This document shows positions 1 to 64,000 of a DNA stretch of 64,000 nucleotides, piece by piece; the first letter of the stretch is position 1, and the number at the start of each line of letters is the position of its first letter. Under the pieces are notes generated by a model. It made no database searches. It had not been told where the DNA came from and saw only the letters and a list, made by a program, of their open reading frames with translations. Source of the stretch: Bradyrhizobium septentrionale (lineage in GTDB: Bacteria > Pseudomonadota > Alphaproteobacteria > Rhizobiales > Xanthobacteraceae); assembly GCF_011516645.4 (NCBI RefSeq), contig NZ_CP088285.1:7520501-7584500 (forward strand), read 5' to 3'. The position numbers were made by a program, and so were the translations under genes.

Positions 1-144
1 CTGAGCAACAATGCCCGGACGCTGGAGGATCTCGTCAAGGAGATGCTGCGGCCGATGCTGAAGTCCTGGCTGGACGACAATTTGCCGGGGCTGGTCGAGC
101 GGATCGTCAAGGCCGAGATCGAGCGGGTATCCCGCGGGCGGTAA
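1..144 (+). CDS. PopZ/DUF2497 family protein, C-terminal fragment
   Basis: Only the last 47 codons are in the window; the reading frame is open from base 1 and stops at 142-144. The visible residues (TLEDLVKEMLRPMLKSWL, then LPGLVERIVKAEIERVSRG) match the C-terminal helical oligomerisation region of the polar organizing protein PopZ, formerly DUF2497. In alphaproteobacteria PopZ forms a polar matrix that anchors chromosome-partitioning and signalling proteins. A popZ-like gene directly before valS is the usual order in Bradyrhizobium relatives, as I recall it. The N-terminal and acidic linker regions lie outside the window, so the full architecture cannot be judged. Confidence 0.8.
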   Translation: MSNNARTLEDLVKEMLRPMLKSWLDDNLPGLVERIVKAEIERVSRGR

Positions 145-193
145 CTCCTGCCGCAGGGGCTTGGCAGCCCTCATTCAGCCCCCAAATGCCCCA

Positions 194-290
194 GAGTTTC
201 GGTTCCGATTGAATCCGAACCGAAACTCCAGCTTCCTGTTTTGACGCGTTTTCTTCGCGCGAACCGGTGCCCGCTTCGCGCGAAAACGCT
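194..290. repeat. Intergenic palindromic repeat pair upstream of valS
   Basis: Bases 194-205 (gagtttcggttc) are the exact reverse complement of 217-228, giving a 12-bp stem with a short, partly self-complementary centre. A second, less perfect palindrome follows: gcgttttc at 246-253 pairs with gaaaacgc at 282-289, and cttcgcgcga occurs twice in direct orientation inside it (253-262 and 274-283). This looks like one of the dispersed intergenic repeats found in Bradyrhizobium genomes; that assignment is from memory. Besides this element, the 145-377 gap holds only the short valS leader. Confidence 0.6.
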
Positions 291-377
291 CTCAACGCCG
301 TTTTGACGTGCCGGTCCGGTTGACTTGGTGCGCTCCGGCGGCTTTCTAGCCTTTCCCATGGTCCACAGCGCATTGTC

Positions 378-3245
<2,868 letters not shown>

Positions 3246-3260
3246 CGGAAGGAAGCGGCG

Positions 3261-3647
3261 ATGCTCGACCACGTCTCCATCACGGTCTCCGACATCGCCG
3301 CCGCCGAACGCTTCTACGACGCCGTCATGAGGGTGCTCGACGTGGTCAAGGTCGGGCGCCGCGACGACTGGCTCGGCTATGGCGAGCGGGCGCGGCCGGC
3401 CTATCCGGACCGCGTCTATCTCTCGATCCGCAAGGGCGCGAGGCCGGAGGAGGCGTTGGGCCGCCACTGGTGCTTCAAGGCGAAATGGCGCACCCAGGTC
3501 GATGCGTTCTGGGATGCCGGCATCGCCGCCGGCGGCACCGACGACGGCGCGCCCGGCCTGCGCGACTATCACACCTCTTATTATGCCGCGTTCCTGCGTG
3601 ACCCCGACGGCAACCGGATCGAGGCCGTCTGCCATCACGCCATGTGA
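3261..3647 (+). CDS. VOC family (glyoxalase/dioxygenase fold) protein
   Basis: A 128-residue single-domain protein of the vicinal oxygen chelate superfamily. It opens with MLDHVSITVSDIAAAERFYD, the typical first beta-alpha unit with a metal-ligand His, and ends with FLRDPDGNRIEAVCH, the usual last strand carrying the Glu ligand. Such proteins bind a divalent metal and act as isomerases, dioxygenases or antibiotic-sequestering proteins, and the sequence alone does not show which. It starts 15 bases after valS behind a GGAAGGAAG ribosome-binding site, so it is probably co-transcribed with valS. Confidence 0.88.
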   Translation: MLDHVSITVSDIAAAERFYDAVMRVLDVVKVGRRDDWLGYGERARPAYPDRVYLSIRKGARPEEALGRHWCFKAKWRTQVDAFWDAGIAAGGTDDGAPGLRDYHTSYYAAFLRDPDGNRIEAVCHHAM

Positions 3648-3725
3648 ACCAAGCCGCACTGACCTCAGACCAATCAACCGACACGTCGGCAGTTCGTTGC
3701 GGCTTGCCCGGGCCGCGAGATCATC

Positions 3726-4544
3726 ATGACCCTATCCCGCAGAGCGCTGCTGATCGCGACAGGAGGCTTGCCAGTGCTGGGTTGGAGCAAACGAGCCAAA
3801 GCGACTGCATCGACGGTCAGGCCGCGTCACGTGCTTTGCCTGCTCGGCGGCGAAGGTGGGCTGGCGCGGCTGAAGGATGCGGCCACGCACGCGATCGAAC
3901 AAATCGCGGCCGGCTTCAGCATCGACACCACCTATTCGCAGGACAAGCCGGATCCCAACATGAGCCGCTCGTTCGGCGTCTGCTGGGATCGCGTCGCGCC
4001 GAATGCCTGGAGCGGCGCCGACGAGGCCGACGTCGCCGGCCATAAGTCCGTGCTCTACGTGCTGGGGCCGCCGATGTCGGCCGACAATGCCGTCATGTGC
4101 TCGGCTGGCGCGCTGTTCCTGGTCGATGCCGTGATCAAGGCAGGGGCGACCGCGGCCAAGGGTGAAAGCGCAGGCGTTGCGCACGGCCTCGCGCGTTGGG
4201 CCGCGCTTGCACACGACGCCGCTGCGGCACTGCAGTCCGACGACAACATCGCCCTGCGCCGCACCTGCCGCCTGGCCTTCGCCAAGCGGCCGTTGGCTGG
4301 CAGAAGCCATATGGAGACTGTCGGGTTTCACCTCGTCGGGCTCCCCGAAGTCTATGTGGCCAAAGCCTATGGCAGCGAGCGCGAGGTGGTTGCGGTGATG
4401 GATGAGGTCGGCGACCAACTCGCGCAGCGCGGGCTGGATGCGGTGCTCCGCGATCGCAAGGCACGGCTGTCGGAAGAGACCTCCTATCCATCAGACGATT
4501 TCAAGTTCAATCCGTATGGGATCGTGACCATCGATCGGTCCTGA
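3726..4544 (+). CDS. Exported protein of unknown function with Tat-like signal
   Basis: A 272-residue protein with the N-terminus MTLSRRALLIATGGLPVLG, a twin-arginine-type leader (SRRALL followed by a hydrophobic stretch), so export to the periplasm is likely. The mature part has no catalytic motif I can name; visible patches are RHVLCLLGGEGGLARL and METVGFHLVGLPEVYVAKAY. The start ATG at 3726 gives the complete leader. The gene is convergent with the neighbouring glycosylase gene, with stops 13 bases apart. I do not recognise the family. A distant relation to DUF4261-type proteins is possible but unproven. Confidence 0.72.
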   Translation: MTLSRRALLIATGGLPVLGWSKRAKATASTVRPRHVLCLLGGEGGLARLKDAATHAIEQIAAGFSIDTTYSQDKPDPNMSRSFGVCWDRVAPNAWSGADEADVAGHKSVLYVLGPPMSADNAVMCSAGALFLVDAVIKAGATAAKGESAGVAHGLARWAALAHDAAAALQSDDNIALRRTCRLAFAKRPLAGRSHMETVGFHLVGLPEVYVAKAYGSEREVVAVMDEVGDQLAQRGLDAVLRDRKARLSEETSYPSDDFKFNPYGIVTIDRS

Positions 4545-4557
4545 TCGACCGCAGGCT

Positions 4558-5184
4558 TCATCGCGGAAACCGCTTGCTGAGGAATTTCGATCCCTTCAGC
4601 CCGTAACGCCAGGGCAGGTCGACGGCTTTGGTGATGCCGATCCGCACGCCTGCGACGATGTCGGGTGCCTCTAGGCGTGCGTGGAGCGCGATCGGCGGAC
4701 GATCCAGCGGCAATTCGCTGTGCGCGATGGTGATGCCGAGCGCCTCGCAGAGCTTGCCGGGTCCCGAACACAATGCGCGTTCGTCCTCCACTCCGCGCCG
4801 CCGCCGCATCGCGGCCAGTCCGTGGGTCGGCTCGAGGGCGCGGATCAGCACGGCACTGGCCGAGCCTGGTTGCTCGCAGACGAAGTTGACGCACCAATGG
4901 ATGCCGTAGGAGCGGTAGACGTAGGAGAAGCCCGGCGGGCCGAACATCACCTGGTTGCGCGGAGTCGGTCCGCGGTAGGAATGCGCGGCGGGCTCGGAGT
5001 GATGATAGGCCTCGACCTCGGTGATGATGCCGCCGACGCCGTCGACCAGAAAGGTTGTGCCGATCAGGTCGGGCGCGACCTCATGCACGCTGCGATCGAA
5101 GAAGGAGCGTTTCAGCGCTCTGCCGAGACGCGGCGCGGTCGCAGGGGGCGATCGGGGTTTTGTCGATCGGGGTTTTTGAGCCAT
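4558..5184 (-). CDS. DNA-3-methyladenine glycosylase (AAG/MPG type)
   Basis: A 208-residue base-excision-repair enzyme that removes alkylated purines such as 3-methyladenine and hypoxanthine. Family features are visible: [21 protein letters not shown] with the catalytic Glu, then [20 protein letters not shown], then HWCVNFVCE and [14 protein letters not shown]. This is the AAG fold, not AlkA or Tag. The frame is open to 5280, but the ATG at 5184 ([11 protein letters not shown]) is the better start because the codons upstream do not resemble the family. It is transcribed away from lipA, which begins 132 bases away on the other strand. Confidence 0.93.
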
Positions 5185-5316
5185 TTTGAGGTGGGAATCG
5201 GCATGGAACGGGCCGCAAGACTGCCAATATATCGGCTGGTCTGCTAGGGTCGCCGCGCGGGTTGCGAGCCGCGCCAACACCGATTAGCTAAGGTCTCTCG
5301 CGACTTGCAGGCTCCC

Positions 5317-6276
5317 ATGGTCACTATCGTCGACACCATCTCCACCACGCCCGTCCGCCCGCGTCACCCCGAAAAGGTGAACCGGCCGGATGCCGTGTCG
5401 CCGCCGAAGCCGGACTGGATCCGGGTCCGCGCGCCGAATACGCGCGGCTATGCCGACACCCGCAAGATCGTGAAGGAGAACGGCCTCGTCACGGTGTGCG
5501 AGGAGGCCGGCTGCCCCAATATCGGCGAGTGCTGGGACAAGAAGCACGCCACTTTCATGATCATGGGCGACACCTGCACGCGCGCCTGCGCGTTCTGCAA
5601 CGTCAAGACCGGCATGCCCGGCGCGCTCGAGGCCCATGAGCCGGAATACGTCGCCGAGGCGACCGCCAAGCTCGGCCTGGCCCATGTCGTGATCACCTCG
5701 GTCGATCGCGACGATCTCGCCGACGGCGGCGCCGAGCATTTTGCAGAGACCATCCGCGCCATCCGCGCGCGCTGCCCGACCACCACGATCGAGATCCTGA
5801 CGCCGGACTTCCTGCGCAAGGACGGTGCGCTCGAGCACGTCGTCGCGGCCAAGCCCGACGTCTTCAACCACAATCTGGAAACCGTGCCGTCGCGTTACCT
5901 GACGGTCCGTCCCGGCGCCCGCTATTTCCACTCCATCCGGCTGCTGCAGCGGGTCAAGGAGATCGACCCGACCATCTTCACCAAGTCGGGCATCATGGTC
6001 GGGCTCGGCGAGGAGCGGCACGAGGTGCTGCAGGTAATGGACGATCTGCGCTCGGCCGAGGTCGATTTCCTGACCATCGGCCAGTACCTGCAGCCGACGC
6101 GCAAGCATCACGCCGTGATGCGCTACGTGACGCCGGACGAATTCGCGGGCTATGAGCGCGTCGCCTATACCAAGGGCTTCCTGATGGTGTCGGCGAGCCC
6201 GCTGACGCGCTCGTCGCATCATGCCGGCGAGGATTTTGCGAAATTGCAGGCGGCGCGCACGGCCCGCGGCCGCTAG
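5317..6276 (+). CDS. lipA: Lipoyl synthase
   Basis: A radical-SAM enzyme of 319 residues that inserts two sulfurs into octanoyl groups on the E2 subunits of 2-oxoacid dehydrogenases and on GcvH, completing lipoate synthesis. Both iron-sulfur motifs are visible: the auxiliary cluster in [12 protein letters not shown] and the radical-SAM CxxxCxxC in CTRACAFC. The conserved C-terminal [14 protein letters not shown] is present and includes the family RSS motif. An in-frame TTG lies at 5305, but the ATG at 5317 ([15 protein letters not shown]) matches the usual N-terminus. It is monocistronic or leads the short downstream group. Confidence 0.97.
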
Positions 6277-6350
6277 ATGCCAGGTGCGGTGAACACGTGC
6301 GGTGAACCGGCGTCACGCTCTATTGCTTGATTGAGCTGCGGACTGAACCA

Positions 6351-6887
6351 ATGCAACGCGTTCTGGTGATGGGATCGTCGGGATCCGGCAAGTCGACCTT
6401 TGCGCGGCGGCTGTCCGAGATGACGGGCATTCCGACCGTGTCGATCGACGCGCTGTTCTGGAAACCCGGCTGGGTTGCGTCCCACCGCGAGGAATTCGGG
6501 CGTCGCATGACCGAGGTGACCGAGCAGCCGCGCTGGATCATGGACGGCAACTACACCAAAAGCGCAGGCGAGTTGCGTCGGCAACTCGCCGATACGGTGA
6601 TCTGGTTCGACCTGCCGCGGTCGACCTGCATGGCCGGCATCCTGACGCGGATCGCGAAGAGCTATGGCAAGGTCAGGCCGGAGATGGCGGAAGGCTGTCC
6701 CGAAAAGATCGATCTCGAATTCTTCCGCTATGTCTGGACCTACCGCCGGCAGCAGCGGCCCGTCCTGATCGAATTCTTCGAAGGCTTGCGTCCCGATCAA
6801 TCCTTCGTCTGCTTTACGCGCCGGGCGCAAGCCGACGCCTACCTCGGCGACCTCGCACGCAAGCAAAACCGTGCGAGTATTCACTGA
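6351..6887 (+). CDS. P-loop nucleotide kinase-like protein (FlaR/topology-modulation type)
   Basis: A 178-residue protein with a clear Walker A motif right after the start (VLVMGSSGSGKSTFARRLSE). It then has SIDALFWKPGW and WIMDGNY, which are typical of the adenylate-kinase-like family annotated as DNA topology modulation protein (FlaR). The real substrate of this family is poorly known. A TTG 24 bases upstream is in frame, but the ATG at 6351 places the P-loop at the usual distance from the N-terminus. The stop shares its last base with the ATG of the following gene (TGATG), so the two are translationally coupled. Confidence 0.82.
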   Translation: MQRVLVMGSSGSGKSTFARRLSEMTGIPTVSIDALFWKPGWVASHREEFGRRMTEVTEQPRWIMDGNYTKSAGELRRQLADTVIWFDLPRSTCMAGILTRIAKSYGKVRPEMAEGCPEKIDLEFFRYVWTYRRQQRPVLIEFFEGLRPDQSFVCFTRRAQADAYLGDLARKQNRASIH

Positions 6888-7348
6888 TGCCACGATTCTC
6901 AAGCAAGCGGCGGGTCCGCCACACCGCACCTCAAATGTTCGATCTGGTCGCCGACGTCGAGCGCTATCCGGAATTCGTGCCGCTGTGCCAGTCGCTCAAG
7001 GTTCGCCAGCGCACGCCGAAGGATGACGGCACCGAAATCGTGGTGGCCGACATGACAGTCTCCTTCAAGCTGGTGCGGGAAACCTTCACCAGCAGGGTGA
7101 CGCTCGACCGGCCCAATCTGACGATCCTGGTCGAGTATCTGCGCGGGCCGTTCAGCAATCTGGAGAATCGCTGGAGCTTCGAGCCGAAGTCGGAGACCGA
7201 ATGCGATGTCGGCTTCTTCCTGAATTACGAATTCAAGAGCCGGATGCTGGCGATGCTGATGGGCTCGATGTTCGACGCCGCGTTTGGACGATTTTCCGCT
7301 GCGTTCGAGAAGCGGGCAGATCAGATCTATGGGAAGGGCGTCGCCTAA
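6887..7348 (+). CDS. RatA/COQ10 family START-like protein
   Basis: A 153-residue polyketide-cyclase/START-fold protein. The N-terminus RRVRHTAPQMFDLVADVERYPEFVPLC is characteristic of the group that includes mitochondrial COQ10 (a ubiquinone-binding chaperone) and bacterial RatA. In alphaproteobacteria a coenzyme-Q-binding role at the membrane is the likelier one. The C-terminal helix (SMFDAAFGRFSAAFEKRA) that closes the lipid pocket is present. The start codon overlaps the previous stop by one base, which suggests an operon with the P-loop gene. Confidence 0.88.
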   Translation: MPRFSSKRRVRHTAPQMFDLVADVERYPEFVPLCQSLKVRQRTPKDDGTEIVVADMTVSFKLVRETFTSRVTLDRPNLTILVEYLRGPFSNLENRWSFEPKSETECDVGFFLNYEFKSRMLAMLMGSMFDAAFGRFSAAFEKRADQIYGKGVA

Positions 7349-7413
7349 TGCTGATTTCCCTTGTCGGTAGCAATGGCATCGGCTCTGCAATTCATCCGTT
7401 GGTTCGAGGATGA

Positions 7414-7962
7414 ATGAGCATGAACCCGATTGTGCGGGAAAACCTTGTTCGCGAACTTGAGCACCTGGTTCAGCACAGGCCGCCGGGCGGTACGCTTTTC
7501 ATGATGGTTCGCGAAACACCCGACATGCTTGTTGCGACGCTGCAAGAGGGGGTTATCAGTCTCGCGTATCCCCACACTGGCGTGTTTGACTTCTTCAGGT
7601 CCAATCGATTCGCGGCCTTCTGCAGGAGGCGTGGATTTGTGGTGCAGAAGGAGCAGTGGCACAATGTGCGGGTAAGTTATGCGCTGATTGGGACGGTCGC
7701 AGCGCATGCTGCACAGACAATCGACGAATGCTTCTCAAGCGTTTTTCGCCTATCGGGTCCATTTGGACTGGAACTAAAGGGGATGGGTTGGCAGTCGTCG
7801 ACGAACAGCAGTCGAGAAGACGGCGGAAACTGGACGCTTGAGACACTGCCCGGGAAGGCCCGGGCAGTGTCTCTGGTGTTCGTCTTACGGGCAGGAGCGA
7901 CGCACGCCGCCGGATGCGATGTAGGTGCCCGAGGCCGGGTCGTAGGAGCGGAAACGCTGTGA
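7414..7962 (+). CDS. Conserved small protein of unknown function; C-terminus doubtful
   Basis: A 182-residue frame starting at an ATG behind GAGGA. The first 125 residues look coding (RENLVRELEHLV, GGTLFMMVRETPDMLVA, IDECFSSVF, SGPFGLELKGMGW), and the pattern recalls the small TY-Chap-type proteins of rhizobia, though I cannot assign it firmly. The last 40 residues are suspect: the frame runs through a perfect 14-bp hairpin at 7841-7872 and then overlaps the opposite-strand BA14K gene by 78 bases. A TGA in another frame (7839-7841) sits exactly before the hairpin, so a recent indel may have removed the natural stop. Confidence 0.55.
   Translation: MSMNPIVRENLVRELEHLVQHRPPGGTLFMMVRETPDMLVATLQEGVISLAYPHTGVFDFFRSNRFAAFCRRRGFVVQKEQWHNVRVSYALIGTVAAHAAQTIDECFSSVFRLSGPFGLELKGMGWQSSTNSSREDGGNWTLETLPGKARAVSLVFVLRAGATHAAGCDVGARGRVVGAETL
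7841..7872. terminator. Bidirectional hairpin terminator between convergent genes
   Basis: A perfect 14-bp inverted repeat, agacactgcccggg at 7841-7854 and its complement at 7859-7872, with a 4-base loop. It lies between the rightward gene that begins at 7414 and the leftward BA14K gene ending at 7885, the place expected for a shared terminator. There is no long T-tract on either side, so termination efficiency cannot be judged from sequence. Confidence 0.65.
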
Positions 7963-8265
7963 GCAATAGGCGTCGTTGTTGGCCTTGGCCTGGCTCGCGG
8001 CGATTGCGCCACCGATGATCGCGCCGGCGGCAAGCCCGCCAATGATCGCTGCGCCGTTTCCGCCGCCACCATGCCGGTATCCACCGCGATAGCCGTAACG
8101 CGGGCCGCCGCCATGCCAGTGACGGTACTGCACATGCTCGACGGAGGTGGGCTGGTCCTGCAACCGCGCGGGCGCAAGCGGAGCGGCGAACGAGGGGGCG
8201 ACAGTCGACAGCGTCATGGCGCCAGTGGTGATGGCGGCCACGACCAAAGTTCCCAACTTCATCAT
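7885..8265 (-). CDS. BA14K family secreted protein
   Basis: A 126-residue protein with a Sec signal peptide (hydrophobic AAITTGAMTLSTVAPSFA, cleavage after AFA-type residues near position 27). A Gly/His/Tyr-rich stretch and a glycine-zipper segment (GAAIIGGLAAGAIIGGAIAA) follow. The C-terminus YCSQRFRSYDPASGTYI plus the terminal Cys is the BA14K signature, first described as a Brucella immunoreactive lectin-like protein and common in Rhizobiales. It is probably an envelope protein. Two ATG codons lie side by side at the start, and either could be used. Confidence 0.87.
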   Translation of the reverse strand: MMKLGTLVVAAITTGAMTLSTVAPSFAAPLAPARLQDQPTSVEHVQYRHWHGGGPRYGYRGGYRHGGGGNGAAIIGGLAAGAIIGGAIAASQAKANNDAYCSQRFRSYDPASGTYIASGGVRRSCP

Positions 8266-8435
8266 TTTCTCCTTGTTGTGGGATTTTGCTGTTCGAAGAA
8301 CAATTGAAACAGCCGAGTTGGAGCAACAGAAAACGGCGAGGCGACGTCAAAGTTCCACCTGAGATGGCATCACTGGACCGCAGTTGACACAAGGTAGTGT
8401 GAAGCGGCCGTTCGCGCGACCCGACTCTCGTAGGC

Positions 8436-9044
8436 CTATCCGCGCGGCGGCCGGCGCCGTTTCGCGGCGTGGCTGCGGGGCGAACGGGCGACCCTCGGCC
8501 GCAGCCGGCTCGCGGTCTCGCGGCGCGGTTTGGCGGCCTGCGGCGGTCGCGCAAGCTCCATCAGCATGCGCAGCGCTTCGACGACGGAGCGCTGGCGGAC
8601 GGTGCTGCGGCCGATCGCGCCAAACCGCTGCTCGCGATGAAGGATGCGGCCGTCGCGCGCGGCGACGGCGAAATGCACCAGGCCCACCGGCTTGCCCGGT
8701 GTTGCGCCTCCGGGACCGGCAATGCCGGTGATCGACACCGCAAGGTCGACGCCGGCCTTTTCCAGCGCGCCGATCGCCATCGCGGTCGCGGTCTCTTTGC
8801 TCACCGCGCCGAATGTCTCGAGCGTTGCCGCCTTGACGCCAAGCATGACCCGCTTGGCCTCGTTCGAATAGGTGACGAAGCCGCGGTCGATGACGTCGGA
8901 AGAGCCAGGGATGTCGGTGAGGGCGCCCGCGACCAGGCCGCCAGTGCAGGATTCGGCAGTCGCGATGGTCAGCTTGCGCATCCGGCACAGGTCGAGCAGC
9001 GAGCGGGAGAGGGCACGAGCGTCGCTGCCGCCCATATCAGGCAC
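8436..9044 (-). CDS. CinA C-terminal-type nicotinamide-nucleotide amidohydrolase
   Basis: A 202-residue protein equivalent to the C-terminal domain of CinA, the PncC amidase that deamidates NMN to nicotinate mononucleotide in pyridine nucleotide salvage. Family motifs seen are [29 protein letters not shown] (here [17 protein letters not shown]), [10 protein letters not shown] and [20 protein letters not shown]. The N-terminal CinA domain is absent, as in stand-alone PncC. The last 40 residues are an Arg-rich, probably disordered tail not needed for the fold. It overlaps the end of ispDF by 8 bases, so the two form one transcription unit. Confidence 0.93.
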
Positions 9045-10233
9045 TCCAGCCGTTTTCGTTCCAGGGCAGGCGGATCGTGGCGCTCGCGGTCGCCGCGATG
9101 CCTTCCTCGCGGCCGGTGAAGCCGAGCCGTTCGCTGGTGGTCGCTTTGACCGCCACGCGCGAGATGTGGACGCCGGAAATCTCCGCGATCTTCGCCCGCA
9201 TGGTGTCGCGCAGCGGGCCGATCTTCGGCCGCTCGCAGATCAGCGTCACCTCGAGATTGGCGATCCGCCCGCCGCGCGCCGTGACGCGCTCGACCGCATA
9301 TTTCATGAACTGGTCGGAGGAGGCGCCCTTCCACTTGGCGTCGCTCGGCGGGAAATGCGAGCCGATGTCGCCGTCGGCCAATGCGCCGAGGATCGCGTCG
9401 ACCAGCGCATGCAGCCCGACGTCGCCGTCGGAATGGGCGAGGAATCCGCGTGAGTGCGGCACGCGCACGCCGCAGATCATCACGTGGTCGCCGTCGCCGA
9501 AGGCGTGCACGTCGTAGCCGGTGCCGGTTCTGATGTCGCCGAGCTGGCTTGCGAGCCGCGCTTCCTCGCGCACGAAGTCTTCGGGGGTGGTGAGTTTCAT
9601 GTTGGCAGGATCACCTTCAAACGTCGCAACCGTCAATCCCGCCCATTCGGCAAGCGCCGCATCGTCGGTGAATTCGCTGCGGCCTTCGCGCGCAGCGCGA
9701 CGATGCGCCTCCAGGATGACGTCGAAACGAAATGCCTGCGGCGTCTGCGCGATGCGCAGGCGCGCGCGCTCCGGCGTCGCCTCGACATCACCGGTATCGC
9801 CGGTGAGCTTGATCGTGTCGGTGACGGGAATCACCGGAATCGCGGCGCCGGTCCGGTCGGCTGCGGCGATCGCGCGCGAGATGACAGCTGCGGTGACGAA
9901 GGGGCGCGCGGCATCGTGGATCAGCACGATGTCGGGCTTCTCGCTTGCGAGCGCCTCGAGCCCGGCATGGACCGAGGCCTGACGGGACGCACCGCCCGGC
10001 GTCGGCGGCTGATGTTGCAAGCCCGCGACGGCTTCGCGAAACAGCGCGGCGTCGTCAGGATTGACCACCGGCTGCACCGCGAACACGTCCGGATGTCCGG
10101 AGAACGCCTCCATGGCGCGGTAGATCACCGTCTGGCCGCCGATCGTCCGGTATTGCTTCGGCTCGCCGGCGCCGGCGCGCAGACCACGGCCGGCTGCGAC
10201 AAGGATGGCTGCGGTACGCTCAGACTTCGGCAT
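9037..10233 (-). CDS. ispDF: Bifunctional IspD/IspF enzyme of the MEP isoprenoid pathway
   Basis: A 398-residue fusion catalysing two steps of the methylerythritol phosphate pathway: the cytidylyltransferase step (IspD) and formation of 2-C-methyl-erythritol 2,4-cyclodiphosphate (IspF). The IspD half shows [14 protein letters not shown] and [11 protein letters not shown]. The IspF half shows [15 protein letters not shown] with the metal ligands Asp and His, [20 protein letters not shown], and HFPPSD. Fusion of the two is common in alphaproteobacteria. The frame opens upstream, but [13 protein letters not shown] at 10233 is the sensible start. It is divergent from dusB. Confidence 0.96.
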
Positions 10234-10411
10234 TTTGAACCAATGACAGACGAATCGGGGATGTGGAGAGGGCGGCGGGGATCGCCGCGGACAGCCCTTA
10301 GCATGACCGCTGCGCAAAAACAGAGCGTTTGCCGATGACTGTGGGAAAAGCAGATTTTGTTGCGGTGCACTTGCGCTGATGGTAGAACTGTCTAAACCGT
10401 AGGCATGAGCC

Positions 10412-10440
10412 TTGACTGCACAAGAATTGTGCGCAAAATG
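10412..10440 (+). promoter_or_regulatory. Candidate dusB-ntrBC promoter overlapped by an NtrC-like site
   Basis: TTGACT at 10412-10417 could be a -35 box; 17 bases further on is AAAATG (10435-10440), a weak -10. The last base of the -35 and the spacer contain TGCAC-N7-GTGC (10417-10432), within which GCACAA and TTGTGC are an exact inverted repeat around GAA. TGCAC-N7-GTGCA is the arrangement of enteric NtrC sites, and here only the final A is G. Binding there would block RNA polymerase, which fits the negative autoregulation reported for nifR3-ntrBC operons in rhizobia. No sigma-54 -24/-12 element is evident. Confidence 0.5.
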
Positions 10441-10487
10441 AACAGCGTCGGCTGCAATGACGTGGCTGACAGAACGACGAGACGGCT

Positions 10488-11522
10488 GTGACCGGCGTAC
10501 AAAGTACTGCTCGTAACCCTTTGAAGATAGGCGACATTGCTGTCGCCAACCGGGTTCTCCTCGCGCCCATGTCCGGCATCACCGACGCGCCCTTTCGGCG
10601 ACTCGCCGCCCGCCTGGGCGCCGGCCTGGTGGTCTCGGAGATGACGGCGAGCGACGATCTGGTGAGCGGCAAGCCGATCTCGAAGCTGCGCTGTGAGGCA
10701 GCCGGAATCGGACCGCATGTGGTCCAGCTTGCGGGCTGCGAGACCCGCTGGATGGCGGAGGGCGCGCGGATCGCCGAAGGCGCCGGCGCCGACATCATCG
10801 ACATCAACATGGGCTGCCCGGCGCGTCACGTGACCGGCGGCCAGTCCGGCTCGGCCCTGATGCGCGACCTGGACCACGCGGTCACGCTGATCGACGCGAC
10901 GATCGCGGCCGTCAAGGTGCCGGTGACGCTGAAGATGCGGCTCGGCTGGGACGATCGCTCGCTCAACGCGCCCGAACTGGCGCGCCGCGCCGAGGCATCG
11001 GGCGTGCAGATGATCACCGTGCACGGCCGCACCCGCTGCCAGTTCTACAAGGGCGAGGCGAACTGGAATGCCGTGCGCGCGGTCAAGGATGCCGTCACGA
11101 TCCCGGTCGTGGTCAACGGCGACATCACCTCGTTCGACAAGGCCATCGGCGCGCTGGAGAAGTCGGGCGCCGACGCCGTCATGATCGGCCGCGGCGCGCA
11201 GGGCCAGCCCTGGCTGCCGGGCCAGATCGGCCGCCGCCTGGAGGGCGGGATCCCTGAGGCCGCGCCGTCGCTCGCGGAGCAGCTCAAGCATATCCGCGCG
11301 CTCTATGACGAGGTCTGCAGCCACTACGGCCTGCGTGTCGGCCTCAGGCATGCGCGCAAGCATCTCGGCTGGGCGCTCGAGACCGCGGCGGCTTACAGCT
11401 GCGCGCCGGCGGCAACCGTGAAGACCTGGCGGCAGGCCATCCTGACCTCGGAGGAGCCGTCCAGCGTGCACCGCTCGCTCGAGCAAGCCTACGACGATTT
11501 TGCCTGGAGTGCTGCCGCATGA
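10488..11522 (+). CDS. dusB: tRNA-dihydrouridine synthase (nifR3 homologue)
   Basis: A 344-residue flavin enzyme that reduces uridine to dihydrouridine in the tRNA D-loop. The TIM-barrel FMN site begins [18 protein letters not shown], and the family motifs [20 protein letters not shown] (active-site Cys) and [11 protein letters not shown] are present, as is [11 protein letters not shown]. In alphaproteobacteria this gene is the historic nifR3, the first gene of the ntrBC operon, and the same arrangement occurs here: its TGA overlaps the ATG of ntrB (ATGA). The GTG at 10488 is used as the start; a later in-frame TTG (LKIGDIAV) is possible. Confidence 0.94.
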
Positions 11523-12694
11523 CGTCAGCCATGGAATTTCGCCGGCCCGTGCCCACCGATGGCGAGGCCATCCTCAATGCGCTGCCCAATCCGGTGCTGC
11601 TGATCGCACCCGATGGACGCATCGTCGACGCCAATATCGCCGCCGAATCCTTCTTCGAGATCTCGACGCAGTTCCTGCGCCGGCAGTCGCTGAAGGAGCT
11701 GGTGCCGTTCGGCAGCCCGCTGCTCGCGCTGATCGAGCAGGTGCGGACCAACGGCTCGCCGGTCAACGAGTACAAGGTCGATCTCGGCACGCCGCGGATC
11801 GGCGGCGATCGCCAGGTCGACCTCCATGTCGCGCCGCTGACCGAGCGGCCCGGGCACATCGTGGTGATGCTGCAGGAGCGCACCATCGCCGACAAGATGG
11901 ACCGCCAGCTCACCCATCGCAGCGCGGCGCGCTCGGTGATCGCGCTGGCGGCGATGCTCGCCCATGAGATCAAGAACCCGCTGTCGGGCATCCGCGGCGC
12001 CGCGCAGCTGCTGGAGCAGCAGGCCTCCTCCGAGGACCGGCTGCTGACGCGGCTGATCTGCGACGAAGCCGACCGCATCGTCACGCTGGTCGACCGCATG
12101 GAAGTGTTCGGCGACGACCGCCCGGTGGCGCGCGGCCCGGTCAACATCCATTCCGTGCTCGACCATGTGAAGCGGCTCGCACAGTCCGGCTTTGCCCGCA
12201 ACGTCCGTTTCATCGAGGATTACGATCCGTCGCTGCCGCCGGTGCTGGCCAACCAGGACCAGCTGATCCAGGTGTTCCTCAATCTGGTGAAGAATGCGGC
12301 CGAAGCGGTCGCCGATCTCGGCACCGATGCGGAGATCCAGCTCACCACGGCGTTTCGGCCGGGCGTGCGGCTGTCGGTGCCCGGCAAGAAATCGCGGGTC
12401 TCGCTACCGCTCGAATTCTGCGTCAAGGACAATGGCTCGGGCGTGCCGGAAGATTTGCTGCCGAACCTGTTCGATCCCTTCGTCACCACCAAGCAGACCG
12501 GCAGCGGGCTCGGCCTCGCGCTGGTCGCCAAGATCGTCGGCGATCACGGCGGCATCATCGAATGCGAGTCGCAGCCGCGCAAGACCACCTTCCGCGTGCT
12601 GATGCCGATGTACAGCGCCGCCAAGCACCACGACCAAAGCAACCGCGATGACGTTCCGGGTACGCCGTCGCCTGCCTCTCAGGACGCACGATGA
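11519..12694 (+). CDS. ntrB: Nitrogen regulation sensor kinase NtrB
   Basis: A 391-residue cytosolic histidine kinase/phosphatase that controls NtrC in response to nitrogen status through the PII proteins. An N-terminal PAS domain (about 15-125) is followed by the DHp domain with the phospho-acceptor His in [19 protein letters not shown], and by the ATPase domain with the N box ([12 protein letters not shown]), [15 protein letters not shown] and a [11 protein letters not shown]2 box. There are no membrane segments, as expected for NtrB. Translation is coupled to dusB by a 4-base overlap, and ntrC begins 9 bases downstream. Confidence 0.96.
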
Positions 12695-12703
12695 GGAACA
12701 ACA

Positions 12704-14146
<1,443 letters not shown>

Positions 14147-14153
14147 GGGTGAT

Positions 14154-14181
14154 GCGGCGGGGCGCTGCTCCCGCCGCCTTT
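14154..14181 (+). terminator. Rho-independent-like terminator after ntrC
   Basis: gcggcggg at 14154-14161 pairs with cccgccgc at 14170-14177 across an 8-base loop, followed by CTTT. It lies just behind the ntrC stop and would end the dusB-ntrBC transcript. The short T-run makes it a moderate candidate. The remaining 140 bases up to ntrY show no other clear signal. Confidence 0.55.
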
Positions 14182-14323
14182 ACTGAGTAGTCACAAAAGG
14201 TGTTGAGGACACGGCGCCGCACCGCGGTTTGCGCCGCGGAAATGTCGCAATTCGGCAACATTGTGATATGATTGCATCAGTTCGCAATTCCCGCGGGCGA
14301 TCGCTCTCAGCTCAATTGCCGGT

Positions 14324-16759
14324 ATGATCAGCGCAGAGACCACCGCTACTACGTTAGACGCGTCCCCGGCAGCCGAGCCCAAGGATTTTCCCTTGCGGAG
14401 GTGGCTGGCGCCGTTCGCGGCGGTCACGGCACTGTTCTCGGCGCTGCTGACCTTCGTGGTGCTGACCGGCATGACGCCGATCGATGCCACCAAGGAGATC
14501 GTCTACTCGTTCCTGCTAATCAACGCGGCTTCGATCCTGCTGCTGATCGGGATCATTTCGCGCGAGGTCTGGAAGGTGCTCCAGGCCCGGCGGCGGGGTA
14601 GGGCGGCGGCGCGGCTGCATGTGCAAGTCGTCGGCCTGTTCTCGATCATCGCGGTGCTGCCGGCGGTCCTGGTCGCCATCGTCGCCAATCTGACGCTCGA
14701 CCGCGGCCTCGATCGGCTGTTTTCGGGCCCCACGAAACAGGTGATCCAAAACTCGCTGACCATTGCCAGCGCCTATATGCAGGAGCACGCCCAGCTTATT
14801 CGTGGCGACATCCTGGGGATGGCCAGCGACATCTCTCGCGCGCGCATGACGCCGCTCTATGATCAGGATCGGCTGTCGTTTCGCGAGTTCCTGACGGCAG
14901 CCGCGGCCTCACGCAACCTGCCGGTCGCGGTGATGATGGACAAGGACGGCAAGATCCTGGAGAGCGCCGAGACCGGGGTGAGCCTGAACTATGCGCTGCC
15001 GCCGCCGGATTTCCTGAGCAAGGTCAGCGATACCGACCCCGAAATCTCGGTATTCCCGGAGAGCTACGTCGCCTCCGTAGTCCGTCTCAAGGGCCTCGAC
15101 GACACCTTCCTCTATGTCGCCCGTCTGCTCGATCCAGCCGTGGTTGCTCAACTCAAGCAGACCCAGGCAAGTGTCGCAGAATACGCCGAGATCGAATCGC
15201 GCCGGCTCGGCATCCAGGTCAACTTCGCGCTGATGTTCGCGGTGATCGCGCTGACCATCTTGATGGCCTCGGTGCTGATCGGATTGAATTTCGCCAACGG
15301 ACTGGTTGAGCCGATCCGCAACATCATGAGTGCGGCGAACCAGGTCTCGACCGGCGACCTGCACGTGCAGGTGCCGGTGTCCAAATCGGAGGGCGATCTC
15401 GCCAAGCTCGGCCAGACCTTCAACAACATGACGCAGGAGCTGCGCACCCAGCGCGACGAACTGGTCAATGCCAGCGAAACCATCGACAGCCGCCGCCGCT
15501 TCATCGAGGCCGTGCTGTCCTCGGCCAGCGCCGGCATCATCGGCGTTGACGCTTCCGGCAGCGTCGGCATCCTCAACCGCTCGGCCGAGAAGCTGATCGG
15601 GCACGCCGAGTCCGAGACACTCGATCATCCGCTGTCGGACGTGCTGGCCGAGCTCGACGAGATGATGAAGACCGCGCGCGAGGGTACGCAGCGGCTGGTG
15701 CAGGGGCAGGTCACGATCAATCGCGACGGCCATGAGCGCAATCTGTCGGTGCGGATATCCGCCGAGCAGACCAGCCAGTCGCGCGACAGCTACGTCATCA
15801 CGCTCGACGACATCACCGAGCTGGTGTCGGCGCAGCGCACCTCGGCCTGGGGCGACGTCGCCCGCCGCATCGCCCACGAGATCAAGAACCCGCTGACCCC
15901 GATCCAGCTCTCCGCCGAGCGCATCCGGCGCAAGTTCGGCAAGACCATCACCGAGCCGAAGGACAAGTCGATCTTCGAGCAGTGCACCGACACGATCGTG
16001 CGCCAGGTCGACGACATCAGGCGCATGGTCGACGAATTCTCGCGCTTTGCGCGGATGCCGAAGCCGGTGATGGAAGGCGAGGACGTCGCCGACGTGGTAC
16101 GCCAGGCGGTGTTCCTGATGAAGGTCGCCCATCCCGATCTCGACATCGAGGCCGACATCAAGCAGTCGCCGCTGCCCGCGCAGTTCGATCGCCGCCTGAT
16201 CTCGCAGGCGCTGACCAACATCATCAAGAACGCCACCGAGGCGATCGAGCAGGTCCCGCGGGAGGAACTCGGCAAGGGCCGGATCGACGTCGTGGCGCAG
16301 CGCGAGAACGACGACATCCTGATCGACGTCATCGACAACGGCATTGGCCTGCCCAAGGTCGCCCGCGCGCGCCTGCTCGAGCCCTATGTCACGACCCGGG
16401 CGAAGGGCACCGGCCTTGGCCTTGCGATCGTCGGCCGCGTCCTGGAGGACCATGGCGGGCGGATCGAGCTCAAGGACGCCTCCGACTTCCGCGAGGGCCA
16501 GCGCGGCGCCTGGATGCGGCTGCGCTTTGCCGTCACGGGCCAGGCGGCCAAGCCCGAGACCAAGTCCGAGAACAAGGAACAAAGTCCGGACGTCAAACCG
16601 GAATCCGACCCCAGCAGTGAAAAAAATCCGCCGCAAGAGCCGACCAGCGGCCCGGCAGAGGCGACCAACAATGAAGCAAAAATCCAAAAGCCGATCGAAC
16701 AGCCAATCCAAGAACCAAATGCGCAAGAGCCAAAAATCAAAGCCGCGACGGGCGACTGA
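14324..16759 (+). CDS. ntrY: Nitrogen/redox sensor kinase NtrY
   Basis: An 811-residue membrane histidine kinase, partner of NtrX. The N-terminus has hydrophobic segments near 27-50, 58-78 and 107-130, a periplasmic loop, and another segment near 307-327 leading into a HAMP domain (ANGLVEPIRNIMSAANQVSTGDLHVQV). A PAS domain follows (about 390-495), then the DHp His in [20 protein letters not shown] and the ATPase boxes (NIIKNATEAIEQV, VIDNGIGLP, TKGTGLGLA-type AKGTGLGLAIVG). The last 70 residues (742-811) are a Pro/Glu/Lys/Ser-rich tail with no domain character. ntrX follows 17 bases later. NtrYX affects nitrogen metabolism, envelope and respiratory genes in alphaproteobacteria. Confidence 0.95.
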   Translation: MISAETTATTLDASPAAEPKDFPLRRWLAPFAAVTALFSALLTFVVLTGMTPIDATKEIVYSFLLINAASILLLIGIISREVWKVLQARRRGRAAARLHVQVVGLFSIIAVLPAVLVAIVANLTLDRGLDRLFSGPTKQVIQNSLTIASAYMQEHAQLIRGDILGMASDISRARMTPLYDQDRLSFREFLTAAAASRNLPVAVMMDKDGKILESAETGVSLNYALPPPDFLSKVSDTDPEISVFPESYVASVVRLKGLDDTFLYVARLLDPAVVAQLKQTQASVAEYAEIESRRLGIQVNFALMFAVIALTILMASVLIGLNFANGLVEPIRNIMSAANQVSTGDLHVQVPVSKSEGDLAKLGQTFNNMTQELRTQRDELVNASETIDSRRRFIEAVLSSASAGIIGVDASGSVGILNRSAEKLIGHAESETLDHPLSDVLAELDEMMKTAREGTQRLVQGQVTINRDGHERNLSVRISAEQTSQSRDSYVITLDDITELVSAQRTSAWGDVARRIAHEIKNPLTPIQLSAERIRRKFGKTITEPKDKSIFEQCTDTIVRQVDDIRRMVDEFSRFARMPKPVMEGEDVADVVRQAVFLMKVAHPDLDIEADIKQSPLPAQFDRRLISQALTNIIKNATEAIEQVPREELGKGRIDVVAQRENDDILIDVIDNGIGLPKVARARLLEPYVTTRAKGTGLGLAIVGRVLEDHGGRIELKDASDFREGQRGAWMRLRFAVTGQAAKPETKSENKEQSPDVKPESDPSSEKNPPQEPTSGPAEATNNEAKIQKPIEQPIQEPNAQEPKIKAATGD

Positions 16760-16776
16760 CAAGACAGGTGTAACCC

Positions 16777-18147
16777 ATGGCCAGTGACATTCTGATTGTC
16801 GACGACGAAGCAGACATTCGCGACCTCGTTGCGGGTATTCTGGACGATGAGGGGTTTTCCACGCGGACCGCGCGCGACAGCGATTCGGCGCTTGCCGAGA
16901 TCGCCAACCGCCGCCCGAACCTGGTCTTCCTCGACATCTGGCTGCAGGGCTCCAAGCTCGACGGCCTGCAGCTGCTCGAGCAGATCAAGAAGGACAATGC
17001 CGATCTGCCGGTCGTGATGATCTCCGGCCACGGCAACATCGAAACCGCCGTCGCCGCGATCAAGCGCGGCGCCTATGACTTCATCGAGAAGCCGTTCAAG
17101 TCGGACCGGCTGATCCTGGTCGCGACCCGGGCGCTCGAAACCTCGCGGCTCAAGCGCGAGGTCAAGGAGCTCAAGCAGCTGGCTCCAGCGGCCAGCGTGC
17201 TAACCGGCCGCTCGGCCTGCATGAACCAGCTGCGCCAGACCATCGACCGCGCCGCCAAGGCCAACAGCCGCATCCTGATCGTCGGTCCCTCCGGCGCCGG
17301 CAAGGAGCTCGCCGCGCGCACGCTGCACCATGCCTCAGGGCGCGCCGAGGGGCCGTTCGTGGTGATCAATGCGGCGGCGATCACGCCGGAGCGGATGGAG
17401 ATCGAGCTGTTCGGCTTCGAGGGATCGAACGGCGAGCAGCAGCGCAAGGCCGGCGCGCTCGAGGAAGCGCATGGCGGCACGCTGTTCATCGACGAGATCG
17501 CGGACATGCCGCGCGAGACCCAGAACAAGATCCTGCGCGTGCTGGTCGATCAGACCTTCCAGCGCCAGGGCGGCACCAGCAAGGTGCATGTCGACGTCCG
17601 CATCATCTCCTCGACCGCACGCAATCTGGAGGAGGAGATCGCGGCGGGCCGTTTCCGCGAGGATCTCTACCATCGCCTCTCGGTGGTGCCGATCCGCGTG
17701 CCGCCGCTGTCGGAGCGCCGCGAGGACATCCCCGAGCTGATCGACTATTTCATGGACCAGATCTCGGCTGCGACAGGCCTGCCGAAGCGGCAGATCGGGC
17801 AGGACGCGATGGCGGTGCTGCAGTCGCATGTCTGGCCGGGCAACGTCCGCCAGCTCCGCAACAACGTCGAGCGCGTGATGATCCTGGCCGGCGGCGGGCC
17901 CGAGGCGATCATCACCGCCGACATGCTGCCGCAGGACGTCGGCTCGATGGTGCCGGCGATGCCGACCTCCAACAATGGCGAGCACATCATGGGCCTGCCG
18001 CTGCGCGAGGCCCGCGAAGTGTTCGAGCGCGACTATCTGATCGCCCAGATCAGCCGCTTCTCCGGCAATATCTCGCGCACCGCGGAGTTCGTCGGCATGG
18101 AGCGCTCGGCGCTGCATCGCAAGCTGAAGGCGCTCGGGGTCGGCTGA
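16777..18147 (+). CDS. ntrX: Response regulator NtrX, without the GAFTGA motif
   Basis: A 456-residue NtrC-family regulator: receiver domain (ILIVDDEADIRDLVAGIL, phospho-Asp in LVFLDIWLQGSKLDG), AAA+ domain with Walker A (GPSGAGKELAARTLHH) and Walker B (GGTLFIDEIADMP), and a Fis-type DNA-binding C-terminus (RTAEFVGMERSALHRKLKAL). Where NtrC has GAFTGA, this protein reads LFGFEGSNGEQQRKAGALEE, so it probably does not remodel sigma-54 holoenzyme. Alphaproteobacterial NtrX proteins are known for this feature and are thought to work with the housekeeping sigma factor. It is cotranscribed with ntrY. Confidence 0.95.
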   Translation: MASDILIVDDEADIRDLVAGILDDEGFSTRTARDSDSALAEIANRRPNLVFLDIWLQGSKLDGLQLLEQIKKDNADLPVVMISGHGNIETAVAAIKRGAYDFIEKPFKSDRLILVATRALETSRLKREVKELKQLAPAASVLTGRSACMNQLRQTIDRAAKANSRILIVGPSGAGKELAARTLHHASGRAEGPFVVINAAAITPERMEIELFGFEGSNGEQQRKAGALEEAHGGTLFIDEIADMPRETQNKILRVLVDQTFQRQGGTSKVHVDVRIISSTARNLEEEIAAGRFREDLYHRLSVVPIRVPPLSERREDIPELIDYFMDQISAATGLPKRQIGQDAMAVLQSHVWPGNVRQLRNNVERVMILAGGGPEAIITADMLPQDVGSMVPAMPTSNNGEHIMGLPLREAREVFERDYLIAQISRFSGNISRTAEFVGMERSALHRKLKALGVG

Positions 18148-18513
18148 CCCCGGCGCGCCCGGCTGGCCGGCAGCTTGAAGCAAAACCCCGGCGGTCACCC
18201 GCCGGAGCGGTGCCCGGCCCCCAGGGTCGGGGCGCGATGATGGGCGAGGCGAGAACGGGACCGCTGCAACCGGGGATTTATCCACTACCCGCGAGAATAT
18301 TCGTCTCGTTCCCTGCACTTTCTTAGAATTGCCACCGTGTTCCTACCGACTGCTGCGCGAACTGGCTTGCCTAAAAACCGCGCGTAGCCTCTAATCCTAC
18401 CTGCTATGCCTGCCGGAGGGGGATCTCAGGGCAGGTGGGCAGCCGGAGGAGGCTCCGTCAGAGAGCAGCAACCGGTTCAATAAAAAGAAGCACAAGCTTG
18501 CGGGACAAAAACA
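18148..18513 (+). other. Intergenic region ntrX-hfq with stem-loop and putative hfq promoter
   Basis: This 366-base gap holds a perfect 7-bp stem (ccggcgg 18188-18194, ccgccgg 18199-18205, loop tcac) 40 bases after ntrX, with no T-tract. TTGCCT (18367-18372), a 17-base spacer and TCTAAT (18390-18395) form a plausible sigma-70-type promoter about 120 bases before the hfq start, leaving a long leader. I see no gene in it. Confidence 0.4.
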
Positions 18514-18762
18514 ATGGCGGCAGACCGCGCACAAAATCTACAAGACACCTTCCTTAATCACGTTCGTAAGACAAAAACGCCACTGACGATCTTTCTGGTC
18601 AACGGAGTAAAGCTGCAGGGCATTGTCACCTGGTTTGACAATTTCTGTTTGCTGCTGCGGCGCGACGGTCACTCGCAGCTGGTCTACAAGCATGCGATCT
18701 CGACCATCATGCCGGGCGCTCCGATTCAGCTGTTCGAAGGTGGCGAGGACGCACCGGCTTGA
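18514..18762 (+). CDS. hfq: RNA chaperone Hfq
   Basis: An 82-residue Sm-like protein that forms a hexameric ring and pairs small RNAs with mRNAs. In rhizobia it is also needed for nifA expression and stress responses. The Sm1 motif ([23 protein letters not shown]) and the Sm2 motif ([10 protein letters not shown]) are intact, and the N-terminal [13 protein letters not shown] lining the proximal face is conserved. The length is typical of the short alphaproteobacterial form that lacks the long C-terminal tail of E. coli Hfq. hflX follows 11 bases later, the classic hfq-hflX pair. Confidence 0.97.
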
Positions 18763-18773
18763 GAGTGAACTGA

Positions 18774-20156
18774 TTGGAACCCTTCAATCGTGAAGGGGGC
18801 GCCGACCGTCCGCGGTCGGCGGGGGACGTTAGCACCGGGCGGGTGATCGTCATCGGCCCGTACCTGCGCATGCGCCGTGGCGACGGCGATGCGCAAACGG
18901 ATTCCTCTGTCCGCGACTACGAAGCGCGGATCGAGGAAGCCGCCGGGCTCGCCGGCGCGATCGACCTCACCGTGGTGGAATCCGTCGTCGCGCCGATCAG
19001 CCAGATCCGGCCCGCGACCTATCTCGGCAAGGGAAAGGTCGAGGAGATCAACGGCCTCGTCGCCAGCGACAAGGTCGAGCTCGTGGTGATGGATTGCGCG
19101 CTGTCGCCGATCCAGCAGCGCAACCTCGAGAAGGCCTGGAGCACCAAGGTGCTCGACCGCACCGGCCTGATCCTCGAAATCTTCGGCCGCCGCGCCAAGA
19201 CCAAGGAAGGCGCGCTGCAGGTCGAGCTTGCCCATCTCAACTACCAGCGCAGCCGTCTGGTGCGATCCTGGACCCATCTCGAGCGCCAGCGCGGCGGCTT
19301 CGGCTTCATGGGCGGTCCCGGCGAAACCCAGATCGAGGCCGACCGTCGCCTGATCGGCGACCGCATCACGCGGCTGGAGAACGAGCTGAAGAAGGTGCAG
19401 GCGACGCGGCGGCTGCATCGCGCCGGCCGCCAGCGCGTGCCCTACCGCGTGGTGGCGCTGGTCGGCTACACCAATGCCGGCAAGTCGACGCTGTTCAACC
19501 GCCTGACGCGGGCCGACGTGCAGGCCGCCGACATGCTGTTTGCCACCCTGGATCCCACCTTGCGCGCGCTCAACCTGCCGCATGGCGGCAAGGCGATGCT
19601 GTCGGATACGGTCGGCTTCATCTCCAATCTACCGACCCAGCTGGTGGCCGCGTTCCGCGCCACGCTGGAGGAGGTGCTGGAGGCCGACATCATCCTGCAC
19701 GTCCGCGACATCTCGCATGAAGACGCCGAAGCGCAGGAGCGCGACGTCGAGGGCGTGCTGCGCCAGCTTGGGATCGATCCCGACGCCGATGGCGGCCAGC
19801 GCATCATCGAGGTCTGGAACAAGATCGATCGCTTCGATCCCGAGGAGCGGGATAATTTGCGCAACATCGCCGCGCGCCGTCCGCCGGAACGGCCGTGCTT
19901 CCTCGTCTCTGCCGTGACGGGCGAGGGCATCGACGCGCTGCTGACGGCCATCGAGGACCGCCTCGCGGCCAAGCGCGCGACACTGCAGCTTTCGATCGAC
20001 GCTGCCGACGGCGCCGGCATCAGCTGGCTGCACCGCAATGCCGAGGTCCTGAACAAGGAGCTCAATGGCGAGCGCTTCGACATGACGGTGCGGGTCGACG
20101 AGACCAAGCGCGACATCGTCGTGAGCCGGTTCGCCGCGGTGCCCCACGAGGCGTAA
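18774..20156 (+). CDS. hflX: Ribosome-associated GTPase HflX
   Basis: A 460-residue GTPase that binds the 50S subunit and rescues or splits stalled ribosomes. The N-terminal HflX domain includes GRRAKTKEGALQVELAHLNY and GGPGETQIEADRRLI, followed by a coiled-coil linker. The G domain starts at VALVGYTNAGKSTLFN (G1), with DTVGFISNLP (G3) and EVWNKIDRF (G4). The start is taken as TTG at 18774, which gives MEPFNREGGADRPRSAGD. There is no ATG nearby in frame before the conserved region, so the exact start is uncertain. It is coupled to hfq. Confidence 0.94.
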   Translation: MEPFNREGGADRPRSAGDVSTGRVIVIGPYLRMRRGDGDAQTDSSVRDYEARIEEAAGLAGAIDLTVVESVVAPISQIRPATYLGKGKVEEINGLVASDKVELVVMDCALSPIQQRNLEKAWSTKVLDRTGLILEIFGRRAKTKEGALQVELAHLNYQRSRLVRSWTHLERQRGGFGFMGGPGETQIEADRRLIGDRITRLENELKKVQATRRLHRAGRQRVPYRVVALVGYTNAGKSTLFNRLTRADVQAADMLFATLDPTLRALNLPHGGKAMLSDTVGFISNLPTQLVAAFRATLEEVLEADIILHVRDISHEDAEAQERDVEGVLRQLGIDPDADGGQRIIEVWNKIDRFDPEERDNLRNIAARRPPERPCFLVSAVTGEGIDALLTAIEDRLAAKRATLQLSIDAADGAGISWLHRNAEVLNKELNGERFDMTVRVDETKRDIVVSRFAAVPHEA

Positions 20157-20310
20157 GCCGCCAATGCGGGCCCCCGTAATCTTCTGAAATGTGACGGCAC
20201 CGTGACGCGGCCTCACTCCGGCGCGCCTGCGACGCGCCGTCGCACTTTCTGTTTGAAATCCGCGCCGCCTTGGTTCATTGCGCTGCAGGACGCAAAGCCG
20301 AGGCCGATCG

Positions 20311-21681
20311 ATGCAGGACATCAGCGAAACCATCACCAAAGAGACGCTCGCCGGCCAGAACGGCGATCTCGCCCATGCGCGGGCCCCCGAGATCGTCGAT
20401 GCCCTCAACGCCCGGGAGCCCGCGGATTCCGCGAAGCTGCTGCAATCGCTGCCGCCCGAGAAGGCGATCGAGGTGCTTGACCTGCCCGGGCTCGACAGCA
20501 CCTGCGAGATACTGGCCGAGCTGCCGCAGGACACCGCGGTATCGCTGCTGTCAGGCGTTTCCGACGACCGCGCCGCCGACATCTTCAAGGAGCTGGTCGA
20601 GCCGCTGCGCACCACGCTGCTGAACGGCCTCAATCCGGAGACCCGCAACGTCATCTCTGGCCTGCTGGCCTATCCGGAGCGCAGCGCCGGCAGCATCATG
20701 ACCACCGAATTCGTCAGCGTGCCCTCGAGCTGGACCATCGCCGAGGTCCTGCATCACATCCGGATGGTCGAGCGCACCCGCGAAACCGTCTACTCGATCT
20801 TCGTGACCGATCCAGTCAAGAAGACCCTGATCCAGGCCGTACCGCTGCGCCGCCTGATCTCGGGCGATCCGCATGCCAGCGTCCTGACCGCGGCGCCGGC
20901 GCGCAAGCCGCTGATGATCTCGCCGGAGGCCGACCGCATGGAGGCAGCCCGGCTGATCTCGCGTTACGATCTGTTGGCGGTCGCAGTGGTCGATGGTCCC
21001 GGCCATATCCTCGGCATCGTCACGGTCGACGACGTCATCGACGCCATTGTCGAGGAATCGACCGAGGACGCCCAGAAGTTCGGCGGCATGGAAGCGCTCG
21101 ACGAGCCATATTTGCGGATCAGCTTCCTCGAGATGATCAAGAAGCGCGGCGGCTGGCTGTGCGCACTGTTCCTGTCGGAAATGCTGACCGCCAGCGCGAT
21201 GCAGACCTTCCAGACCGAGCTCGAGAAAGCCATCGTGCTGACGCTGTTCATCCCGCTGATCATGAGCTCGGGCGGCAATTCCGGATCGCAGGCGACCTCG
21301 CTGTTGATCCGCTCGCTGGCGCTGCACGAGCTGCGTTTGCGGGACTGGTGGCGGGTCGCGCTGCGCGAGCTGCCGACCGGGCTCACGCTCGGCGCCATTC
21401 TCGGTGTGATCGGCATCGTGCGGATCACGCTGTGGCAGACGCTCGGCATCTTCGACTACGGCCCGCATTGGGTCCTGGTGGCCGCGACCGTGGGCACGGC
21501 GCTGGTCGGCATCGTCACCTTCGGGTCGCTGTGCGGATCGATGCTGCCGTTCATCCTCAAGCGCATCGGCTTCGATCCGGCCAGTGCCTCCGCGCCGTTC
21601 GTCGCGACGCTGGTCGACGTTACCGGCCTCGTGATCTATTTCGGGGTGGCGGCGGTTATTTTGCGCGGGACGCTGTTGTAG
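20311..21681 (+). CDS. mgtE: MgtE-type magnesium transporter
   Basis: A 456-residue Mg2+ channel. The N-terminal superhelical domain (about 20-125) is followed by two CBS domains (MTTEFVSVPSSWTIAEVL and GIVTVDDVIDAIVEE), which sense cytosolic Mg2+. A five-helix membrane domain completes it, containing the conserved IPLIMSSGGNSGSQATSL and a final segment LVDVTGLVIYFGVA. The size is normal for MgtE. ATG 20311 (MQDISETITKET) is preferred over an upstream in-frame TTG. It stands alone, 154 bases after hflX. Confidence 0.93.
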   Translation: MQDISETITKETLAGQNGDLAHARAPEIVDALNAREPADSAKLLQSLPPEKAIEVLDLPGLDSTCEILAELPQDTAVSLLSGVSDDRAADIFKELVEPLRTTLLNGLNPETRNVISGLLAYPERSAGSIMTTEFVSVPSSWTIAEVLHHIRMVERTRETVYSIFVTDPVKKTLIQAVPLRRLISGDPHASVLTAAPARKPLMISPEADRMEAARLISRYDLLAVAVVDGPGHILGIVTVDDVIDAIVEESTEDAQKFGGMEALDEPYLRISFLEMIKKRGGWLCALFLSEMLTASAMQTFQTELEKAIVLTLFIPLIMSSGGNSGSQATSLLIRSLALHELRLRDWWRVALRELPTGLTLGAILGVIGIVRITLWQTLGIFDYGPHWVLVAATVGTALVGIVTFGSLCGSMLPFILKRIGFDPASASAPFVATLVDVTGLVIYFGVAAVILRGTLL

Positions 21682-22020
21682 GGCGTGTCCGCCGCCACTA
21701 GGTGCAGCAGCGAAACGGCCGGCGATGGAGCCTAAAACGCCTCCAAAACAGGCCGATGTCCGAATTGTTCGTGAAGGGCGCGTAGTCTCGCGAACCAAGC
21801 AAAAGGTTCACGGTCAACGCCGAAAATATTTGGCTTGCGGCTCCCGGCGTACAGCGGGAGGATTTCCATAAGCTTGGCCATCCGCGAGATATTGCAAAGT
21901 CGAGAGCATAAATCGTTGGAAGGCCGGTCTCTGAACTCGGCAGGTCTCAGCCCAGCTCGGTACCGACTGGTTGCCTGTCAGGAATTCCTCAATCGTTGCG
22001 TTTGAACAGGGGGAACTTCC
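21682..22020. other. Intergenic region with no recognisable gene
   Basis: A 339-base stretch between mgtE and a secreted metallo-beta-lactamase-fold gene. It shows no convincing reading frame, RNA gene or strong hairpin. It is somewhat less GC-rich near 21820-21920 and probably carries the promoter of the downstream gene, whose ATG follows AGGGGGAACTTCC. Confidence 0.4.
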
Positions 22021-23058
22021 ATGAATCTCAAATCAAGTTTCCTTTTCGCAGTCGTTCTCGCAGGTCTCGCTGCATTGATCGGCACTGCAACATATGCGGC
22101 CGAGCCGGCGGCTCGGATCACCATCCTGTACGATGCGTTCGGTAAGGACGCCACGATGACAAAGGATTGGGGCTTCTCCGCCCTCGTGGAAATCGGAGGA
22201 AAGCGCATCCTGTTCGATACCGGCGACAACGCGAAGATCTTCGCTGCCAATGTGAAGGCGAAGGGTGTGGACCTCACCAGCCTTGATTTCGTGGTGTTGT
22301 CGCACCGGCACTCCGATCACATGGCGGGCCTGAGCTATGTCTTGAGCGTCAATCCGAAGGTCAAGATTTATGCGCCCAAGGAAGCATTTGGCATCTACGG
22401 CTCGTCGGTGCCGTCGAGCTTCTACCGCAAGGACGAGTCGTTGCCGCCGGAGATGCGGTACTACGACGGCAAGCCGCCTGAGATCATGAAATTCGGCGCT
22501 GCCTGGGCGGACGCCAACTTCGAGTTGATAGATCAAACGACCGAAATCGTACCTGGCATTACGCTCATTGCTCTGATTTCCGATCTGCCGGGAACGAAGG
22601 AGCTCAAGGAGCTGTCCATGGCGGTTAATACTGCCGATGGCATCGTGCTCGTCGTCGGCTGCTCGCACCCTGGAATCGAGCGGATCGTCGAGGCTGCGGC
22701 AGCAATCAATCCCAGGATTCGGCTGATCGCTGGCGGATTCCATCTGGTCGCCGCACCCGACGAGGTGATCACGAAGGTGACGACCGCGCTGCAGGACCGT
22801 TTCAAGGTCGAAAGCATCGCGCCCGGACACTGCACCGGCGAGCCGACCTTTGCCGCCCTGAAGAAGGCATTTGGCGACAGATACATTTATGCCGGCGCCG
22901 GCACGTCAATTCCAATCGGTGCCGAAGGAAGTTCGAACATGAAGCGCGGCGAGGGAATGACACCCGACGACCTCAGGGTCTACCGCACGCTGGCCGCCCG
23001 GAATGATCCATTCGGTGTCATGCGCGCGCAAGCCCGACGAGCCGGAGCTGATCTCTAG
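22021..23058 (+). CDS. Secreted metallo-beta-lactamase-fold hydrolase
   Basis: A 345-residue protein with a Sec signal peptide (SSFLFAVVLAGLAALIGTATYA, likely cleaved before AEPAARIT). The MBL-fold metal motif is present as VLSHRHSDHMAGLSYVLS, with later ligands in GCSHPGIERI and PGHCTGE. This pattern is that of the group annotated as 7,8-dihydropterin-6-methyl-beta-ribofuranosylaminobenzene phosphate synthase-like, a family whose bacterial members have mostly unknown substrates. Periplasmic location argues against the archaeal biosynthetic role. It stands alone, with good spacing to an AGGGGG ribosome-binding site. Confidence 0.83.
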   Translation: MNLKSSFLFAVVLAGLAALIGTATYAAEPAARITILYDAFGKDATMTKDWGFSALVEIGGKRILFDTGDNAKIFAANVKAKGVDLTSLDFVVLSHRHSDHMAGLSYVLSVNPKVKIYAPKEAFGIYGSSVPSSFYRKDESLPPEMRYYDGKPPEIMKFGAAWADANFELIDQTTEIVPGITLIALISDLPGTKELKELSMAVNTADGIVLVVGCSHPGIERIVEAAAAINPRIRLIAGGFHLVAAPDEVITKVTTALQDRFKVESIAPGHCTGEPTFAALKKAFGDRYIYAGAGTSIPIGAEGSSNMKRGEGMTPDDLRVYRTLAARNDPFGVMRAQARRAGADL

Positions 23059-23090
23059 GCGGAGTTTCGAGGCGCGCGAAGGGAGAAAAT

Positions 23091-23906
23091 CTACGTCGCG
23101 CGCTTCGCCTCGTTCCACAGCGCATCCATCTCCTCCAGCGACGCGCCATTGAGCGAGCGTCCCTTCGCCGCCAGCGCCTTCTCGATATACGCAAACCGCC
23201 GCTCGAATTTTGCGTTGGTCGCCCGCAGCGCCGTTTCCGGATTGGCGTCGACGTGGCGGGCGAGGTTGACGACAGCGAACATCAGATCGCCGGTCTCCGC
23301 TGCGAGCTCCTCCTTGTCCTTGCCGTCGAGTGCGGCCTCGATCTCGTCGGCTTCCTCGCGGATCTTGGCCAGCACGGCGCGCGGGTCGTTCCAGTCGAAG
23401 CCGACGGTGGATGCCTTGCGCTGCAATTCCATCGCCCGCGCCAGGGCAGGGAGGCCGGCCTTCACACTGGCAAGCAGCGATGTATGCGCGGTCTCCTCCG
23501 GCGGCCGCCGGGCGGCGCGTTCGGCCTTCTCCTCAGCCTTGATGCGTTCCCAGGCGCTCTTGACGCCGGCAGGCTGGATGTTGCCGTCCTTGTCGGCAAA
23601 GACATGCGGATGGCGGCGGATCATCTTCCTGGTGATGGCCTCGACCACATCGCCGAACGCGAAGGCGTTCTGCTCCTCCGCCATCCGAGCGTGATAGACC
23701 ACCTGCAGCAGGAGGTCGCCGAGTTCCTCGCGCAAATCGTCGAAATCGCCGCGCGTGATCGCATCCGCGACCTCATAGGCCTCCTCGATCGTGTAGGGCG
23801 CGATGGTTGCAAAATTCTGTTCGAGGTCCCATGGGCACCCCGTCACCGGCGTGCGCAGCGCAGCCATGATCTCGATCAGGCGGGAAATGTCGCGGGAAGG
23901 GGTCAT
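23091..23906 (-). CDS. mazG: Nucleoside triphosphate pyrophosphohydrolase MazG
   Basis: A 271-residue all-alpha NTP-PPase that hydrolyses (d)NTPs to monophosphates, a house-cleaning activity that also influences ppGpp. Two MazG repeats are visible: the first with [23 protein letters not shown] and [21 protein letters not shown], the second with [13 protein letters not shown] and [20 protein letters not shown] [15 protein letters not shown]. The ExxE...ExxD metal motif is intact in both. The frame is open further upstream, but the ATG at 23906 ([18 protein letters not shown]) is the family start. It diverges from queC across 127 bases. Confidence 0.94.
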
Positions 23907-24033
23907 CGGGCACCGCACTCTGAGGGGTATGGCTTTATGCCAAATCGGCTCTGCCGATCCCAGCAAAACACGCCGGAAACACGGCGCTGTCCACGGATTG
24001 GCCGCGGCATCATCAGGTGCTAAATCGCGTTCC

Positions 24034-24747
24034 ATGAGCGATCAGAACAATTCTGACACTGCACTGGTGCTGTTTTCCGGCGGCCAGGATTCCACCACCT
24101 GTCTGGCCTGGGCCTTGTCGCGCTTTGCGCGCGTCGAAATGCTCGGCTTCTCCTACGGCCAGCGCCACGCGATCGAGCTCGACTGCCGCGACCGCCTGCT
24201 GGCCGGGATCAGGCAGATGCGGCCGGACTGGTCGGCGAAGCTCGGCGACAGCCATACGCTCGATATCCCGACGCTGTCGGAGATTTCCGATACCGCGCTG
24301 ACCCGCGACGTCGCGATCGAGATGGGCGCGGACGGGCTGCCGAACACCTTCGTGCCCGGCCGCAACATCGTGTTCCTCACCTTCGCCGCGGCGCTGGCCT
24401 ACCGCCGCGGCATTCGCCACATCATCGGCGGCATGTGCGAGACCGACTATTCCGGCTATCCGGATTGCCGTGACGAGACCATCAAGGCGCTGCAGTCCGC
24501 GCTCAACCTCGGCATGGCCAGGGATTTCGAGCTGCACACGCCGCTGATGTGGCTCGACAAGGCCGCGACCTGGCGGCTCGCGCACGAACTCGGCGGGGCA
24601 GGGCTGGTCGACCTGATCCGCGAGCACTCCCACACCTGCTATCTCGGTGAACGCGGCGCGCAGTACGATTGGGGCTATGGCTGCGGCGAATGCCCGGCCT
24701 GCAGCCTGCGGGCCAAAGGCTGGCGGGAGTATGTGGCGCGAGGGTAA
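24034..24747 (+). CDS. queC: 7-cyano-7-deazaguanine synthase
   Basis: A 237-residue ATP-dependent enzyme that converts 7-carboxy-7-deazaguanine to preQ0 in queuosine biosynthesis. The PP-loop motif [10 protein letters not shown] lies at the N-terminus, and the C-terminal zinc-binding cysteines are in [31 protein letters not shown] is also typical. The ATG at 24034 begins [17 protein letters not shown]; upstream in-frame codons overlap the mazG promoter region and are not family-like. No preQ1 riboswitch was found in front of it. Confidence 0.96.
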
Positions 24748-24790
24748 TCCCGCCAATCACTGAGTTGCCGGTGGCGTACGCTCGGCCGGA

Positions 24791-25189
24791 TCACGGCAGC
24801 CTGGTCACCGCGGTGAGATTCATTGTGAGCAAAACGCCGGGCTTGGGCAGCTCGCGAACCGCGATCACTGTGCGCGCGGGCCGGTGATCTCCCATCATTT
24901 CCACATAGGCCGAATTCATCGCGTCAAAGTCGGACATCTCGCGAAGGAAGATGTTGACGTGAGTCACATGGTCCAGGTCGGAACCCGCCGCCGCGAGCAT
25001 CACGGCGAACGATTTCAGGATCTGCCGCGTCTGAGCACCGACGTCCGGTCCCGCCAAGGTGCCGGTTGCAGGATCGACTCCGGCGGTTCCTCCGATCCAG
25101 ATCTGGTCTCCAACCTTGGCAACGTGATGATACGGCCCGATCGGAGTGGGCGTGTTCGGCGGCGTAAACGTCTGAACGCGTGATTTCAT
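24791..25189 (-). CDS. RidA family (reactive imine deaminase-like) protein
   Basis: A 132-residue trimeric Rid-family protein. RidA hydrolyses reactive enamine/imine intermediates such as 2-aminoacrylate. The conserved Arg lies in DHRPARTVIAVRELP, and the family signature region QTRQILKSFAVMLAAAGSDL is present. The terminal acidic residue of canonical RidA (Glu120) is not obvious, so a Rid2-7 subgroup is possible. ATG 25189 follows a GAGGCAG ribosome-binding site, better than the upstream ATG. It is convergent with queC. Confidence 0.87.
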   Translation of the reverse strand: MKSRVQTFTPPNTPTPIGPYHHVAKVGDQIWIGGTAGVDPATGTLAGPDVGAQTRQILKSFAVMLAAAGSDLDHVTHVNIFLREMSDFDAMNSAYVEMMGDHRPARTVIAVRELPKPGVLLTMNLTAVTRLP

Positions 25190-25327
25190 CGCTCTGCCTC
25201 GCATCTGGGCACTCGGATATAGCGACCAATTCGCGGCTTCGGAAGCTGGTCTTCGTCGTGCGGAACGAAGAGCAAAGCTCGGACAAATCATGTCGCGAGA
25301 ATGCGAAGCCGCGTCCTCACCACATCT

Positions 25328-25429
25328 GTCATCGCCCGGCTCGACCGGGCGATCCAGTACGCCGCGGCCTCTCGGTTCAAGCACAGGTGCCTCTGGAATA
25401 CTGGATCACCCGCATGCGCGGGTGATGAC
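25328..25429. repeat. Dispersed cloverleaf-like palindromic repeat
   Basis: The outer arms gtcatcgcccg (from 25328) and cgggtgatgac (to 25429) are complementary at 10 of 11 positions. Inside lie two hairpins, cgcccgg/ccgggcg with a 5-base loop and cacccgc/gcgggtg with a 4-base loop, plus gatccagta facing tactggatc. The whole can fold as a multi-arm junction. I recognise this as a repeat scattered through Bradyrhizobium intergenic regions. The rest of the ridA-nitrile hydratase gap holds nothing else. Confidence 0.7.
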
Positions 25430-25478
25430 ACCGAACAAGCTACTTGAGCGTGCAAATGACGACGAGGCGAGTACGCCG

Positions 25479-25856
25479 CTACTCAAAATCCGTCGGCGTC
25501 AGCGCGATCGGCTTGCCGTGCGGGGTGCGGTCGGCGGCGCGGTCCCAGGCGTCGCGGTAGCGGTGCAGGGTCTCCAGTGTCGTGACGCCCTTGGCGGCCA
25601 CGAGGTGTTCGAGCGTCGCCAGCCAATGCTGGTAATAGGTCTCCCCGGTGTCGGGATCGCCGGCGGCCTGCGCGCGCTTGATCTGATCGGCGAGCGCGGC
25701 CGCCCATTCGCTCCAGGTGAACACGCCGCGGTCATGCAGGCTCAACGCCATCGCGAACGCCTGGGCTTCCCAGGGCGCGCGGAACACCGGGCCGTCCTGG
25801 TCGCGGGGAATGCTGGATACGGCGCTGGTGGCGCGGGCTGCGGCGGTCGCATCCAT
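25479..25856 (-). CDS. Nitrile hydratase accessory protein
   Basis: A 125-residue homologue of the P14K/NhlE-type activator encoded behind cobalt nitrile hydratases. It helps insert cobalt and oxidise the active-site cysteines of the alpha subunit. It resembles the N-terminal half of the beta subunit: PVFRAPWEAQAFAMALSLHDRG, then WSEWAAALADQI and TYYQHWLATLEHLVAAKG. The ATG shares one base with the nthB stop (TGATG), so it is the third gene of the operon and translationally coupled. Confidence 0.9.
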   Translation of the reverse strand: MDATAAARATSAVSSIPRDQDGPVFRAPWEAQAFAMALSLHDRGVFTWSEWAAALADQIKRAQAAGDPDTGETYYQHWLATLEHLVAAKGVTTLETLHRYRDAWDRAADRTPHGKPIALTPTDFE

Positions 25857-26515
25857 CACACGGCCTCCAGATACGGCTCGAACGCGTCGATCGACACCTT
25901 GAGCGTCGGATCGGAGTCCGCTCCCCACAGCTCGCGTCCATCGAACACGACGGTGTACAGCCATTGCGGATGCTCGCCGGCATCGTTCGCCACCGTATCG
26001 GGAAACACGTGACAGCCATGATCGCGTTCGACCACTCCGACATGACCGCGCACATAGCGCGGCAGCCGCGTGTGGGTGGCGGGATGGATGTTCTTCGCTC
26101 GCACCCGATCGCCGGCCTTGAACTTCGCCGCCGCCGGTGCCGCGCGGCCGAACTTGCCCCGCACCATGATGCGCTCGACATCGGCCATCGCGAACTTGCC
26201 GTGCTTGAGCGGCTTCGCCGGCGCGACGGAATGTCCGGCGGCGACGTCGTCCTGCGAGATGAAGCCCTTGGCGAGCAGCAGGGCTTCGAGCCCGAGCAGC
26301 CATTTCCTGTAATAAGAGCTCGACAGATAGACCTGCGGGGGCAGGGTCTCGCGATAGAAGCGCGATGCGTCGATGTTGAAGGCGCCGGCCGCACCCATCG
26401 CACGGACCATCGCGAGCACCCGCGATTCCCATTCCTCATGGAACATCGGTTCGTTCGGCTCGGGCTCGACCTTGCCGAACCCGTCCATGCCGCCCATGTC
26501 GTGGACGCCGTTCAC
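25856..26515 (-). CDS. nthB: Nitrile hydratase subunit beta
   Basis: A 219-residue beta subunit that forms the heterodimer interface and supplies two arginines to the active site. Family features are [14 protein letters not shown] at the N-terminus, [17 protein letters not shown], the [15 protein letters not shown] helix, and the C-terminal SH3-like barrel with [20 protein letters not shown] and LWGADSDP. The start is a GTG at 26515 that overlaps the nthA stop (GTGA). An upstream extension of the frame runs antiparallel within nthA and is not used. Confidence 0.94.
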
Positions 26516-27141
26516 GACGGGGCTCCCGGCGTTTTCGGGAATCCGGTGCCGATCATGGAATCCCGCGTCACGAGTTCGGCGAGCTGTTCTTCGCTCCAGC
26601 CCTCGGTGCCTGCGGGCCGCATCGGCAGCACCAGGAAGCGCGTCTCCGCGGTCGAATCCCACACCCGGATTTCCGTGTTCTTCGGCAGGCTGACGCCGAA
26701 ATCGGCGAGCACACCGCGCGGATCCTTGACCGCGCGCGAGCGATACGGCGAGGCCTTGTACCAGACCGGCGGCAGCCCGAGCATTTCCCAGGGGTAACAG
26801 GAGCAGAGCGTGCAGACGACCATGTTGTGACGGCCAGGCGTGTTCTCGATCGCGACCAGATGGTCGCCGACCCGGCTGACATGGCCGAGGGTGCCGACCG
26901 CCTTGGTGGCGTCCTCGAGCAGCGCCTTCTTGAACGCGGGATCGGTCCAGGCCTTGGCGACGACCCGGGCGCCGTTATGCGGGCCGATCTTGGTCTCATA
27001 GGCCTGCACGATGGCATCGAGCGCGGCCGGCTCGACGTAGCCCTTCTCGGTCAGGATCGATTCCAGCGCGCGGACGCGCAGCTCGGTCTCCGACAGTTCG
27101 GAATGGTCGTGATCGTGGTGGTGGTGATCATGTTCGCTCAT
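26512..27141 (-). CDS. nthA: Nitrile hydratase subunit alpha, cobalt type
   Basis: A 209-residue catalytic subunit that hydrates nitriles to amides. The metal-binding motif is [10 protein letters not shown]; the CTLCSC form with Thr marks the cobalt (not iron) class, in which two cysteines are oxidised to sulfinate and sulfenate. The N-terminus after MSEHD is a run of His and Asp, which could bind the metal during maturation. ATG 27141 is used; a GTG two codons earlier is possible. The operon order alpha-beta-activator matches cobalt nitrile hydratases. No dedicated cobalt transporter or amidase lies within the window. Confidence 0.95.
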
Positions 27142-27215
27142 GCCCACAGAATAGGCGAAACGGGCGTGCTATGTCGAGGCAAGCAGTACACAACAATGCG
27201 AGCAGGGAGGTATGC

Positions 27216-28022
27216 GTGGTTGATGATGTAACGATCGAGAAGGGCCTCGGACCGGAGGGCCGCATCGCTGTGGTGCGGTTCGACCGCGGCGACGGTATCA
27301 ACGCGCTGTCTCCGGAAGCGCTGCGGCAGCTGACCGATGCCGCGCGCAGTTTCGAGGACGACGGCGGAACCTCGGTGGTCGTGCTGACCGGCGGCGCCAA
27401 ATCGTTCAGCGCCGGCTTCGACCTGAAGGACGCCGAGGGACGTTCGCGCCAGACCATGGACATCGGCACGCTGCGCCGTCACCTCAAGCTCGGGCCGCGG
27501 CTGACGCGCGCCTGGCAGGACATGGAGCAGGTCACGATCGGCGCGATCGAAGGCTTCTGCGTCGGCGGTGGCGTGGCGCTCGCGGTCGCGCTGGATTTCC
27601 GCATCATGGCGCGCGACGCGCATCTGCGCGTGCCGGAGATCGCGCTCGGCATGAACATGAGCTGGCAGAGCGTGCCGCGCATGCTGCATCTGATGGGCCC
27701 GGCGCGCACCAAGCAGGCGGTGATCCTGGCCGACGACCGCATCTCGGCCGACCAGGCCTATGAATGGGGCCTGGTGGAACAGGTGGCCGATCCCGGCAAA
27801 TCCTATGACGCCGCGATGGCGCTGGCGGCCAAGGTCGCCGCCCAGCCGCCGATTTCGGTGGCGATGACCAAGCTGACGGTCAACCGGCTGGCGCATGCGC
27901 TCGACGATCTCGCCAGCCATATGGATCTCGACCAGTTCGCGCTGGCGAGCCTGACCGAAGACCACAAGGAAGGCGTCGCGGCGTTCCTCGGACGGCGGCC
28001 GCCCCGCTTCAGGGGGCGCTGA
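27216..28022 (+). CDS. Enoyl-CoA hydratase/isomerase family protein
   Basis: A 268-residue crotonase-fold protein. Oxyanion-hole segments are present: AKSFSAGFDLKDAEG and IGAIEGFCVGGGVALAVALD. Instead of the two catalytic glutamates of true hydratases it shows other residues at those positions (VPEIALGMNM retains one Glu), so the exact reaction is open. The start is the GTG at 27216, preceded by a strong AGGGAGG; an ATG 5' of it is out of frame. It diverges from nthA across 74 bases, so it might share regulation with the nitrile hydratase operon. Confidence 0.86.
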   Translation: MVDDVTIEKGLGPEGRIAVVRFDRGDGINALSPEALRQLTDAARSFEDDGGTSVVVLTGGAKSFSAGFDLKDAEGRSRQTMDIGTLRRHLKLGPRLTRAWQDMEQVTIGAIEGFCVGGGVALAVALDFRIMARDAHLRVPEIALGMNMSWQSVPRMLHLMGPARTKQAVILADDRISADQAYEWGLVEQVADPGKSYDAAMALAAKVAAQPPISVAMTKLTVNRLAHALDDLASHMDLDQFALASLTEDHKEGVAAFLGRRPPRFRGR

Positions 28023-28096
28023 CGCGCATTGTCGTACGATTGTTGCACCAGTACCGGACAACCACAGGAAGTTTGGCACAATTGCGGAGTCGCGCG

Positions 28097-29192
28097 ATGT
28101 CGAGAACGGTCGTTGCACGGGGCTGGTTCCTGGGCGCCTTGTTGGGCTGGCTTGGCGCCATTGCGCTTTATCCGAGCGCGGCGTCGGCCTGGGGCTATGA
28201 GGGCCATCGCGTCGTCGGTGCGATCGCCGACCAATTGCTCAAGCCCGCCGCGAAGGCGAAGGTCCAGCAACTCCTCAACGAGGGGGACAGGCATGGCATC
28301 GACCTGCGCAAGTCCGGACCCTGGCTCGATTGCGTGAAGAGCGTCGCCCGTCACGATGACGGCCGATTTCATTACGAGGTCGACCCCGAACATCTCGACT
28401 ACGAGGTGCCCTGTACGCCGTTCAACTCGGCGCGGGAGAGGGCGCGCATGGTGGATTATGCCGCCCGCAACTGGTCGACCTGCTCCTACAAGCCCGACGG
28501 CTTCGAGCGCGGTTGTCACAACACCTTCCATTTCGTCGATGTCGCGATCCAGCGCAGCACCTTCGACCGCAGCTTCCAGGGGACCAATCCGCACGATCTG
28601 GTCGCGGCGGTCAGCGCCGCCATCGCGGTGCTGCAGGACAAGCCGATCCCGTCGCCGTTCCCGTTCTCGATCAAGGACAAGAAGGAGGCGCTGCTGCTGC
28701 TCGCGCATCTGATCGGCGACCTGCACCAGCCGCTGCATGTCGGCTCGGTCTATCTCGATCCCAACGGCCAGCCGGTCGACCCGGACGTTAGTCACCAGGT
28801 CGATCCCGGGAGCGATACGATCGGCGGCAATGCGATCCAGGATGGCGTCGCGGTCCCATACCATCAACCTGCATCATGAATGGGACGACATCCCGACCGA
28901 CCTCGGCGATGCCGCGACGGGTGAACTGATCGACGCGGCGAAGGCGGTCCCGGCGAGCCCGGGTACGCCGGACGGTTGGCCGGCGGCCTGGGCGACCGAC
29001 ACGCTGCTGGTCGCGCATGACGCGTTCAAGGGACTGAGCTTCGGCCCGACGTCGCCGCCGGCGCAGTCCAAATGGATTGTCAATTTCGACAGCCACATGG
29101 GCTATCTGCAGGCCGCCGACGCGACCAAGCGCCGGCAACTCGCCAAGGGCGGCGCGAGATTGGCCGAACTGCTGAATGCAATATGGCCGTGA
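28097..29192 (+). pseudogene. S1/P1-type nuclease broken by a one-base frameshift
   Basis: The 5' frame (28097 to a stop at 28879) encodes a signal peptide ending in ASA followed by WGYEGHRVVG. In this family the mature N-terminal Trp and the His at position 6 bind zinc. LIGDLHQPLHVGSVY gives further ligands. The last ligands, NLHHEWD, lie in the next frame, which continues to 29192 with DTLLVAHDAFKG and FDSHMGYLQAAD. Removing one C from CCC at 28855-28857 joins the two frames into a protein of normal length. As read, the enzyme would lack two zinc ligands. A sequencing error remains possible. Confidence 0.82.
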
Positions 29193-29346
29193 GGGGTAGC
29201 CCATCCATACATCCGAATAGCCACCGGCGCTCCTTGCTTTCGCGCCTATGCGATTGCTTAATCGAGGAAATCCGCGCGAACGGCGCTGCTGTCGTCGGAC
29301 GCGATAAACTCGTGCGCATGAGCGCTTCTGCGATCGGAATGCAGGT

Positions 29347-30105
29347 ATGACGTCTGACTGCTGCCCTGAGCTCGACTTTGGCCAAGCTTCCGGCGCGGGC
29401 AGGGAGCCGGCATTGCCCAGTCCGAGCTATTTGGACGAGGCCGTCGAGTTGCGAGCCGGGATCATCGTGCCGGTTCTCGAGAGTGATGGCTTGGAGGTCC
29501 TGGCCTTCACGCTCGATGTGGAGCCGGACATCGTTCGCGCGACAGGCGTTTGCCTCAACGACGGGGAGCGTCGGCGCGCGGCGGGGCTGAGGCTGGAGCG
29601 GGACCGCCGCCGCTTTGTTGTGGCCCGCGGCCAGCTGCGCCGGGTCCTCGCTTCCAGACTGGGAATTGCGCCGTCCGCCGTCGAGTTCGAATATGGACCG
29701 CTGGGCAAACCTCAGCTCTCGCACCGCATGCACGCCCGCGATTTGCGCTTCAGCGTCTCGCGTTCCGGAGATGTGGGGGTCATCGCCCTCTCGACCACGC
29801 AAGAGGTCGGGGTGGACATCGAGGCGGTTGTCCCTGTGCCCGAAGCGGACGAGATCGCAGCGCTCTGCTTTTCCGCCTCCGAATATGGGTCCTACACCGC
29901 CCTTGGTCCGGAAGACCGCCTGGCAGGCTTCTTCCGGCGTTGGACGCGGCTGGAGGCTGTCTCCAAGACGTTGGGGTGCGGCCTGGGACAGCCCGTTTCC
30001 TGGGATGAAAAGGATTGGCTTGTTCGAAGGTTCGTACCTCTAAGTGGGTATATCGGGAGCGTGGTCATCCGGAACTGGCGTTCGCGCGATGTCACGATGC
30101 ACTAA
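29347..30105 (+). CDS. 4'-phosphopantetheinyl transferase, Sfp type
   Basis: A 252-residue enzyme that transfers phosphopantetheine from CoA to a conserved Ser of carrier proteins. The two Mg/catalytic motifs are EVGVDIEAVVPVPEADEIA and FFRRWTRLEAVSKTLGCGL; the usual Lys before Glu-Ala is Leu here, but the Glu and downstream Lys are kept, as in other proteobacterial Sfp proteins. The DRRRFVVARGQLRRVLA helix and GPLGKPQL are also family features. It is the first gene of a rightward set with the carrier-protein gene at 31201, its obvious client. A gap of 57 bases separates it from the thioesterase gene. Confidence 0.92.
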   Translation: MTSDCCPELDFGQASGAGREPALPSPSYLDEAVELRAGIIVPVLESDGLEVLAFTLDVEPDIVRATGVCLNDGERRRAAGLRLERDRRRFVVARGQLRRVLASRLGIAPSAVEFEYGPLGKPQLSHRMHARDLRFSVSRSGDVGVIALSTTQEVGVDIEAVVPVPEADEIAALCFSASEYGSYTALGPEDRLAGFFRRWTRLEAVSKTLGCGLGQPVSWDEKDWLVRRFVPLSGYIGSVVIRNWRSRDVTMH

Positions 30106-30162
30106 ACGAGGTGTCTCCGCGAAGTCCATTGGACTGCACGGGAGTTCATTCGGGACGGCCCT

Positions 30163-31149
30163 ATGTCAGCGCACTTGATGCAGTTTTCGGAGCTTCTCGC
30201 AGACCTGGCGGTCAAGGACATCAAGGTCTGGGTGGAAGGCGACCGGCTGCGTTGCAACGCCCCGGCTGGCGCACTGACGGCGGAGCTTCGCGGGCAGCTG
30301 CAGGACCGGAAGGGCGAGATCATCGCGTTCCTGAACATGGCCACGGCAGCGGCCACGCAGCAGCCTGCAATCATTCCGCTGCAGTCGCGTGGAACACGCA
30401 CGCCGATTTACGCCGTGCCCGGGCATGTCGGCGCCCCCTTCACATTCTCGGACCTGTCGAAGCACCTGGGCGGCGATCAACCATTCTACGCACTCCAACC
30501 GACCGGCTACGATGGGCAGAGCGAGCCGATGGACCGCGTCGAAGATATCGCCGAGGACTTCGCTCGCCAGATCGTCGAATATCAGCCGACCGGTCCGTAC
30601 ATCATCGCCGGCTATTGCTCCGGCGCTCCAACGGCCTTCGAACTGGCGAAAATCCTGGGACGCCGCGGCGCGGAGGTGCCATGCATTGCGCTGTTTGGCC
30701 CGCTTCATCCCACCACCTATCAGGAACTGCCGCGTTGGCTGTATTTCTCAGCCAGGGAAACCGCCGAAGCCTTGCTGCGAGAGATGGCGAAGCTGCCGAC
30801 ATTCAGCGCTCGTCTGCGATATTTCGGCAGCCGCGTTCGCGAACGTTTCCGCGCCCTCGGAAGCAAACAACCGGTCGCGACAGATCCGGTGCTGGCGAGC
30901 AGAGCTCGGCTCAAATCGACGGCGCTCGCGGCTTTTCAGAGGTACGATCCCACTCCGTATACGGGTCGGGTCTGCATATTCCTTCCGAACAAGGCTTGGC
31001 TGCGATCGGGCGCAGGACCGCGCCGATGGCTTCGCGTGGTGCCTCATGCCGAATTTTATTTTGGGCCAGAGGGCTGTCACGCAGCCTCCATGCTCGAGGA
31101 TCCTGAAGCGCCGGCCATCGCAGAGCTTTATCGCCAGGCCAAGATTTGA
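30163..31149 (+). CDS. TubC-type docking domain fused to a Cys-nucleophile thioesterase
   Basis: A 328-residue protein. Residues 9-57 (LLADLAVKDIKVWVEGDRL, APAGALTAELRGQLQDRKGE) are a TubC N-terminal (beta-hairpin) docking domain, normally found at the start of NRPS subunits. Residues 80-328 are an alpha/beta-hydrolase thioesterase: PIYAVPGHVGAPFTF supplies the oxyanion region, IIAGYCSGAPTAFELA gives GxCxG with Cys152 in the nucleophile position, and His306 lies in PEGCHAASM. It would release or transfer the acyl group from the carrier protein encoded next, which begins 51 bases downstream. A docking domain attached directly to a lone thioesterase is unusual. Confidence 0.88.
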   Translation: MSAHLMQFSELLADLAVKDIKVWVEGDRLRCNAPAGALTAELRGQLQDRKGEIIAFLNMATAAATQQPAIIPLQSRGTRTPIYAVPGHVGAPFTFSDLSKHLGGDQPFYALQPTGYDGQSEPMDRVEDIAEDFARQIVEYQPTGPYIIAGYCSGAPTAFELAKILGRRGAEVPCIALFGPLHPTTYQELPRWLYFSARETAEALLREMAKLPTFSARLRYFGSRVRERFRALGSKQPVATDPVLASRARLKSTALAAFQRYDPTPYTGRVCIFLPNKAWLRSGAGPRRWLRVVPHAEFYFGPEGCHAASMLEDPEAPAIAELYRQAKI

Positions 31150-31200
31150 ACGATTGACGCGTGATTTGATTTATTTGATTTGCCTGATGGGAGCGTAGTC

Positions 31201-33168
31201 ATGAATGAAGTCCTGCCCATTGTGGAGGAGGGCGTAGCGCTTCCCCTGCGGAAGGATACCGATCATCAGGCGCTGGTTGTCGAGTACAACGCCACGGCGG
31301 CGCACTACCCGTCGGACCGGACGATCATCGATCTCGTTCGCGACCAGGTGACGCGCAGCCCTGACGCTGAAGCGATCCGCTTCGGCGATGTAGCGCTGAC
31401 CTACCGGCAGCTCGACGAACGCTCCAATCAGATGGCTGCGCATTTGAGCGCGACCGGGGTGGGGCCGGGCCGGATTGCCGTTGTGTTCATGGAACACTCC
31501 ATTGAGGTCGTTGTCGCGATCCTGGGCGTACTGAAGTCCGGTGCAGCCTATGTGCCGGTTGATGCGGCGACGCCGAAGGGGCGCATCGCAACAATCCTGA
31601 AGGACATCTCCAACGGCACCGACGGGCGGGCGCCGGTGGCGGTGACGCAGGCGCGCCTGCAATCCGTCATTTCCCCTGATCTCGCCGACATTTTCGTGCT
31701 CGACTCCGATTTCGGTTCGATTTTGGATCAGCCGGACTTAGCCCGGCCGTCCGCTGCCACGCCGGATGGCACCGCCTATATCATCTTCACCTCCGGCTCG
31801 ACCGGCACCCCCAAGGGCGTCGAGATCGCGCACCGGAGCCTGGTGAATTACATCTGGTGGGCCGCGCGGGTTTACAGTTCCGGCGAGCCTCTCGCATGGC
31901 CGCTGTTCTCATCTCTCGCCTTCGACCTGACCGTCACAACGCTCTTCACGCCGCTCATCACCGGCGGCCGCATCGTGGTCTATCTTGGTGATCCCGGCGC
32001 GCAGGGCATGGTCGCGCTCAAGGTGGTCGACGACAATGCGGTCGACATCATGAAGCTGACGCCGGCGCATCTCGCGATGATCCGCGACCGCGATCTCGAA
32101 ACCACAAGACTGCGCAAGTTCATCGTGGGCGGCGAGGACTTCAAGACCGAGTTGGCTCGCGACATCACGAAAGCCATCCCGCATCCGGTCGAGATCTACA
32201 ATGAATACGGACCAACCGAAGCCACTGTGGGCTGCATGATTCACCGTTTCGACATCGAGCGCGATCAATCCGCGTCGGTGCCGATCGGCGTTCCGGCCGC
32301 CAACGCGGGAATCTACGTCCTCAGCGAAGCCTATCAGCCCACCGGCACCGGCATCATCGGTGAGATGTTCATTGCCGGCGACGGTCTCGCGAGAGGCTAT
32401 TTCAATCGCCCAGACCTCACCGACGAGCGCTTCCGCACCGCCGTCGATCCGCGAGACGGATACTCGAAGCTGCGGCTCTACAAGACGGGCGATCTCGCCC
32501 GTTGGAGCGCGGACGGGCGCCTGGAATTTCTCGGCCGCGCCGATCATCAGGTGAAGGTCGGTGGCGCGCGTATCGAGCTGGGCGAGATCGAAGCGCGGCT
32601 TCTCAAGCACCCGCAGGTGCAGGAATGCGCCGTCGCTGTCATCGAACCGTCAGCGGCCGAAGGCGGCATCGCACGACTTGCGGCCTACTATGTCTCGTCG
32701 AAACCTCTGACGGTGGCGGACCTGCGCGCCCATCTCGCCGAAGAGCTGCTCGAGGCGATGATTCCGACGCACTATGTTCGCCTCGAACGGATGCCGCTCA
32801 CGCCCAACGGCAAGGTCGACCGCGCCTCGCTTCCCGAGCCGACGGCAGAAAACATCCAGCCGGCACAGGAATTCGTCGCTCCCTCGACAGAGACCGAGAA
32901 GACGCTGGCCGCGCTGTGGTGCGATCTCCTGAAGGTCAAGTCGATCGGACGTCACGACAACTTCTTCGATCTTGGCGGCGAGTCGCTGCTCGTGGTCCGG
33001 ACGGTGGCGCGCATGCGAAAGACCTTCGGCGTCGACGTGCAGCTGCGCAATCTGTTCGAGCGCCCGACACTGGCCGAACTGGCGGAAGTGATCGACGGAA
33101 TGCGCTGGCTGGCCGATTCCGATGCCGCTGCACCCTCGGCGGGACCGAGAGAGGAAATCGAACTCTAG
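31201..33168 (+). CDS. Stand-alone NRPS adenylation-carrier (A-T) protein, predicted Asn-specific
   Basis: A 655-residue protein with one adenylation domain and one carrier domain. Core motifs are YIIFTSGSTGTPKGVEIAH (A3, near residue 193), NEYGPTEATVGCM (A5), GDLARWSADGRLEFLGR (A7) and NGKVDRASLP (A10). The carrier shows DNFFDLGGESLLVV with attachment Ser595. Aligned to GrsA, the ten specificity positions read D-L-T-K-I-G-E-V-G-K, the code for asparagine. Residues 29-37 (YNATAAHYP) resemble the linker that follows a condensation domain, but none is present. Start ATG 31201. It lies between the docking-thioesterase and the dehydrogenase genes. Confidence 0.93.
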   Translation: MNEVLPIVEEGVALPLRKDTDHQALVVEYNATAAHYPSDRTIIDLVRDQVTRSPDAEAIRFGDVALTYRQLDERSNQMAAHLSATGVGPGRIAVVFMEHSIEVVVAILGVLKSGAAYVPVDAATPKGRIATILKDISNGTDGRAPVAVTQARLQSVISPDLADIFVLDSDFGSILDQPDLARPSAATPDGTAYIIFTSGSTGTPKGVEIAHRSLVNYIWWAARVYSSGEPLAWPLFSSLAFDLTVTTLFTPLITGGRIVVYLGDPGAQGMVALKVVDDNAVDIMKLTPAHLAMIRDRDLETTRLRKFIVGGEDFKTELARDITKAIPHPVEIYNEYGPTEATVGCMIHRFDIERDQSASVPIGVPAANAGIYVLSEAYQPTGTGIIGEMFIAGDGLARGYFNRPDLTDERFRTAVDPRDGYSKLRLYKTGDLARWSADGRLEFLGRADHQVKVGGARIELGEIEARLLKHPQVQECAVAVIEPSAAEGGIARLAAYYVSSKPLTVADLRAHLAEELLEAMIPTHYVRLERMPLTPNGKVDRASLPEPTAENIQPAQEFVAPSTETEKTLAALWCDLLKVKSIGRHDNFFDLGGESLLVVRTVARMRKTFGVDVQLRNLFERPTLAELAEVIDGMRWLADSDAAAPSAGPREEIEL

Positions 33169-33194
33169 CTGCTGGCAGAGAGCGGACAAACACG

Positions 33195-34364
33195 ATGGAC
33201 AAAGCTTGGGTGCCGCCGCAAGGACCGGGACTGCCTTGGATGGCGGCGGAGTATGAGCTGTTGCGTGACCAGGTCCGCCGGTTCGTCGAGGAGGAGATCA
33301 AGCCCTGTGCGGACCGCTGGGAAGAGGAGGGGTTCATTCCCCGTCCGGTCCTGCGCCGCATGGGCGAACTCGGCTTCTTCGGCATCCGTTACCCGTCCGA
33401 ATATGGCGGTGCCGAGATGGACGCGGTCGCGTCAACGGTGTTCGCCGAGGAACTCGGGCGCTCGACCTATGGCGGCGTCGCCGACGCGATGCTGGTCCAG
33501 GCCGACATGGCGTCTGTATATGTCTTTCACGACGGGACCAAAGCCCAGCGGGCCCGCTGGATGCCTAGAATCGTCAGCGGCGAGGTGATCACCGCGGTCG
33601 CCATCACGGAGCCGGATGCCGGCTCGGACGTGAAGGCCATCCGCACGCGCGCGGTGCGAGAAGGCGACTCTTACGTCCTCAACGGCACCAAGCTCTACAT
33701 CACGAACGGCGTCCACGCCGATCTCTACTGCGTCGCCGCCAAGACCAATCCCGCGGCTGGAGGCAACGGGATCACGATGTTCCTGGTCGAGAAAGGCACG
33801 CCGGGCTTTACCGTCGGACGCGTGCTGGACAAGCAGGGCTGGCGCTCCTCCGATACGGCCGAACTCGTCTTCGACGGTTGCCGGATCCCCGCCGAGAACG
33901 TGCTGGGCGCTGAGGGGCAGGGCTTCTACTCCATCATGCGCAACTTCCAGAACGAGCGCCTGGTCCTCTCCGCTATGGCGATCGGGATGGCCGAGGCAGC
34001 GATCGACATGACCCTCACCTACGTGAAGACCCGCCGCGCCTTCGGCGGCGTCCTGTGGGACATGCAGGCGATCCGCCAACGTCTGGCGCTGCTCTCCGCG
34101 AAGGTGGAGGCAAACCGCGCGCTTCTCTATGCCACCGCCTGGCGTATGGCGGCCGACGATGATTGCCTGCGCGAGATCTCGATGCTGAAGGCGATCTGCG
34201 CCGAACTCGTCAACGAGGTCGCGTATGCCTGCGTGCAGTTCCATGGTGCCATGGGCGTCATGCGCGAGAGCCCGATCGAGCGCATCGCGCGTGATGCGCG
34301 CATACTGCCCATTGCCGGCGGCGCGACGGAGGTGATGCTCGAGGTGATCGCGTCGACGTCGTGA
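33195..34364 (+). CDS. Acyl-CoA dehydrogenase-like flavoprotein, probable carrier-bound aminoacyl oxidase
   Basis: A 389-residue FAD enzyme of the acyl-CoA dehydrogenase superfamily. Motifs are AVAITEPDAGSDVKAIRTRA and LNGTKLYITNGVHADL (flavin and substrate binding) and QFHGAMGVMRESPIERIARD near the C-terminus. At the medium-chain catalytic position the sequence is AGGATE, not YEGT, but Glu254 in FQNERLVLSA matches the alternative catalytic Glu of isovaleryl-CoA and long-chain dehydrogenases. It starts 26 bases after the A-T gene. In stand-alone prolyl-carrier systems (PltE type) such an enzyme oxidises the tethered amino acid, and the same role on Asn is inferred here. Confidence 0.88.
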   Translation: MDKAWVPPQGPGLPWMAAEYELLRDQVRRFVEEEIKPCADRWEEEGFIPRPVLRRMGELGFFGIRYPSEYGGAEMDAVASTVFAEELGRSTYGGVADAMLVQADMASVYVFHDGTKAQRARWMPRIVSGEVITAVAITEPDAGSDVKAIRTRAVREGDSYVLNGTKLYITNGVHADLYCVAAKTNPAAGGNGITMFLVEKGTPGFTVGRVLDKQGWRSSDTAELVFDGCRIPAENVLGAEGQGFYSIMRNFQNERLVLSAMAIGMAEAAIDMTLTYVKTRRAFGGVLWDMQAIRQRLALLSAKVEANRALLYATAWRMAADDDCLREISMLKAICAELVNEVAYACVQFHGAMGVMRESPIERIARDARILPIAGGATEVMLEVIASTS

Positions 34365-34796
34365 ACCTCGTGTGGCAGTGAGGCGATCGGGAGAGGTCGC
34401 GGAGGGCGTCCGGCCGCGGCTCTTCGTCAAACGGCCAATTCCATCGTCAAGCGCTGTTCGGCTTCAGCCTCGGTGCAAACGCCCATATCCGTAATTCGCA
34501 TAAGGTATATTATGGAATATTTATATCTACAATTAGATCAGATATTTAGTGGGAAATCTTCGCACCGGTCCGCAAGTTAGCGCCGTCCCGAGGTCCATCC
34601 GACGATCCGTTGGGCTTGCTCCCAGGCCGCAGCGATCCACGTCCGCGCGTCTCGTCTGAAAGCCGATATTGCCGCGGCATGCGGACGCTGCAATAAGCCC
34701 CAGCTGTGCAGAGATCGCTGGTGACCCCGCGCCATCAATCAGGTCCGTATAGGATGGCATCTCAGAACAACAACAAGCCTCTCTTGGGAGAAACCA
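34365..34796. other. AT-rich intergenic region before the TRAP transporter operon
   Basis: A 432-base gap with no convincing gene. Its centre (about 34490-34550) is markedly AT-rich compared with the surroundings and holds the inverted repeat at 34495-34517, so it most likely contains the promoter and operator of the transporter operon. The dctP start is preceded by a purine-rich stretch ending in GGGAG. Confidence 0.5.
34495..34517. promoter_or_regulatory. Inverted repeat, candidate operator for the TRAP operon
   Basis: TTCGCATAA at 34495-34503 faces TTATGGAA at 34510-34517 across six bases, complementary except for one missing base. It sits in the AT-rich core of the gap about 280 bases before dctP. 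The form suits a dimeric repressor of IclR or GntR type; no such regulator gene is in the neighbourhood, so the cognate factor is unknown. Confidence 0.35.
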
Positions 34797-35816
34797 ATGA
34801 GCTTTTCACGACGCACGCTGCTGAAGGTCTCCGCCGCTTCCGCCGTCCTGGGCGGGATTGGCGCGCCCCATGTCGCGCGCGCCCAGTCGGCCGAGTTCTC
34901 TTACAAATTCGCCAACAACCTGCCGGAGTCGCATCCGTTCGTGGCGCGCGCCCGGGAGATGGCCGCGGCGATCAAGACCGAGACCAACGGCCGGTTTGAC
35001 CTGCAGGTGTTCCCGAACAGCCAGCTCGGTTCCGATACCGACATGCTGAGCCAGGTGCGCTCCGGCGGCGTCGAGTTCTTCACGCTGTCCGGCCTGATCC
35101 TGGCGACGCTGGTGCCGGCGGCCTCGATCAACGGCATCGGTTTCGCATTCCCGGACTATCCCACGGTCTGGAAGGCCATGGACGGAGAGCTCGGCGCCTA
35201 TGTGCGCGGCGAGATCAACAAGGCCGGCCTCGAGGTCATGGACAAGATCTGGGACAACGGCTTCCGCCAGACCACGTCGTCGACCAAGCCGATCAACGGT
35301 CCGGACGATCTCAGGGGCTTCAAGATCCGCGTGCCGGTGTCGCCGCTGTGGACCTCGATGTTCAAGGCGTTCGATGCATCGCCCGCCTCGATCAATTTCA
35401 GCGAGGTCTATTCGGCGCTGCAGACCAAGATCGTCGAAGGCCAGGAGAATCCGCTGGCGCTGATCTCGGCGGCGAAGCTGTATGAGGTGCAGAAGTATTG
35501 CTCGCTGACCAATCACATGTGGGACGGCTTCTGGTTCCTGATGAACCGTCGCGCCTGGGCGGCGCTGCCCGACGATATCAAGACCATCGTCGCCAAGAAC
35601 GTCAACGCGGCGGCCGTCAAGGAGCGCGAGGACACCGAGAAGCTCAACGCCACCGTGAAGCAGGAGCTCGCGGGCAAGGCGCTCGTGTTCAACCAGCCCG
35701 AGGTCGGGCCGTTCCGCGACAAGCTGCGCGCCGCCGGCTTCTACGCCGAGTGGAAGGGCAAGTACGGCGACAAGGCCTGGGACCTGCTCGAGAAGTCGGT
35801 CGGCAAACTGTCCTGA
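34797..35816 (+). CDS. TRAP transporter substrate-binding protein, DctP family
   Basis: A 339-residue periplasmic binding protein. The leader MSFSRRTLLKVSAASAVLGG is a twin-arginine signal (SRRTLLK), cleaved near ARAQSAEF. The family regions PESHPFVARAREMAAAIK, GLEVMDKIWDNGFRQTTSS and EVYSALQTKIVEGQENPLAL are present; the Arg that salt-bridges a carboxylate ligand should be in GFKIRVP. Binding of an organic acid is therefore likely. The permease gene follows 22 bases later and an acyl-CoA ligase after that, so an imported acid is probably activated to its CoA ester. Confidence 0.93.
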   Translation: MSFSRRTLLKVSAASAVLGGIGAPHVARAQSAEFSYKFANNLPESHPFVARAREMAAAIKTETNGRFDLQVFPNSQLGSDTDMLSQVRSGGVEFFTLSGLILATLVPAASINGIGFAFPDYPTVWKAMDGELGAYVRGEINKAGLEVMDKIWDNGFRQTTSSTKPINGPDDLRGFKIRVPVSPLWTSMFKAFDASPASINFSEVYSALQTKIVEGQENPLALISAAKLYEVQKYCSLTNHMWDGFWFLMNRRAWAALPDDIKTIVAKNVNAAAVKEREDTEKLNATVKQELAGKALVFNQPEVGPFRDKLRAAGFYAEWKGKYGDKAWDLLEKSVGKLS

Positions 35817-35838
35817 TCGATCAAGCGGGAGGCTTGCC

Positions 35839-37725
35839 ATGGCTCATGTCGAGATGACGCCGGCCGTGGCCGGCGAGGCGGCGTCGCAGCCCCCTCGCCG
35901 CCGCTCCGTTCTCGGTTCCATAGAGGCCGCCCTCGGGTTGCTGGTGGAAATACCGGCGGCGATCCTTGTGGTCGCCGAGGTGGTGATCCTGTTCGCGGGC
36001 GTGGTGGCGCGTTACGTGCTCCATGCGCCGCTGATCTGGTCGGACGAGCTGGCGTCGATCCTGTTCCTGTGGCTTGCCATGCTGGGCTCGGCGGTGGCGT
36101 TCCGCCGCGGCGAGCACATGCGGATGACGGCGCTGGTCGCAAGCGCCGGACCGCGGCTGTGGGCCTATCTGGATGTGGTGGCGACCTGCGCCGCGCTGGC
36201 CTTCCTGATCCTGATCGTGCGGCCGGCCTATGAATACGCCTACGAGGAAAGCTTCATCACCACGCCGGCGCTGCAGATATCCAACACCTGGCGCGCGGCG
36301 GCGCTGCCGGTCGGCACCTGCCTGATGGCGCTGTTCGCGCTGCTCCGGCTGGCGCGGGTCGGCGAGTTCAAGACCTTCCTGCTGGCCGCGCTCACCGTGG
36401 CGGCGTTGATCGGGGTGTTCTGGCTGGCGCAGCCGATGCTGCGGCCGCTCGGCAACCTCAATCTGATCATCTTCTTCGTCGGCGTGGTCGGCTTCTGCGT
36501 GTTCGCCGGCGTGCCGATCGGCTTTGCCTTCGGCATGGCGATCTTCGGCTATCTGGCGCTGACCACGCGGACGCCGCTGATGGTGCTGGTCGGCCGGATG
36601 GACGAGGGCATGAGCCACCTGATCCTGCTGTCGGTGCCGCTGTTCGTTTTCCTCGGTCTCCTGATCGAGATGACCGGCATGGCGCGCGCGATGGTGGCGT
36701 TCCTGGCGAGCCTGCTCGGGCATGTCCGCGGCGGCCTGCATTACGTGCTGGTCGGCGCGATGTACCTGGTCTCGGGCATCTCCGGATCGAAGGCCGCCGA
36801 CATGGCGGCGGTCGCCCCCGTGCTGTTCCCGGAAATGAAGGAGCGCGGCGCCAAGCCGGGCGATCTCGTCGCCCTGCTCGCCGCCACCGGCGCGCAGACC
36901 GAAACCATTCCGCCGAGCCTGGTGCTGATCACGATCGGCTCGGTCACCGGCGTCTCGATCTCGGCGCTGTTCACCGGCGGCCTGCTGCCGGGCGTGGTGC
37001 TGGCGATCACGCTGTCCGGGCTTGTGTGGTGGCGCTACCGCGGCGAGGACCTCAGCCATGTCCAGCGCGCCACCGGCAGCGAAATCGGCAAGGCGCTGGT
37101 GTTCGCCCTGCCCGCATTGGCCCTGCCCTTCGTGATCCGCTACGCCGTGGTCGAAGGCATCGCGACCGCGACCGAAGTCTCAACCATCGGCATCGTCTAC
37201 GCCTTCGTCATCGGCCTTCTGATCTACCGCAAATTCAACTGGCGGCGGCTGTTGCCGATGCTGATCGACACGGCCTGCCTGTCGGGCGCGATCCTCTTCA
37301 TCATCGGCACCGCCACCGGCATGGCCTGGGGCCTGACCCAGTCCGGCTTCTCGCGGGCGCTGGCGGCGTCGATGGCCGGGCTGCCCGGCGGTTCGGCGAC
37401 CTTCATCGCGGTCTCGATCCTGGCCTTCGTAATCCTCGGCAGCGTGCTCGAGGGCATTCCGGCGATCGTGCTGTTCGGACCGCTGCTGTTTCCGATCGCG
37501 CGCCAGGTCGGTGTCCACGAGGTGCACTACGCCATGATCATCATCCTGGCGATGGGCATCGGATTGTTCGCGCCGCCGTTCGGCGTCGGCTATTATGCCG
37601 CCTGCGCCATCGGGCGCGTCGATCCGGCCGAGGGTATCCGGCCGATCTGGGGCTACATGCTGGCGCTGTTGATCGGCCTGATCATCGTCGCCATCTTTCC
37701 CTGGATATCGATCGGTTTCCTCTAA
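35839..37725 (+). CDS. TRAP transporter fused small and large permease (DctQM)
   Basis: A 628-residue membrane protein joining the four-helix DctQ subunit (about 30-190, with VVARYVLHAPLIWSDELASI) to the roughly twelve-helix DctM subunit (about 205-628). DctM features include GVPIGFAFGMAIFGY, the VSGISGSKAADMAAVAPVLF loop, and TETIPPSLVLITIGSVTG. The complex uses a sodium gradient to import the ligand delivered by the DctP protein encoded upstream. Fused QM permeases are a known variant. The ATG at 35839 is close to the dctP stop. No gap or frameshift is seen. Confidence 0.93.
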   Translation: MAHVEMTPAVAGEAASQPPRRRSVLGSIEAALGLLVEIPAAILVVAEVVILFAGVVARYVLHAPLIWSDELASILFLWLAMLGSAVAFRRGEHMRMTALVASAGPRLWAYLDVVATCAALAFLILIVRPAYEYAYEESFITTPALQISNTWRAAALPVGTCLMALFALLRLARVGEFKTFLLAALTVAALIGVFWLAQPMLRPLGNLNLIIFFVGVVGFCVFAGVPIGFAFGMAIFGYLALTTRTPLMVLVGRMDEGMSHLILLSVPLFVFLGLLIEMTGMARAMVAFLASLLGHVRGGLHYVLVGAMYLVSGISGSKAADMAAVAPVLFPEMKERGAKPGDLVALLAATGAQTETIPPSLVLITIGSVTGVSISALFTGGLLPGVVLAITLSGLVWWRYRGEDLSHVQRATGSEIGKALVFALPALALPFVIRYAVVEGIATATEVSTIGIVYAFVIGLLIYRKFNWRRLLPMLIDTACLSGAILFIIGTATGMAWGLTQSGFSRALAASMAGLPGGSATFIAVSILAFVILGSVLEGIPAIVLFGPLLFPIARQVGVHEVHYAMIIILAMGIGLFAPPFGVGYYAACAIGRVDPAEGIRPIWGYMLALLIGLIIVAIFPWISIGFL

Positions 37726-37749
37726 GCACCTTGCGGATGGGATAGAGCC

Positions 37750-39399
37750 ATGAGTGCAGCTCAAAACCAGTACACGATCGGGTTGGACAAGACGCCCGCC
37801 AACTACGTGCCGCTGACGCCGTTGAGCTTCCTGGCGCGCTCGGCCGCCGTCTATCCCGACCATGTCAGCGCGGTCTATGAGGGCAGCAGCTTCACCTGGA
37901 AAGAGACCTACGAGCGCTGCAAGCGCTTTGCGTCCTATCTCGCGGGCCACGGCATCGGCCATGGCGACACGGTTGCCGCGATGCTCCCGAACATCCCGGC
38001 GATGAACGAGCTGCATTTCGCGGTGCCGATGACCGGCGCGGTGCTGAACGCGCTCAACATCCGCCTCGACGCGGCGTCGATCGCGTTCCAGCTCGACCAT
38101 GGCAGCGCAAAGGTCATTTTGGTCGATCCCGAATTCTCCGGCGTGATTGCGGAAGCCTTGACCCTGATGAAGGGCCCAAAGCCGTTCGTGATCGACGTTG
38201 ATGACGCCGCGTTTGCCGGCGGCAGGCGGATCGGCGAGATCGAGTATGAGGCGGCGGTCGCCTCAGGCGATCCTGCCTTCGTGGAGCGGCCGCCGGCCGA
38301 CGAATGGGATGCGATCGCGCTGAGCTATACGTCGGGCACGACGGGCAATCCGAAGGGCGTGGTGACCCATCACCGCGGCGCCTATCTCAACGCGGTCAGC
38401 AATATCCTCGCCTGCAATCTCGGCCAGCATCCGGTCTATCTCTGGACGCTGCCGATGTTCCACTGCAACGGCTGGTGCTTCCCCTGGACGATCGCGGCAA
38501 CCGCCGGCGTCAATGTCTGCCTGCGCAAGGTCGATCCGGCCAAGATCTTCGAACTGATCCCCGAGCACGGCGTCACCCACATGTGCGGCGCGCCGATCGT
38601 CTACAACACGCTGATCAACGCTCCTAATGCGCCCACGGGCGGCAAGGCCAAGCCCGTTGTCGGCCTGATCGCGGGCGCGGCGCCGCCGGTTGCGGTGCTT
38701 GAAGGCGCCGAGCGCATCGGCATCAAGCTCACTCATGTTTACGGTCTCACCGAAGTCTATGGCCCCGCCTCGGTCTGTGCCGAGCAGCCGGGCTGGGACG
38801 AATTGTCGGCTGATGCGCGCGCGCAACTGAAGCGGCGTCAGGGCGTGTCCTATCCGCTGCAGGAAGGCGTTACGGTGCTCGATCCCGAGACCATGCGTCA
38901 GGTGCCACGCGACGGCGAGACCATCGGCGAAGTCATGTTCCGCGGCAACATCGTGATGAAGGGCTACCTGAAGAACGAGAAGGCGACGCAGGAAGCCTTC
39001 GCCGGCGGCTGGTTTCACACCGGCGATCTCGGCGTGCTCGACGAGCACGGCTACGTCATCATCAAGGACCGCTCCAAGGACATCATCATCTCCGGCGGCG
39101 AGAACGTCTCTTCTGTCGAGGTCGAGGACATCCTCTACAAGCACCCGGCCGTGCTGTTCGCGGCTGTTGTCGCCAAGCCCGACCCGAAATGGGGCGAAGT
39201 GCCCTGCGCCTTCATCGAGCTGAAGGATGGCGCCAAGGCGACCGAGGCCGAGATCATTGCCTATTGCCGCGAGCATATGTCAGGCTTCAAGACGCCGAAA
39301 TCAGTGGTGTTCGGCGTGATCCCGAAGACCTCGACCGGCAAGATCCAGAAATTCCTGCTGCGCAACGCGGTCGGCTCGGCCAAGGCGATCTCGGCCTGA
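37750..39399 (+). CDS. Acyl-CoA synthetase (AMP-dependent ligase)
   Basis: A 549-residue ANL-superfamily ligase that activates a carboxylic acid to its CoA thioester through an acyl-adenylate. The AMP motif SYTSGTTGNPKGVVTHHRG, the VYGLTEVYGPASVC motif, GWFHTGDLGVLDEHGYV and the C-terminal Lys in KTSTGKIQKFLLR are intact. It is closest in style to medium/long-chain or DmdB-like (methylmercaptopropionate) ligases; the substrate cannot be fixed from sequence. It is the third gene of the TRAP operon, 24 bases after the permease, which suggests uptake plus activation of one acid. Confidence 0.92.
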   Translation: MSAAQNQYTIGLDKTPANYVPLTPLSFLARSAAVYPDHVSAVYEGSSFTWKETYERCKRFASYLAGHGIGHGDTVAAMLPNIPAMNELHFAVPMTGAVLNALNIRLDAASIAFQLDHGSAKVILVDPEFSGVIAEALTLMKGPKPFVIDVDDAAFAGGRRIGEIEYEAAVASGDPAFVERPPADEWDAIALSYTSGTTGNPKGVVTHHRGAYLNAVSNILACNLGQHPVYLWTLPMFHCNGWCFPWTIAATAGVNVCLRKVDPAKIFELIPEHGVTHMCGAPIVYNTLINAPNAPTGGKAKPVVGLIAGAAPPVAVLEGAERIGIKLTHVYGLTEVYGPASVCAEQPGWDELSADARAQLKRRQGVSYPLQEGVTVLDPETMRQVPRDGETIGEVMFRGNIVMKGYLKNEKATQEAFAGGWFHTGDLGVLDEHGYVIIKDRSKDIIISGGENVSSVEVEDILYKHPAVLFAAVVAKPDPKWGEVPCAFIELKDGAKATEAEIIAYCREHMSGFKTPKSVVFGVIPKTSTGKIQKFLLRNAVGSAKAISA

Positions 39400-39403
39400 G
39401 CTT

Positions 39404-40210
39404 TCAGCCCGCCCGATCGAGCGTCAGGCGCATGCCGTCATAGGCCGGGATCACGCCGGCCGGCAGGCTCTGCCGCAGCACTTCGTAATCGAGGTCGGAA
39501 TGCAGGTTGGTGAGGACGGCCTGCTTCGGCTTGAAGCGCTCGATCCATGATAGCGCATCGGCCAAGCTGAAATGGCTCGGATGAGGTGCATAGCGCAAGG
39601 CATCGACGATCCAGAGGTCGAGGCCTTCAAGCGCCGGCCAGCTTTCCTCGGGGATGTCGTGCAGATCGGGCGTGTAGGCGGCGTCGCCAATGCGGTAGCC
39701 GAGCGCCGGAATCCGGCCGTGCTTCACCAGGAAGGCCTCGAGCTTCAGCGGACCGCCCTTCCCCTGCACCGTATGGCTCTCGCCGTCTTCGATCGAATGC
39801 CGGGTCAGGATCGGCGGATAGTCGCTGCCTTCCGGCGAGATGAAGCAATAGGAGAACCGCGCCATGATGTCCTTGGCGGTCGACTGGTTGAAGTAGACCG
39901 GGATGCGGCGGCGCTGATGCAGCACCACCGAGCGCAGATCGTCGATGCCATGGGTCTGGTCGGCATGCTCATGGGTCAGGAACACCGCATCGATATGCTC
40001 GACATTGCCGTCGATCAGCTGCTCGCGCAGGTCGGGCGAGGTATCGATCACGACGCGCGTGGTGCCGTGCTCCATGGTGCGTTCGGCCATGATCGAGCAG
40101 CGGCGGCGGCGGTTCCTGGGATTGTTGGGATCGCACGCGCCCCAGCCGAGCGCCGGGCGCGGCACGCCGGCGGATGAGCCGCAGCCCAGGATGGTCAGTG
40201 TCAGCGTCAT
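39404..40210 (-). CDS. Metallo-beta-lactamase-fold hydrolase (PhnP-like)
   Basis: A 268-residue cytosolic MBL-fold protein. The N-terminus TLTILGCGSSAGVPRPALGWG, the metal motif FLTHEHADQTHGIDDLR, and the final HSDLDYEVLRQSLP are typical of the PhnP/ElaC-like phosphodiesterases found behind tatD in alphaproteobacteria. PhnP cleaves cyclic ribosyl phosphate, but whether this copy does is unknown because no phn genes are nearby. Its ATG overlaps the tatD stop (ATGA), so it ends the dacF-tmk-holB-metG-tatD operon. It converges on the acyl-CoA ligase gene with a 4-base gap. Confidence 0.9.
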   Translation of the reverse strand: MTLTLTILGCGSSAGVPRPALGWGACDPNNPRNRRRRCSIMAERTMEHGTTRVVIDTSPDLREQLIDGNVEHIDAVFLTHEHADQTHGIDDLRSVVLHQRRRIPVYFNQSTAKDIMARFSYCFISPEGSDYPPILTRHSIEDGESHTVQGKGGPLKLEAFLVKHGRIPALGYRIGDAAYTPDLHDIPEESWPALEGLDLWIVDALRYAPHPSHFSLADALSWIERFKPKQAVLTNLHSDLDYEVLRQSLPAGVIPAYDGMRLTLDRAG

Positions 40211-41019
40211 GCAGCAACCTTCGGCGGCGCCGGCACCTTGGAGAACAGCCGGAAGAAGTTTTCGGTGGTCTGGTGCGAGATCTCCTCCAGCGACACGCCG
40301 CGGGTTTCCGCGAGCACCCTGGCGACCTCGACGACGTAGGACGGCTCGTTGCGCTTGCCGCGGAATTTTCCGGGCGCAAGATACGGCGCGTCGGTCTCGA
40401 CCATGATGCGGTCGCCCGGCAACTCGGCCGCCAGCGCGCGCAGGGTGTCCGACTTCTTGAAGGTCAGGATGCCCGTAAACGAGATCGACAGCCCGAGCGC
40501 AATCGCCGTCATCGCGAGCTCGCGGCCACCGGTGTAGCAGTGCAGCACGGCCTTGAACGGCCCCTTCGCGACCTCCTCCTCCAGGATACGGCCGCAATCC
40601 TCGTCAGCCTCCCTTGTATGGATGACAAGCGGCAGGCCGGTTGCGCGCGCCGCGGCGATGTGAGCGCGGAAGCCGCGCGCCTGCGCCTCGCGCGAACCAT
40701 GCTCATAGAAATAGTCGAGCCCCGCCTCGCCGAGCGCCACGACCTTCGGATGCTTGGTCAGCTCGATCAGTTCGCTCGCCGGAATGCCGTCTTCCTCATC
40801 GGCATGATGCGGATGGGTGCCGACCGAACAGTAGACGTCGGGAAAGCGCTCCGTGATCGCAAGCAGGCCGCCGAGCCGCTTGACCCGGGTCGAGATCGTG
40901 ACGATGCGGCCGATGCCGGCTGCTTCGGCGCGTCCGACGATCCCGTCGAGATCGTCGGCGAAATCAGGGAAATCGAGATGGCAGTGACTGTCGACCAGCA
41001 TGAATTTCGAACCGCTCAC
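40207..41019 (-). CDS. TatD family metal-dependent deoxyribonuclease
   Basis: A 270-residue TIM-barrel hydrolase of the TatD/YcfH family, with 3'-5' DNase activity in known members and a role in DNA repair. Metal-binding motifs are [12 protein letters not shown] (HxH), [26 protein letters not shown] and [14 protein letters not shown] at 41019 overlaps the metG stop (GTGA) and is taken as the start. The ATG six codons later ([11 protein letters not shown]) is an equally good candidate and shortens the protein to 264 residues. The tatD-MBL pair behind metG is a common alphaproteobacterial arrangement. Confidence 0.92.
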
Positions 41020-42986
41020 TCGGTCTTCGGTTCTACGTAGCGCGGGAACACGCCGACCGGCGCCGGCAGAGCCGTCCCCGGCCTGATCCGCTCGGCAATC
41101 GCCGCAAAGTTGCGCGCATCCGCGGCGACGCCGAGGCTATCGAGCATCTTGGCACAGGATTCGGGCATCACGGCCTGCGCCATGATCGCGATCTGCCGCA
41201 CGACTTCGGCGGTGACATACAGCACCGTTTTTTGGCGCGCAGGATCGGTCTTCGCCAGCGCCCACGGCGCCTCGCCGGCAAAATAGCGGTTGGCCTCGGC
41301 GACCACGGCCCAGACCGTGTTGAGCCATTGATGGATCTGCTGCGTCGCCATCGCGGTCCGCGACGTCTCCAGCATGGCGTCGGCTTGCGCCAGCATCGCC
41401 TTGTCGTTCTCGCTGAACTCGCCGGGCTCCGGCAGCACGCCGTCAAGTTGTTTGGCGATCATCGACAGCGAACGCTGCGCCAGATTGCCGAAATCATTGG
41501 CGAGGTCGGCATTGATGCGCGCGACGATGGCCTCGTGGTTGTAGTTGCCGTCCTGGCCGAACGGCACCTCGCGCAGGAAGAAGTAGCGCACCTGGTCGAC
41601 GCCATACTGGTTCGCCAGATTGAAGGGATCGACCACGTTGCCGACCGACTTCGACATTTTCTCGCCCCTGTTGAACAGGAAGCCGTGCGCATAGACCCGC
41701 TTCTGCAAGGGGATGCCGGCCGACATCAGGAAGGCCGGCCAGTACACCGCGTGGAAGCGGATGATGTCCTTGCCGATGATGTGAACGTCGGCCGGCCAGT
41801 AGCGCCAGCGCTCATCGCTCTCGTCGGGATAGCCGACGCCGGTGATGTAGTTTGTCAGCGCGTCGACCCAGACATACATCACATGCTCAGGATCCTCGGG
41901 GACCTTGACGCCCCAGTCGAACGTGGTGCGCGAGATCGAGAGGTCCTTCAGCCCGCCCCGCACGAAGCTCATCACCTCGTTGCGGCGGGAATCCGGGCCG
42001 ATGAAATCGGGGTGGCTCTCATAAAGGTGCAAGAGCTTGTCCTGGTAGGCCGACAGCTTGAAGAAATAGCTCTTCTCCTCGACCCATTCGACCGGCGTGC
42101 CCTGCGGGCCGCGGCGAACATTGTCCTCACCGACCGAGGTCTCATCCTCGGCGTAGTAGGCCTCGTCGCGCACCGAATACCAGCCGGCATAGGCGTCGAT
42201 ATAGATGTCGCCATTGTCCTGCATGCGGCGCCAGATTTCCTGCACCGATTTGTGGTGAGCAGGTTCAGAGGTGCGGATGAAACGGTCGAACGAGACATTG
42301 AGCCGCTCGTCCATCTCCTTGAAGCGCGCGGCGTTGCGGGTCGCGAGATCGAACGGGGTCATCCCCTCGCCCTGCGCGGTCTGGATCATTTTCTGCCCGT
42401 GCTCGTCGGTGCCGGTCAGGAAGAACACATCCTTGCCGTCGAGCCGCTGGAAGCGTGCCAGCGCATCGGTCGCGATCGCCTCATAGGCATGGCCGATATG
42501 CGGCTGGCCATTCGGATAGGCGATCGCGGTCGTGATGTAGAACGCGTTGCCGCGGTCCGCGGCGGACGCCGAGACGGATGCAGACGCCGGAGCCGCAGCC
42601 GGTTTGGGTTGCTTCGGCGCGCGAACCGTTGCCGCTTTCGGGGCCTTCTCGGCAGCCGGGGGCTTCGGAGGAGCTGGCTTATTTGCAGCCGGTGCCAAGG
42701 CCGCTGCGGCTGCCTTTTTCGGCGGAGCCTTGGTGGCCTGCGCGGCAGCCTTCTTGGTTGTCTTTTTCGCGGCTTTCTTGACGGTCTTTTTAGCGGCCTT
42801 CTTCGTCGCCGACTTCTTGGCTCCCGTCTTGGCCTTGACCGCCTTCTTCACCTTCTTGGTGACGCGCCCACCCTTCTTGGCGACGCGCGACTTCGCTGCG
42901 GCCTTCTTCTTCGACCCACGAACCGGCGATGCCTTCTTCGTCTTCTTGGCTTTCTTCGACGATTTCTTCTTAGCGGTCGCCACCAC
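41016..42986 (-). CDS. metG: Methionine--tRNA ligase with a Lys/Ala-rich N-terminal extension
   Basis: A 656-residue class I synthetase. The catalytic core begins at [14 protein letters not shown] (about 147), with HIGH at 163-166, the WxxD-type Met pocket, and the KMSKS loop in [14 protein letters not shown]. It lacks the C-terminal tRNA-binding domain. Before the core lie about 146 residues made almost only of Lys, Ala, Pro, Thr and Val (KKXX repeats), resembling a histone H1 tail. No ATG, GTG or TTG lies in frame in the stretch just before the core, so the tail appears to be translated. It is coupled to tatD by overlap. Confidence 0.94.
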
Positions 42987-43021
42987 GGAATCCTTTGCAG
43001 ATCGAAACGAGATTGTCGGGA

Positions 43022-43082
43022 GTGTTGTCGGACAGATGTGTTTTCAGACGAGTGTGTTGTCAGACAGGTGTGTCTTCAGACG
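43022..43082. repeat. Two-copy 29-bp direct repeat upstream of metG
   Basis: 43022-43050 (gtgttgtcggacagatgtg...) and 43054-43082 match at 26 of 29 positions with a 32-base period. They fill the short gap between the metG start and the holB stop. No hairpin or CRISPR-like spacer is present; two copies only. It probably arose by slippage in the metG leader. Confidence 0.7.
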
Positions 43083-43088
43083 GGGCGC

Positions 43089-44129
43089 CTATCGGGTCGC
43101 TTCCGCGAGCATCGAAAACACCGAGAAAACCAGCGGCTTGCGCTCCAGATTGTAGGCTTCGGTATCGCGTGCGGCGCGGACGACCTTTTCCCATACCTCC
43201 GCCAGCCGTGCAAGGCGCGGTAGATTGGCATTGGCGTCGCCACTGCGCATGCGCTCGCTCATCCAGCGATCGATGCCGTCGATGAAAGCGGCGAGCGCGA
43301 CGCGGTCGCTGGTGCCGAGCGCGTCACCCAGCGCATGCAGCTCGCGCGGATCGACGCTCGGCAGCGTTGCGAGCAGCGCGGCCGTGCGCTGCTGCAGCTT
43401 GAGCGCGTCGCCGCCGAGCAGCGCCAGCGCCCGCCCGACGCTGCCCTCGGAGGCCGCCGCTGCTTCGGCCAGCGCAGGATCGTCGGCTGCCATGTCCGTT
43501 GCGGCCGAGGCCGCGCGCACCACGTCGCTCGTCTCCAGCGGCCGCAGCAGCAATTTGCGGCAGCGGGACAGAATGGTCGGCAGCACCCGGGACGGCGCGT
43601 GGCTGACCAGGAGGAACAGCGACTGCTGCGGCGGCTCCTCGAGGATCTTCAGCAGCGCGTTCGCAGCGTTGGGATTGAGCTCGTCGACGGTGTCGACGAT
43701 GCAGACACGCCAGCCATCGACTGCGGCCGTCGAGCCGAAGAACGAGATTGTCTCCCGCGTCTCGTCGACGGTGATCACGGTTCGCATCACGCCGCGGTCA
43801 TTGAGGCCGCGCTCGAGCACCAGCAGCCCGCCATGTGCGCCGGCCGTGATCTGGCGCGCCACCGGATCTGATGGATCGACCCGCAGCGTCGGCGCTGCCT
43901 GAACCTGGGATGACTTCGGATTGCGGAACGCGAGCACAAACCGCGCCATGCGGTAGGCCAGCGTCGCCTTGCCGATGCCTTGGGCGCCGCCGATCAGCCA
44001 GGCATGCGGAATTCGTCCGCTGCGATAGGCATCGAGCAAGGCAGTCTCGGCCTCGCGATGCCCGAACAGATCGGGTGTTTCGCGCGGATGCCGGGCCGCG
44101 ATCTCCTGTTCGACCTTGCGCGCGCTCAT
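43089..44129 (-). CDS. holB: DNA polymerase III subunit delta'
   Basis: A 346-residue clamp-loader subunit. The AAA+ fold shows a modified P-loop (IGGAQGIGKATLAYRMARFVL), the sensor/SRC-like region NALLKILEEPPQQSLFLLVSH, and SRCRKLLLRPL. Delta' acts as the rigid stator that positions the clamp loader. Zinc cysteines are not in the usual cluster, as in other alphaproteobacterial delta' proteins. ATG 44129 overlaps the tmk stop (ATGA), the classic tmk-holB pair; upstream in-frame codons are inside tmk and not used. Confidence 0.93.
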   Translation of the reverse strand: MSARKVEQEIAARHPRETPDLFGHREAETALLDAYRSGRIPHAWLIGGAQGIGKATLAYRMARFVLAFRNPKSSQVQAAPTLRVDPSDPVARQITAGAHGGLLVLERGLNDRGVMRTVITVDETRETISFFGSTAAVDGWRVCIVDTVDELNPNAANALLKILEEPPQQSLFLLVSHAPSRVLPTILSRCRKLLLRPLETSDVVRAASAATDMAADDPALAEAAAASEGSVGRALALLGGDALKLQQRTAALLATLPSVDPRELHALGDALGTSDRVALAAFIDGIDRWMSERMRSGDANANLPRLARLAEVWEKVVRAARDTEAYNLERKPLVFSVFSMLAEATR

Positions 44130-44812
44130 GCGGGACTGTCCGCCGCGAACGTCGCGCGCAAATGTTCGCGCAGCGTGGCCCATATCGTGGCCGCGACCGT
44201 ATCAGGGTCGGCCGTGGCATCGATCAAAACGCAGCGCTGCGGGTCTTCGGCCGCGATCCTTTGGTACGCTTCGCGCAAATCCTGATGGAACTTGATGCCC
44301 TCGGCCTCGAAGCGATCGGCCGTGGCATCGCCGCGGCGCGCGGCGGCGCGTTGCAGCCCGACCTCGACCGGCACGTCGAGGATGAAGGTCAGGTCAGGCT
44401 TGAGATCGCCGATGGTGACGCGCTGCATGGCATTGACGAGGCCGGGCAGCACCTGCCCGAGTTGGCCCTGATAGGCGCGCGTGGAATCGAAGAAGCGATC
44501 GCACAATACCCAGATGCCCTGATTGAGCGCCGGCAGGATCACGGTGCGGACATGGTCGTCGCGGGCGGCGGCAAACAGCAGCGTCTCGGCGTCCGGCCCG
44601 AGCAGCTTGCCCATCCCGGACAGGACGAGATGACGGATGATCTCCGCCCCCGGCGAGCCGCCGGGTTCGCGGGTCACGATCGCGCGCAGCTTGGCGGCAT
44701 CGAGCCGTTCGGCGAGCTTGCGGATCTGGGTGGATTTGCCCGACCCTTCGCCGCCCTCAAAGGTGATGAAGCGACCGCGCAAGCTCGGCCGTTCGGCTGC
44801 TGCTTCCGTCAT
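44126..44812 (-). CDS. tmk: Thymidylate kinase
   Basis: A 228-residue P-loop kinase that phosphorylates dTMP to dTDP. The P-loop is RFITFEGGEGSGKSTQIRKL, and the DR(F/Y) motif is present as LCDRFFDSTRAYQG. A lid with ARRGDATADRFEAEGIKFH follows. The ATG at 44812 lies one base after the dacF stop (TGAcATG), giving MTEAAAERPSLRGRF. It sits in the middle of the dacF-tmk-holB-metG operon. Confidence 0.95.
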   Translation of the reverse strand: MTEAAAERPSLRGRFITFEGGEGSGKSTQIRKLAERLDAAKLRAIVTREPGGSPGAEIIRHLVLSGMGKLLGPDAETLLFAAARDDHVRTVILPALNQGIWVLCDRFFDSTRAYQGQLGQVLPGLVNAMQRVTIGDLKPDLTFILDVPVEVGLQRAAARRGDATADRFEAEGIKFHQDLREAYQRIAAEDPQRCVLIDATADPDTVAATIWATLREHLRATFAADSPA

Positions 44813-44813
44813 G

Positions 44814-46073
44814 TCAGAGCTTCTCGACGCCGGCGCGGAACATGCCGATGACGAGCTCCTGGGCGCCGTCGAGCGCACGGCGCATCGTCGATCCGGTGCC
44901 GACGGCCTCCGCCGCGAACACCGGAGTCTCCATCGCGACATTGCCACCGCGCCAGACCCGGACGACGCCGATCTTCTGGCCGGCCGTGATTGGCGCCTTG
45001 ACCGGCCCGCTATAGATGACGCGCGCCAGCAGCTTGTCGTTGCCGTTCTTCGACACCATCACCTTGATCGGATCGGGGCTGACGAGCTTGACCGAGCGGC
45101 TCTCGCCGCCGAACACCCTGGCATAGCCGACCGGCTGGTTGGCTGCGATCAGGACCCGGGTCTCGAAGCTGCGGAACCCCCATTCCAGCATCTTCTTGGC
45201 TTCGGTCGCGCGGTCTTCCGAATCCTCAAGACCATTGACCACGACGATCAGCCTTGTGTCGTTCTGCACGGCCGAGCCGACCATGCCGTAGCCGCCTTCC
45301 TTGGTGTATCCGGTCTTCAACCCGTCAGCGCCGGGCAACGCGTTGAGTAGCGGATTGCGGTTTTGCTGGCGGATCTTGTTCCAGGTGAATTCCTTCTCGC
45401 CGAACAGCTTGTACCTGTCCGGATAGGTCAGGATGATGTGCCGCGCCAGCACCGCGAGTTCCCGCACCGTCATCTTGTTGGTGGGATCGGGCAGCCCGTT
45501 GGAATTGCCGAAGGTCGACTTGGTCATGCCGAGCTCGCGGGCACGCTTGGTCATGAAGTCGGTTGCGAATGTATGCTCGTTGCCGGCAATGCCTTCGGCG
45601 AGCGCGATGCAGGCGTCGTTGCCGCTCGGAATGATCGCGCCGTGCAGGAGGTCGTCGACCGAGACCTTGCTGTTGATGGCGGCGAACATCGTCGAGGTCC
45701 CGGACGGCGCGCCGCCCCGCCGCCAGGCATTTTCGCTGATCCGATACTCGTCCGTGAGCTTGATGTCGCCTTTCTTGATGGCGTCGAACACCACCTCGGC
45801 CGTCATCAGCTTCATCATGCTGGAGGGCGCGCGCAGCTCGTCGGCGTTCTTCTCGAACAGCACGCTGCCCGACGAGGCCTCGACCAGGATCGCGGTCGGC
45901 GCATCGCCGTCGAACCCGCCCTCGTCCTTCTTGGCGCCCTGGACACTGTTGTTGGCGGCGTAGACCACCCCGCCGCAGCCGATAGCCAGCGCAACCAGAG
46001 CCGCGACCAGGCCACGCCAGCCGCGCCCGGCGCGAGCTAGGAACGTGCTGGGAACTGCGGTTGGGGCTGCCAT
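44814..46073 (-). CDS. D-alanyl-D-alanine carboxypeptidase (DacF/PBP5 type)
   Basis: A 419-residue low-molecular-weight penicillin-binding protein that trims the terminal D-Ala from peptidoglycan peptides. A hydrophobic segment (LVAALVALAIGCGGVVYA) near residue 25-43 serves as signal. Active-site motifs are SxxK in APSSMMKLMTAE, SxN in IIPSGNDACIALAEG, and KTG in ADGLKTGYTKEGG. The C-terminal beta domain (VKLVSPDPIKVMV) is present. The start ATG at 46073 (MAAPTAVPSTFLA) follows GCGATGTCC... with only a weak ribosome-binding site; the open frame beyond it overlaps the divergent gene and is not used. First gene of the leftward operon. Confidence 0.93.
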   Translation of the reverse strand: MAAPTAVPSTFLARAGRGWRGLVAALVALAIGCGGVVYAANNSVQGAKKDEGGFDGDAPTAILVEASSGSVLFEKNADELRAPSSMMKLMTAEVVFDAIKKGDIKLTDEYRISENAWRRGGAPSGTSTMFAAINSKVSVDDLLHGAIIPSGNDACIALAEGIAGNEHTFATDFMTKRARELGMTKSTFGNSNGLPDPTNKMTVRELAVLARHIILTYPDRYKLFGEKEFTWNKIRQQNRNPLLNALPGADGLKTGYTKEGGYGMVGSAVQNDTRLIVVVNGLEDSEDRATEAKKMLEWGFRSFETRVLIAANQPVGYARVFGGESRSVKLVSPDPIKVMVSKNGNDKLLARVIYSGPVKAPITAGQKIGVVRVWRGGNVAMETPVFAAEAVGTGSTMRRALDGAQELVIGMFRAGVEKL

Positions 46074-46234
46074 CGGCGATGTCCTGAAAGGCTGCGTTCT
46101 AACAGGTGGAAGTATCGCAAACAACTGAGGTTTCTGCGCTTGTGCACCGCCGGTTGGATTGCCGCCTGTACCGAACACCCATATCCTTGAAACCAGCTCA
46201 CGACACCAGAACCGGCAAACAAGGCGGAAACGCG

Positions 46235-47170
46235 ATGTCACCCTCCCGCACCATCTCCGCCAACGGCATCGACATGTTCGTGCGCGAGGCCGGGCAAGGC
46301 CCGCTGGTCGTGCTCTGCCATGGCTGGCCGGAACTGTCCTACTCATGGCGGCACCAGATCGCAGCCCTCGCCTCGGCCGGCTTTCGGGTCGCAGCTCCTG
46401 ACATGCGCGGCTTCGGCCGCACCAGCGCACCGGCTGACATTGGCGCCTACACGATCTTCGATACCGTCGGCGACATGGTCGCGCTGGTGGCCGCGCTCGG
46501 TGAGAAGCAGGCGATGATCGTCGGCCACGACTGGGGTGCGCCGGTGGCCTGGCACGCCGCTCTGTTCCGGCCGGATATCTTCACCAAGGTCGCCGGCCTC
46601 AGCGTGCCGCCGCCGTTCCGTGGGCGTGGTCGTCCGCTCGAGACCCTGCGCGAGAGCGGCGTCACCAATTTCTACTGGCAGTATTTCCAGCCGCCCGGCG
46701 TAGCGGAAGCCGAGTTCGAGCGCGACATCGCCCACACCATGCGACTGGTGTTGGGGCGCGGTGTCTCCGACCCGAGCTCGATGTTCGTCGATGAGGTCAA
46801 GGGCTTTCTCGGCAAGCTGCCGACGGGAATGCCGCTGCCGGCCTGGCTGACCGAGGCCGACATCGCCGAATTCGCCGAGGGCTACCGGCAGTTCGGCTTC
46901 CGCGGCGGCCTCAACTGGTACCGCAATCTCGACCGCAATTGGGAGCTGACCGCGCCTTGGCAGGATGCGCAGATCCATCAGCCGTCGCTGTTCATCGCTG
47001 GCTCGAATGATTCGGTGATTACCGGGCTGATCGGCGCCAAGCGGGTTGCCGACATGGAGCGCGTGCTGCCGAACCTGCGGCAGAAGCTGATCATCGAGGG
47101 CGCCGGCCACTGGATCCAGCAGGAGTGCCCTGACGAGGTCAATTCGGCGCTGATCGCGTTTCTGAAATAA
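46235..47170 (+). CDS. Epoxide hydrolase-like alpha/beta hydrolase
   Basis: A 311-residue alpha/beta-hydrolase. HGWPELSYSWRHQ carries the oxyanion HGxP motif, the nucleophile Asp is in IVGHDWGAPVAWHAALF, and the catalytic His is in EGAGHWIQQE. This combination is that of soluble epoxide hydrolases, which open epoxides to vicinal diols. The cap-domain tyrosines likely include those in the FYWQYFQPPG and NWYRNLDRNW regions. ATG 46235 follows AAGGCGGA. It is divergent from dacF (161 bases) and convergent with rlpA. Confidence 0.91.
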   Translation: MSPSRTISANGIDMFVREAGQGPLVVLCHGWPELSYSWRHQIAALASAGFRVAAPDMRGFGRTSAPADIGAYTIFDTVGDMVALVAALGEKQAMIVGHDWGAPVAWHAALFRPDIFTKVAGLSVPPPFRGRGRPLETLRESGVTNFYWQYFQPPGVAEAEFERDIAHTMRLVLGRGVSDPSSMFVDEVKGFLGKLPTGMPLPAWLTEADIAEFAEGYRQFGFRGGLNWYRNLDRNWELTAPWQDAQIHQPSLFIAGSNDSVITGLIGAKRVADMERVLPNLRQKLIIEGAGHWIQQECPDEVNSALIAFLK

Positions 47171-47203
47171 TCAGGCCAAGAGCTTGATTCACAAAAGCTT
47201 GAT

Positions 47204-48112
47204 TCAGTAGAGCCCGCGCCCGCTCAGCACTTCGGCCGGTCCGCGCGCGTCGATCGGCACATAGGCTGCCGCCGGGCTTGGGGTCGCGGCATAGCGCGCG
47301 TCACCCTCGTAGGAGACCTCGCGCGGATTGTTCAGGGCGCGGCGGTGCGACCGGCTCGAGGCCGACATTTCGGAGGTGGCGTTCACCGAGGCATAGTCGG
47401 CCTGGGTGTTGCCGAGGCTGTACGGCCGCCCCTCTGGCACCGGGACATCGCCGCGGATACGGCCTGCCGAGGAGGTCATTTCCGGCACGAACGGCCGTGC
47501 CGAGGCGACCCGCACCATGGACGGTGACGGCGCCGGCGTACCGGTCCGCAAGGTCGCCATCAGCTGGCGGTCGTCGGACCCTTCAAGCGGCGCCCGGCCG
47601 ACATATTCGACGCGAACACGGGCGACGCCATTGCCTTTGAATTCAAGCAGTTCGGCGGCCTTGTTCGAGACGTCTATGAGGCGGTTGCCGTGGTACGGCC
47701 CGCGGTCATTGACGCGAACGACGAGCGACTTGCCGTTGCTCAGATTGGTGACGCGCGCGTAGCTCGGCATCGGCAAGGTCGGATGGGCGGCTGTGAGCGA
47801 GCCCATGTCGAACACCTCGCCATTGGCGGTCAGGCGGCCATGGAAATCGTCGCCATACCAGGACGCCATGCCCTCGGCGCGGTAGTTCTCGTTCTCCTCC
47901 GGCACATAGGTGCGGCCGGCGACGACGTAGGGCTTGCCGATGCGGTAGGTGCCGCCGCCCTTCGGCACGGGATCGCCGAGCGCGACGACGCGCGGGCTCG
48001 ACGACACGCCGTATTTGGGATCGACGCGGCTCGCGAACTGGTTCGAGGAGGCGCAATTGGCGAGGACGAGGCACGTCGCCACCGCAACGGCGCCGCGCGC
48101 CGTCCGGATCAT
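47204..48112 (-). CDS. rlpA: RlpA family septal ring lytic transglycosylase
   Basis: A 302-residue envelope protein. The leader RTARGAVAVATCLVLANC ends in a lipobox-like Cys, with an unusual Asn at -1, so lipidation is likely but not certain. The double-psi beta-barrel domain is clear: ASWYGDDFHGRLTANGEVFD, ARVTNLSNGKSLVVRVNDRG and RLIDVSNKAAELL. RlpA cleaves naked glycan strands during division. The last 120 residues show no SPOR domain. ATG 48112 is chosen over a start 11 codons upstream because it gives a normal leader. An 11-bp direct repeat (47181-47191 and 47196-47206) covers its stop codon. Confidence 0.91.
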   Translation of the reverse strand: MIRTARGAVAVATCLVLANCASSNQFASRVDPKYGVSSSPRVVALGDPVPKGGGTYRIGKPYVVAGRTYVPEENENYRAEGMASWYGDDFHGRLTANGEVFDMGSLTAAHPTLPMPSYARVTNLSNGKSLVVRVNDRGPYHGNRLIDVSNKAAELLEFKGNGVARVRVEYVGRAPLEGSDDRQLMATLRTGTPAPSPSMVRVASARPFVPEMTSSAGRIRGDVPVPEGRPYSLGNTQADYASVNATSEMSASSRSHRRALNNPREVSYEGDARYAATPSPAAAYVPIDARGPAEVLSGRGLY

Positions 48113-48487
48113 CGAATCTGGCCGTCTAGTCCCCATCTGCCCCAAGTACCATTCTGCCGGACCCGCGCCTACTCCGAGGCGTCGGGATCGTTTTCGTCAC
48201 GATGCGGCCCACCTCCGCACCAGCGCTTGACGATATCGCAACCGGAACACGGCGGAAATGCGGTGAGCCGCAAGGCTATTGCACCTTGGTAAATTGCCTG
48301 TTGCACCTCCTCAGTTGTTCTACGGAGCCTGCGCCGTCCAAAGCGCCCTCGCCTGTCCCACGATCAGACACACTGTTGCAGCAAATCATCAGTTGGGGGG
48401 CATCTTCGATTCCAACAATTGAATCTTTTTGACTGTGCAAGGCTGCAATCGTTTTCTCCCGGGCGTGGGGCGCAAAGGAAGTTTGCG
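48113..48487. other. Intergenic region, no gene seen
   Basis: A 375-base gap upstream of rlpA, less GC-rich at 48360-48440. No reading frame has coding character, and no tRNA or strong hairpin is seen. It likely holds the rlpA promoter (leftward) and that of the small peptide gene at 48488 (rightward). Confidence 0.4.
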
Positions 48488-48577
48488 ATGATCGAGACGG
48501 TTACAGCGGTGATGGGCCTGGTGAGTGCGGCGATCTTCTTGGCGCATGCCGTGGAAGGCTATCGGTACCGGGCCTGA
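48488..48577 (+). CDS. Putative 29-residue single-span membrane peptide
   Basis: ATG at 48488 behind AAAGGAAG encodes MIETVTAVMGLVSAAIFLAH followed by nine residues ending in the stop at 48577. Residues 5-19 are hydrophobic, and the peptide would span or dip into the membrane once. It closely resembles the 28-residue peptide at 49930-50016: both begin MIE, have a Gly-Leu core and share AIF-x-AH at the same place. Two copies with good ribosome-binding sites make a genuine gene likely. Function unknown. Confidence 0.6.
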   Translation: MIETVTAVMGLVSAAIFLAHAVEGYRYRA

Positions 48578-48678
48578 CGGCCCGTTGGACTGCGGAAAGA
48601 CGCGTCACCCTTTCCTGGAGCGAATGTTCGGAAAGCTTTAATCAATTCGGATGAGCATCACATCAAGGCAGGTGTATC

Positions 48679-48777
48679 ATGCGTAATCACGATTTGGTCT
48701 CCGACGGGTTTCTGACCCTGACCGCAGCAAGCCTTGTGCTGCTGTGCTCGAGCCTGCTGGCCTTCGCTTTCGGCTAA
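48679..48777 (+). CDS. Putative 32-residue membrane peptide
   Basis: ATG at 48679, preceded by AAGGCAGG, encodes MRNHDLVSDGFLTLTAASLV and then LLCSSLLAFAFG before TAA at 48775-48777. The C-terminal 20 residues form one hydrophobic helix. It differs from the MIE-type peptides on either side. The NUDIX frame overlaps its 3' half in another frame, but that gene has no good start, so the two may not both be intact. Unknown function. Confidence 0.45.
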   Translation: MRNHDLVSDGFLTLTAASLVLLCSSLLAFAFG

Positions 48778-49225
48778 CCCATGGGACGCCGCCGGCGGAG
48801 GAGTACGAGAAGGAACATCCGCCCTCCTCATCAGCACGGATGGTCGCCTTCTGATGCAGCGGCGCGACGACCTTCCCCACATTTCCGATCCGGGAAAGAT
48901 CAGCCTTTTCGGCGGACGCCGGGAAGGCACAGAGACCTTCCTGGAATGCGTGGTGCGCGAAGTCCACGAGGAGATCGGCTATTACCTGCCGCCCGAGCGT
49001 TTTGAGCTCATCGGCCGTTATTCCGGACCGGATTATGCAACGCCAGACGGCAACCTTCGCGGCGAGGTGTTTCTCGTGCGGGACGTGCCCGTCGACAAGC
49101 TGACCGTCACCGAAGGCCGCCTTGTGATCGTCGCCATCGACGAGCTCGAACGTCTCAGCGGTATGCTGGCGGCCCCCGCGGAGTATGCGCTGGCGATCTT
49201 CCTGAAACGCAAACCGATTACCTGA
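48734..49225 (+). CDS. NUDIX hydrolase, 5' end uncertain
   Basis: The frame encodes a NUDIX domain with a perfect box, GGRREGTETFLECVVREVHEEIGY (G-x5-E-x7-REVHEEIG), preceded by SALLISTDGRLLMQRRDD and followed by GEVFLVRDVPVDKLTV. Such enzymes hydrolyse nucleoside diphosphate derivatives. The only upstream start is a TTG at 48734 inside the small peptide gene, giving an unlikely Cys-rich N-terminus. In another frame the sequence just before reads TPPAEEYEKEHPP, which looks coding, so a one-base deletion near 48820 may have separated the true N-terminus. It overlaps the phosphatase remnant by 8 bases at the 3' end. Confidence 0.65.
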   Translation: MCCCARACWPSLSANPWDAAGGGVREGTSALLISTDGRLLMQRRDDLPHISDPGKISLFGGRREGTETFLECVVREVHEEIGYYLPPERFELIGRYSGPDYATPDGNLRGEVFLVRDVPVDKLTVTEGRLVIVAIDELERLSGMLAAPAEYALAIFLKRKPIT

Positions 49226-49649
49226 GGGCTGAAACCAGCTCGCGGACCCGATCATCGATCATGGCTAGCGCGACCGAGGGAAGCGCAAAATCGATATCGT
49301 CGACATGCCAATAGGTCACCCTGCCGGCAGCCTCGGGGAACCGGCGCTCAATGAGCGGACGATGCTCCGTCTCCTTGAGCGCGATCACCAGATCCGCATC
49401 GCCAAAGTCATCCAATGAACATGGCTGCGGATAGCGTGCCGCGCCCTCCGGTATGATGCCCGTTGCGCGGAGACGCTCGTCAGCAAAGCCTGACATCGGC
49501 CCGACATTGTCGGGTGATCCGAGTTCGGCCGCGCCTCTGGAGAATGCGCGCTACGCCAGGCGTTCGCCACTTGCAAGGTGATTGAACAGCTCCTCGGCGT
49601 ATCGACTGCGATAGTAGTTGCCGGTGCAAAGGAAGAGGACTCGCTTCAT
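49218..49649 (-). pseudogene. Low-molecular-weight phosphatase/arsenate-reductase-like gene with an in-frame amber codon
   Basis: From ATG 49649 the frame encodes MKRVLFLCTGNYYRSRYAEE, which holds the CX5R phosphate-binding loop (C8 to R14). At codon 33 (49551-49553) there is a TAG. The same frame then continues without a break to 49218 with RAFSRGAAELGSPDNV and GFADERLRATGI, ending in VRELVSALR, 143 codons in all and normal for the family. TAG is one base from TGG, and Trp before RAFSRG would fit. The gene is therefore broken by one nonsense change, unless the codon is read through. Confidence 0.8.
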
Positions 49650-49929
49650 GAGCATCATGATGGCCAAGCTGGGCGCTCGCGGTCAACGCCGATGCGTGCA
49701 TGTCGCAATGAGCCGCAGCCCGGGTTCGGTGTCGCCGGCAGAATGGCGGTTGCCAGCATGCCGGCAATTTCGGCTGCACTTGGGCATTTCCAACGACGCG
49801 CAGTAGTCCGCAGGAACCCAGCCTAATCCCAGACATCAGGTCTCCCCGTGAAACCATTTTGACCGGCCCGCGAAACCGGCCTGAAACATTTGGTCGGTAA
49901 ACCGTCGGCAAAAGATAAGGGGAAGTGTC

Positions 49930-50016
49930 ATGATCGAAGCCACAGTCATCGGGCTGCTGCTTTTGAGCGCGGCTATCTTTAGCGCCCACGTCTACGACGC
50001 CATCCACACCCATTGA
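49930..50016 (+). CDS. Putative 28-residue single-span membrane peptide, paralogue of 48488
   Basis: ATG at 49930 behind AAGGGGAAG encodes MIEATVIGLLLLSAAIFSAH, followed by eight residues (VYDAIHTH) and TGA at 50014-50016. The hydrophobic core (residues 5-18) and the AIF-x-AH motif match the peptide at 48488-48577. The spacing between ribosome-binding site and ATG is also alike. The C-terminus is short and His-containing. Function unknown; it belongs to a family of tiny membrane proteins. Confidence 0.6.
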   Translation: MIEATVIGLLLLSAAIFSAHVYDAIHTH

Positions 50017-50464
50017 AGATGGGTGTCGTCGGCCCCTCATGTTTCCCTCTGAAGCATGAATACCGCGCTGGCTGATCTTCGCCTGCGGGTTATTTGACAG
50101 GTCGCTCAGTTCCCGAACACCCTACCGCGATAGTGCGCGGCACCGACCTGACCCGGCGCGCATTTTGGGCGACGCGTCTACCCAACGAATGATCGAACCT
50201 TCCTTGCCGGAGACCGTGCGAGTGAACCGCGACTCCGTGACGCGGGCCGCAATCTACGACGGCTGGCGCGTCGGGGCTGTTTCTTGCGCAAGACGTCGGT
50301 CAAGCCGGGCTTTCCTCGACCGAGGTGGTCAAGCTAACCGCATTGGAGTGGCATGAACTGTGCAACTGATTGGCTGCCGGGAATTTCAGTGTCCCGGTTC
50401 GGGAATAAGCGGTCACCTGGTGTGTATTCTTAGGACCGGCGGACCGCCATTTTGGGAGGTATCG
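50017..50464. other. Intergenic region with no convincing gene
   Basis: A 448-base stretch. A short open frame (50165-50356) lacks coding character and a ribosome-binding site. TTGACAG near 50094 could be a -35 box. At its end GGGAGGT (50454-50460) is the ribosome-binding site of the next gene. Confidence 0.35.
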
Positions 50465-50683
50465 TTGCATTACACAGCACATCAACAAGCCAGGTTCCTC
50501 GTTCGGCGAGGAAGCGCTGACTGGATGGTTTATGATCGGGAACTCAAGGGGCCGGCGCAGCTCAAAAAAAATGGCCCGTTCGCCGAGAAGCTAACGAAGG
50601 AGCAGGCCGAATACGTCAAGCAGACGCTGACGGAATCCCTCATTGCGCAGGGATCCCGATCCAATCCAGAGCGCGTACCATGA
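50465..50683 (+). CDS. Small protein of unknown function
   Basis: A 72-residue protein from a TTG at 50465, four bases after a strong GGGAGGT: HYTAHQQARFLVRRGSADWM, then VYDRELKGPAQL and KLTKEQAEYVKQTLTESL. The frame is open to 50360 with an ATG there, but the ribosome-binding site decides for TTG. The text resembles small rhizobial proteins predicted to be cytosolic. The stop overlaps the next ATG (ATGA at 50680-50683), so the two are coupled. Function unknown. Confidence 0.6.
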   Translation: MHYTAHQQARFLVRRGSADWMVYDRELKGPAQLKKNGPFAEKLTKEQAEYVKQTLTESLIAQGSRSNPERVP

Positions 50684-50901
50684 CGCCGCGCTACGCTGGC
50701 CCCGTTCTACGCGACGATCTGGCTCGTTTGCGTGAGTTGGCAGCGCATTGTGAAAGGCGCGCTTCGGAAGCGCGCCATGCCGACGATCGCATCGCATGGC
50801 TTGCGTTGGCCAGAGATTGGCTGGCGCTCGCGCAGTCCAACTCACTCACAGACTCTACGCTCCGCGATAGCCGCGGTGCATCCGATTTACTGCAACGATA
50901 A
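50680..50901 (+). CDS. Small helical protein of unknown function
   Basis: A 73-residue protein: RDDLARLRELAAHCERRASE, then ARHADDRIAWLALARDWLAL. The Leu/Ala/Arg helix with WLALARDW is a pattern I associate with a frequent family of small Bradyrhizobium proteins. It is translationally coupled to the previous gene. Its last 47 bases overlap the opposite-strand gene at 50855-51037, so the last 15 residues are less certain. Confidence 0.6.
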   Translation: MTPRYAGPVLRDDLARLRELAAHCERRASEARHADDRIAWLALARDWLALAQSNSLTDSTLRDSRGASDLLQR

Positions 50902-51037
50902 GACTGGGCTGTTCAAGTACCTCAACCAGTCGGTCAAGGATCAGCCGTTCATTGGTGCGCGGCCGAGGTTCGAGATACTCTTCAAGAATTTCCTGGGCGG
51001 CGCTTACGGCCTGCAGAGCGATGTCTTCATCCGACAT
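50855..51037 (-). CDS. Small acidic/helical protein of unknown function
   Basis: From ATG 51037 (behind CTTGGAG) it encodes 60 residues beginning MSDEDIALQAVSAAQEILEE, continuing YLEPRPRTNERLILDRLVEV. The composition is coding-like and suggests a helical bundle. An ATG 33 bases upstream is in frame but lies within the inverted repeat at 51053-51069 and lacks a ribosome-binding site. It converges with the preceding gene, overlapping 47 bases. Function unknown. Confidence 0.55.
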   Translation of the reverse strand: MSDEDIALQAVSAAQEILEEYLEPRPRTNERLILDRLVEVLEQPSLIVAVNRMHRGYRGA

Positions 51038-51052
51038 TCTCGAGTCTCCAAG

Positions 51053-51069
51053 ATTAACTCGGTTAATCA
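51053..51069. promoter_or_regulatory. Perfect 7-bp inverted repeat before a small gene
   Basis: GATTAAC at 51053-51059 and GTTAATC at 51063-51069 around TCG. It lies 16-32 bases ahead of the ATG at 51037, between the likely promoter and the ribosome-binding site. It could be an operator or a leader hairpin in the leftward transcript. No cognate regulator is known. Confidence 0.35.
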
Positions 51070-51172
51070 TTCTGGGGGCGGATAGTTCCCAATTGCGATC
51101 ACCGATCCCAACGAGCCTGGATAACGATCCGAATATTCGAGGAGAAAATTTGAGAAGCAGTGGTACGGCGCG

Positions 51173-51484
51173 CCCAGCTCAGGGGGTGAGCTGGGGCTAA
51201 TGGCGACATCGGAGGCTGTAGCGGCCAACCTCCGACCATGACGTTACGACTCTTTCTAATTTCATCCATCAGGATTCGCTGTTGCTGCAGCGCGCTACCA
51301 CCTTTGCGCCACGGGCCAGACTATCGCGCCGCTGGTTGGGGCTAGTTCAGAATGGCAATTGCCACGCGCATTTGCAGATTTACTGTATCCCTAGTCGTGC
51401 GGATTGGCCGACATCCACACCACACCCCGACCATCGCGCGATAAGGGATCGCCGCTCCGGGCCACGGAGCGACGGTCCCGCCCA
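51173..51484. repeat. Copy A of a duplicated noncoding element
   Basis: This stretch aligns from end to end with 55783-56107, with shared blocks such as cggaggctgtagcggccaac, gcgctaccacctttgcgcca and gtgcggattggccga. It begins with cccagctca/tgagctggg (a hairpin kept in both copies) and ends with gctccg/cggagc around a short loop. No frame is conserved between copies, so it appears to be noncoding. A small gene starts 15 bases after it. Confidence 0.75.
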
Positions 51485-51498
51485 CCTCACCAAACAAG

Positions 51499-51762
51499 AT
51501 GGAGAGGGCATTACGGATCGAGGTTTTTCAATTGCGCGGCTTCAATCATTTGCCAACCGAACAGCCAATTTTTCAGATCGGCGATCGGGTCCACCTGAGC
51601 GAACTCGGCGCTAGTCGAATGAAGAGAGCCCTCTATACGGCCGGATCGGTCGTTGGCGCGGGCAAGGCAAGTAAATTCGCTGTTCGCGTGCTGTTTGACG
51701 GCATGAAAACGCCGGTCAGCCTTCATCAAAGCTATCTTGAGCTCGACATCGGAAAACCGTGA
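51499..51762 (+). CDS. Small SH3-like protein of unknown function
   Basis: An 87-residue frame; the coding-like part starts near residue 22: PIFQIGDRVHLSELGASRMK, then GKASKFAVRVLFDGMKTPVS and LHQSYLEL. GDRV...VRVLFDG is reminiscent of small beta-barrel (KOW/SH3-like) proteins seen in Bradyrhizobium. The ATG at 51499 is the first start; a later TTG is possible, and no strong ribosome-binding site decides. It lies 15 bases after repeat copy A and 60 before a small membrane protein gene. Confidence 0.55.
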   Translation: MERALRIEVFQLRGFNHLPTEQPIFQIGDRVHLSELGASRMKRALYTAGSVVGAGKASKFAVRVLFDGMKTPVSLHQSYLELDIGKP

Positions 51763-51822
51763 AAATTCACCGCAGGTTCGCCTACTCTCTCCTGATTGGA
51801 ACGTGCAGAGAAGCTGCCCGAC

Positions 51823-51990
51823 ATGGACCGGTCCTACTATCTCCTGGTCCTTGCTGTTGTCCTGACCCTCGTTGCCTTTGGCCTGCATGGTAGCCTCTAC
51901 CGGAGGGATACGCGGAAGGATGAGAAGCTGAACCGACTGATCGATGAGCGCATCGAGCGGCTGGACCTGAAGCGCCCAAAGAAGGACTAG
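51823..51990 (+). CDS. Small membrane protein with charged tail, paralogue of 57201
   Basis: A 55-residue protein: MDRSYYLLVLAVVLTLVAFG spans the membrane once, and LHGSLYRRDTRKDEKLNRLI plus DERIERLDLKRPKKD forms a charged cytosolic helix. It matches the 97-residue protein at 57201-57494 over nearly its whole length (AFGLHG/AYGLHG, LYR, ELNRL/KLNRL, DER..RL.LKR). The TAG stop lies exactly at the left end of the insertion sequence, which duplicated the target so that the stop survived. Function unknown. Confidence 0.65.
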   Translation: MDRSYYLLVLAVVLTLVAFGLHGSLYRRDTRKDEKLNRLIDERIERLDLKRPKKD

Positions 51991-52849
51991 GTGGTGTGGA
52001 CTCTAAGGATTCCCTTTTAGGAGCAAATCAGATTCAAGGCTGCTTTTGGGGAGGCAGCCTTGGGTGTGATGGACCGTTTGGTATTGAGCGACGCGGCGTG
52101 GGAGCGGATAGCGCCGCTGATCATAGGGCGCCCCGATCAGAAGGGCTCCACCGGGCGCGACAACCGGATGTTCGTGGAAGGTGTGCTGTGGATCGTGCGC
52201 ACGGGGTCTCCCTGGCGCGATCTCCCGGAGGTGTTTGGCGATTGGAACAGCGTGTTCCGGCGCTTCAGTCGATGGAGCATCAAGGGTGTTTGGTGTCGGA
52301 TCTTCGAGGCGATGTCCGATGATCCGGACTTCGAATATCTGATCGTCGATTCCACCATCGTTCGGGCGCATCAGCACGCCGCCGGCGCCAAAAAGGGGGG
52401 TCTGAAGATCAAGCGGAAGATCAAGCGATCGGCCGCTCGCGCGGCGGTCTGAGCACCAAGATACATATGGCCGTTCGAGGCTTGGGATGTCCGGTGCGGT
52501 TCACGCTTACCGCAGGTCAGAAGGGCGATGCACCGCAAGCCGCCGCATTGATCGAAGGCTTATCCGCCGAGGTCGTCATGGCCGATACGGCCTATGACGC
52601 CGATCACTTGCGCCAAGCCATCGCCGCCAAAGGCGCGCTCGCAGTCATCCCCAACAACCCGTCACGCGCGCTCAAATATCCGCTCGACAAGCATCTCTAT
52701 GCCCAGCGTCATCTCGTCGAATGCTGCTTCTCAAAGCTCAAGCAGTTCCGACGCGTCGCAACCCGCTTCGAAAAGACCGCCCGAAATTATCGCGCCGTCG
52801 TCACCCTCGCAGCCATCGTCTTATGGATGCGATAAGTGTCCACACCACC
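51990..52849. mobile_element. IS5-family (IS427-like) insertion sequence
   Basis: The ends carry a 12-bp perfect inverted repeat, GGTGGTGTGGAC at the left and its complement at the right, further similar for a few bases. Flanking sequence is ggaCTAG on the left and CTAGtcc on the right; removal restores GGACTAGTCC. The duplicated target is TA or CTAG, depending on which terminal bases are counted, as in IS427-group elements. About 860 bp with one transposase made by frameshifting. It appears complete and recent because the ends and frames are intact. Confidence 0.9.
52069..52835 (+). CDS. IS5-family transposase, two frames joined by -1 frameshift
   Basis: The first frame (52069-52452) gives MDRLVLSDAAWERIAPLIIG, WIVRTGSPWRDLP and the first catalytic Asp in FEYLIVDSTIVRAH. 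The second frame, ending at 52835, gives EDQAIGRSRGGLSTKIH, the second Asp in VVMADTAYDADHL and the Glu in LVECCFSKLKQFRRVATRFEK. The join is at AAAAAGGGGGG (52390-52400): slipping back one base leads from KKGG into SEDQAEDQAIG. The DDE triad is complete after the shift. ATG 52069 is preferred to TTG 52060. Confidence 0.9.
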
Positions 52850-52998
52850 TAGTCCACCCCCGAACGCGCTCGGGTACAGCGCGTTGACGTTTGAGCGCTT
52901 GCTGCATAGAAAGCGACGACCGTTGGGTAGCAAGCTGGTAGCACAGTTCTAGATCTGTGCTGCCGACGCAGACAAAAAGCCTAACGATTTCAAGGTTT

Positions 52999-53088
52999 GG
53001 AAGGGTGGCCGAGCGGTTTAAGGCACCGGTCTTGAAAACCGGCGTGCCCGCAAGGGTACCGTGGGTTCGAATCCCACCCCTTCCGCCA
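52999..53088 (+). tRNA. tRNA-Ser (anticodon UGA)
   Basis: The acceptor stem ggaaggg (52999-53005) pairs with cccttcc (53078-53084), with discriminator G and encoded CCA (53086-53088). The anticodon loop cttgaaa contains TGA, and the long variable arm typical of serine tRNAs is present (gtgcccgcaagggtac). The T-loop ttcgaat is intact. 90 bases long. It stands just after the insertion sequence and before the accessory genes, a common site for island integration. Confidence 0.96.
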
Positions 53089-53164
53089 CCGGCGAAGACG
53101 GCCAAAGCCGGCAATGAAATGGCGAGCCAGCTCAGGACCTATGTGGGAGACAGATGGCTGTGCT

Positions 53165-54313
53165 TTATTGAGGCTTGGTCAGGAACGAACTCTGTGTCCA
53201 GGTAGCGCCCGCCATGGCTGCCACGATCTGACCGCCGCCGACCAGACCGGAGCTACCGGCCAGATATTGGTTGAGCAGCGCGAAGCTCTGATTTGCTTGC
53301 TGCGCACTGGGCGAGCCTCCTTGATCCCACCAAGCGCTCGTCTGCGGCGCGGTGGTCGCCAGCGGGCTGCTCTGCTGCAACTGGGCAGACGGCGATGTCA
53401 GTCCACTGGTGACCTCCGGGGAAGTCAGGGAGTGGCTGGTCATCGGCAGCCCCATGGCGTTCAGGATGCCGCTATCGTAGGGGGCGGCGGTCGTTGTAAC
53501 ACTCGTCCCCGGGTCCGTTCCGGTCCCCGGTGAATCGGAGGTTTGCGTGACCGACGGTGCGACGTTCGGGGTGGTTGGCGTCGTGGGGGATGTGGGCGTG
53601 GTCGGTTGCGTCGGAGTCGTGGGGGCAGAAGTGCCCTTCAGCGGAGGCGGCAGATCGGCCTGCAACTGCGCAGACGTCATCGAGGTGAAGTAAAGGGTCT
53701 GGTAACTCGTCGTCAGTTCAACCCAATCGCTCATCCCGGCACCGGGATTGTTGGAGAACCCATCGACGTATGAGGCAGTAGGGTTTAGCCACCAATCAGC
53801 TCCCAGATCGGCAACGAGATGCTCATTCGGATCAGTGGTCCTCATGTCGGCTTGGACGTAGACACCATCGATCGTTCCGGCAGTGTAGCTCCCGCGCGAG
53901 CCCGGCCAGAAATGGTCGTTGTATCCACTGAGCGGCGCAGCGCCCATCGCGCTGCCATCCGCCTGCCTTGTCACGCTCCAGGCAGAGTTCGTGTTGCCGG
54001 AAAAATCGGCGAGAAACTGAGCTCCGGCGATGGGGTCAGTCGCCTGATCTTGTACGAGGACCCAGCCGCCACCTTTCAGATGCACCCACGTCTGGAAGTT
54101 CGCGATCTGAACGTTGGCCGGATTGGAATCGTTGGTCGCTCCGGATTTGGGATAAACCTGTCCCCACCCTGTGACGGAGGTGAAATTGGAGGGCGGGGTG
54201 CTGCCTGTATGGCCGGTGCTGCCACCGTACCAAGAGTAGCTTGAGGGGACGCCAAGCGGAAACCCATCGCTGTTGCCTGGCGTATTTTGATAGATGACAT
54301 CGGTCAGCGCCAC
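53165..54313 (-). CDS. Large Trp/Gly-rich protein with Thr-Pro linker, function unknown
   Basis: A 382-residue protein. Residues 1-220 form a Trp-, Gly- and Asn-rich domain (LTDVIYQNTPGNSDGFPLGV, GGGWVLVQDQATDPIAGAQF, GYNDHFWPGSRGSYTAG) that looks like a secreted beta-sandwich. A Thr/Pro repeat linker (about 222-256) leads to a Ser/Gln/Gly-rich C-terminus. There is no N-terminal signal peptide; MALTDVIYQNT starts directly, and type I secretion through a C-terminal signal would fit. GC content is lower than in neighbouring core genes. I recognise the N-terminal domain from other rhizobial unknowns but know no function. Confidence 0.8.
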   Translation of the reverse strand: MALTDVIYQNTPGNSDGFPLGVPSSYSWYGGSTGHTGSTPPSNFTSVTGWGQVYPKSGATNDSNPANVQIANFQTWVHLKGGGWVLVQDQATDPIAGAQFLADFSGNTNSAWSVTRQADGSAMGAAPLSGYNDHFWPGSRGSYTAGTIDGVYVQADMRTTDPNEHLVADLGADWWLNPTASYVDGFSNNPGAGMSDWVELTTSYQTLYFTSMTSAQLQADLPPPLKGTSAPTTPTQPTTPTSPTTPTTPNVAPSVTQTSDSPGTGTDPGTSVTTTAAPYDSGILNAMGLPMTSHSLTSPEVTSGLTSPSAQLQQSSPLATTAPQTSAWWDQGGSPSAQQANQSFALLNQYLAGSSGLVGGGQIVAAMAGATWTQSSFLTKPQ

Positions 54314-54677
54314 TCTGGTTCTCCATTACAGACCAAGTAAGGACGAGGAATTCCAATGCCGCGCATCAGAGACGTGCGACAAATTGCATGCTCGCAACCT
54401 TGAGTCGCGAACAGATTCCAATGACTGTGGCCTCGAACCGCGAGGAAATTTCAAAGCAGGCGGGTTTAATGGTAGGTCCCCCCCGGCTGCTACGCCCGTT
54501 GGTTAATGAGTGAGTATGGCAAAAAAAACAAGCTAGCATGGCGATAATTAGACGCGGACAACCGGTGGCATCAACGGCATGTGCCTGCCGTAGCGGAACG
54601 CTTGCCGCTCTGGGCGGCCGTCTTCGGTGCAACGTTCTTCGCCCGGATCAATCGTTGTAGTTCTATCACTTAATTTC
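54314..54677. other. Intergenic region, low coding potential
   Basis: A 364-base, comparatively AT-rich stretch upstream of the large unknown gene. It contains an eight-C run near 54478 and an A8 run near 54521. Short open frames here lack ribosome-binding sites and coding character. Probably a leader or promoter region for the leftward gene. Confidence 0.35.
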
Positions 54678-54920
54678 TCAGGCCGATACGCGAGGTGCCT
54701 CCGCGCGCTCCACAGCAGCCGCAAATTCAAACTTGGGGTAGGCGTTCAGAGGGCTTACAGGCGAAGCGTTCAACACTTCAACGCCAAGCTTCTTTAACAA
54801 TGGCGCCTGCGCATCCAGTACTTGCCGCCAGCGGACCACGCTCACGATTCCCTTATTTGGTGTGCAGTGTAATGCGGGACTGCGAACATCGTCCCCAACT
54901 GGCATGACAGGATTGGCCAC
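54678..54920 (-). CDS. Possible small protein or gene fragment
   Basis: An 80-residue frame beginning MANPVMPVGDDVRSPALHC. The central part (GIVSVVRWRQVLDAQAPLLK, KLGVEVLNASPVSPLNAYPK) has coding-like composition, but the N-terminus does not resemble a natural start and no ribosome-binding site is clear. It could be the 3' remnant of a longer gene. Family not recognised. Confidence 0.35.
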   Translation of the reverse strand: MANPVMPVGDDVRSPALHCTPNKGIVSVVRWRQVLDAQAPLLKKLGVEVLNASPVSPLNAYPKFEFAAAVERAEAPRVSA

Positions 54921-54968
54921 TCGATGCCATTCAGCGCGGGTTGGAAGTTGTGATTCTGACGGGTACGC

Positions 54969-55340
54969 TTAGAATTTACGTCCGGAGGATTCCATTTTTT
55001 TGCATTGCCCGCTGACTGTAAGTGATTTCCCTTCCGACGACAGGGTTTTGGTAGCTTTGCCTGATTGTCGGGAAATAGTGATCGAAAGCGAGGCTGCTTG
55101 ATCCTTTCCACCGATAGTAATTTTTATCGGGCCATCGAAGGAGAAGGAATCTTGGTTCACTCTCCAACCTCCTGCTGTATCGATGTAGTATTGGAGGGTC
55201 GACGCGGCCATGCTCCAATCGTCAGTTGAAGCGAGCGGAAAATCGCACTCCAATGCTGCGACCGGAGTTTCCGTATGACCTTCCAGGGTCAACGCTCCTA
55301 AGGCCAGAAGCGATAGAAATCCATTTCGTATGACTTGCAC
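54969..55340 (-). CDS. Secreted small protein of unknown function
   Basis: A 123-residue protein with signal peptide (VIRNGFLSLLALGALTLEG, cleavage near HTETPVAA). The mature part is a probable beta protein: ALECDFPLASTDDWSMAAST, then GGWRVNQDSFSFDGPIKITI, with two Cys that could form a disulfide (ALEC and SGQCKK). Upstream codons end near 55340 with ACTCCTCGAGG as leader. It lies 56 bases beyond another secreted-protein gene in the same direction. Family not recognised. Confidence 0.65.
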   Translation of the reverse strand: MQVIRNGFLSLLALGALTLEGHTETPVAALECDFPLASTDDWSMAASTLQYYIDTAGGWRVNQDSFSFDGPIKITIGGKDQAASLSITISRQSGKATKTLSSEGKSLTVSGQCKKMESSGRKF

Positions 55341-55396
55341 GTAAAGACTCCTCGAGGCGCTTGGGCACTTTGCGGATGGGGCCCGGAAACCTTTAA

Positions 55397-55756
55397 TTAC
55401 CTGGCGTTTTTTGAATCCTGCTTGCGCCCTTGCGGGGGCACCGCCGATGGGGAGTCCCAGTCATTCATTTTCAGGCAAATGAGGAGTTCGACATAGCTTT
55501 GTACTTGCCCTGCCCCCGCCAAGAGTTCGCAACTTTCACGCGGTCCTGCCGGGACCGTTCGCCAGATCGAGTCTAGCTGTTGCCGCGCATCGGTCTCGTC
55601 ACTCACGCACTTACTCGCATCCTGGGGAAGTCCCGACGCTTTATCGTCAGCGGAAACGTCCGCGCAAAGCGCCTTGATATCGAAGTTGGGAACACTGTCT
55701 GAAATTTGCACGGGCGGCTGGCCAACGAGCAATAATCCCAAGAGTGCTGCCTTCAT
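55397..55756 (-). CDS. Secreted small Cys-containing protein of unknown function
   Basis: A 119-residue protein from ATG 55756 (behind GAGGATGATC): MKAALLGLLLVGQPPVQISD is a short signal peptide. The mature chain has FDIKALCADVSADDKASGLP, SKCVSDETDARQQLD and PRESCELLAGAGQVQSYVEL followed by LLICLK, four Cys in all. This Cys spacing recalls small periplasmic proteins common in Bradyrhizobium. The frame is open 84 bases further up, but those codons run into repeat copy B. Function unknown. Confidence 0.65.
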   Translation of the reverse strand: MKAALLGLLLVGQPPVQISDSVPNFDIKALCADVSADDKASGLPQDASKCVSDETDARQQLDSIWRTVPAGPRESCELLAGAGQVQSYVELLICLKMNDWDSPSAVPPQGRKQDSKNAR

Positions 55757-55782
55757 AAGATCATCCTCCCCGTCCGGCGTGC

Positions 55783-56107
55783 CCCAGCTCGAAGGGGATT
55801 GAGCTGGGAATGACGCGGCTTCGGAGGCTGTAGCGGCCAACCTCCGCCCACGACGTTACATTGCGCCTCTTCCCTGATTTCCATCCACCATGAACCGCGA
55901 TTGCTGCGGCGCGCTACCACCTTTGCGCCAGGGCCCGGGCCTTCCCCCTATCCGCTCGCTAGTTCGGAATGGCAATTGCCGCGGGCTTTTGTCGATTTGC
56001 GACCTACCTAATCGTGCGGATTGGCCGACCCAACCCCACACACCCCGACCATGCATATCGCGCGATGAGGGATCGCCGCTCCAGCCCACAGAGCGACGGT
56101 CCCGCCC
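55783..56107. repeat. Copy B of a duplicated noncoding element
   Basis: Diverged direct copy of 51173-51484 over about 325 bases. It opens with cccagctc...gagctggg (a longer loop than in copy A) and closes with gctc/gagc around cagcccaca, where copy A has gctccg/cggagc. Internal blocks shared with A include cggaggctgtagcggccaac. It lies between the secreted-protein gene at 55397-55756 and the broken small gene at 56146. Confidence 0.75.
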
Positions 56108-56145
56108 AATCGTGGGGGCGGTCTGCCATTCCATCTTTGGATTGT

Positions 56146-56439
56146 ATGTCCACCAAGCGAAAGCCGATCGAGATCCCGCCGGAAGTCGCCAGGCGGTTCG
56201 CTGCCGATATGTGAGCCTTCCACGCCGAGCCCGATCCGATCAAGCGCGACGGGATCGCGGCCAATACCCGGCATCTGCTCCTACAGCATTTGCCGAAGGG
56301 CACGAAGTTTCGGCTCGCCGATATACTTCAACTTTTCGAGCCGATGCGATCTTGGTCGGAAACAACTCGGCCGGCACACCTTGAGCTTACCCGCGCTTCA
56401 GACGAGCGATCCTCTTGTAGTCGATCCACAACTCGATGA
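56146..56439 (+). pseudogene. Small conserved protein interrupted by TGA
   Basis: ATG 56146 gives MSTKRKPIEIPPEVARRFAA, DM, then TGA at 56212-56214. The same frame continues AFHAEPDPIKRDGIAANTRH and LPKGTKFRLADILQLFEPMR. This matches my memory of a small Bradyrhizobium protein family with the form IEIPP-VA-F--DMRAF-AE---IK-DEIAAR. Arg (CGA) at the TGA position would need one base change. The family-like part ends near 56350; the frame itself ends at 56439. Probably inactive. Confidence 0.6.
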
Positions 56440-56575
56440 ATTCGTGCGAGTCCAAATATTCGTTAGCCCGACGCTTCGCCTCTTCGTCGTCACTGCAACG
56501 AAGTTCATACGTTGCGCGTGCGACACCAGCAGGATCGACTCCGAATGCTACGTAAGGTTTGAGTCCTTCAATCAT
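56387..56575 (-). CDS. Small protein of unknown function
   Basis: A 62-residue protein from ATG 56575, six bases after GGAG: MIEGLKPYVAFGVDPAGVAR, ATYELRCSDDEEAKRRANEY, then LDSHEFIELWIDYKRIARLK. The pattern (aromatic N-terminus, CSDDEEA, IELW) resembles the very common small rhizobial proteins with the text DD-EA...DIELW. A longer version would start at 56587. Its 3' end overlaps the pseudogene's tail by 53 bases. Confidence 0.65.
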   Translation of the reverse strand: MIEGLKPYVAFGVDPAGVARATYELRCSDDEEAKRRANEYLDSHEFIELWIDYKRIARLKRG

Positions 56576-56587
56576 TTTTGTCTCCAT

Positions 56588-57200
56588 GACTATACAGCAT
56601 GAATTTGACGCCGCTTGGCGTCGGACAATTTCATTGCAATCAAAATAGAAATGAAGAGGCCGCTGGCCGCTGACAGCGGCCTCCTGGACCCTATCTAAAA
56701 TAAACATCTTGGAAATAAAATCGCCGCCGAAGGTCCGTCATGATTAGACGATGAATTCGCAACGCCGTGAAGTAGGGAGAGGTCTATCCACAATTGGATC
56801 TGTTGTGACGTTGCGAACGCGACACACTTTCGGTGACCTCCGAGCTGCATCTATTTCCTGTTTTTCCCGAGAATGATTGCAGCTTACTCCCAGAAACAGC
56901 TGCCACTTCTTCCTCCGGGCGCGCTTCGCAACTGACCGCGCGAGCACTGATCATTTGAACGCATAGACGGATTTTATTATGATCAGCCGGTTCGCTTCGC
57001 TCGATGCGGCGCTATTCACGTTGGAGAGCACCTGGGCTTACGCATTCTCCGCATCTTCGAGATCGCTTGGCCGCACAATTTTTTCTAGAGACCAGCGATC
57101 TCGTTTCTAGTCGACCTGCATAGCTCCAAGACACGAAGCTCCGACTGGCAGACGCCATCGCATTTGCTGTCATGATTGGAGGCGTCAAGGGAGACCCCGT
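56588..57200. other. Intergenic region with an orphan terminator-like hairpin
   Basis: A 613-base AT-richer stretch. The leftward frame at 56744-56947 lacks coding character and is not called. Besides the hairpin at 56656-56683, nothing clear is seen. GGAGGCGTC before 57201 provides the ribosome-binding region of the next gene. A short transcript could end at the hairpin. Confidence 0.35.
56656..56683 (-). terminator. Rho-independent terminator reading leftward
   Basis: GAGGCCGCTG (56656-56665) pairs exactly with CAGCGGCCTC (56674-56683) around an 8-base loop. Read on the minus strand it is followed by TTCATTTCTATTTTGATT, a T-rich tail. No recognised leftward gene ends just upstream of it, and a small gene starts 80 bases beyond. 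It could terminate a small RNA or act as a leader attenuator. Confidence 0.55.
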
Positions 57201-57494
57201 ATGGACTGGACCTATCTATTGGCCATCTCGCTCGTCCTGATCCTGGTCGCCTATGGCCTGCATGGCGCCCTCTACAGAACGGGCACGCAACGGGATAGGG
57301 AATTGAATCGACTGATGGATGAGCGCGTCGATCGCTTGAAGCTGAAGCGGGAGAAGACGCGCGTTGACAACAGCACGCACAATTTCGAACTTGTTGAGCT
57401 GGCTCGGGTTCGGATAAAAAATGGCCCCAGCAAGAAGCCGGAGCCAGTTCCTATGTTGTCGGGGGAGCGTCCCCCGATGACCCTCAAGTCATAG
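57201..57494 (+). CDS. Small membrane protein with extended tail, paralogue of 51823
   Basis: A 97-residue protein. MDWTYLLAISLVLILVAYGL is one membrane span, and HGALYRTGTQRDRELNRLMD plus ERVDRLKLKREKTR a charged helix; both align with the 55-residue protein at 51823-51990. About 45 further residues follow with no clear feature (PSKKPEPVPMLSGERPP). The ATG follows GGAGGCGTCAAGGGAG. Function unknown; the family is probably an inner-membrane stress or assembly factor, which is a guess. Confidence 0.65.
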   Translation: MDWTYLLAISLVLILVAYGLHGALYRTGTQRDRELNRLMDERVDRLKLKREKTRVDNSTHNFELVELARVRIKNGPSKKPEPVPMLSGERPPMTLKS

Positions 57495-57638
57495 CACGCG
57501 CGATTCTTTCATTTCGTTTCATGAGATTGCTGAGGCGATCTTGCTTAATTCCTCGCCCCGCCGGCGGCCGCGGCCTCTTCCTGCGCCCGTTGTCGTTGTG
57601 CAACGGGATCAACGGGGCGATCTGGCCGCCGCTATCGG

Positions 57639-57988
57639 CTACCTTTTTATGGGCGTAATCAATACGATCTCGCCGCGGGGCTTTGAATTGAACCACCTGA
57701 GTATCGGTCCCGCCGCTTCCACCCACGGCGGAGATCGCCTGCCCGCACCACTGACGATCTCGGTGTCTGGCTTCAGCGGTGGAACGGTGCAGTCCTTGCC
57801 GATGCCGAGACGTCAGTGTCCGGGGTATTGATCTGCTTCGCCTGGCGAACGAAATGCGTGCTCGCTGCCGGCTGCGTGACCCGGGTGTACTTCGATGGCG
57901 CGCTCGCGGAGGCGCCGGCCCAGGCGGCTGGAGCAAGCAGCGCCGAAATGGCAAGAGCGCCGATCAGGGTGGCAAGAGATTTCAGCAT
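57639..57988 (-). pseudogene. Secreted small protein, probably frameshifted
   Basis: ATG 57988 behind GGAGGGTGCG gives a signal peptide (LATLIGALAISALLAPAAWA) and a mature part ASASAPSKYTRVTQPAASTH, ending at a stop at 57773. In the next frame the text DCTVPPLKPDTEIVSGAGRR, then WFNSKPRGEIVLITPIKR, runs on to a TAG at 57639-57641 and looks coding. One missing G near 57815 would rejoin them into a 116-residue protein. Family unknown; the frameshift is inferred from composition. Confidence 0.5.
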
Positions 57989-58250
57989 CGCACCCTCCAT
58001 GGGTTCGAATTCAACCGAACAGGCGCAGGCGTTTCCGATCGGCGCCTCTGCTCGGCGTCTTGTTGGCAATGAGGCGATGCTGATCTCAATCCGGACCGAT
58101 CGCAACAATAATCATCAGATGCCGACAATTTGGACAGTCGGCCGTGTCGATCAAGAAAAGAGCAATCGATGTTGCCGGCGCGCTGCGGTGCAACGCGGAT
58201 CACGAGCGGGCAAAGCGATGACCGCGTTCGCGCCGCCGGCGAGGAGCGGC

Positions 58251-59012
58251 TCAGCTCTTCTTTCGCGTGAAGAACCGCTGGAAGGCCGCGATCGCCTCCG
58301 GTGAGCGCATGCGTTCGCCGAACTTGCGATCCTCCTCACCGATCCGGCGGACCAGATCCTCGGTCGGCAGCTTGAGCAGCTTCCGCGACATCGCGACCGC
58401 TTCCGCCGGCAAAGCGCAGATTTCGCGCGCGACCTTCTTCGCCTCGACGACCGCATGTCCGGGCGGAACGATCTGGTTGACGAATCCCGCCTCGCGGCCG
58501 TCGGCCGCGCTCATCGCGCGTCCGAGCAGCAGCATTGCGAACGCACGCTGGTGCCCAACCATGCTGGGAACGAGAAGGCTGGTCGCGCCTTCCGGGACCA
58601 GGCCATACTGGATGAACGGCGACGAGAAGGTCGCCGTGGTGCTGGCGACGACATAGTCGCAATGGAACACCATCGTCGTGCCGATGCCGATCGCAATGCC
58701 GTCAACGGCGGCGATGATCGGCTTGGCGTTGTGGACGAGCGACTGCAGGAAGATCACCGAGTTGCGCGGCCGGGCGATCTCTTGCGTCGCGGTCGCGGCC
58801 TGCAGATAGTCGCCGATATCGTTGCCGGCTGTGAACACACCGGACCGCCCGGTCAGGATCAGGCAACGGATCGCCGGGTCGCGCTGCGCGGTCTCGATCG
58901 CATCGCTCATCGCCAGATACATGTCCTGGGTCAGCGTGTTCTTCTTCTCCGGGCGCCGCATCGTGATGATGCGCACCATCTCCTCGTCGTTGACGATGAC
59001 ATGTTCGCTCAT
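58251..59012 (-). CDS. Enoyl-CoA hydratase/isomerase family protein
   Basis: A 253-residue crotonase. ILTGRSGVFTAGNDIGDYLQ and IAAVDGIAIGIGTTMVFHCD hold the oxyanion-hole glycines, and SPFIQYGLVPEGATSLLVP resembles the delta3-delta2 enoyl-CoA isomerase/PaaG-like group with Glu in VPEGA. The C-terminal helix RMRSPEAIAAFQRFFTRKKS is normal. The start is ATG 59012 (MSEHVIVNDEEMVRI). It lies at the end of the leftward block behind the efflux genes but is not obviously related to them. Confidence 0.88.
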   Translation of the reverse strand: MSEHVIVNDEEMVRIITMRRPEKKNTLTQDMYLAMSDAIETAQRDPAIRCLILTGRSGVFTAGNDIGDYLQAATATQEIARPRNSVIFLQSLVHNAKPIIAAVDGIAIGIGTTMVFHCDYVVASTTATFSSPFIQYGLVPEGATSLLVPSMVGHQRAFAMLLLGRAMSAADGREAGFVNQIVPPGHAVVEAKKVAREICALPAEAVAMSRKLLKLPTEDLVRRIGEEDRKFGERMRSPEAIAAFQRFFTRKKS

Positions 59013-59043
59013 GATCGGCCGGGCTCCCTTGCGACATCACGGC

Positions 59044-59298
59044 TCAGTTCGGCTTCTTGCCGCTGCGCGGCGCCTCCGCCGCGTGCGCACCGCCCCAGGG
59101 ATCGTAGGCCTTGTCGGGAACGGGGATGCGATCGAGCGCTGCCTTGTAGGCCTTTTCGTCAACCTTGGGCTTGTTCTCGACAGGATAGCCCGATCCCGGC
59201 GGCTTGGAATGAAATTGTTGCGACAAAGCCGGAGCGACCAGCAGCGCCGCCAGCGCCATCGTGATGGTGAAGAGCCTGAGAGCAGCGACTTGATCCAT
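59044..59298 (-). CDS. Small secreted protein of unknown function
   Basis: An 84-residue protein with signal peptide (LRLFTITMALAALLVAPALS). The mature part QQFHSKPPGSGYPVENKPKV, DEKAYKAALDRIPVPDKAYD and PWGGAH is Pro/Lys-rich. PDKAYDPWG resembles a family of small secreted proteins of rhizobia I cannot name. ATG 59298 (MDQVAALRLF) is clear; the frame upstream overlaps the TolC gene. It lies 22 bases after that gene and may be co-transcribed. Confidence 0.65.
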   Translation of the reverse strand: MDQVAALRLFTITMALAALLVAPALSQQFHSKPPGSGYPVENKPKVDEKAYKAALDRIPVPDKAYDPWGGAHAAEAPRSGKKPN

Positions 59299-59320
59299 GA
59301 CGCGATCTCCTGATTGATCC

Positions 59321-60739
59321 CTATTGTCCCGACGGGGTGCGGACGCCATGCCAGGCGTCGCGAACCTGGTGGTAGTGAACCTCGGGCAGGTAGTCGGGCG
59401 TGTTGAGCCCAAGGTTATGGACGTCGAGCCGACCGACCGCGCTGAGCAGGGTGTAGGACGCGATGACCCGGTCACGCTGCGCCAGGATCTGACGCGAGCG
59501 GGCGTTAGTCAGGTCCTGCTGCGCATTGAGCACATCGATGGTCGTGCGCTGGCCGCCCTGCGCTTCGCGTTTGACGCCTTGCAGCGCAACGTCGGCCGCA
59601 TGCGTCTCCGACTCCGCAGCCGACAGGGCCACCTTGGTGCCTTCATTGGACACCCAGGCGCTGACCACGGCGGTGCGCGACTGGTTGCGCACCTGCTCGA
59701 GCACCATGCGGCTCTGCGAGGCGACTTCCTTGGCCTGCCGTGTCTGCGATGCTGCCGTGCCACCGTCATAGATCGGCACGTTGATCTGGCCGAGCACCGA
59801 GGCCTGGTCGGTGGCAGACGTGCTGAGCGTCGAATCCGACTGCAGGGACCGGCTGGCGCTCGCCTGGACCGCCACGGTCGGCAGCAGCGCGCTCTCGGCC
59901 ACCTTGATCGTGGTCTGGGCGACGTCGACATCGTAACCGGCGCCGAGCACCGCGGGATGTTCGTGATTGGCGGTCTCGACCGCCGCCGCCATCGAGATCG
60001 GCGACAGCCGGTCGACCGGGGGGGCCGCGGCGAGCTGGGACGGCGGCCGGCCGATCACCTGCGCATAGGTCGCCTTGCTGATGGCCAGCGTCACGTCGGC
60101 GGCGTTCAGATCGGCCAGCCCGCGGTTCAGCCGCGCTTCGGCTTGCGCGGTATCGGTCGGCGTGACGTCGCCGGCGCTGAGCCGCCGGATGGTCGTGGCC
60201 TGGATCTCGCGCAGCACCGCGACATTAGTGCGCTGCGCCTCGAGCAGCGCCTGGTTGGCGAGCACATTCATGTAGGCGGTGACCGCGTCGAGCAGCACGC
60301 CCTGCCCGGTGTTGCGCAACGCCTCGCGCCCGGACAGCATCTGAAATTCGGCGACCCTGACGCTGTTCCCGGTCTTGAAGCCATTGAACAGCACCTGGCT
60401 CACGGTCACGCCGATGGTCCATGGCCGCAAGGTGGCTCCCTGGATCGAATTGTCCGGAAGCGTATTGCGGACAGCCTGCAGGCCGACGCTGAGGCTGCCC
60501 ATGATCTGTGGCCGATAGCCGGCCAGCGCCTGCGGCACGTTCTCATCGGTGCCGCGCTGACGCGCGCGCTCCGCATTGAGCTGCAGGCTGGATTGGTAGG
60601 CCTGCACCAGCGCCTCGGTCAGCGTCTCGGCCGACGACGGCGCGGCCTGCACCACCAATACGGCGAGCATGATGATCGCCCTGCGGGGCCACCGGCACCC
60701 CTGCCCCGAACTGCCTTGACGCCTCACTCGGTCACGCAT
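59321..60739 (-). CDS. TolC-family outer membrane efflux protein
   Basis: A 472-residue outer-membrane factor with a signal segment (RRAIIMLAVLVVQAAPSSA, cleaved before ETLTEALVQAYQSS). Two OEP repeats of paired coiled helices are present: ERARQRGTDENVPQALAGYR and DVTPTDTAQAEARLNRGLAD in the first, and YDVDVAQTTIKVAESALLPT and GQRTTIDVLNAQQDLTNARS in the second. TPTDTAQAEAR and TTIDVLNAQQDL are hallmarks of TolC. It forms the outer-membrane channel for the RND pump whose gene ends 12 bases upstream. Confidence 0.92.
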   Translation of the reverse strand: MRDRVRRQGSSGQGCRWPRRAIIMLAVLVVQAAPSSAETLTEALVQAYQSSLQLNAERARQRGTDENVPQALAGYRPQIMGSLSVGLQAVRNTLPDNSIQGATLRPWTIGVTVSQVLFNGFKTGNSVRVAEFQMLSGREALRNTGQGVLLDAVTAYMNVLANQALLEAQRTNVAVLREIQATTIRRLSAGDVTPTDTAQAEARLNRGLADLNAADVTLAISKATYAQVIGRPPSQLAAAPPVDRLSPISMAAAVETANHEHPAVLGAGYDVDVAQTTIKVAESALLPTVAVQASASRSLQSDSTLSTSATDQASVLGQINVPIYDGGTAASQTRQAKEVASQSRMVLEQVRNQSRTAVVSAWVSNEGTKVALSAAESETHAADVALQGVKREAQGGQRTTIDVLNAQQDLTNARSRQILAQRDRVIASYTLLSAVGRLDVHNLGLNTPDYLPEVHYHQVRDAWHGVRTPSGQ

Positions 60740-60751
60740 CGTTCCGGTCCA

Positions 60752-63700
60752 TCATTCCGCCGGCGCAAGCTGGCGCGTCGGCGCGAGGCCCGGCCGGGTC
60801 CGCCGCGAGAACATCGAGATCAGTGTCGGCAAGGTGATCAGGATCACGAGCGGCGCCAGCGACATGCCGGCGACCACGACGATCGCCAGCGGCTTTTGCA
60901 CCTGGGATCCGATTCCCGACGACAGCGCCGCCGGCAACAAGCCGATTCCCGCGACGACACAGGTCATCAGCACCGGACGGAGCTGCAGCTCGCCGGTGCG
61001 CAGGATCGCCGCGCCGCGCTCCATGCCCTCGTCGATCAGCTGATTGTACTGCGAGAGAATGATGATGCCGTCCATCACCGAGATGCCGAACAGCGCGATA
61101 AATCCGATCGCCGCTGAGACGCTGAACGGGATTCCGGTCAGCAGCAGCCCGAGAATGCCGCCGAACACGGCCATCGGAATCACGCTCATGGTGAGCGCGG
61201 TATCGATCAGCGAGCCGAAATTGAACCAGATCAGCATCGCGATCAGCGCGAGGCTGATCGGCACCACGATGGAGAGGCGCTTGATCGCATCCTGCAGATT
61301 GCCGAACTCGCCGACCCATTCGACATGCGAGCCCGGCGGCAACTGGACCTGCGCCGCGACCTTGTCCTGCGCCTCCTGGATCGCACTGCCGAGATCGCGC
61401 TCGCGAACCGAGAACTTGATCGGCAGATAGCGCTCCTGCTGCTCGCGGTAGATATAGGCCGCACCCGACACCAGCTTGACGGTCGCGACCTCGCTGAGCG
61501 GCACCTGGGTGATGCCGTTCGGGCCCTGGGCGCCAATGCGCAGATTCTGGATCGCCTCGGCGCTGCGCCGGAACTGCGGCGCCAGGCGGACGATGATCGG
61601 AAAGTGGCGGTCGCTGCCGGGCTCGTAGAGGTCGCCGGCGCTATCGCCGCCGATCGCGGTCCTGATCGTGGTGTTGATGTCGCCCGGCGACAGCCCGTAA
61701 CGTGCCGCCCGCGCCCGATCGATGTCGATCTGCACGGTGGGCTGGCCGAGCGAGGTGAACACCGCAAGATCGGTGACGCCCTGCACCGTCGACAGCACCG
61801 ACTTGATCTTGTTGGCGGTATCGGTCAACGCCTGCAGATCGTTGCCGTACAGCTTGATCGAGTTCTCGCCCTTGACGCCCGACACCGCCTCCGAGACGTT
61901 GTCCTGGAGGTATTGCGAGAAGTTGAACTCGACGCCGGGAAAGCGCTCCTGCAGGTCGGCGAGCAGCTTGGCGGTCAATTCGTCCTTGCCCTCACGCTCC
62001 GGCCATTCCTTGGCCGGCTTCAGCGGCGCGAAGAACTCGGCGTTGAAGAAGCCCGCGGCGTCGGTGCCGTCATCGGGGCGGCCATGCTGCGAGACCACGG
62101 ACTCGACTTCCGGCCGCTGCGCGATCAGCTTGCGCATCTCGTTGACGTAGGCATTGCCCTCCTGCAACGAAATCGTCGGCGGCAAGGTCGCACGGATCCA
62201 GAGATTGCCCTCCTCGAGCTTCGGCAGGAATTCGAGCCCGAGCAGCCGGACCGCGAGCGCGGTCATCAGGATCAGCCCGGCTCCTGCCACCAGCACCACC
62301 CGGCGATGCGCCAGCGAGCGGGCCAGGACCGGCATGTAAAGCCGATGCAGCAAACGCATCACGAAGGTTTCGGTCTCCTCGACATGCGCCGGCAGGATGA
62401 TCGCGCTCAGCGCCGGCGTCACCGTGAAGGTCGCAAGCAGGCCGCCGGCCAGCGCATAGGCATAGGTACGCGCCATCGGACCGAAGATGTTGCCTTCGAC
62501 GCCGCTCAGCGTGAACAGCGGCAGGAACGCCGCGATGATGATGGCTGCGGCGAAAAAGATCGAGCGTGACACGTCGGCGGACGCGGTCAGGATCGCATGA
62601 TGCTTCATGTCCGCGATCGTGCTCGCGGAGATCGTGGCCTGCTCCTGCGCGGACAGCCGCACCGTGTGCGACAACCGCCGGAAGATCGCCTCCACCATGA
62701 TGACCGTGGCGTCGACGATCAAGCCGAAGTCGATCGCGCCGACCGACAGCAGATTGGCCGATTCGCCGCGCAGCACCAGGATGCCGACCGCGAAGAACAG
62801 CGCGAACGGTATCGTCGCGCCGACGATGAACGCGCTGCGCAGATCGCCGAGAAACACCCATTGCAGGAACACGATCAGCGCGATGCCGACCACCATGTTC
62901 TCCAGCACGGTATGCGTGGTGGTCTCGATCAGGTCCTTGCGATCATAGATGCGCTCGATCCGTACGCCCGGCGGCAGAATCGACGAATTGTTGATCTGGC
63001 TTACGAGCTGCTCGACCCGGGAGATCGTCGGCGAGCTCTGTTCGCCACGGCGCATCAGCACGATGCCCTGGACGATATCATCAGCCTGGTCCTGGCCGGC
63101 GATGCCGAGCCGCGGCTGCTCGCCGACCGTGACGGTCGCGACGTCACTGACGAGGACGGGTGTGCTGCCGCTGCCGGATACCATGGTGCTGGCGAGCCCG
63201 TCGATCGAGCGGATCAGACCGACGCCGCGCACCACCGCGGACTGCGGCCCGATGTCGACGGTGTTGCCGCCGACATTGACGTTGGCATTGCTGACGGCCT
63301 GCAGCAGCTGCGGCAGCGTCAAGCCGTCGGCGACGAGCTTGTTGAAGTCGACCTGGAGCTCGTAGGTCTTGGTCTTGCCGCCCCAGCCGGTCACGTCGAT
63401 CACGCCGGGCACGGTGCGAAAGCGACGCTGCAGCACCCAGTCCTGCAATGTCTTCAGATCGAGCACCGAATAGTTCGGCGGCCCGACCAAACGGTAGCGA
63501 TAGATCTCGCCGATCGGGCTGAGCGGCGAGATCTGCGGCTGGGCGTTGTTGAGCAGCGGCGCCAGCTGGGACAACCGGTTCAGCACCTGCTGCTGGGCCT
63601 GGTCATAGGTGTAATCGAACGAGAACTGCAGCTTCACGTCCGACAGGCCATAGAGCGAGATCGTCCTGATCACCTTCAGATTCCTGAGGCCCGCGACCTG

Positions 63701-63910
63701 GGTCTCCAGCGGGATCGTGATGTAGCGCTCGATCTCTTCGGCCGACAGGCCGGGGCTTTGCGTGACGATATCGACCATCGGCGGGGTCGGATCGGGATAG
63801 GCCTCGATGTTCAGTTGCTGGAACGCGACCAGCCCGCCGACCAGGACGGCGGCAAACAGGCCCACCATCAGATAGCGGCGGCTGACTGCGAAGGCTACGA
63901 GGCGATCCAT
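60752..63910 (-). CDS. Heavy-metal efflux RND transporter (CusA/CzcA family)
   Basis: A 1052-residue inner-membrane pump. Twelve membrane helices and two large periplasmic loops are expected. FGVDIVTQSPG-type N-terminal text (PMVDIVTQSPGLSAEEIERY) and GLRNLKVIRTISLYGLSDVK are typical of heavy-metal RND. In helix 4, GAIDFGLIVDATVIMVEAI keeps the proton-relay residues corresponding to CzcA Asp402, Asp408 and Glu415. The methionine ladder of CusA is not evident. The substrate may be Co, Zn, Cd, Ni or Cu/Ag. The adaptor gene precedes it (37 bases) and the TolC gene follows. Confidence 0.93.
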   Translation of the reverse strand: MDRLVAFAVSRRYLMVGLFAAVLVGGLVAFQQLNIEAYPDPTPPMVDIVTQSPGLSAEEIERYITIPLETQVAGLRNLKVIRTISLYGLSDVKLQFSFDYTYDQAQQQVLNRLSQLAPLLNNAQPQISPLSPIGEIYRYRLVGPPNYSVLDLKTLQDWVLQRRFRTVPGVIDVTGWGGKTKTYELQVDFNKLVADGLTLPQLLQAVSNANVNVGGNTVDIGPQSAVVRGVGLIRSIDGLASTMVSGSGSTPVLVSDVATVTVGEQPRLGIAGQDQADDIVQGIVLMRRGEQSSPTISRVEQLVSQINNSSILPPGVRIERIYDRKDLIETTTHTVLENMVVGIALIVFLQWVFLGDLRSAFIVGATIPFALFFAVGILVLRGESANLLSVGAIDFGLIVDATVIMVEAIFRRLSHTVRLSAQEQATISASTIADMKHHAILTASADVSRSIFFAAAIIIAAFLPLFTLSGVEGNIFGPMARTYAYALAGGLLATFTVTPALSAIILPAHVEETETFVMRLLHRLYMPVLARSLAHRRVVLVAGAGLILMTALAVRLLGLEFLPKLEEGNLWIRATLPPTISLQEGNAYVNEMRKLIAQRPEVESVVSQHGRPDDGTDAAGFFNAEFFAPLKPAKEWPEREGKDELTAKLLADLQERFPGVEFNFSQYLQDNVSEAVSGVKGENSIKLYGNDLQALTDTANKIKSVLSTVQGVTDLAVFTSLGQPTVQIDIDRARAARYGLSPGDINTTIRTAIGGDSAGDLYEPGSDRHFPIIVRLAPQFRRSAEAIQNLRIGAQGPNGITQVPLSEVATVKLVSGAAYIYREQQERYLPIKFSVRERDLGSAIQEAQDKVAAQVQLPPGSHVEWVGEFGNLQDAIKRLSIVVPISLALIAMLIWFNFGSLIDTALTMSVIPMAVFGGILGLLLTGIPFSVSAAIGFIALFGISVMDGIIILSQYNQLIDEGMERGAAILRTGELQLRPVLMTCVVAGIGLLPAALSSGIGSQVQKPLAIVVVAGMSLAPLVILITLPTLISMFSRRTRPGLAPTRQLAPAE

Positions 63911-63947
63911 TCGATCAGATCTTCATTGGCAAGGACGGATAAGTGGA

Positions 63948-64000
63948 TCAGCTGCCCGAGGCCGCCCGATCGATGAACAGGCTGCCGCGGGTCACGACCT
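63948..64000 (-). CDS. Efflux RND periplasmic adaptor (HlyD/CusB-like), C-terminal fragment
   Basis: Only the last 16 codons lie in the window: VVTRGSLFIDRAASGS then TGA at 63948-63950. GSLFIDRAASG is the usual ending of membrane-fusion proteins paired with CusA/CzcA pumps, and its position just before the pump gene supports this. The rest of the gene is outside. Confidence 0.7.
   Translation of the reverse strand, partial: VVTRGSLFIDRAASGS

What the first reader, a model, noticed from the sequence alone, without database searches (positions are those of the whole stretch)
29347..34364. Minimal NRPS-like cassette with no condensation domain: PPTase, docking-thioesterase, Asn-type A-T and an acyl-CoA-dehydrogenase-like enzyme
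Four adjacent rightward genes (gaps 57, 51 and 26 bases) supply carrier activation, amino-acid loading, oxidation and release. The layout parallels stand-alone prolyl-carrier pyrrole systems, but the specificity residues read Asn. The expected product is a modified single amino acid, for example a 2,3-dehydro-Asn or derived compound, and the oxidation step is inferred. I know no described pathway with this exact set.
Basis: partly seen in the sequence, partly recalled or inferred. Interest (0 to 1): 0.85.

Follow-up and report, generated by a model that had tools for sequence, protein, structure and literature searches.

The report
Asparagine carrier module, sugar-coat link
Four neighbouring genes in a soil bacterium look set to load the amino acid asparagine onto a carrier protein, oxidise it and hand it on through a docked enzyme, and relatives hint that the asparagine-derived group may end up on the cell's sugar coat.

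Summary
The four genes and gaps are real (57, 51, 26 bases). All four, in order, occur in 22 of 22 other genomes whose stretch is long enough (Bradyrhizobium, Mesorhizobium, Nitrobacter, Microvirga), with dN/dS 0.10-0.44. The A-T code is Asn-like in 85 of 86 readable relatives. It is not a prolyl-pyrrole system. The closest known thing is the stand-alone Asn module CysH/AlbIV (cystobactamid, albicidin): in 6 of 22 genomes the same A domain carries an SGGKD insert fitting the published AMDH domain, and uninterrupted relatives keep remnants of its edges, so the window gene is probably a natural CysH without AMDH. The 'thioesterase' family has an invariant Cys nucleophile and no conserved catalytic His or Asp; it holds the genome's only TubC_N docking domain, facing a conserved A-T tail: more likely a docked shuttle than a hydrolase. 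The ACAD has the LCAD/IVD-type Glu254. A PF13480 acyltransferase, often in polysaccharide clusters, is in 14 of 14 cassette genomes and 6 of 181 others of the genus. Best reading: carrier-bound (dehydro)Asn handed on by the TE, possibly to surface polysaccharide. No activity is shown.

The parts
29347..30105 (+). 4'-phosphopantetheinyl transferase (arms the carrier domain)
   Evidence: PF01648 50.9 bits, PF22624 33 bits. GVDIE motif in 23 of 23 relatives; the usual WTxKEA motif (recalled) reads WTx[L/M]EA in 23 of 23, i.e. Lys replaced, Glu kept.
30163..31149 (+). TubC_N (beta-hairpin) docking domain + thioesterase-fold protein with Cys nucleophile (Cys152); proposed aminoacyl shuttle
   Evidence: PF18563 73.1 bits, residues 10-57; PF00975 65.5 bits. 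Cys152 in 121 of 121 sequences. AlphaFold model mean pLDDT 90.8; the 50 Foldseek matches listed are thioesterase domains or proteins that contain one. Only TubC_N match in the 10.4-Mb genome.
31201..33168 (+). A-T didomain, Asn-type code DLTKIGEVG, carrier Ser595, A10 Lys538, C-terminal tail GPREEIEL; no AMDH insert
   Evidence: TIGR01733 416 bits; code and motifs; tail GPREE[IVL]E[LIF] in 22 of 22 relatives whose tail is present.
33142..33165 (+). C-terminal docking tail GPREEIEL (presumed short linear motif for the TE's TubC_N domain)
   Evidence: One match to the back-translated pattern in the window, 0.00 expected; conservation. Binding is inferred.
32610..32670 (+). approximate place (about residues 470-490 of A-T) where 6 of 22 other genomes carry a ~340-aa SGGKD insert; the window has a short remnant-like EPSAAEGG
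33195..34364 (+). acyl-CoA-dehydrogenase-fold flavoprotein; Glu254 at the LCAD/IVD catalytic place; proposed C-alpha/C-beta oxidation of carrier-bound Asn
   Evidence: PF00441, PF02771, PF02770. Glu254 in 29 of 29 loci and Gly375 at the MCAD-type place in 29 of 29 (31 loci examined, 2 lack the gene because the contig ends; the 29 stand for 22 distinct genomes). Alignments.

Best explanation
The cassette is a stand-alone asparagine-modifying carrier module of the CysH/AlbIV kind that has lost its AMDH domain. The PPTase arms the T domain. The A domain activates L-Asn and loads it on Ser595. The ACAD takes a proton from C-alpha (Glu254) and a hydride from C-beta (FAD), giving carrier-bound 2,3-dehydro-Asn (enamine/imine). 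The TE binds the A-T tail GPREEIEL through its TubC_N domain, takes the aminoacyl group onto Cys152 and passes it to an acceptor rather than hydrolysing it. The likely next step is a PF13480 (GNAT/FemAB-like) acyltransferase, often encoded in surface-polysaccharide clusters, so the end product would be an Asn-derived substituent on a polysaccharide or its precursor. Shown: gene set, conservation, domains and motifs, the docking-domain/tail pair as sequences, AMDH remnants, co-occurrence. Inferred: Asn loading, the ACAD reaction on the carrier, tail binding, the shuttle, the polysaccharide end point.
For: Asn: DLTKIGEVG in 85 of 86 relatives of the clade with all nine positions readable and in 88 of 89 SGGKD-bearing proteins with readable code; PMC7966384 passages: CysH loads Asn (also Gln, isoAsn, cyano-Ala), not Asp, and without AMDH only loads it. 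AMDH kinship: insert with SGGKDSS, 339 aa, WbuX model 143 bits; remnants in uninterrupted genes; most AMDH forms basal in the tree. Docking: one TubC_N in the genome, conserved tail, TubC_N, TE, A, insert and T in one ORF in P0241. Shuttle: Cys152 121/121, no conserved His/Asp. ACAD: Glu254 29/29; PMC11153573 passages name IVD Glu254 and LCAD Glu291 as base. Partner: acyltransferase in 14 of 14 cassette genomes, 6 of 181 others (Fisher 4.7e-17); in the own genome it stands with Poly_export, sugar transferase, flippase-type and Wzy-type genes. An asparagine synthase B lies beside the acyltransferase or the cassette in six genomes: the window's (128 bases apart), L097, L034, L045, L073, L074. 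Selection: dN/dS 0.10-0.44.
Against: No activity is shown. The window's own TE has His306, so hydrolysis is not excluded. The co-occurrence is not corrected for common descent, and its searches scored at most 8 to 11 candidates a genome. The acyltransferase is absent from both Microvirga genomes tested. In the window's genome it lies 6.3 Mb from the cassette. In two cassette-free genomes read (L098, L101) it stands among genes that do not look like a polysaccharide cluster by eye, and in 5 of 20 genus matches the matched stretch holds a stop codon (G019, G066, G175, G197, G205). The A-T-TE neighbour is in only 4 of 14 cassette genomes and in 12 without. The acyltransferase model failed (pLDDT 37.8). 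No CysH, AlbIV or CysB sequence was compared. Tree support at the key nodes is 0.62 and 0.63, and 0.0 for one AMDH group.
Confidence: 0.45

Rival explanations
1. One reading: the TE hydrolyses the modified Asn from the carrier and a free modified amino acid (for example dehydro-Asn, which would collapse to an oxo acid) is the product.
For: Thioesterase fold; the window TE has His306 in the loop after the last strand; in Nitrobacter (L043) and Microvirga (L044, L046) the four genes stand without the acyltransferase or other genes of the polysaccharide region in the stretch read (flanks partly scanned).
Against: His306 is in only 8 of 121 sequences, the usual Asp place is Gly in 109 of 121, the nucleophile is Cys in 121 of 121. 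A free enamine amino acid would be unstable (chemical inference).
Confidence: 0.2
2. The TE works exactly like CysB: it moves the modified Asn to a T domain of a large NRPS elsewhere in the genome, and the product is a peptide.
For: The genome has several large NRPSs (28 Condensation matches); CysB does this in cystobactamid (PMC7966384, section 8).
Against: TubC_N occurs once in the genome, on the TE, so no NRPS carries one; in 18 named loci (up to 9 kb each side) the only further match to A-T was the A-T-TE protein of L034 and L045 (E <= 1e-15). NRPS modules with an inactive A domain were not searched.
Confidence: 0.15
3. The ACAD does not act on Asn-carrier but on an acyl-CoA or acyl chain, and the unit makes an acyl-asparagine.
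For: The ACAD resembles ordinary acyl-CoA dehydrogenases; an A-T-TE with a FadD-like A domain and the acyltransferase are neighbours in L034, L045, L073 and L074.
Against: The ACAD stands directly behind A-T in the window and in 22 of 22 other genomes, whereas the A-T-TE was not found in 10 of 14 cassette genomes.
Confidence: 0.15

Closest known systems
CysH / AlbIV stand-alone Asn module with shuttle CysB (cystobactamid, albicidin; PMC7966384, abstract, section 8 and passages seen)
   Same: Stand-alone A-T for L-Asn, tailoring on the carrier, separate shuttle protein; relatives of the window gene carry an SGGKD insert inside the A domain.
   Different: The window gene lacks the insert; the tailoring enzyme is an ACAD, not the hydroxylase CysJ and methyltransferase CysQ; the presumed shuttle is a TubC_N + TE-fold protein; no pABA assembly line was seen near it.
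Prolyl-carrier dehydrogenase systems (PltE/PltF/PltL, RedW/RedM/RedO, AnaB/AnaC/AnaD; names recalled)
   Same: A domain, carrier, ACAD-type oxidation of a carrier-bound amino acid, condensation-free.
   Different: Asn not Pro code; ACAD far below the prolyl-PCP dehydrogenase cut-off (249 of 650 bits).
SyrC and CmaE aminoacyl shuttles (named in PMC7966384 section 8; their A-T partners and Cys residue recalled)
   Same: A-T loads, a tailoring enzyme acts on the carrier, an alpha/beta-hydrolase-type protein moves the group on.
   Different: Halogenase there (recalled), ACAD here; TubC_N docking domain here; acceptor unknown.
SLiM / beta-hairpin docking pairs (EpoA/EpoB, TubC, Bamb_5917/5915; PMC13324335, passages seen)
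   Same: C-terminal tail after a carrier domain and N-terminal TubC_N-type domain on the partner.
   Different: The docking domain sits on a free-standing TE-fold protein rather than on a C or Cy domain. The letters of published tails were not compared.

Membership tests
CysH-type stand-alone Asn module | A domain with Asn-type specificity code | tested here: met
   DLTKIGEVG, the same as in 88 of 89 SGGKD-bearing proteins with readable code; that this code means Asn is recalled and agrees with PMC7966384 passages
CysH-type stand-alone Asn module | AMDH domain (about 38 kDa, SGGKD) inserted in the A domain | tested here: not met
   Absent from the window gene; insert present in 6 of 22 other genomes; remnants of its edges in uninterrupted genes
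CysH-type stand-alone Asn module | loads L-Asn and is unloaded by a shuttle to another carrier | not testable with these tools
   needs protein MS
AMDH domain (insert in relatives such as L045) | SGGKD motif, about 38 kDa, inside an Asn-type A domain | tested here: met
   SGGKDSS, 339 aa; criteria from PMC7966384 passages. Direct identity to CysH/AlbIV not tested.
N-acetyl sugar amidotransferase (WbuX, TIGR03573) for the insert | score over the 203.2-bit cut-off | tested here: not met
   143.4 and 152.3 bits
Prolyl-PCP dehydrogenase (PltE/RedW) | NCBIfam NF045652 over its 650-bit cut-off | tested here: not met
   249 bits
Acyl-CoA dehydrogenase, LCAD/IVD type | catalytic Glu on helix G, not in the J-K loop | tested here: met
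   Glu254 29/29 and Gly375 29/29 loci; rule from PMC11153573 passages; no structure of the window protein was made
Hydrolytic thioesterase | conserved Ser/Cys-His-Asp triad | tested here: not met
   For the family: Cys152 121/121; residue 306 His in 8 of 121; residue 179 Gly in 109 of 121, Asp in 1. The window itself has His306. His88 invariant in 62 of 62, role unknown. Places judged from alignment and predicted strands, not from distances.
CysB/CmaE/SyrC aminoacyl shuttle | sequence kinship to CysB and acyl transfer between carriers | not tested
   No CysB sequence was at hand; activity needs experiment
SLiM / beta-hairpin docking pair | TubC_N domain on one partner, conserved C-terminal tail after the carrier domain of the other | tested here: met
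   PF18563 73.1 bits, the only match in the genome; tail in 22 of 22. Binding not tested.

The most novel reading that the evidence does not exclude
A nonribosomal-peptide-type carrier module makes 2,3-dehydro-asparagine (or its cyclised aminomaleimide form), and a docked Cys-type TE delivers it to a FemAB/GNAT-like transferase that puts it on a bacterial surface polysaccharide: a thiotemplated aminoacyl decoration of exopolysaccharide, evolved by loss of the AMDH domain from a CysH-type antibiotic-building module.
Probability: 0.25. Interest if true: 0.82.

Novelty: new variant of a known kind. Interest (0 to 1): 0.62.

Why it matters
It offers a natural counterpart of the laboratory construct CysH-minus-AMDH with a different tailoring enzyme, so Asn modification on a carrier appears as a swappable platform (AMDH insert, no insert, and in an Asp-coded sister group an FkbM insert). 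It puts a TubC_N docking domain on a free-standing TE. If the polysaccharide link holds, it would join NRPS chemistry to the surface coat of root-nodule bacteria, which can be tested with a few gene removals.

Tried and rejected
Prolyl/pyrrole reading: rejected on code and on NF045652. A-T-TE as fixed partner: rejected, found in 4 of 14 cassette genomes at E <= 1e-200. Structure of the PF13480 acyltransferase: model too poor to use (pLDDT 37.8), no fold search made. T-ACAD fusion P0196: its second half reads like a frameshifted fragment, not used as evidence. Empty-site test at ECH-DctP: of four relatives without the cassette at this place that were read, one (G004) has both flanks, with about 2.65 kb of other DNA in place of the cassette; the other three match only the DctP side, so a clean empty site was not shown. 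The coordinates of the TE model were not in the Python box, so active-site distances were not measured.

Papers (ten searches; only open-licence PMC papers are held): 'interrupted adenylation domain' + amidotransferase + nonribosomal peptide (none); TubC + docking terms (one paper, PMC13324335, passages seen); ACAD + asparagine + A domain terms (listing of 9, none read); 'N-acetyl sugar amidotransferase' + NRPS (none); 'interrupted adenylation domain' (listing of 20, none opened apart from PMC13324335); SyrC/CmaE terms (led to PMC7966384); Bradyrhizobium + exopolysaccharide + NRPS + asparagine synthase (none); ACAD catalytic base (led to PMC11153573, passages seen); exopolysaccharide + aminoacylation terms (listing of 2); albicidin/cystobactamid/Bradyrhizobium (10 of 26 listed, none of the 10 holds Bradyrhizobium). 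I therefore claim only that these searches did not show this set.
Full report
Observation. The first ATG of A-T is at 31201. The nearest named A-T relatives are from Bradyrhizobium (P0122, P0124, P0125, P0127). The window lies in a 10.4-Mb genome at C2:7520501-7584500, which has 28 Condensation matches, none inside the window.

Conservation. A scan of named genomes with the TE gave 19 loci; 18 hold a full-length relative (L029-L046), the 19th, L047, is a short weak match and was dropped. A search of 195 genus genomes gave 14 with the TE, the window's own included. One pair (L039 and G131's L075) has TE genes 98.5% alike, so may be near-duplicates. In 22 of the 23 others the order PPTase-TE-A-T-ACAD is seen whole; in L041 the contig ends inside A-T. 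L029 has an apparent frameshift in A-T. dN/dS between the window and seven relatives is 0.10-0.44 for the four genes, best matching stretch only. Synonymous distance to Mesorhizobium L038 (0.39-0.46) is smaller than to Bradyrhizobium L037 (0.49-0.61), which suggests transfer between genera.

What the A-T protein is. The nine active-site letters read DLTKIGEVG. Of the first 90 proteins listed (P0121-P0210), 86 of the same clade have all nine positions readable: 85 have DLTKIGEVG, one DLTKVGEVG; P0208 is unrelated, P0196 and P0205 lack the region, P0148 is partial. In 6 of the 22 other genomes with complete A-T (L030, L035, L044, L045, L046, L074) the A domain is interrupted after the A8 core by about 340 residues, with an SGGKDSS motif in the two translated, scoring 143 and 152 bits to the WbuX model, below its 203-bit cut-off. 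PMC7966384 (abstract, section 8 and passages seen) describes a 38-kDa AMDH domain with SGGKD, inserted in Asn-specific A domains, in the stand-alone module CysH and in AlbIV: it turns carrier-bound Asn to beta-cyano-Ala or, after hydroxylation, acts as an aminomutase; CysH without AMDH only loads Asn; CysB then moves the group to another carrier. No CysH or AlbIV sequence was available to me, so kinship rests on motif, size, position and code. A search of the window's genome with the insert found no match (no positive control in that search).

AMDH was probably lost here. Uninterrupted relatives can keep both edges of the insert: P0163 reads ..SVAKPATQ-IMAQIGYVEPPVAEDG.., where the interrupted P0165 reads ..SVAKPAVQVRYCERCG [306 residues] RIKEIMAQIGYVEPPAAEDG... 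The window keeps only EPSAAEGG, a weak remnant by itself. In a tree of 107 A-T proteins without the junction, rooted on 4 FkbM forms, 42 AMDH forms lie outside, 60 forms without it inside (five of these are A-T-TE fusions), and one AMDH form (P0165) is nested among them. Support at the two deepest relevant nodes is 0.62 and 0.63, and one AMDH group has 0.0, so the number and order of losses are open and a regain in P0165 is possible.

The TE. It has a TubC_N domain and a thioesterase fold. In 121 sequences (window and 120 listed relatives of 251 found) Cys152 is invariant; residue 305 is Cys in 116; residue 306, in the loop after the last strand where the catalytic His is expected, is Asn 70, Asp 19, Tyr 16, His 8, Arg 3, others or gap 5; residue 179, at the usual Asp place, is Gly in 109. 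The window itself has His306, so it may differ from most. His88, in the loop of the presumed oxyanion hole, is invariant in 62 of 62. The TubC_N domain is the only one in the genome. The A-T tail GPREE[IVL]E[LIF] is present in 22 of 22 relatives that reach it. Of P0121-P0210, 83 of 90 end in this type of tail; the seven exceptions are five A-T-TE fusions, one fragment and one unrelated protein. P0241 holds TubC_N, TE, A, insert and T in one ORF. PMC13324335 (passages) describes such tail/beta-hairpin pairs between NRPS and PKS subunits. I infer that the TE docks on A-T.

The ACAD. Of 31 loci examined 29 have the gene (two contigs end before it; the 29 stand for 22 genomes). Glu254 is present in 29 of 29, and the MCAD-type Glu place is Gly375 in 29 of 29. 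PMC11153573 (passages) states that LCAD (Glu291) and IVD (Glu254 mature) carry the base on helix G. The LCAD chain 8w0t aligns over equal lengths (17-386 to 24-393), which places Glu254 on Glu291 (30-residue leader counted) if there are no compensating gaps. The enzyme is thus fit for alpha,beta-dehydrogenation; the substrate is inferred.

Where it goes. In 12 of the 24 genomes the cassette lies beside some of the genes of a polysaccharide region (LuxR-type regulator, an unnamed gene F21, epimerase; or A-T-TE, acyltransferase, asparagine synthase B, exporter). In 3 Mesorhizobium genomes it lies within 4.1 kb of the acyltransferase; in 5 (window included) beside an enoyl-CoA hydratase gene, with DctP on the other side in 4 of them; in 4 elsewhere. 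In the window's genome the polysaccharide region lies at C2:1249413-1287287 and holds no cassette: acyltransferase (1253263-1254540) and asparagine synthase B (1254669-1256438, minus strand) are neighbours. Ten of its proteins were scanned: epimerase, acyltransferase, asparagine synthase, exporter, sugar transferase, flippase-type, FkbM, radical SAM, Wzy-type, A-T-TE; others were named by eye or not at all. The asparagine synthase B is the only match to itself in that genome at E <= 1e-40.

Partner. The acyltransferase is in 14 of 14 cassette genomes and 6 of 181 others of the genus (Fisher 4.7e-17, not corrected for descent). It is on the same contig within about 35 kb in 9 of 14, 6.3 Mb away in the window's genome, on other contigs in 4. 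In 5 of the 20 matches a stop codon lies in the matched stretch, four of them in cassette genomes; some may be broken or start later. Of 12 named cassette genomes tested (12 of 18) 10 have it, Nitrobacter included; the two Microvirga do not. Its surroundings: polysaccharide genes by scan in the window's genome and an exporter next door in Mesorhizobium L038; glycosyltransferase- and flippase-like ORFs by eye in L093 and L095; no such genes by eye in L098 and L101, both from genomes without the cassette. Against a larger fixed set: the A-T-TE protein is in 16 of 195 genomes, only 4 of the 14 with the cassette.

Verdict. The finding is real. It is more interesting than stated in one way (a docked Cys-type TE, an AMDH-loss variant of a CysH-type module, a possible polysaccharide partner) and less novel in another (Asn loading on a stand-alone module with a shuttle is known). 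My estimates: Asn loading about 0.8, docking 0.85, ACAD on carrier-bound Asn 0.65, shuttle rather than hydrolysis 0.55, polysaccharide end point 0.35.

Noticed in passing
P0213-P0240 (protein hits): A sister group of A-T proteins has an FkbM-type methyltransferase domain (PF05050) with the A domain, an Asp-like code DLTK[IV]GHVG in 25 of 25 with readable code (of 28), and mostly the same REEIEL-type tail.
   Followed up: partly
P0226: A short-chain-dehydrogenase/carrier protein ends in the same kind of tail, EREEIEL, so this tag is used by other carrier proteins too.
   Followed up: no
G000:C1:50996-93220, C1:427110-456899, C2:5326112-5341404: Very large NRPS genes in the same genome; one open frame of 11177 residues holds several Condensation matches with identical scores.
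   Followed up: no
window 28040-29192: Two overlapping ORFs (28040-28879 and 28737-29192) read together like one S1/P1-type nuclease with a frame change; named by eye, not scanned; possibly a broken gene next to the cassette.
   Followed up: no
L034:3601-6216, L045:2146-4848, G000:C2:1284594-1287287: A-T-TE protein with a FadD-like A domain and a Cys in the TE nucleophile motif (GGKCNG in L034), 84% identical between L034 and the window's genome; in 16 of 195 genus genomes, function unknown.
   Followed up: partly
P0183, P0187, P0192, P0193, P0202: The Asn A-T domain fused to a C-terminal thioesterase (PF00975); in P0183, P0187 and P0193 it looks like the TE of the A-T-TE protein, with the tail cut at about REEI.
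   Followed up: no
window 28023-34483 versus L118 6190-8838: The stretch between the enoyl-CoA hydratase and DctP genes holds other DNA in a relative without the cassette (G004): a variable site.
   Followed up: partly
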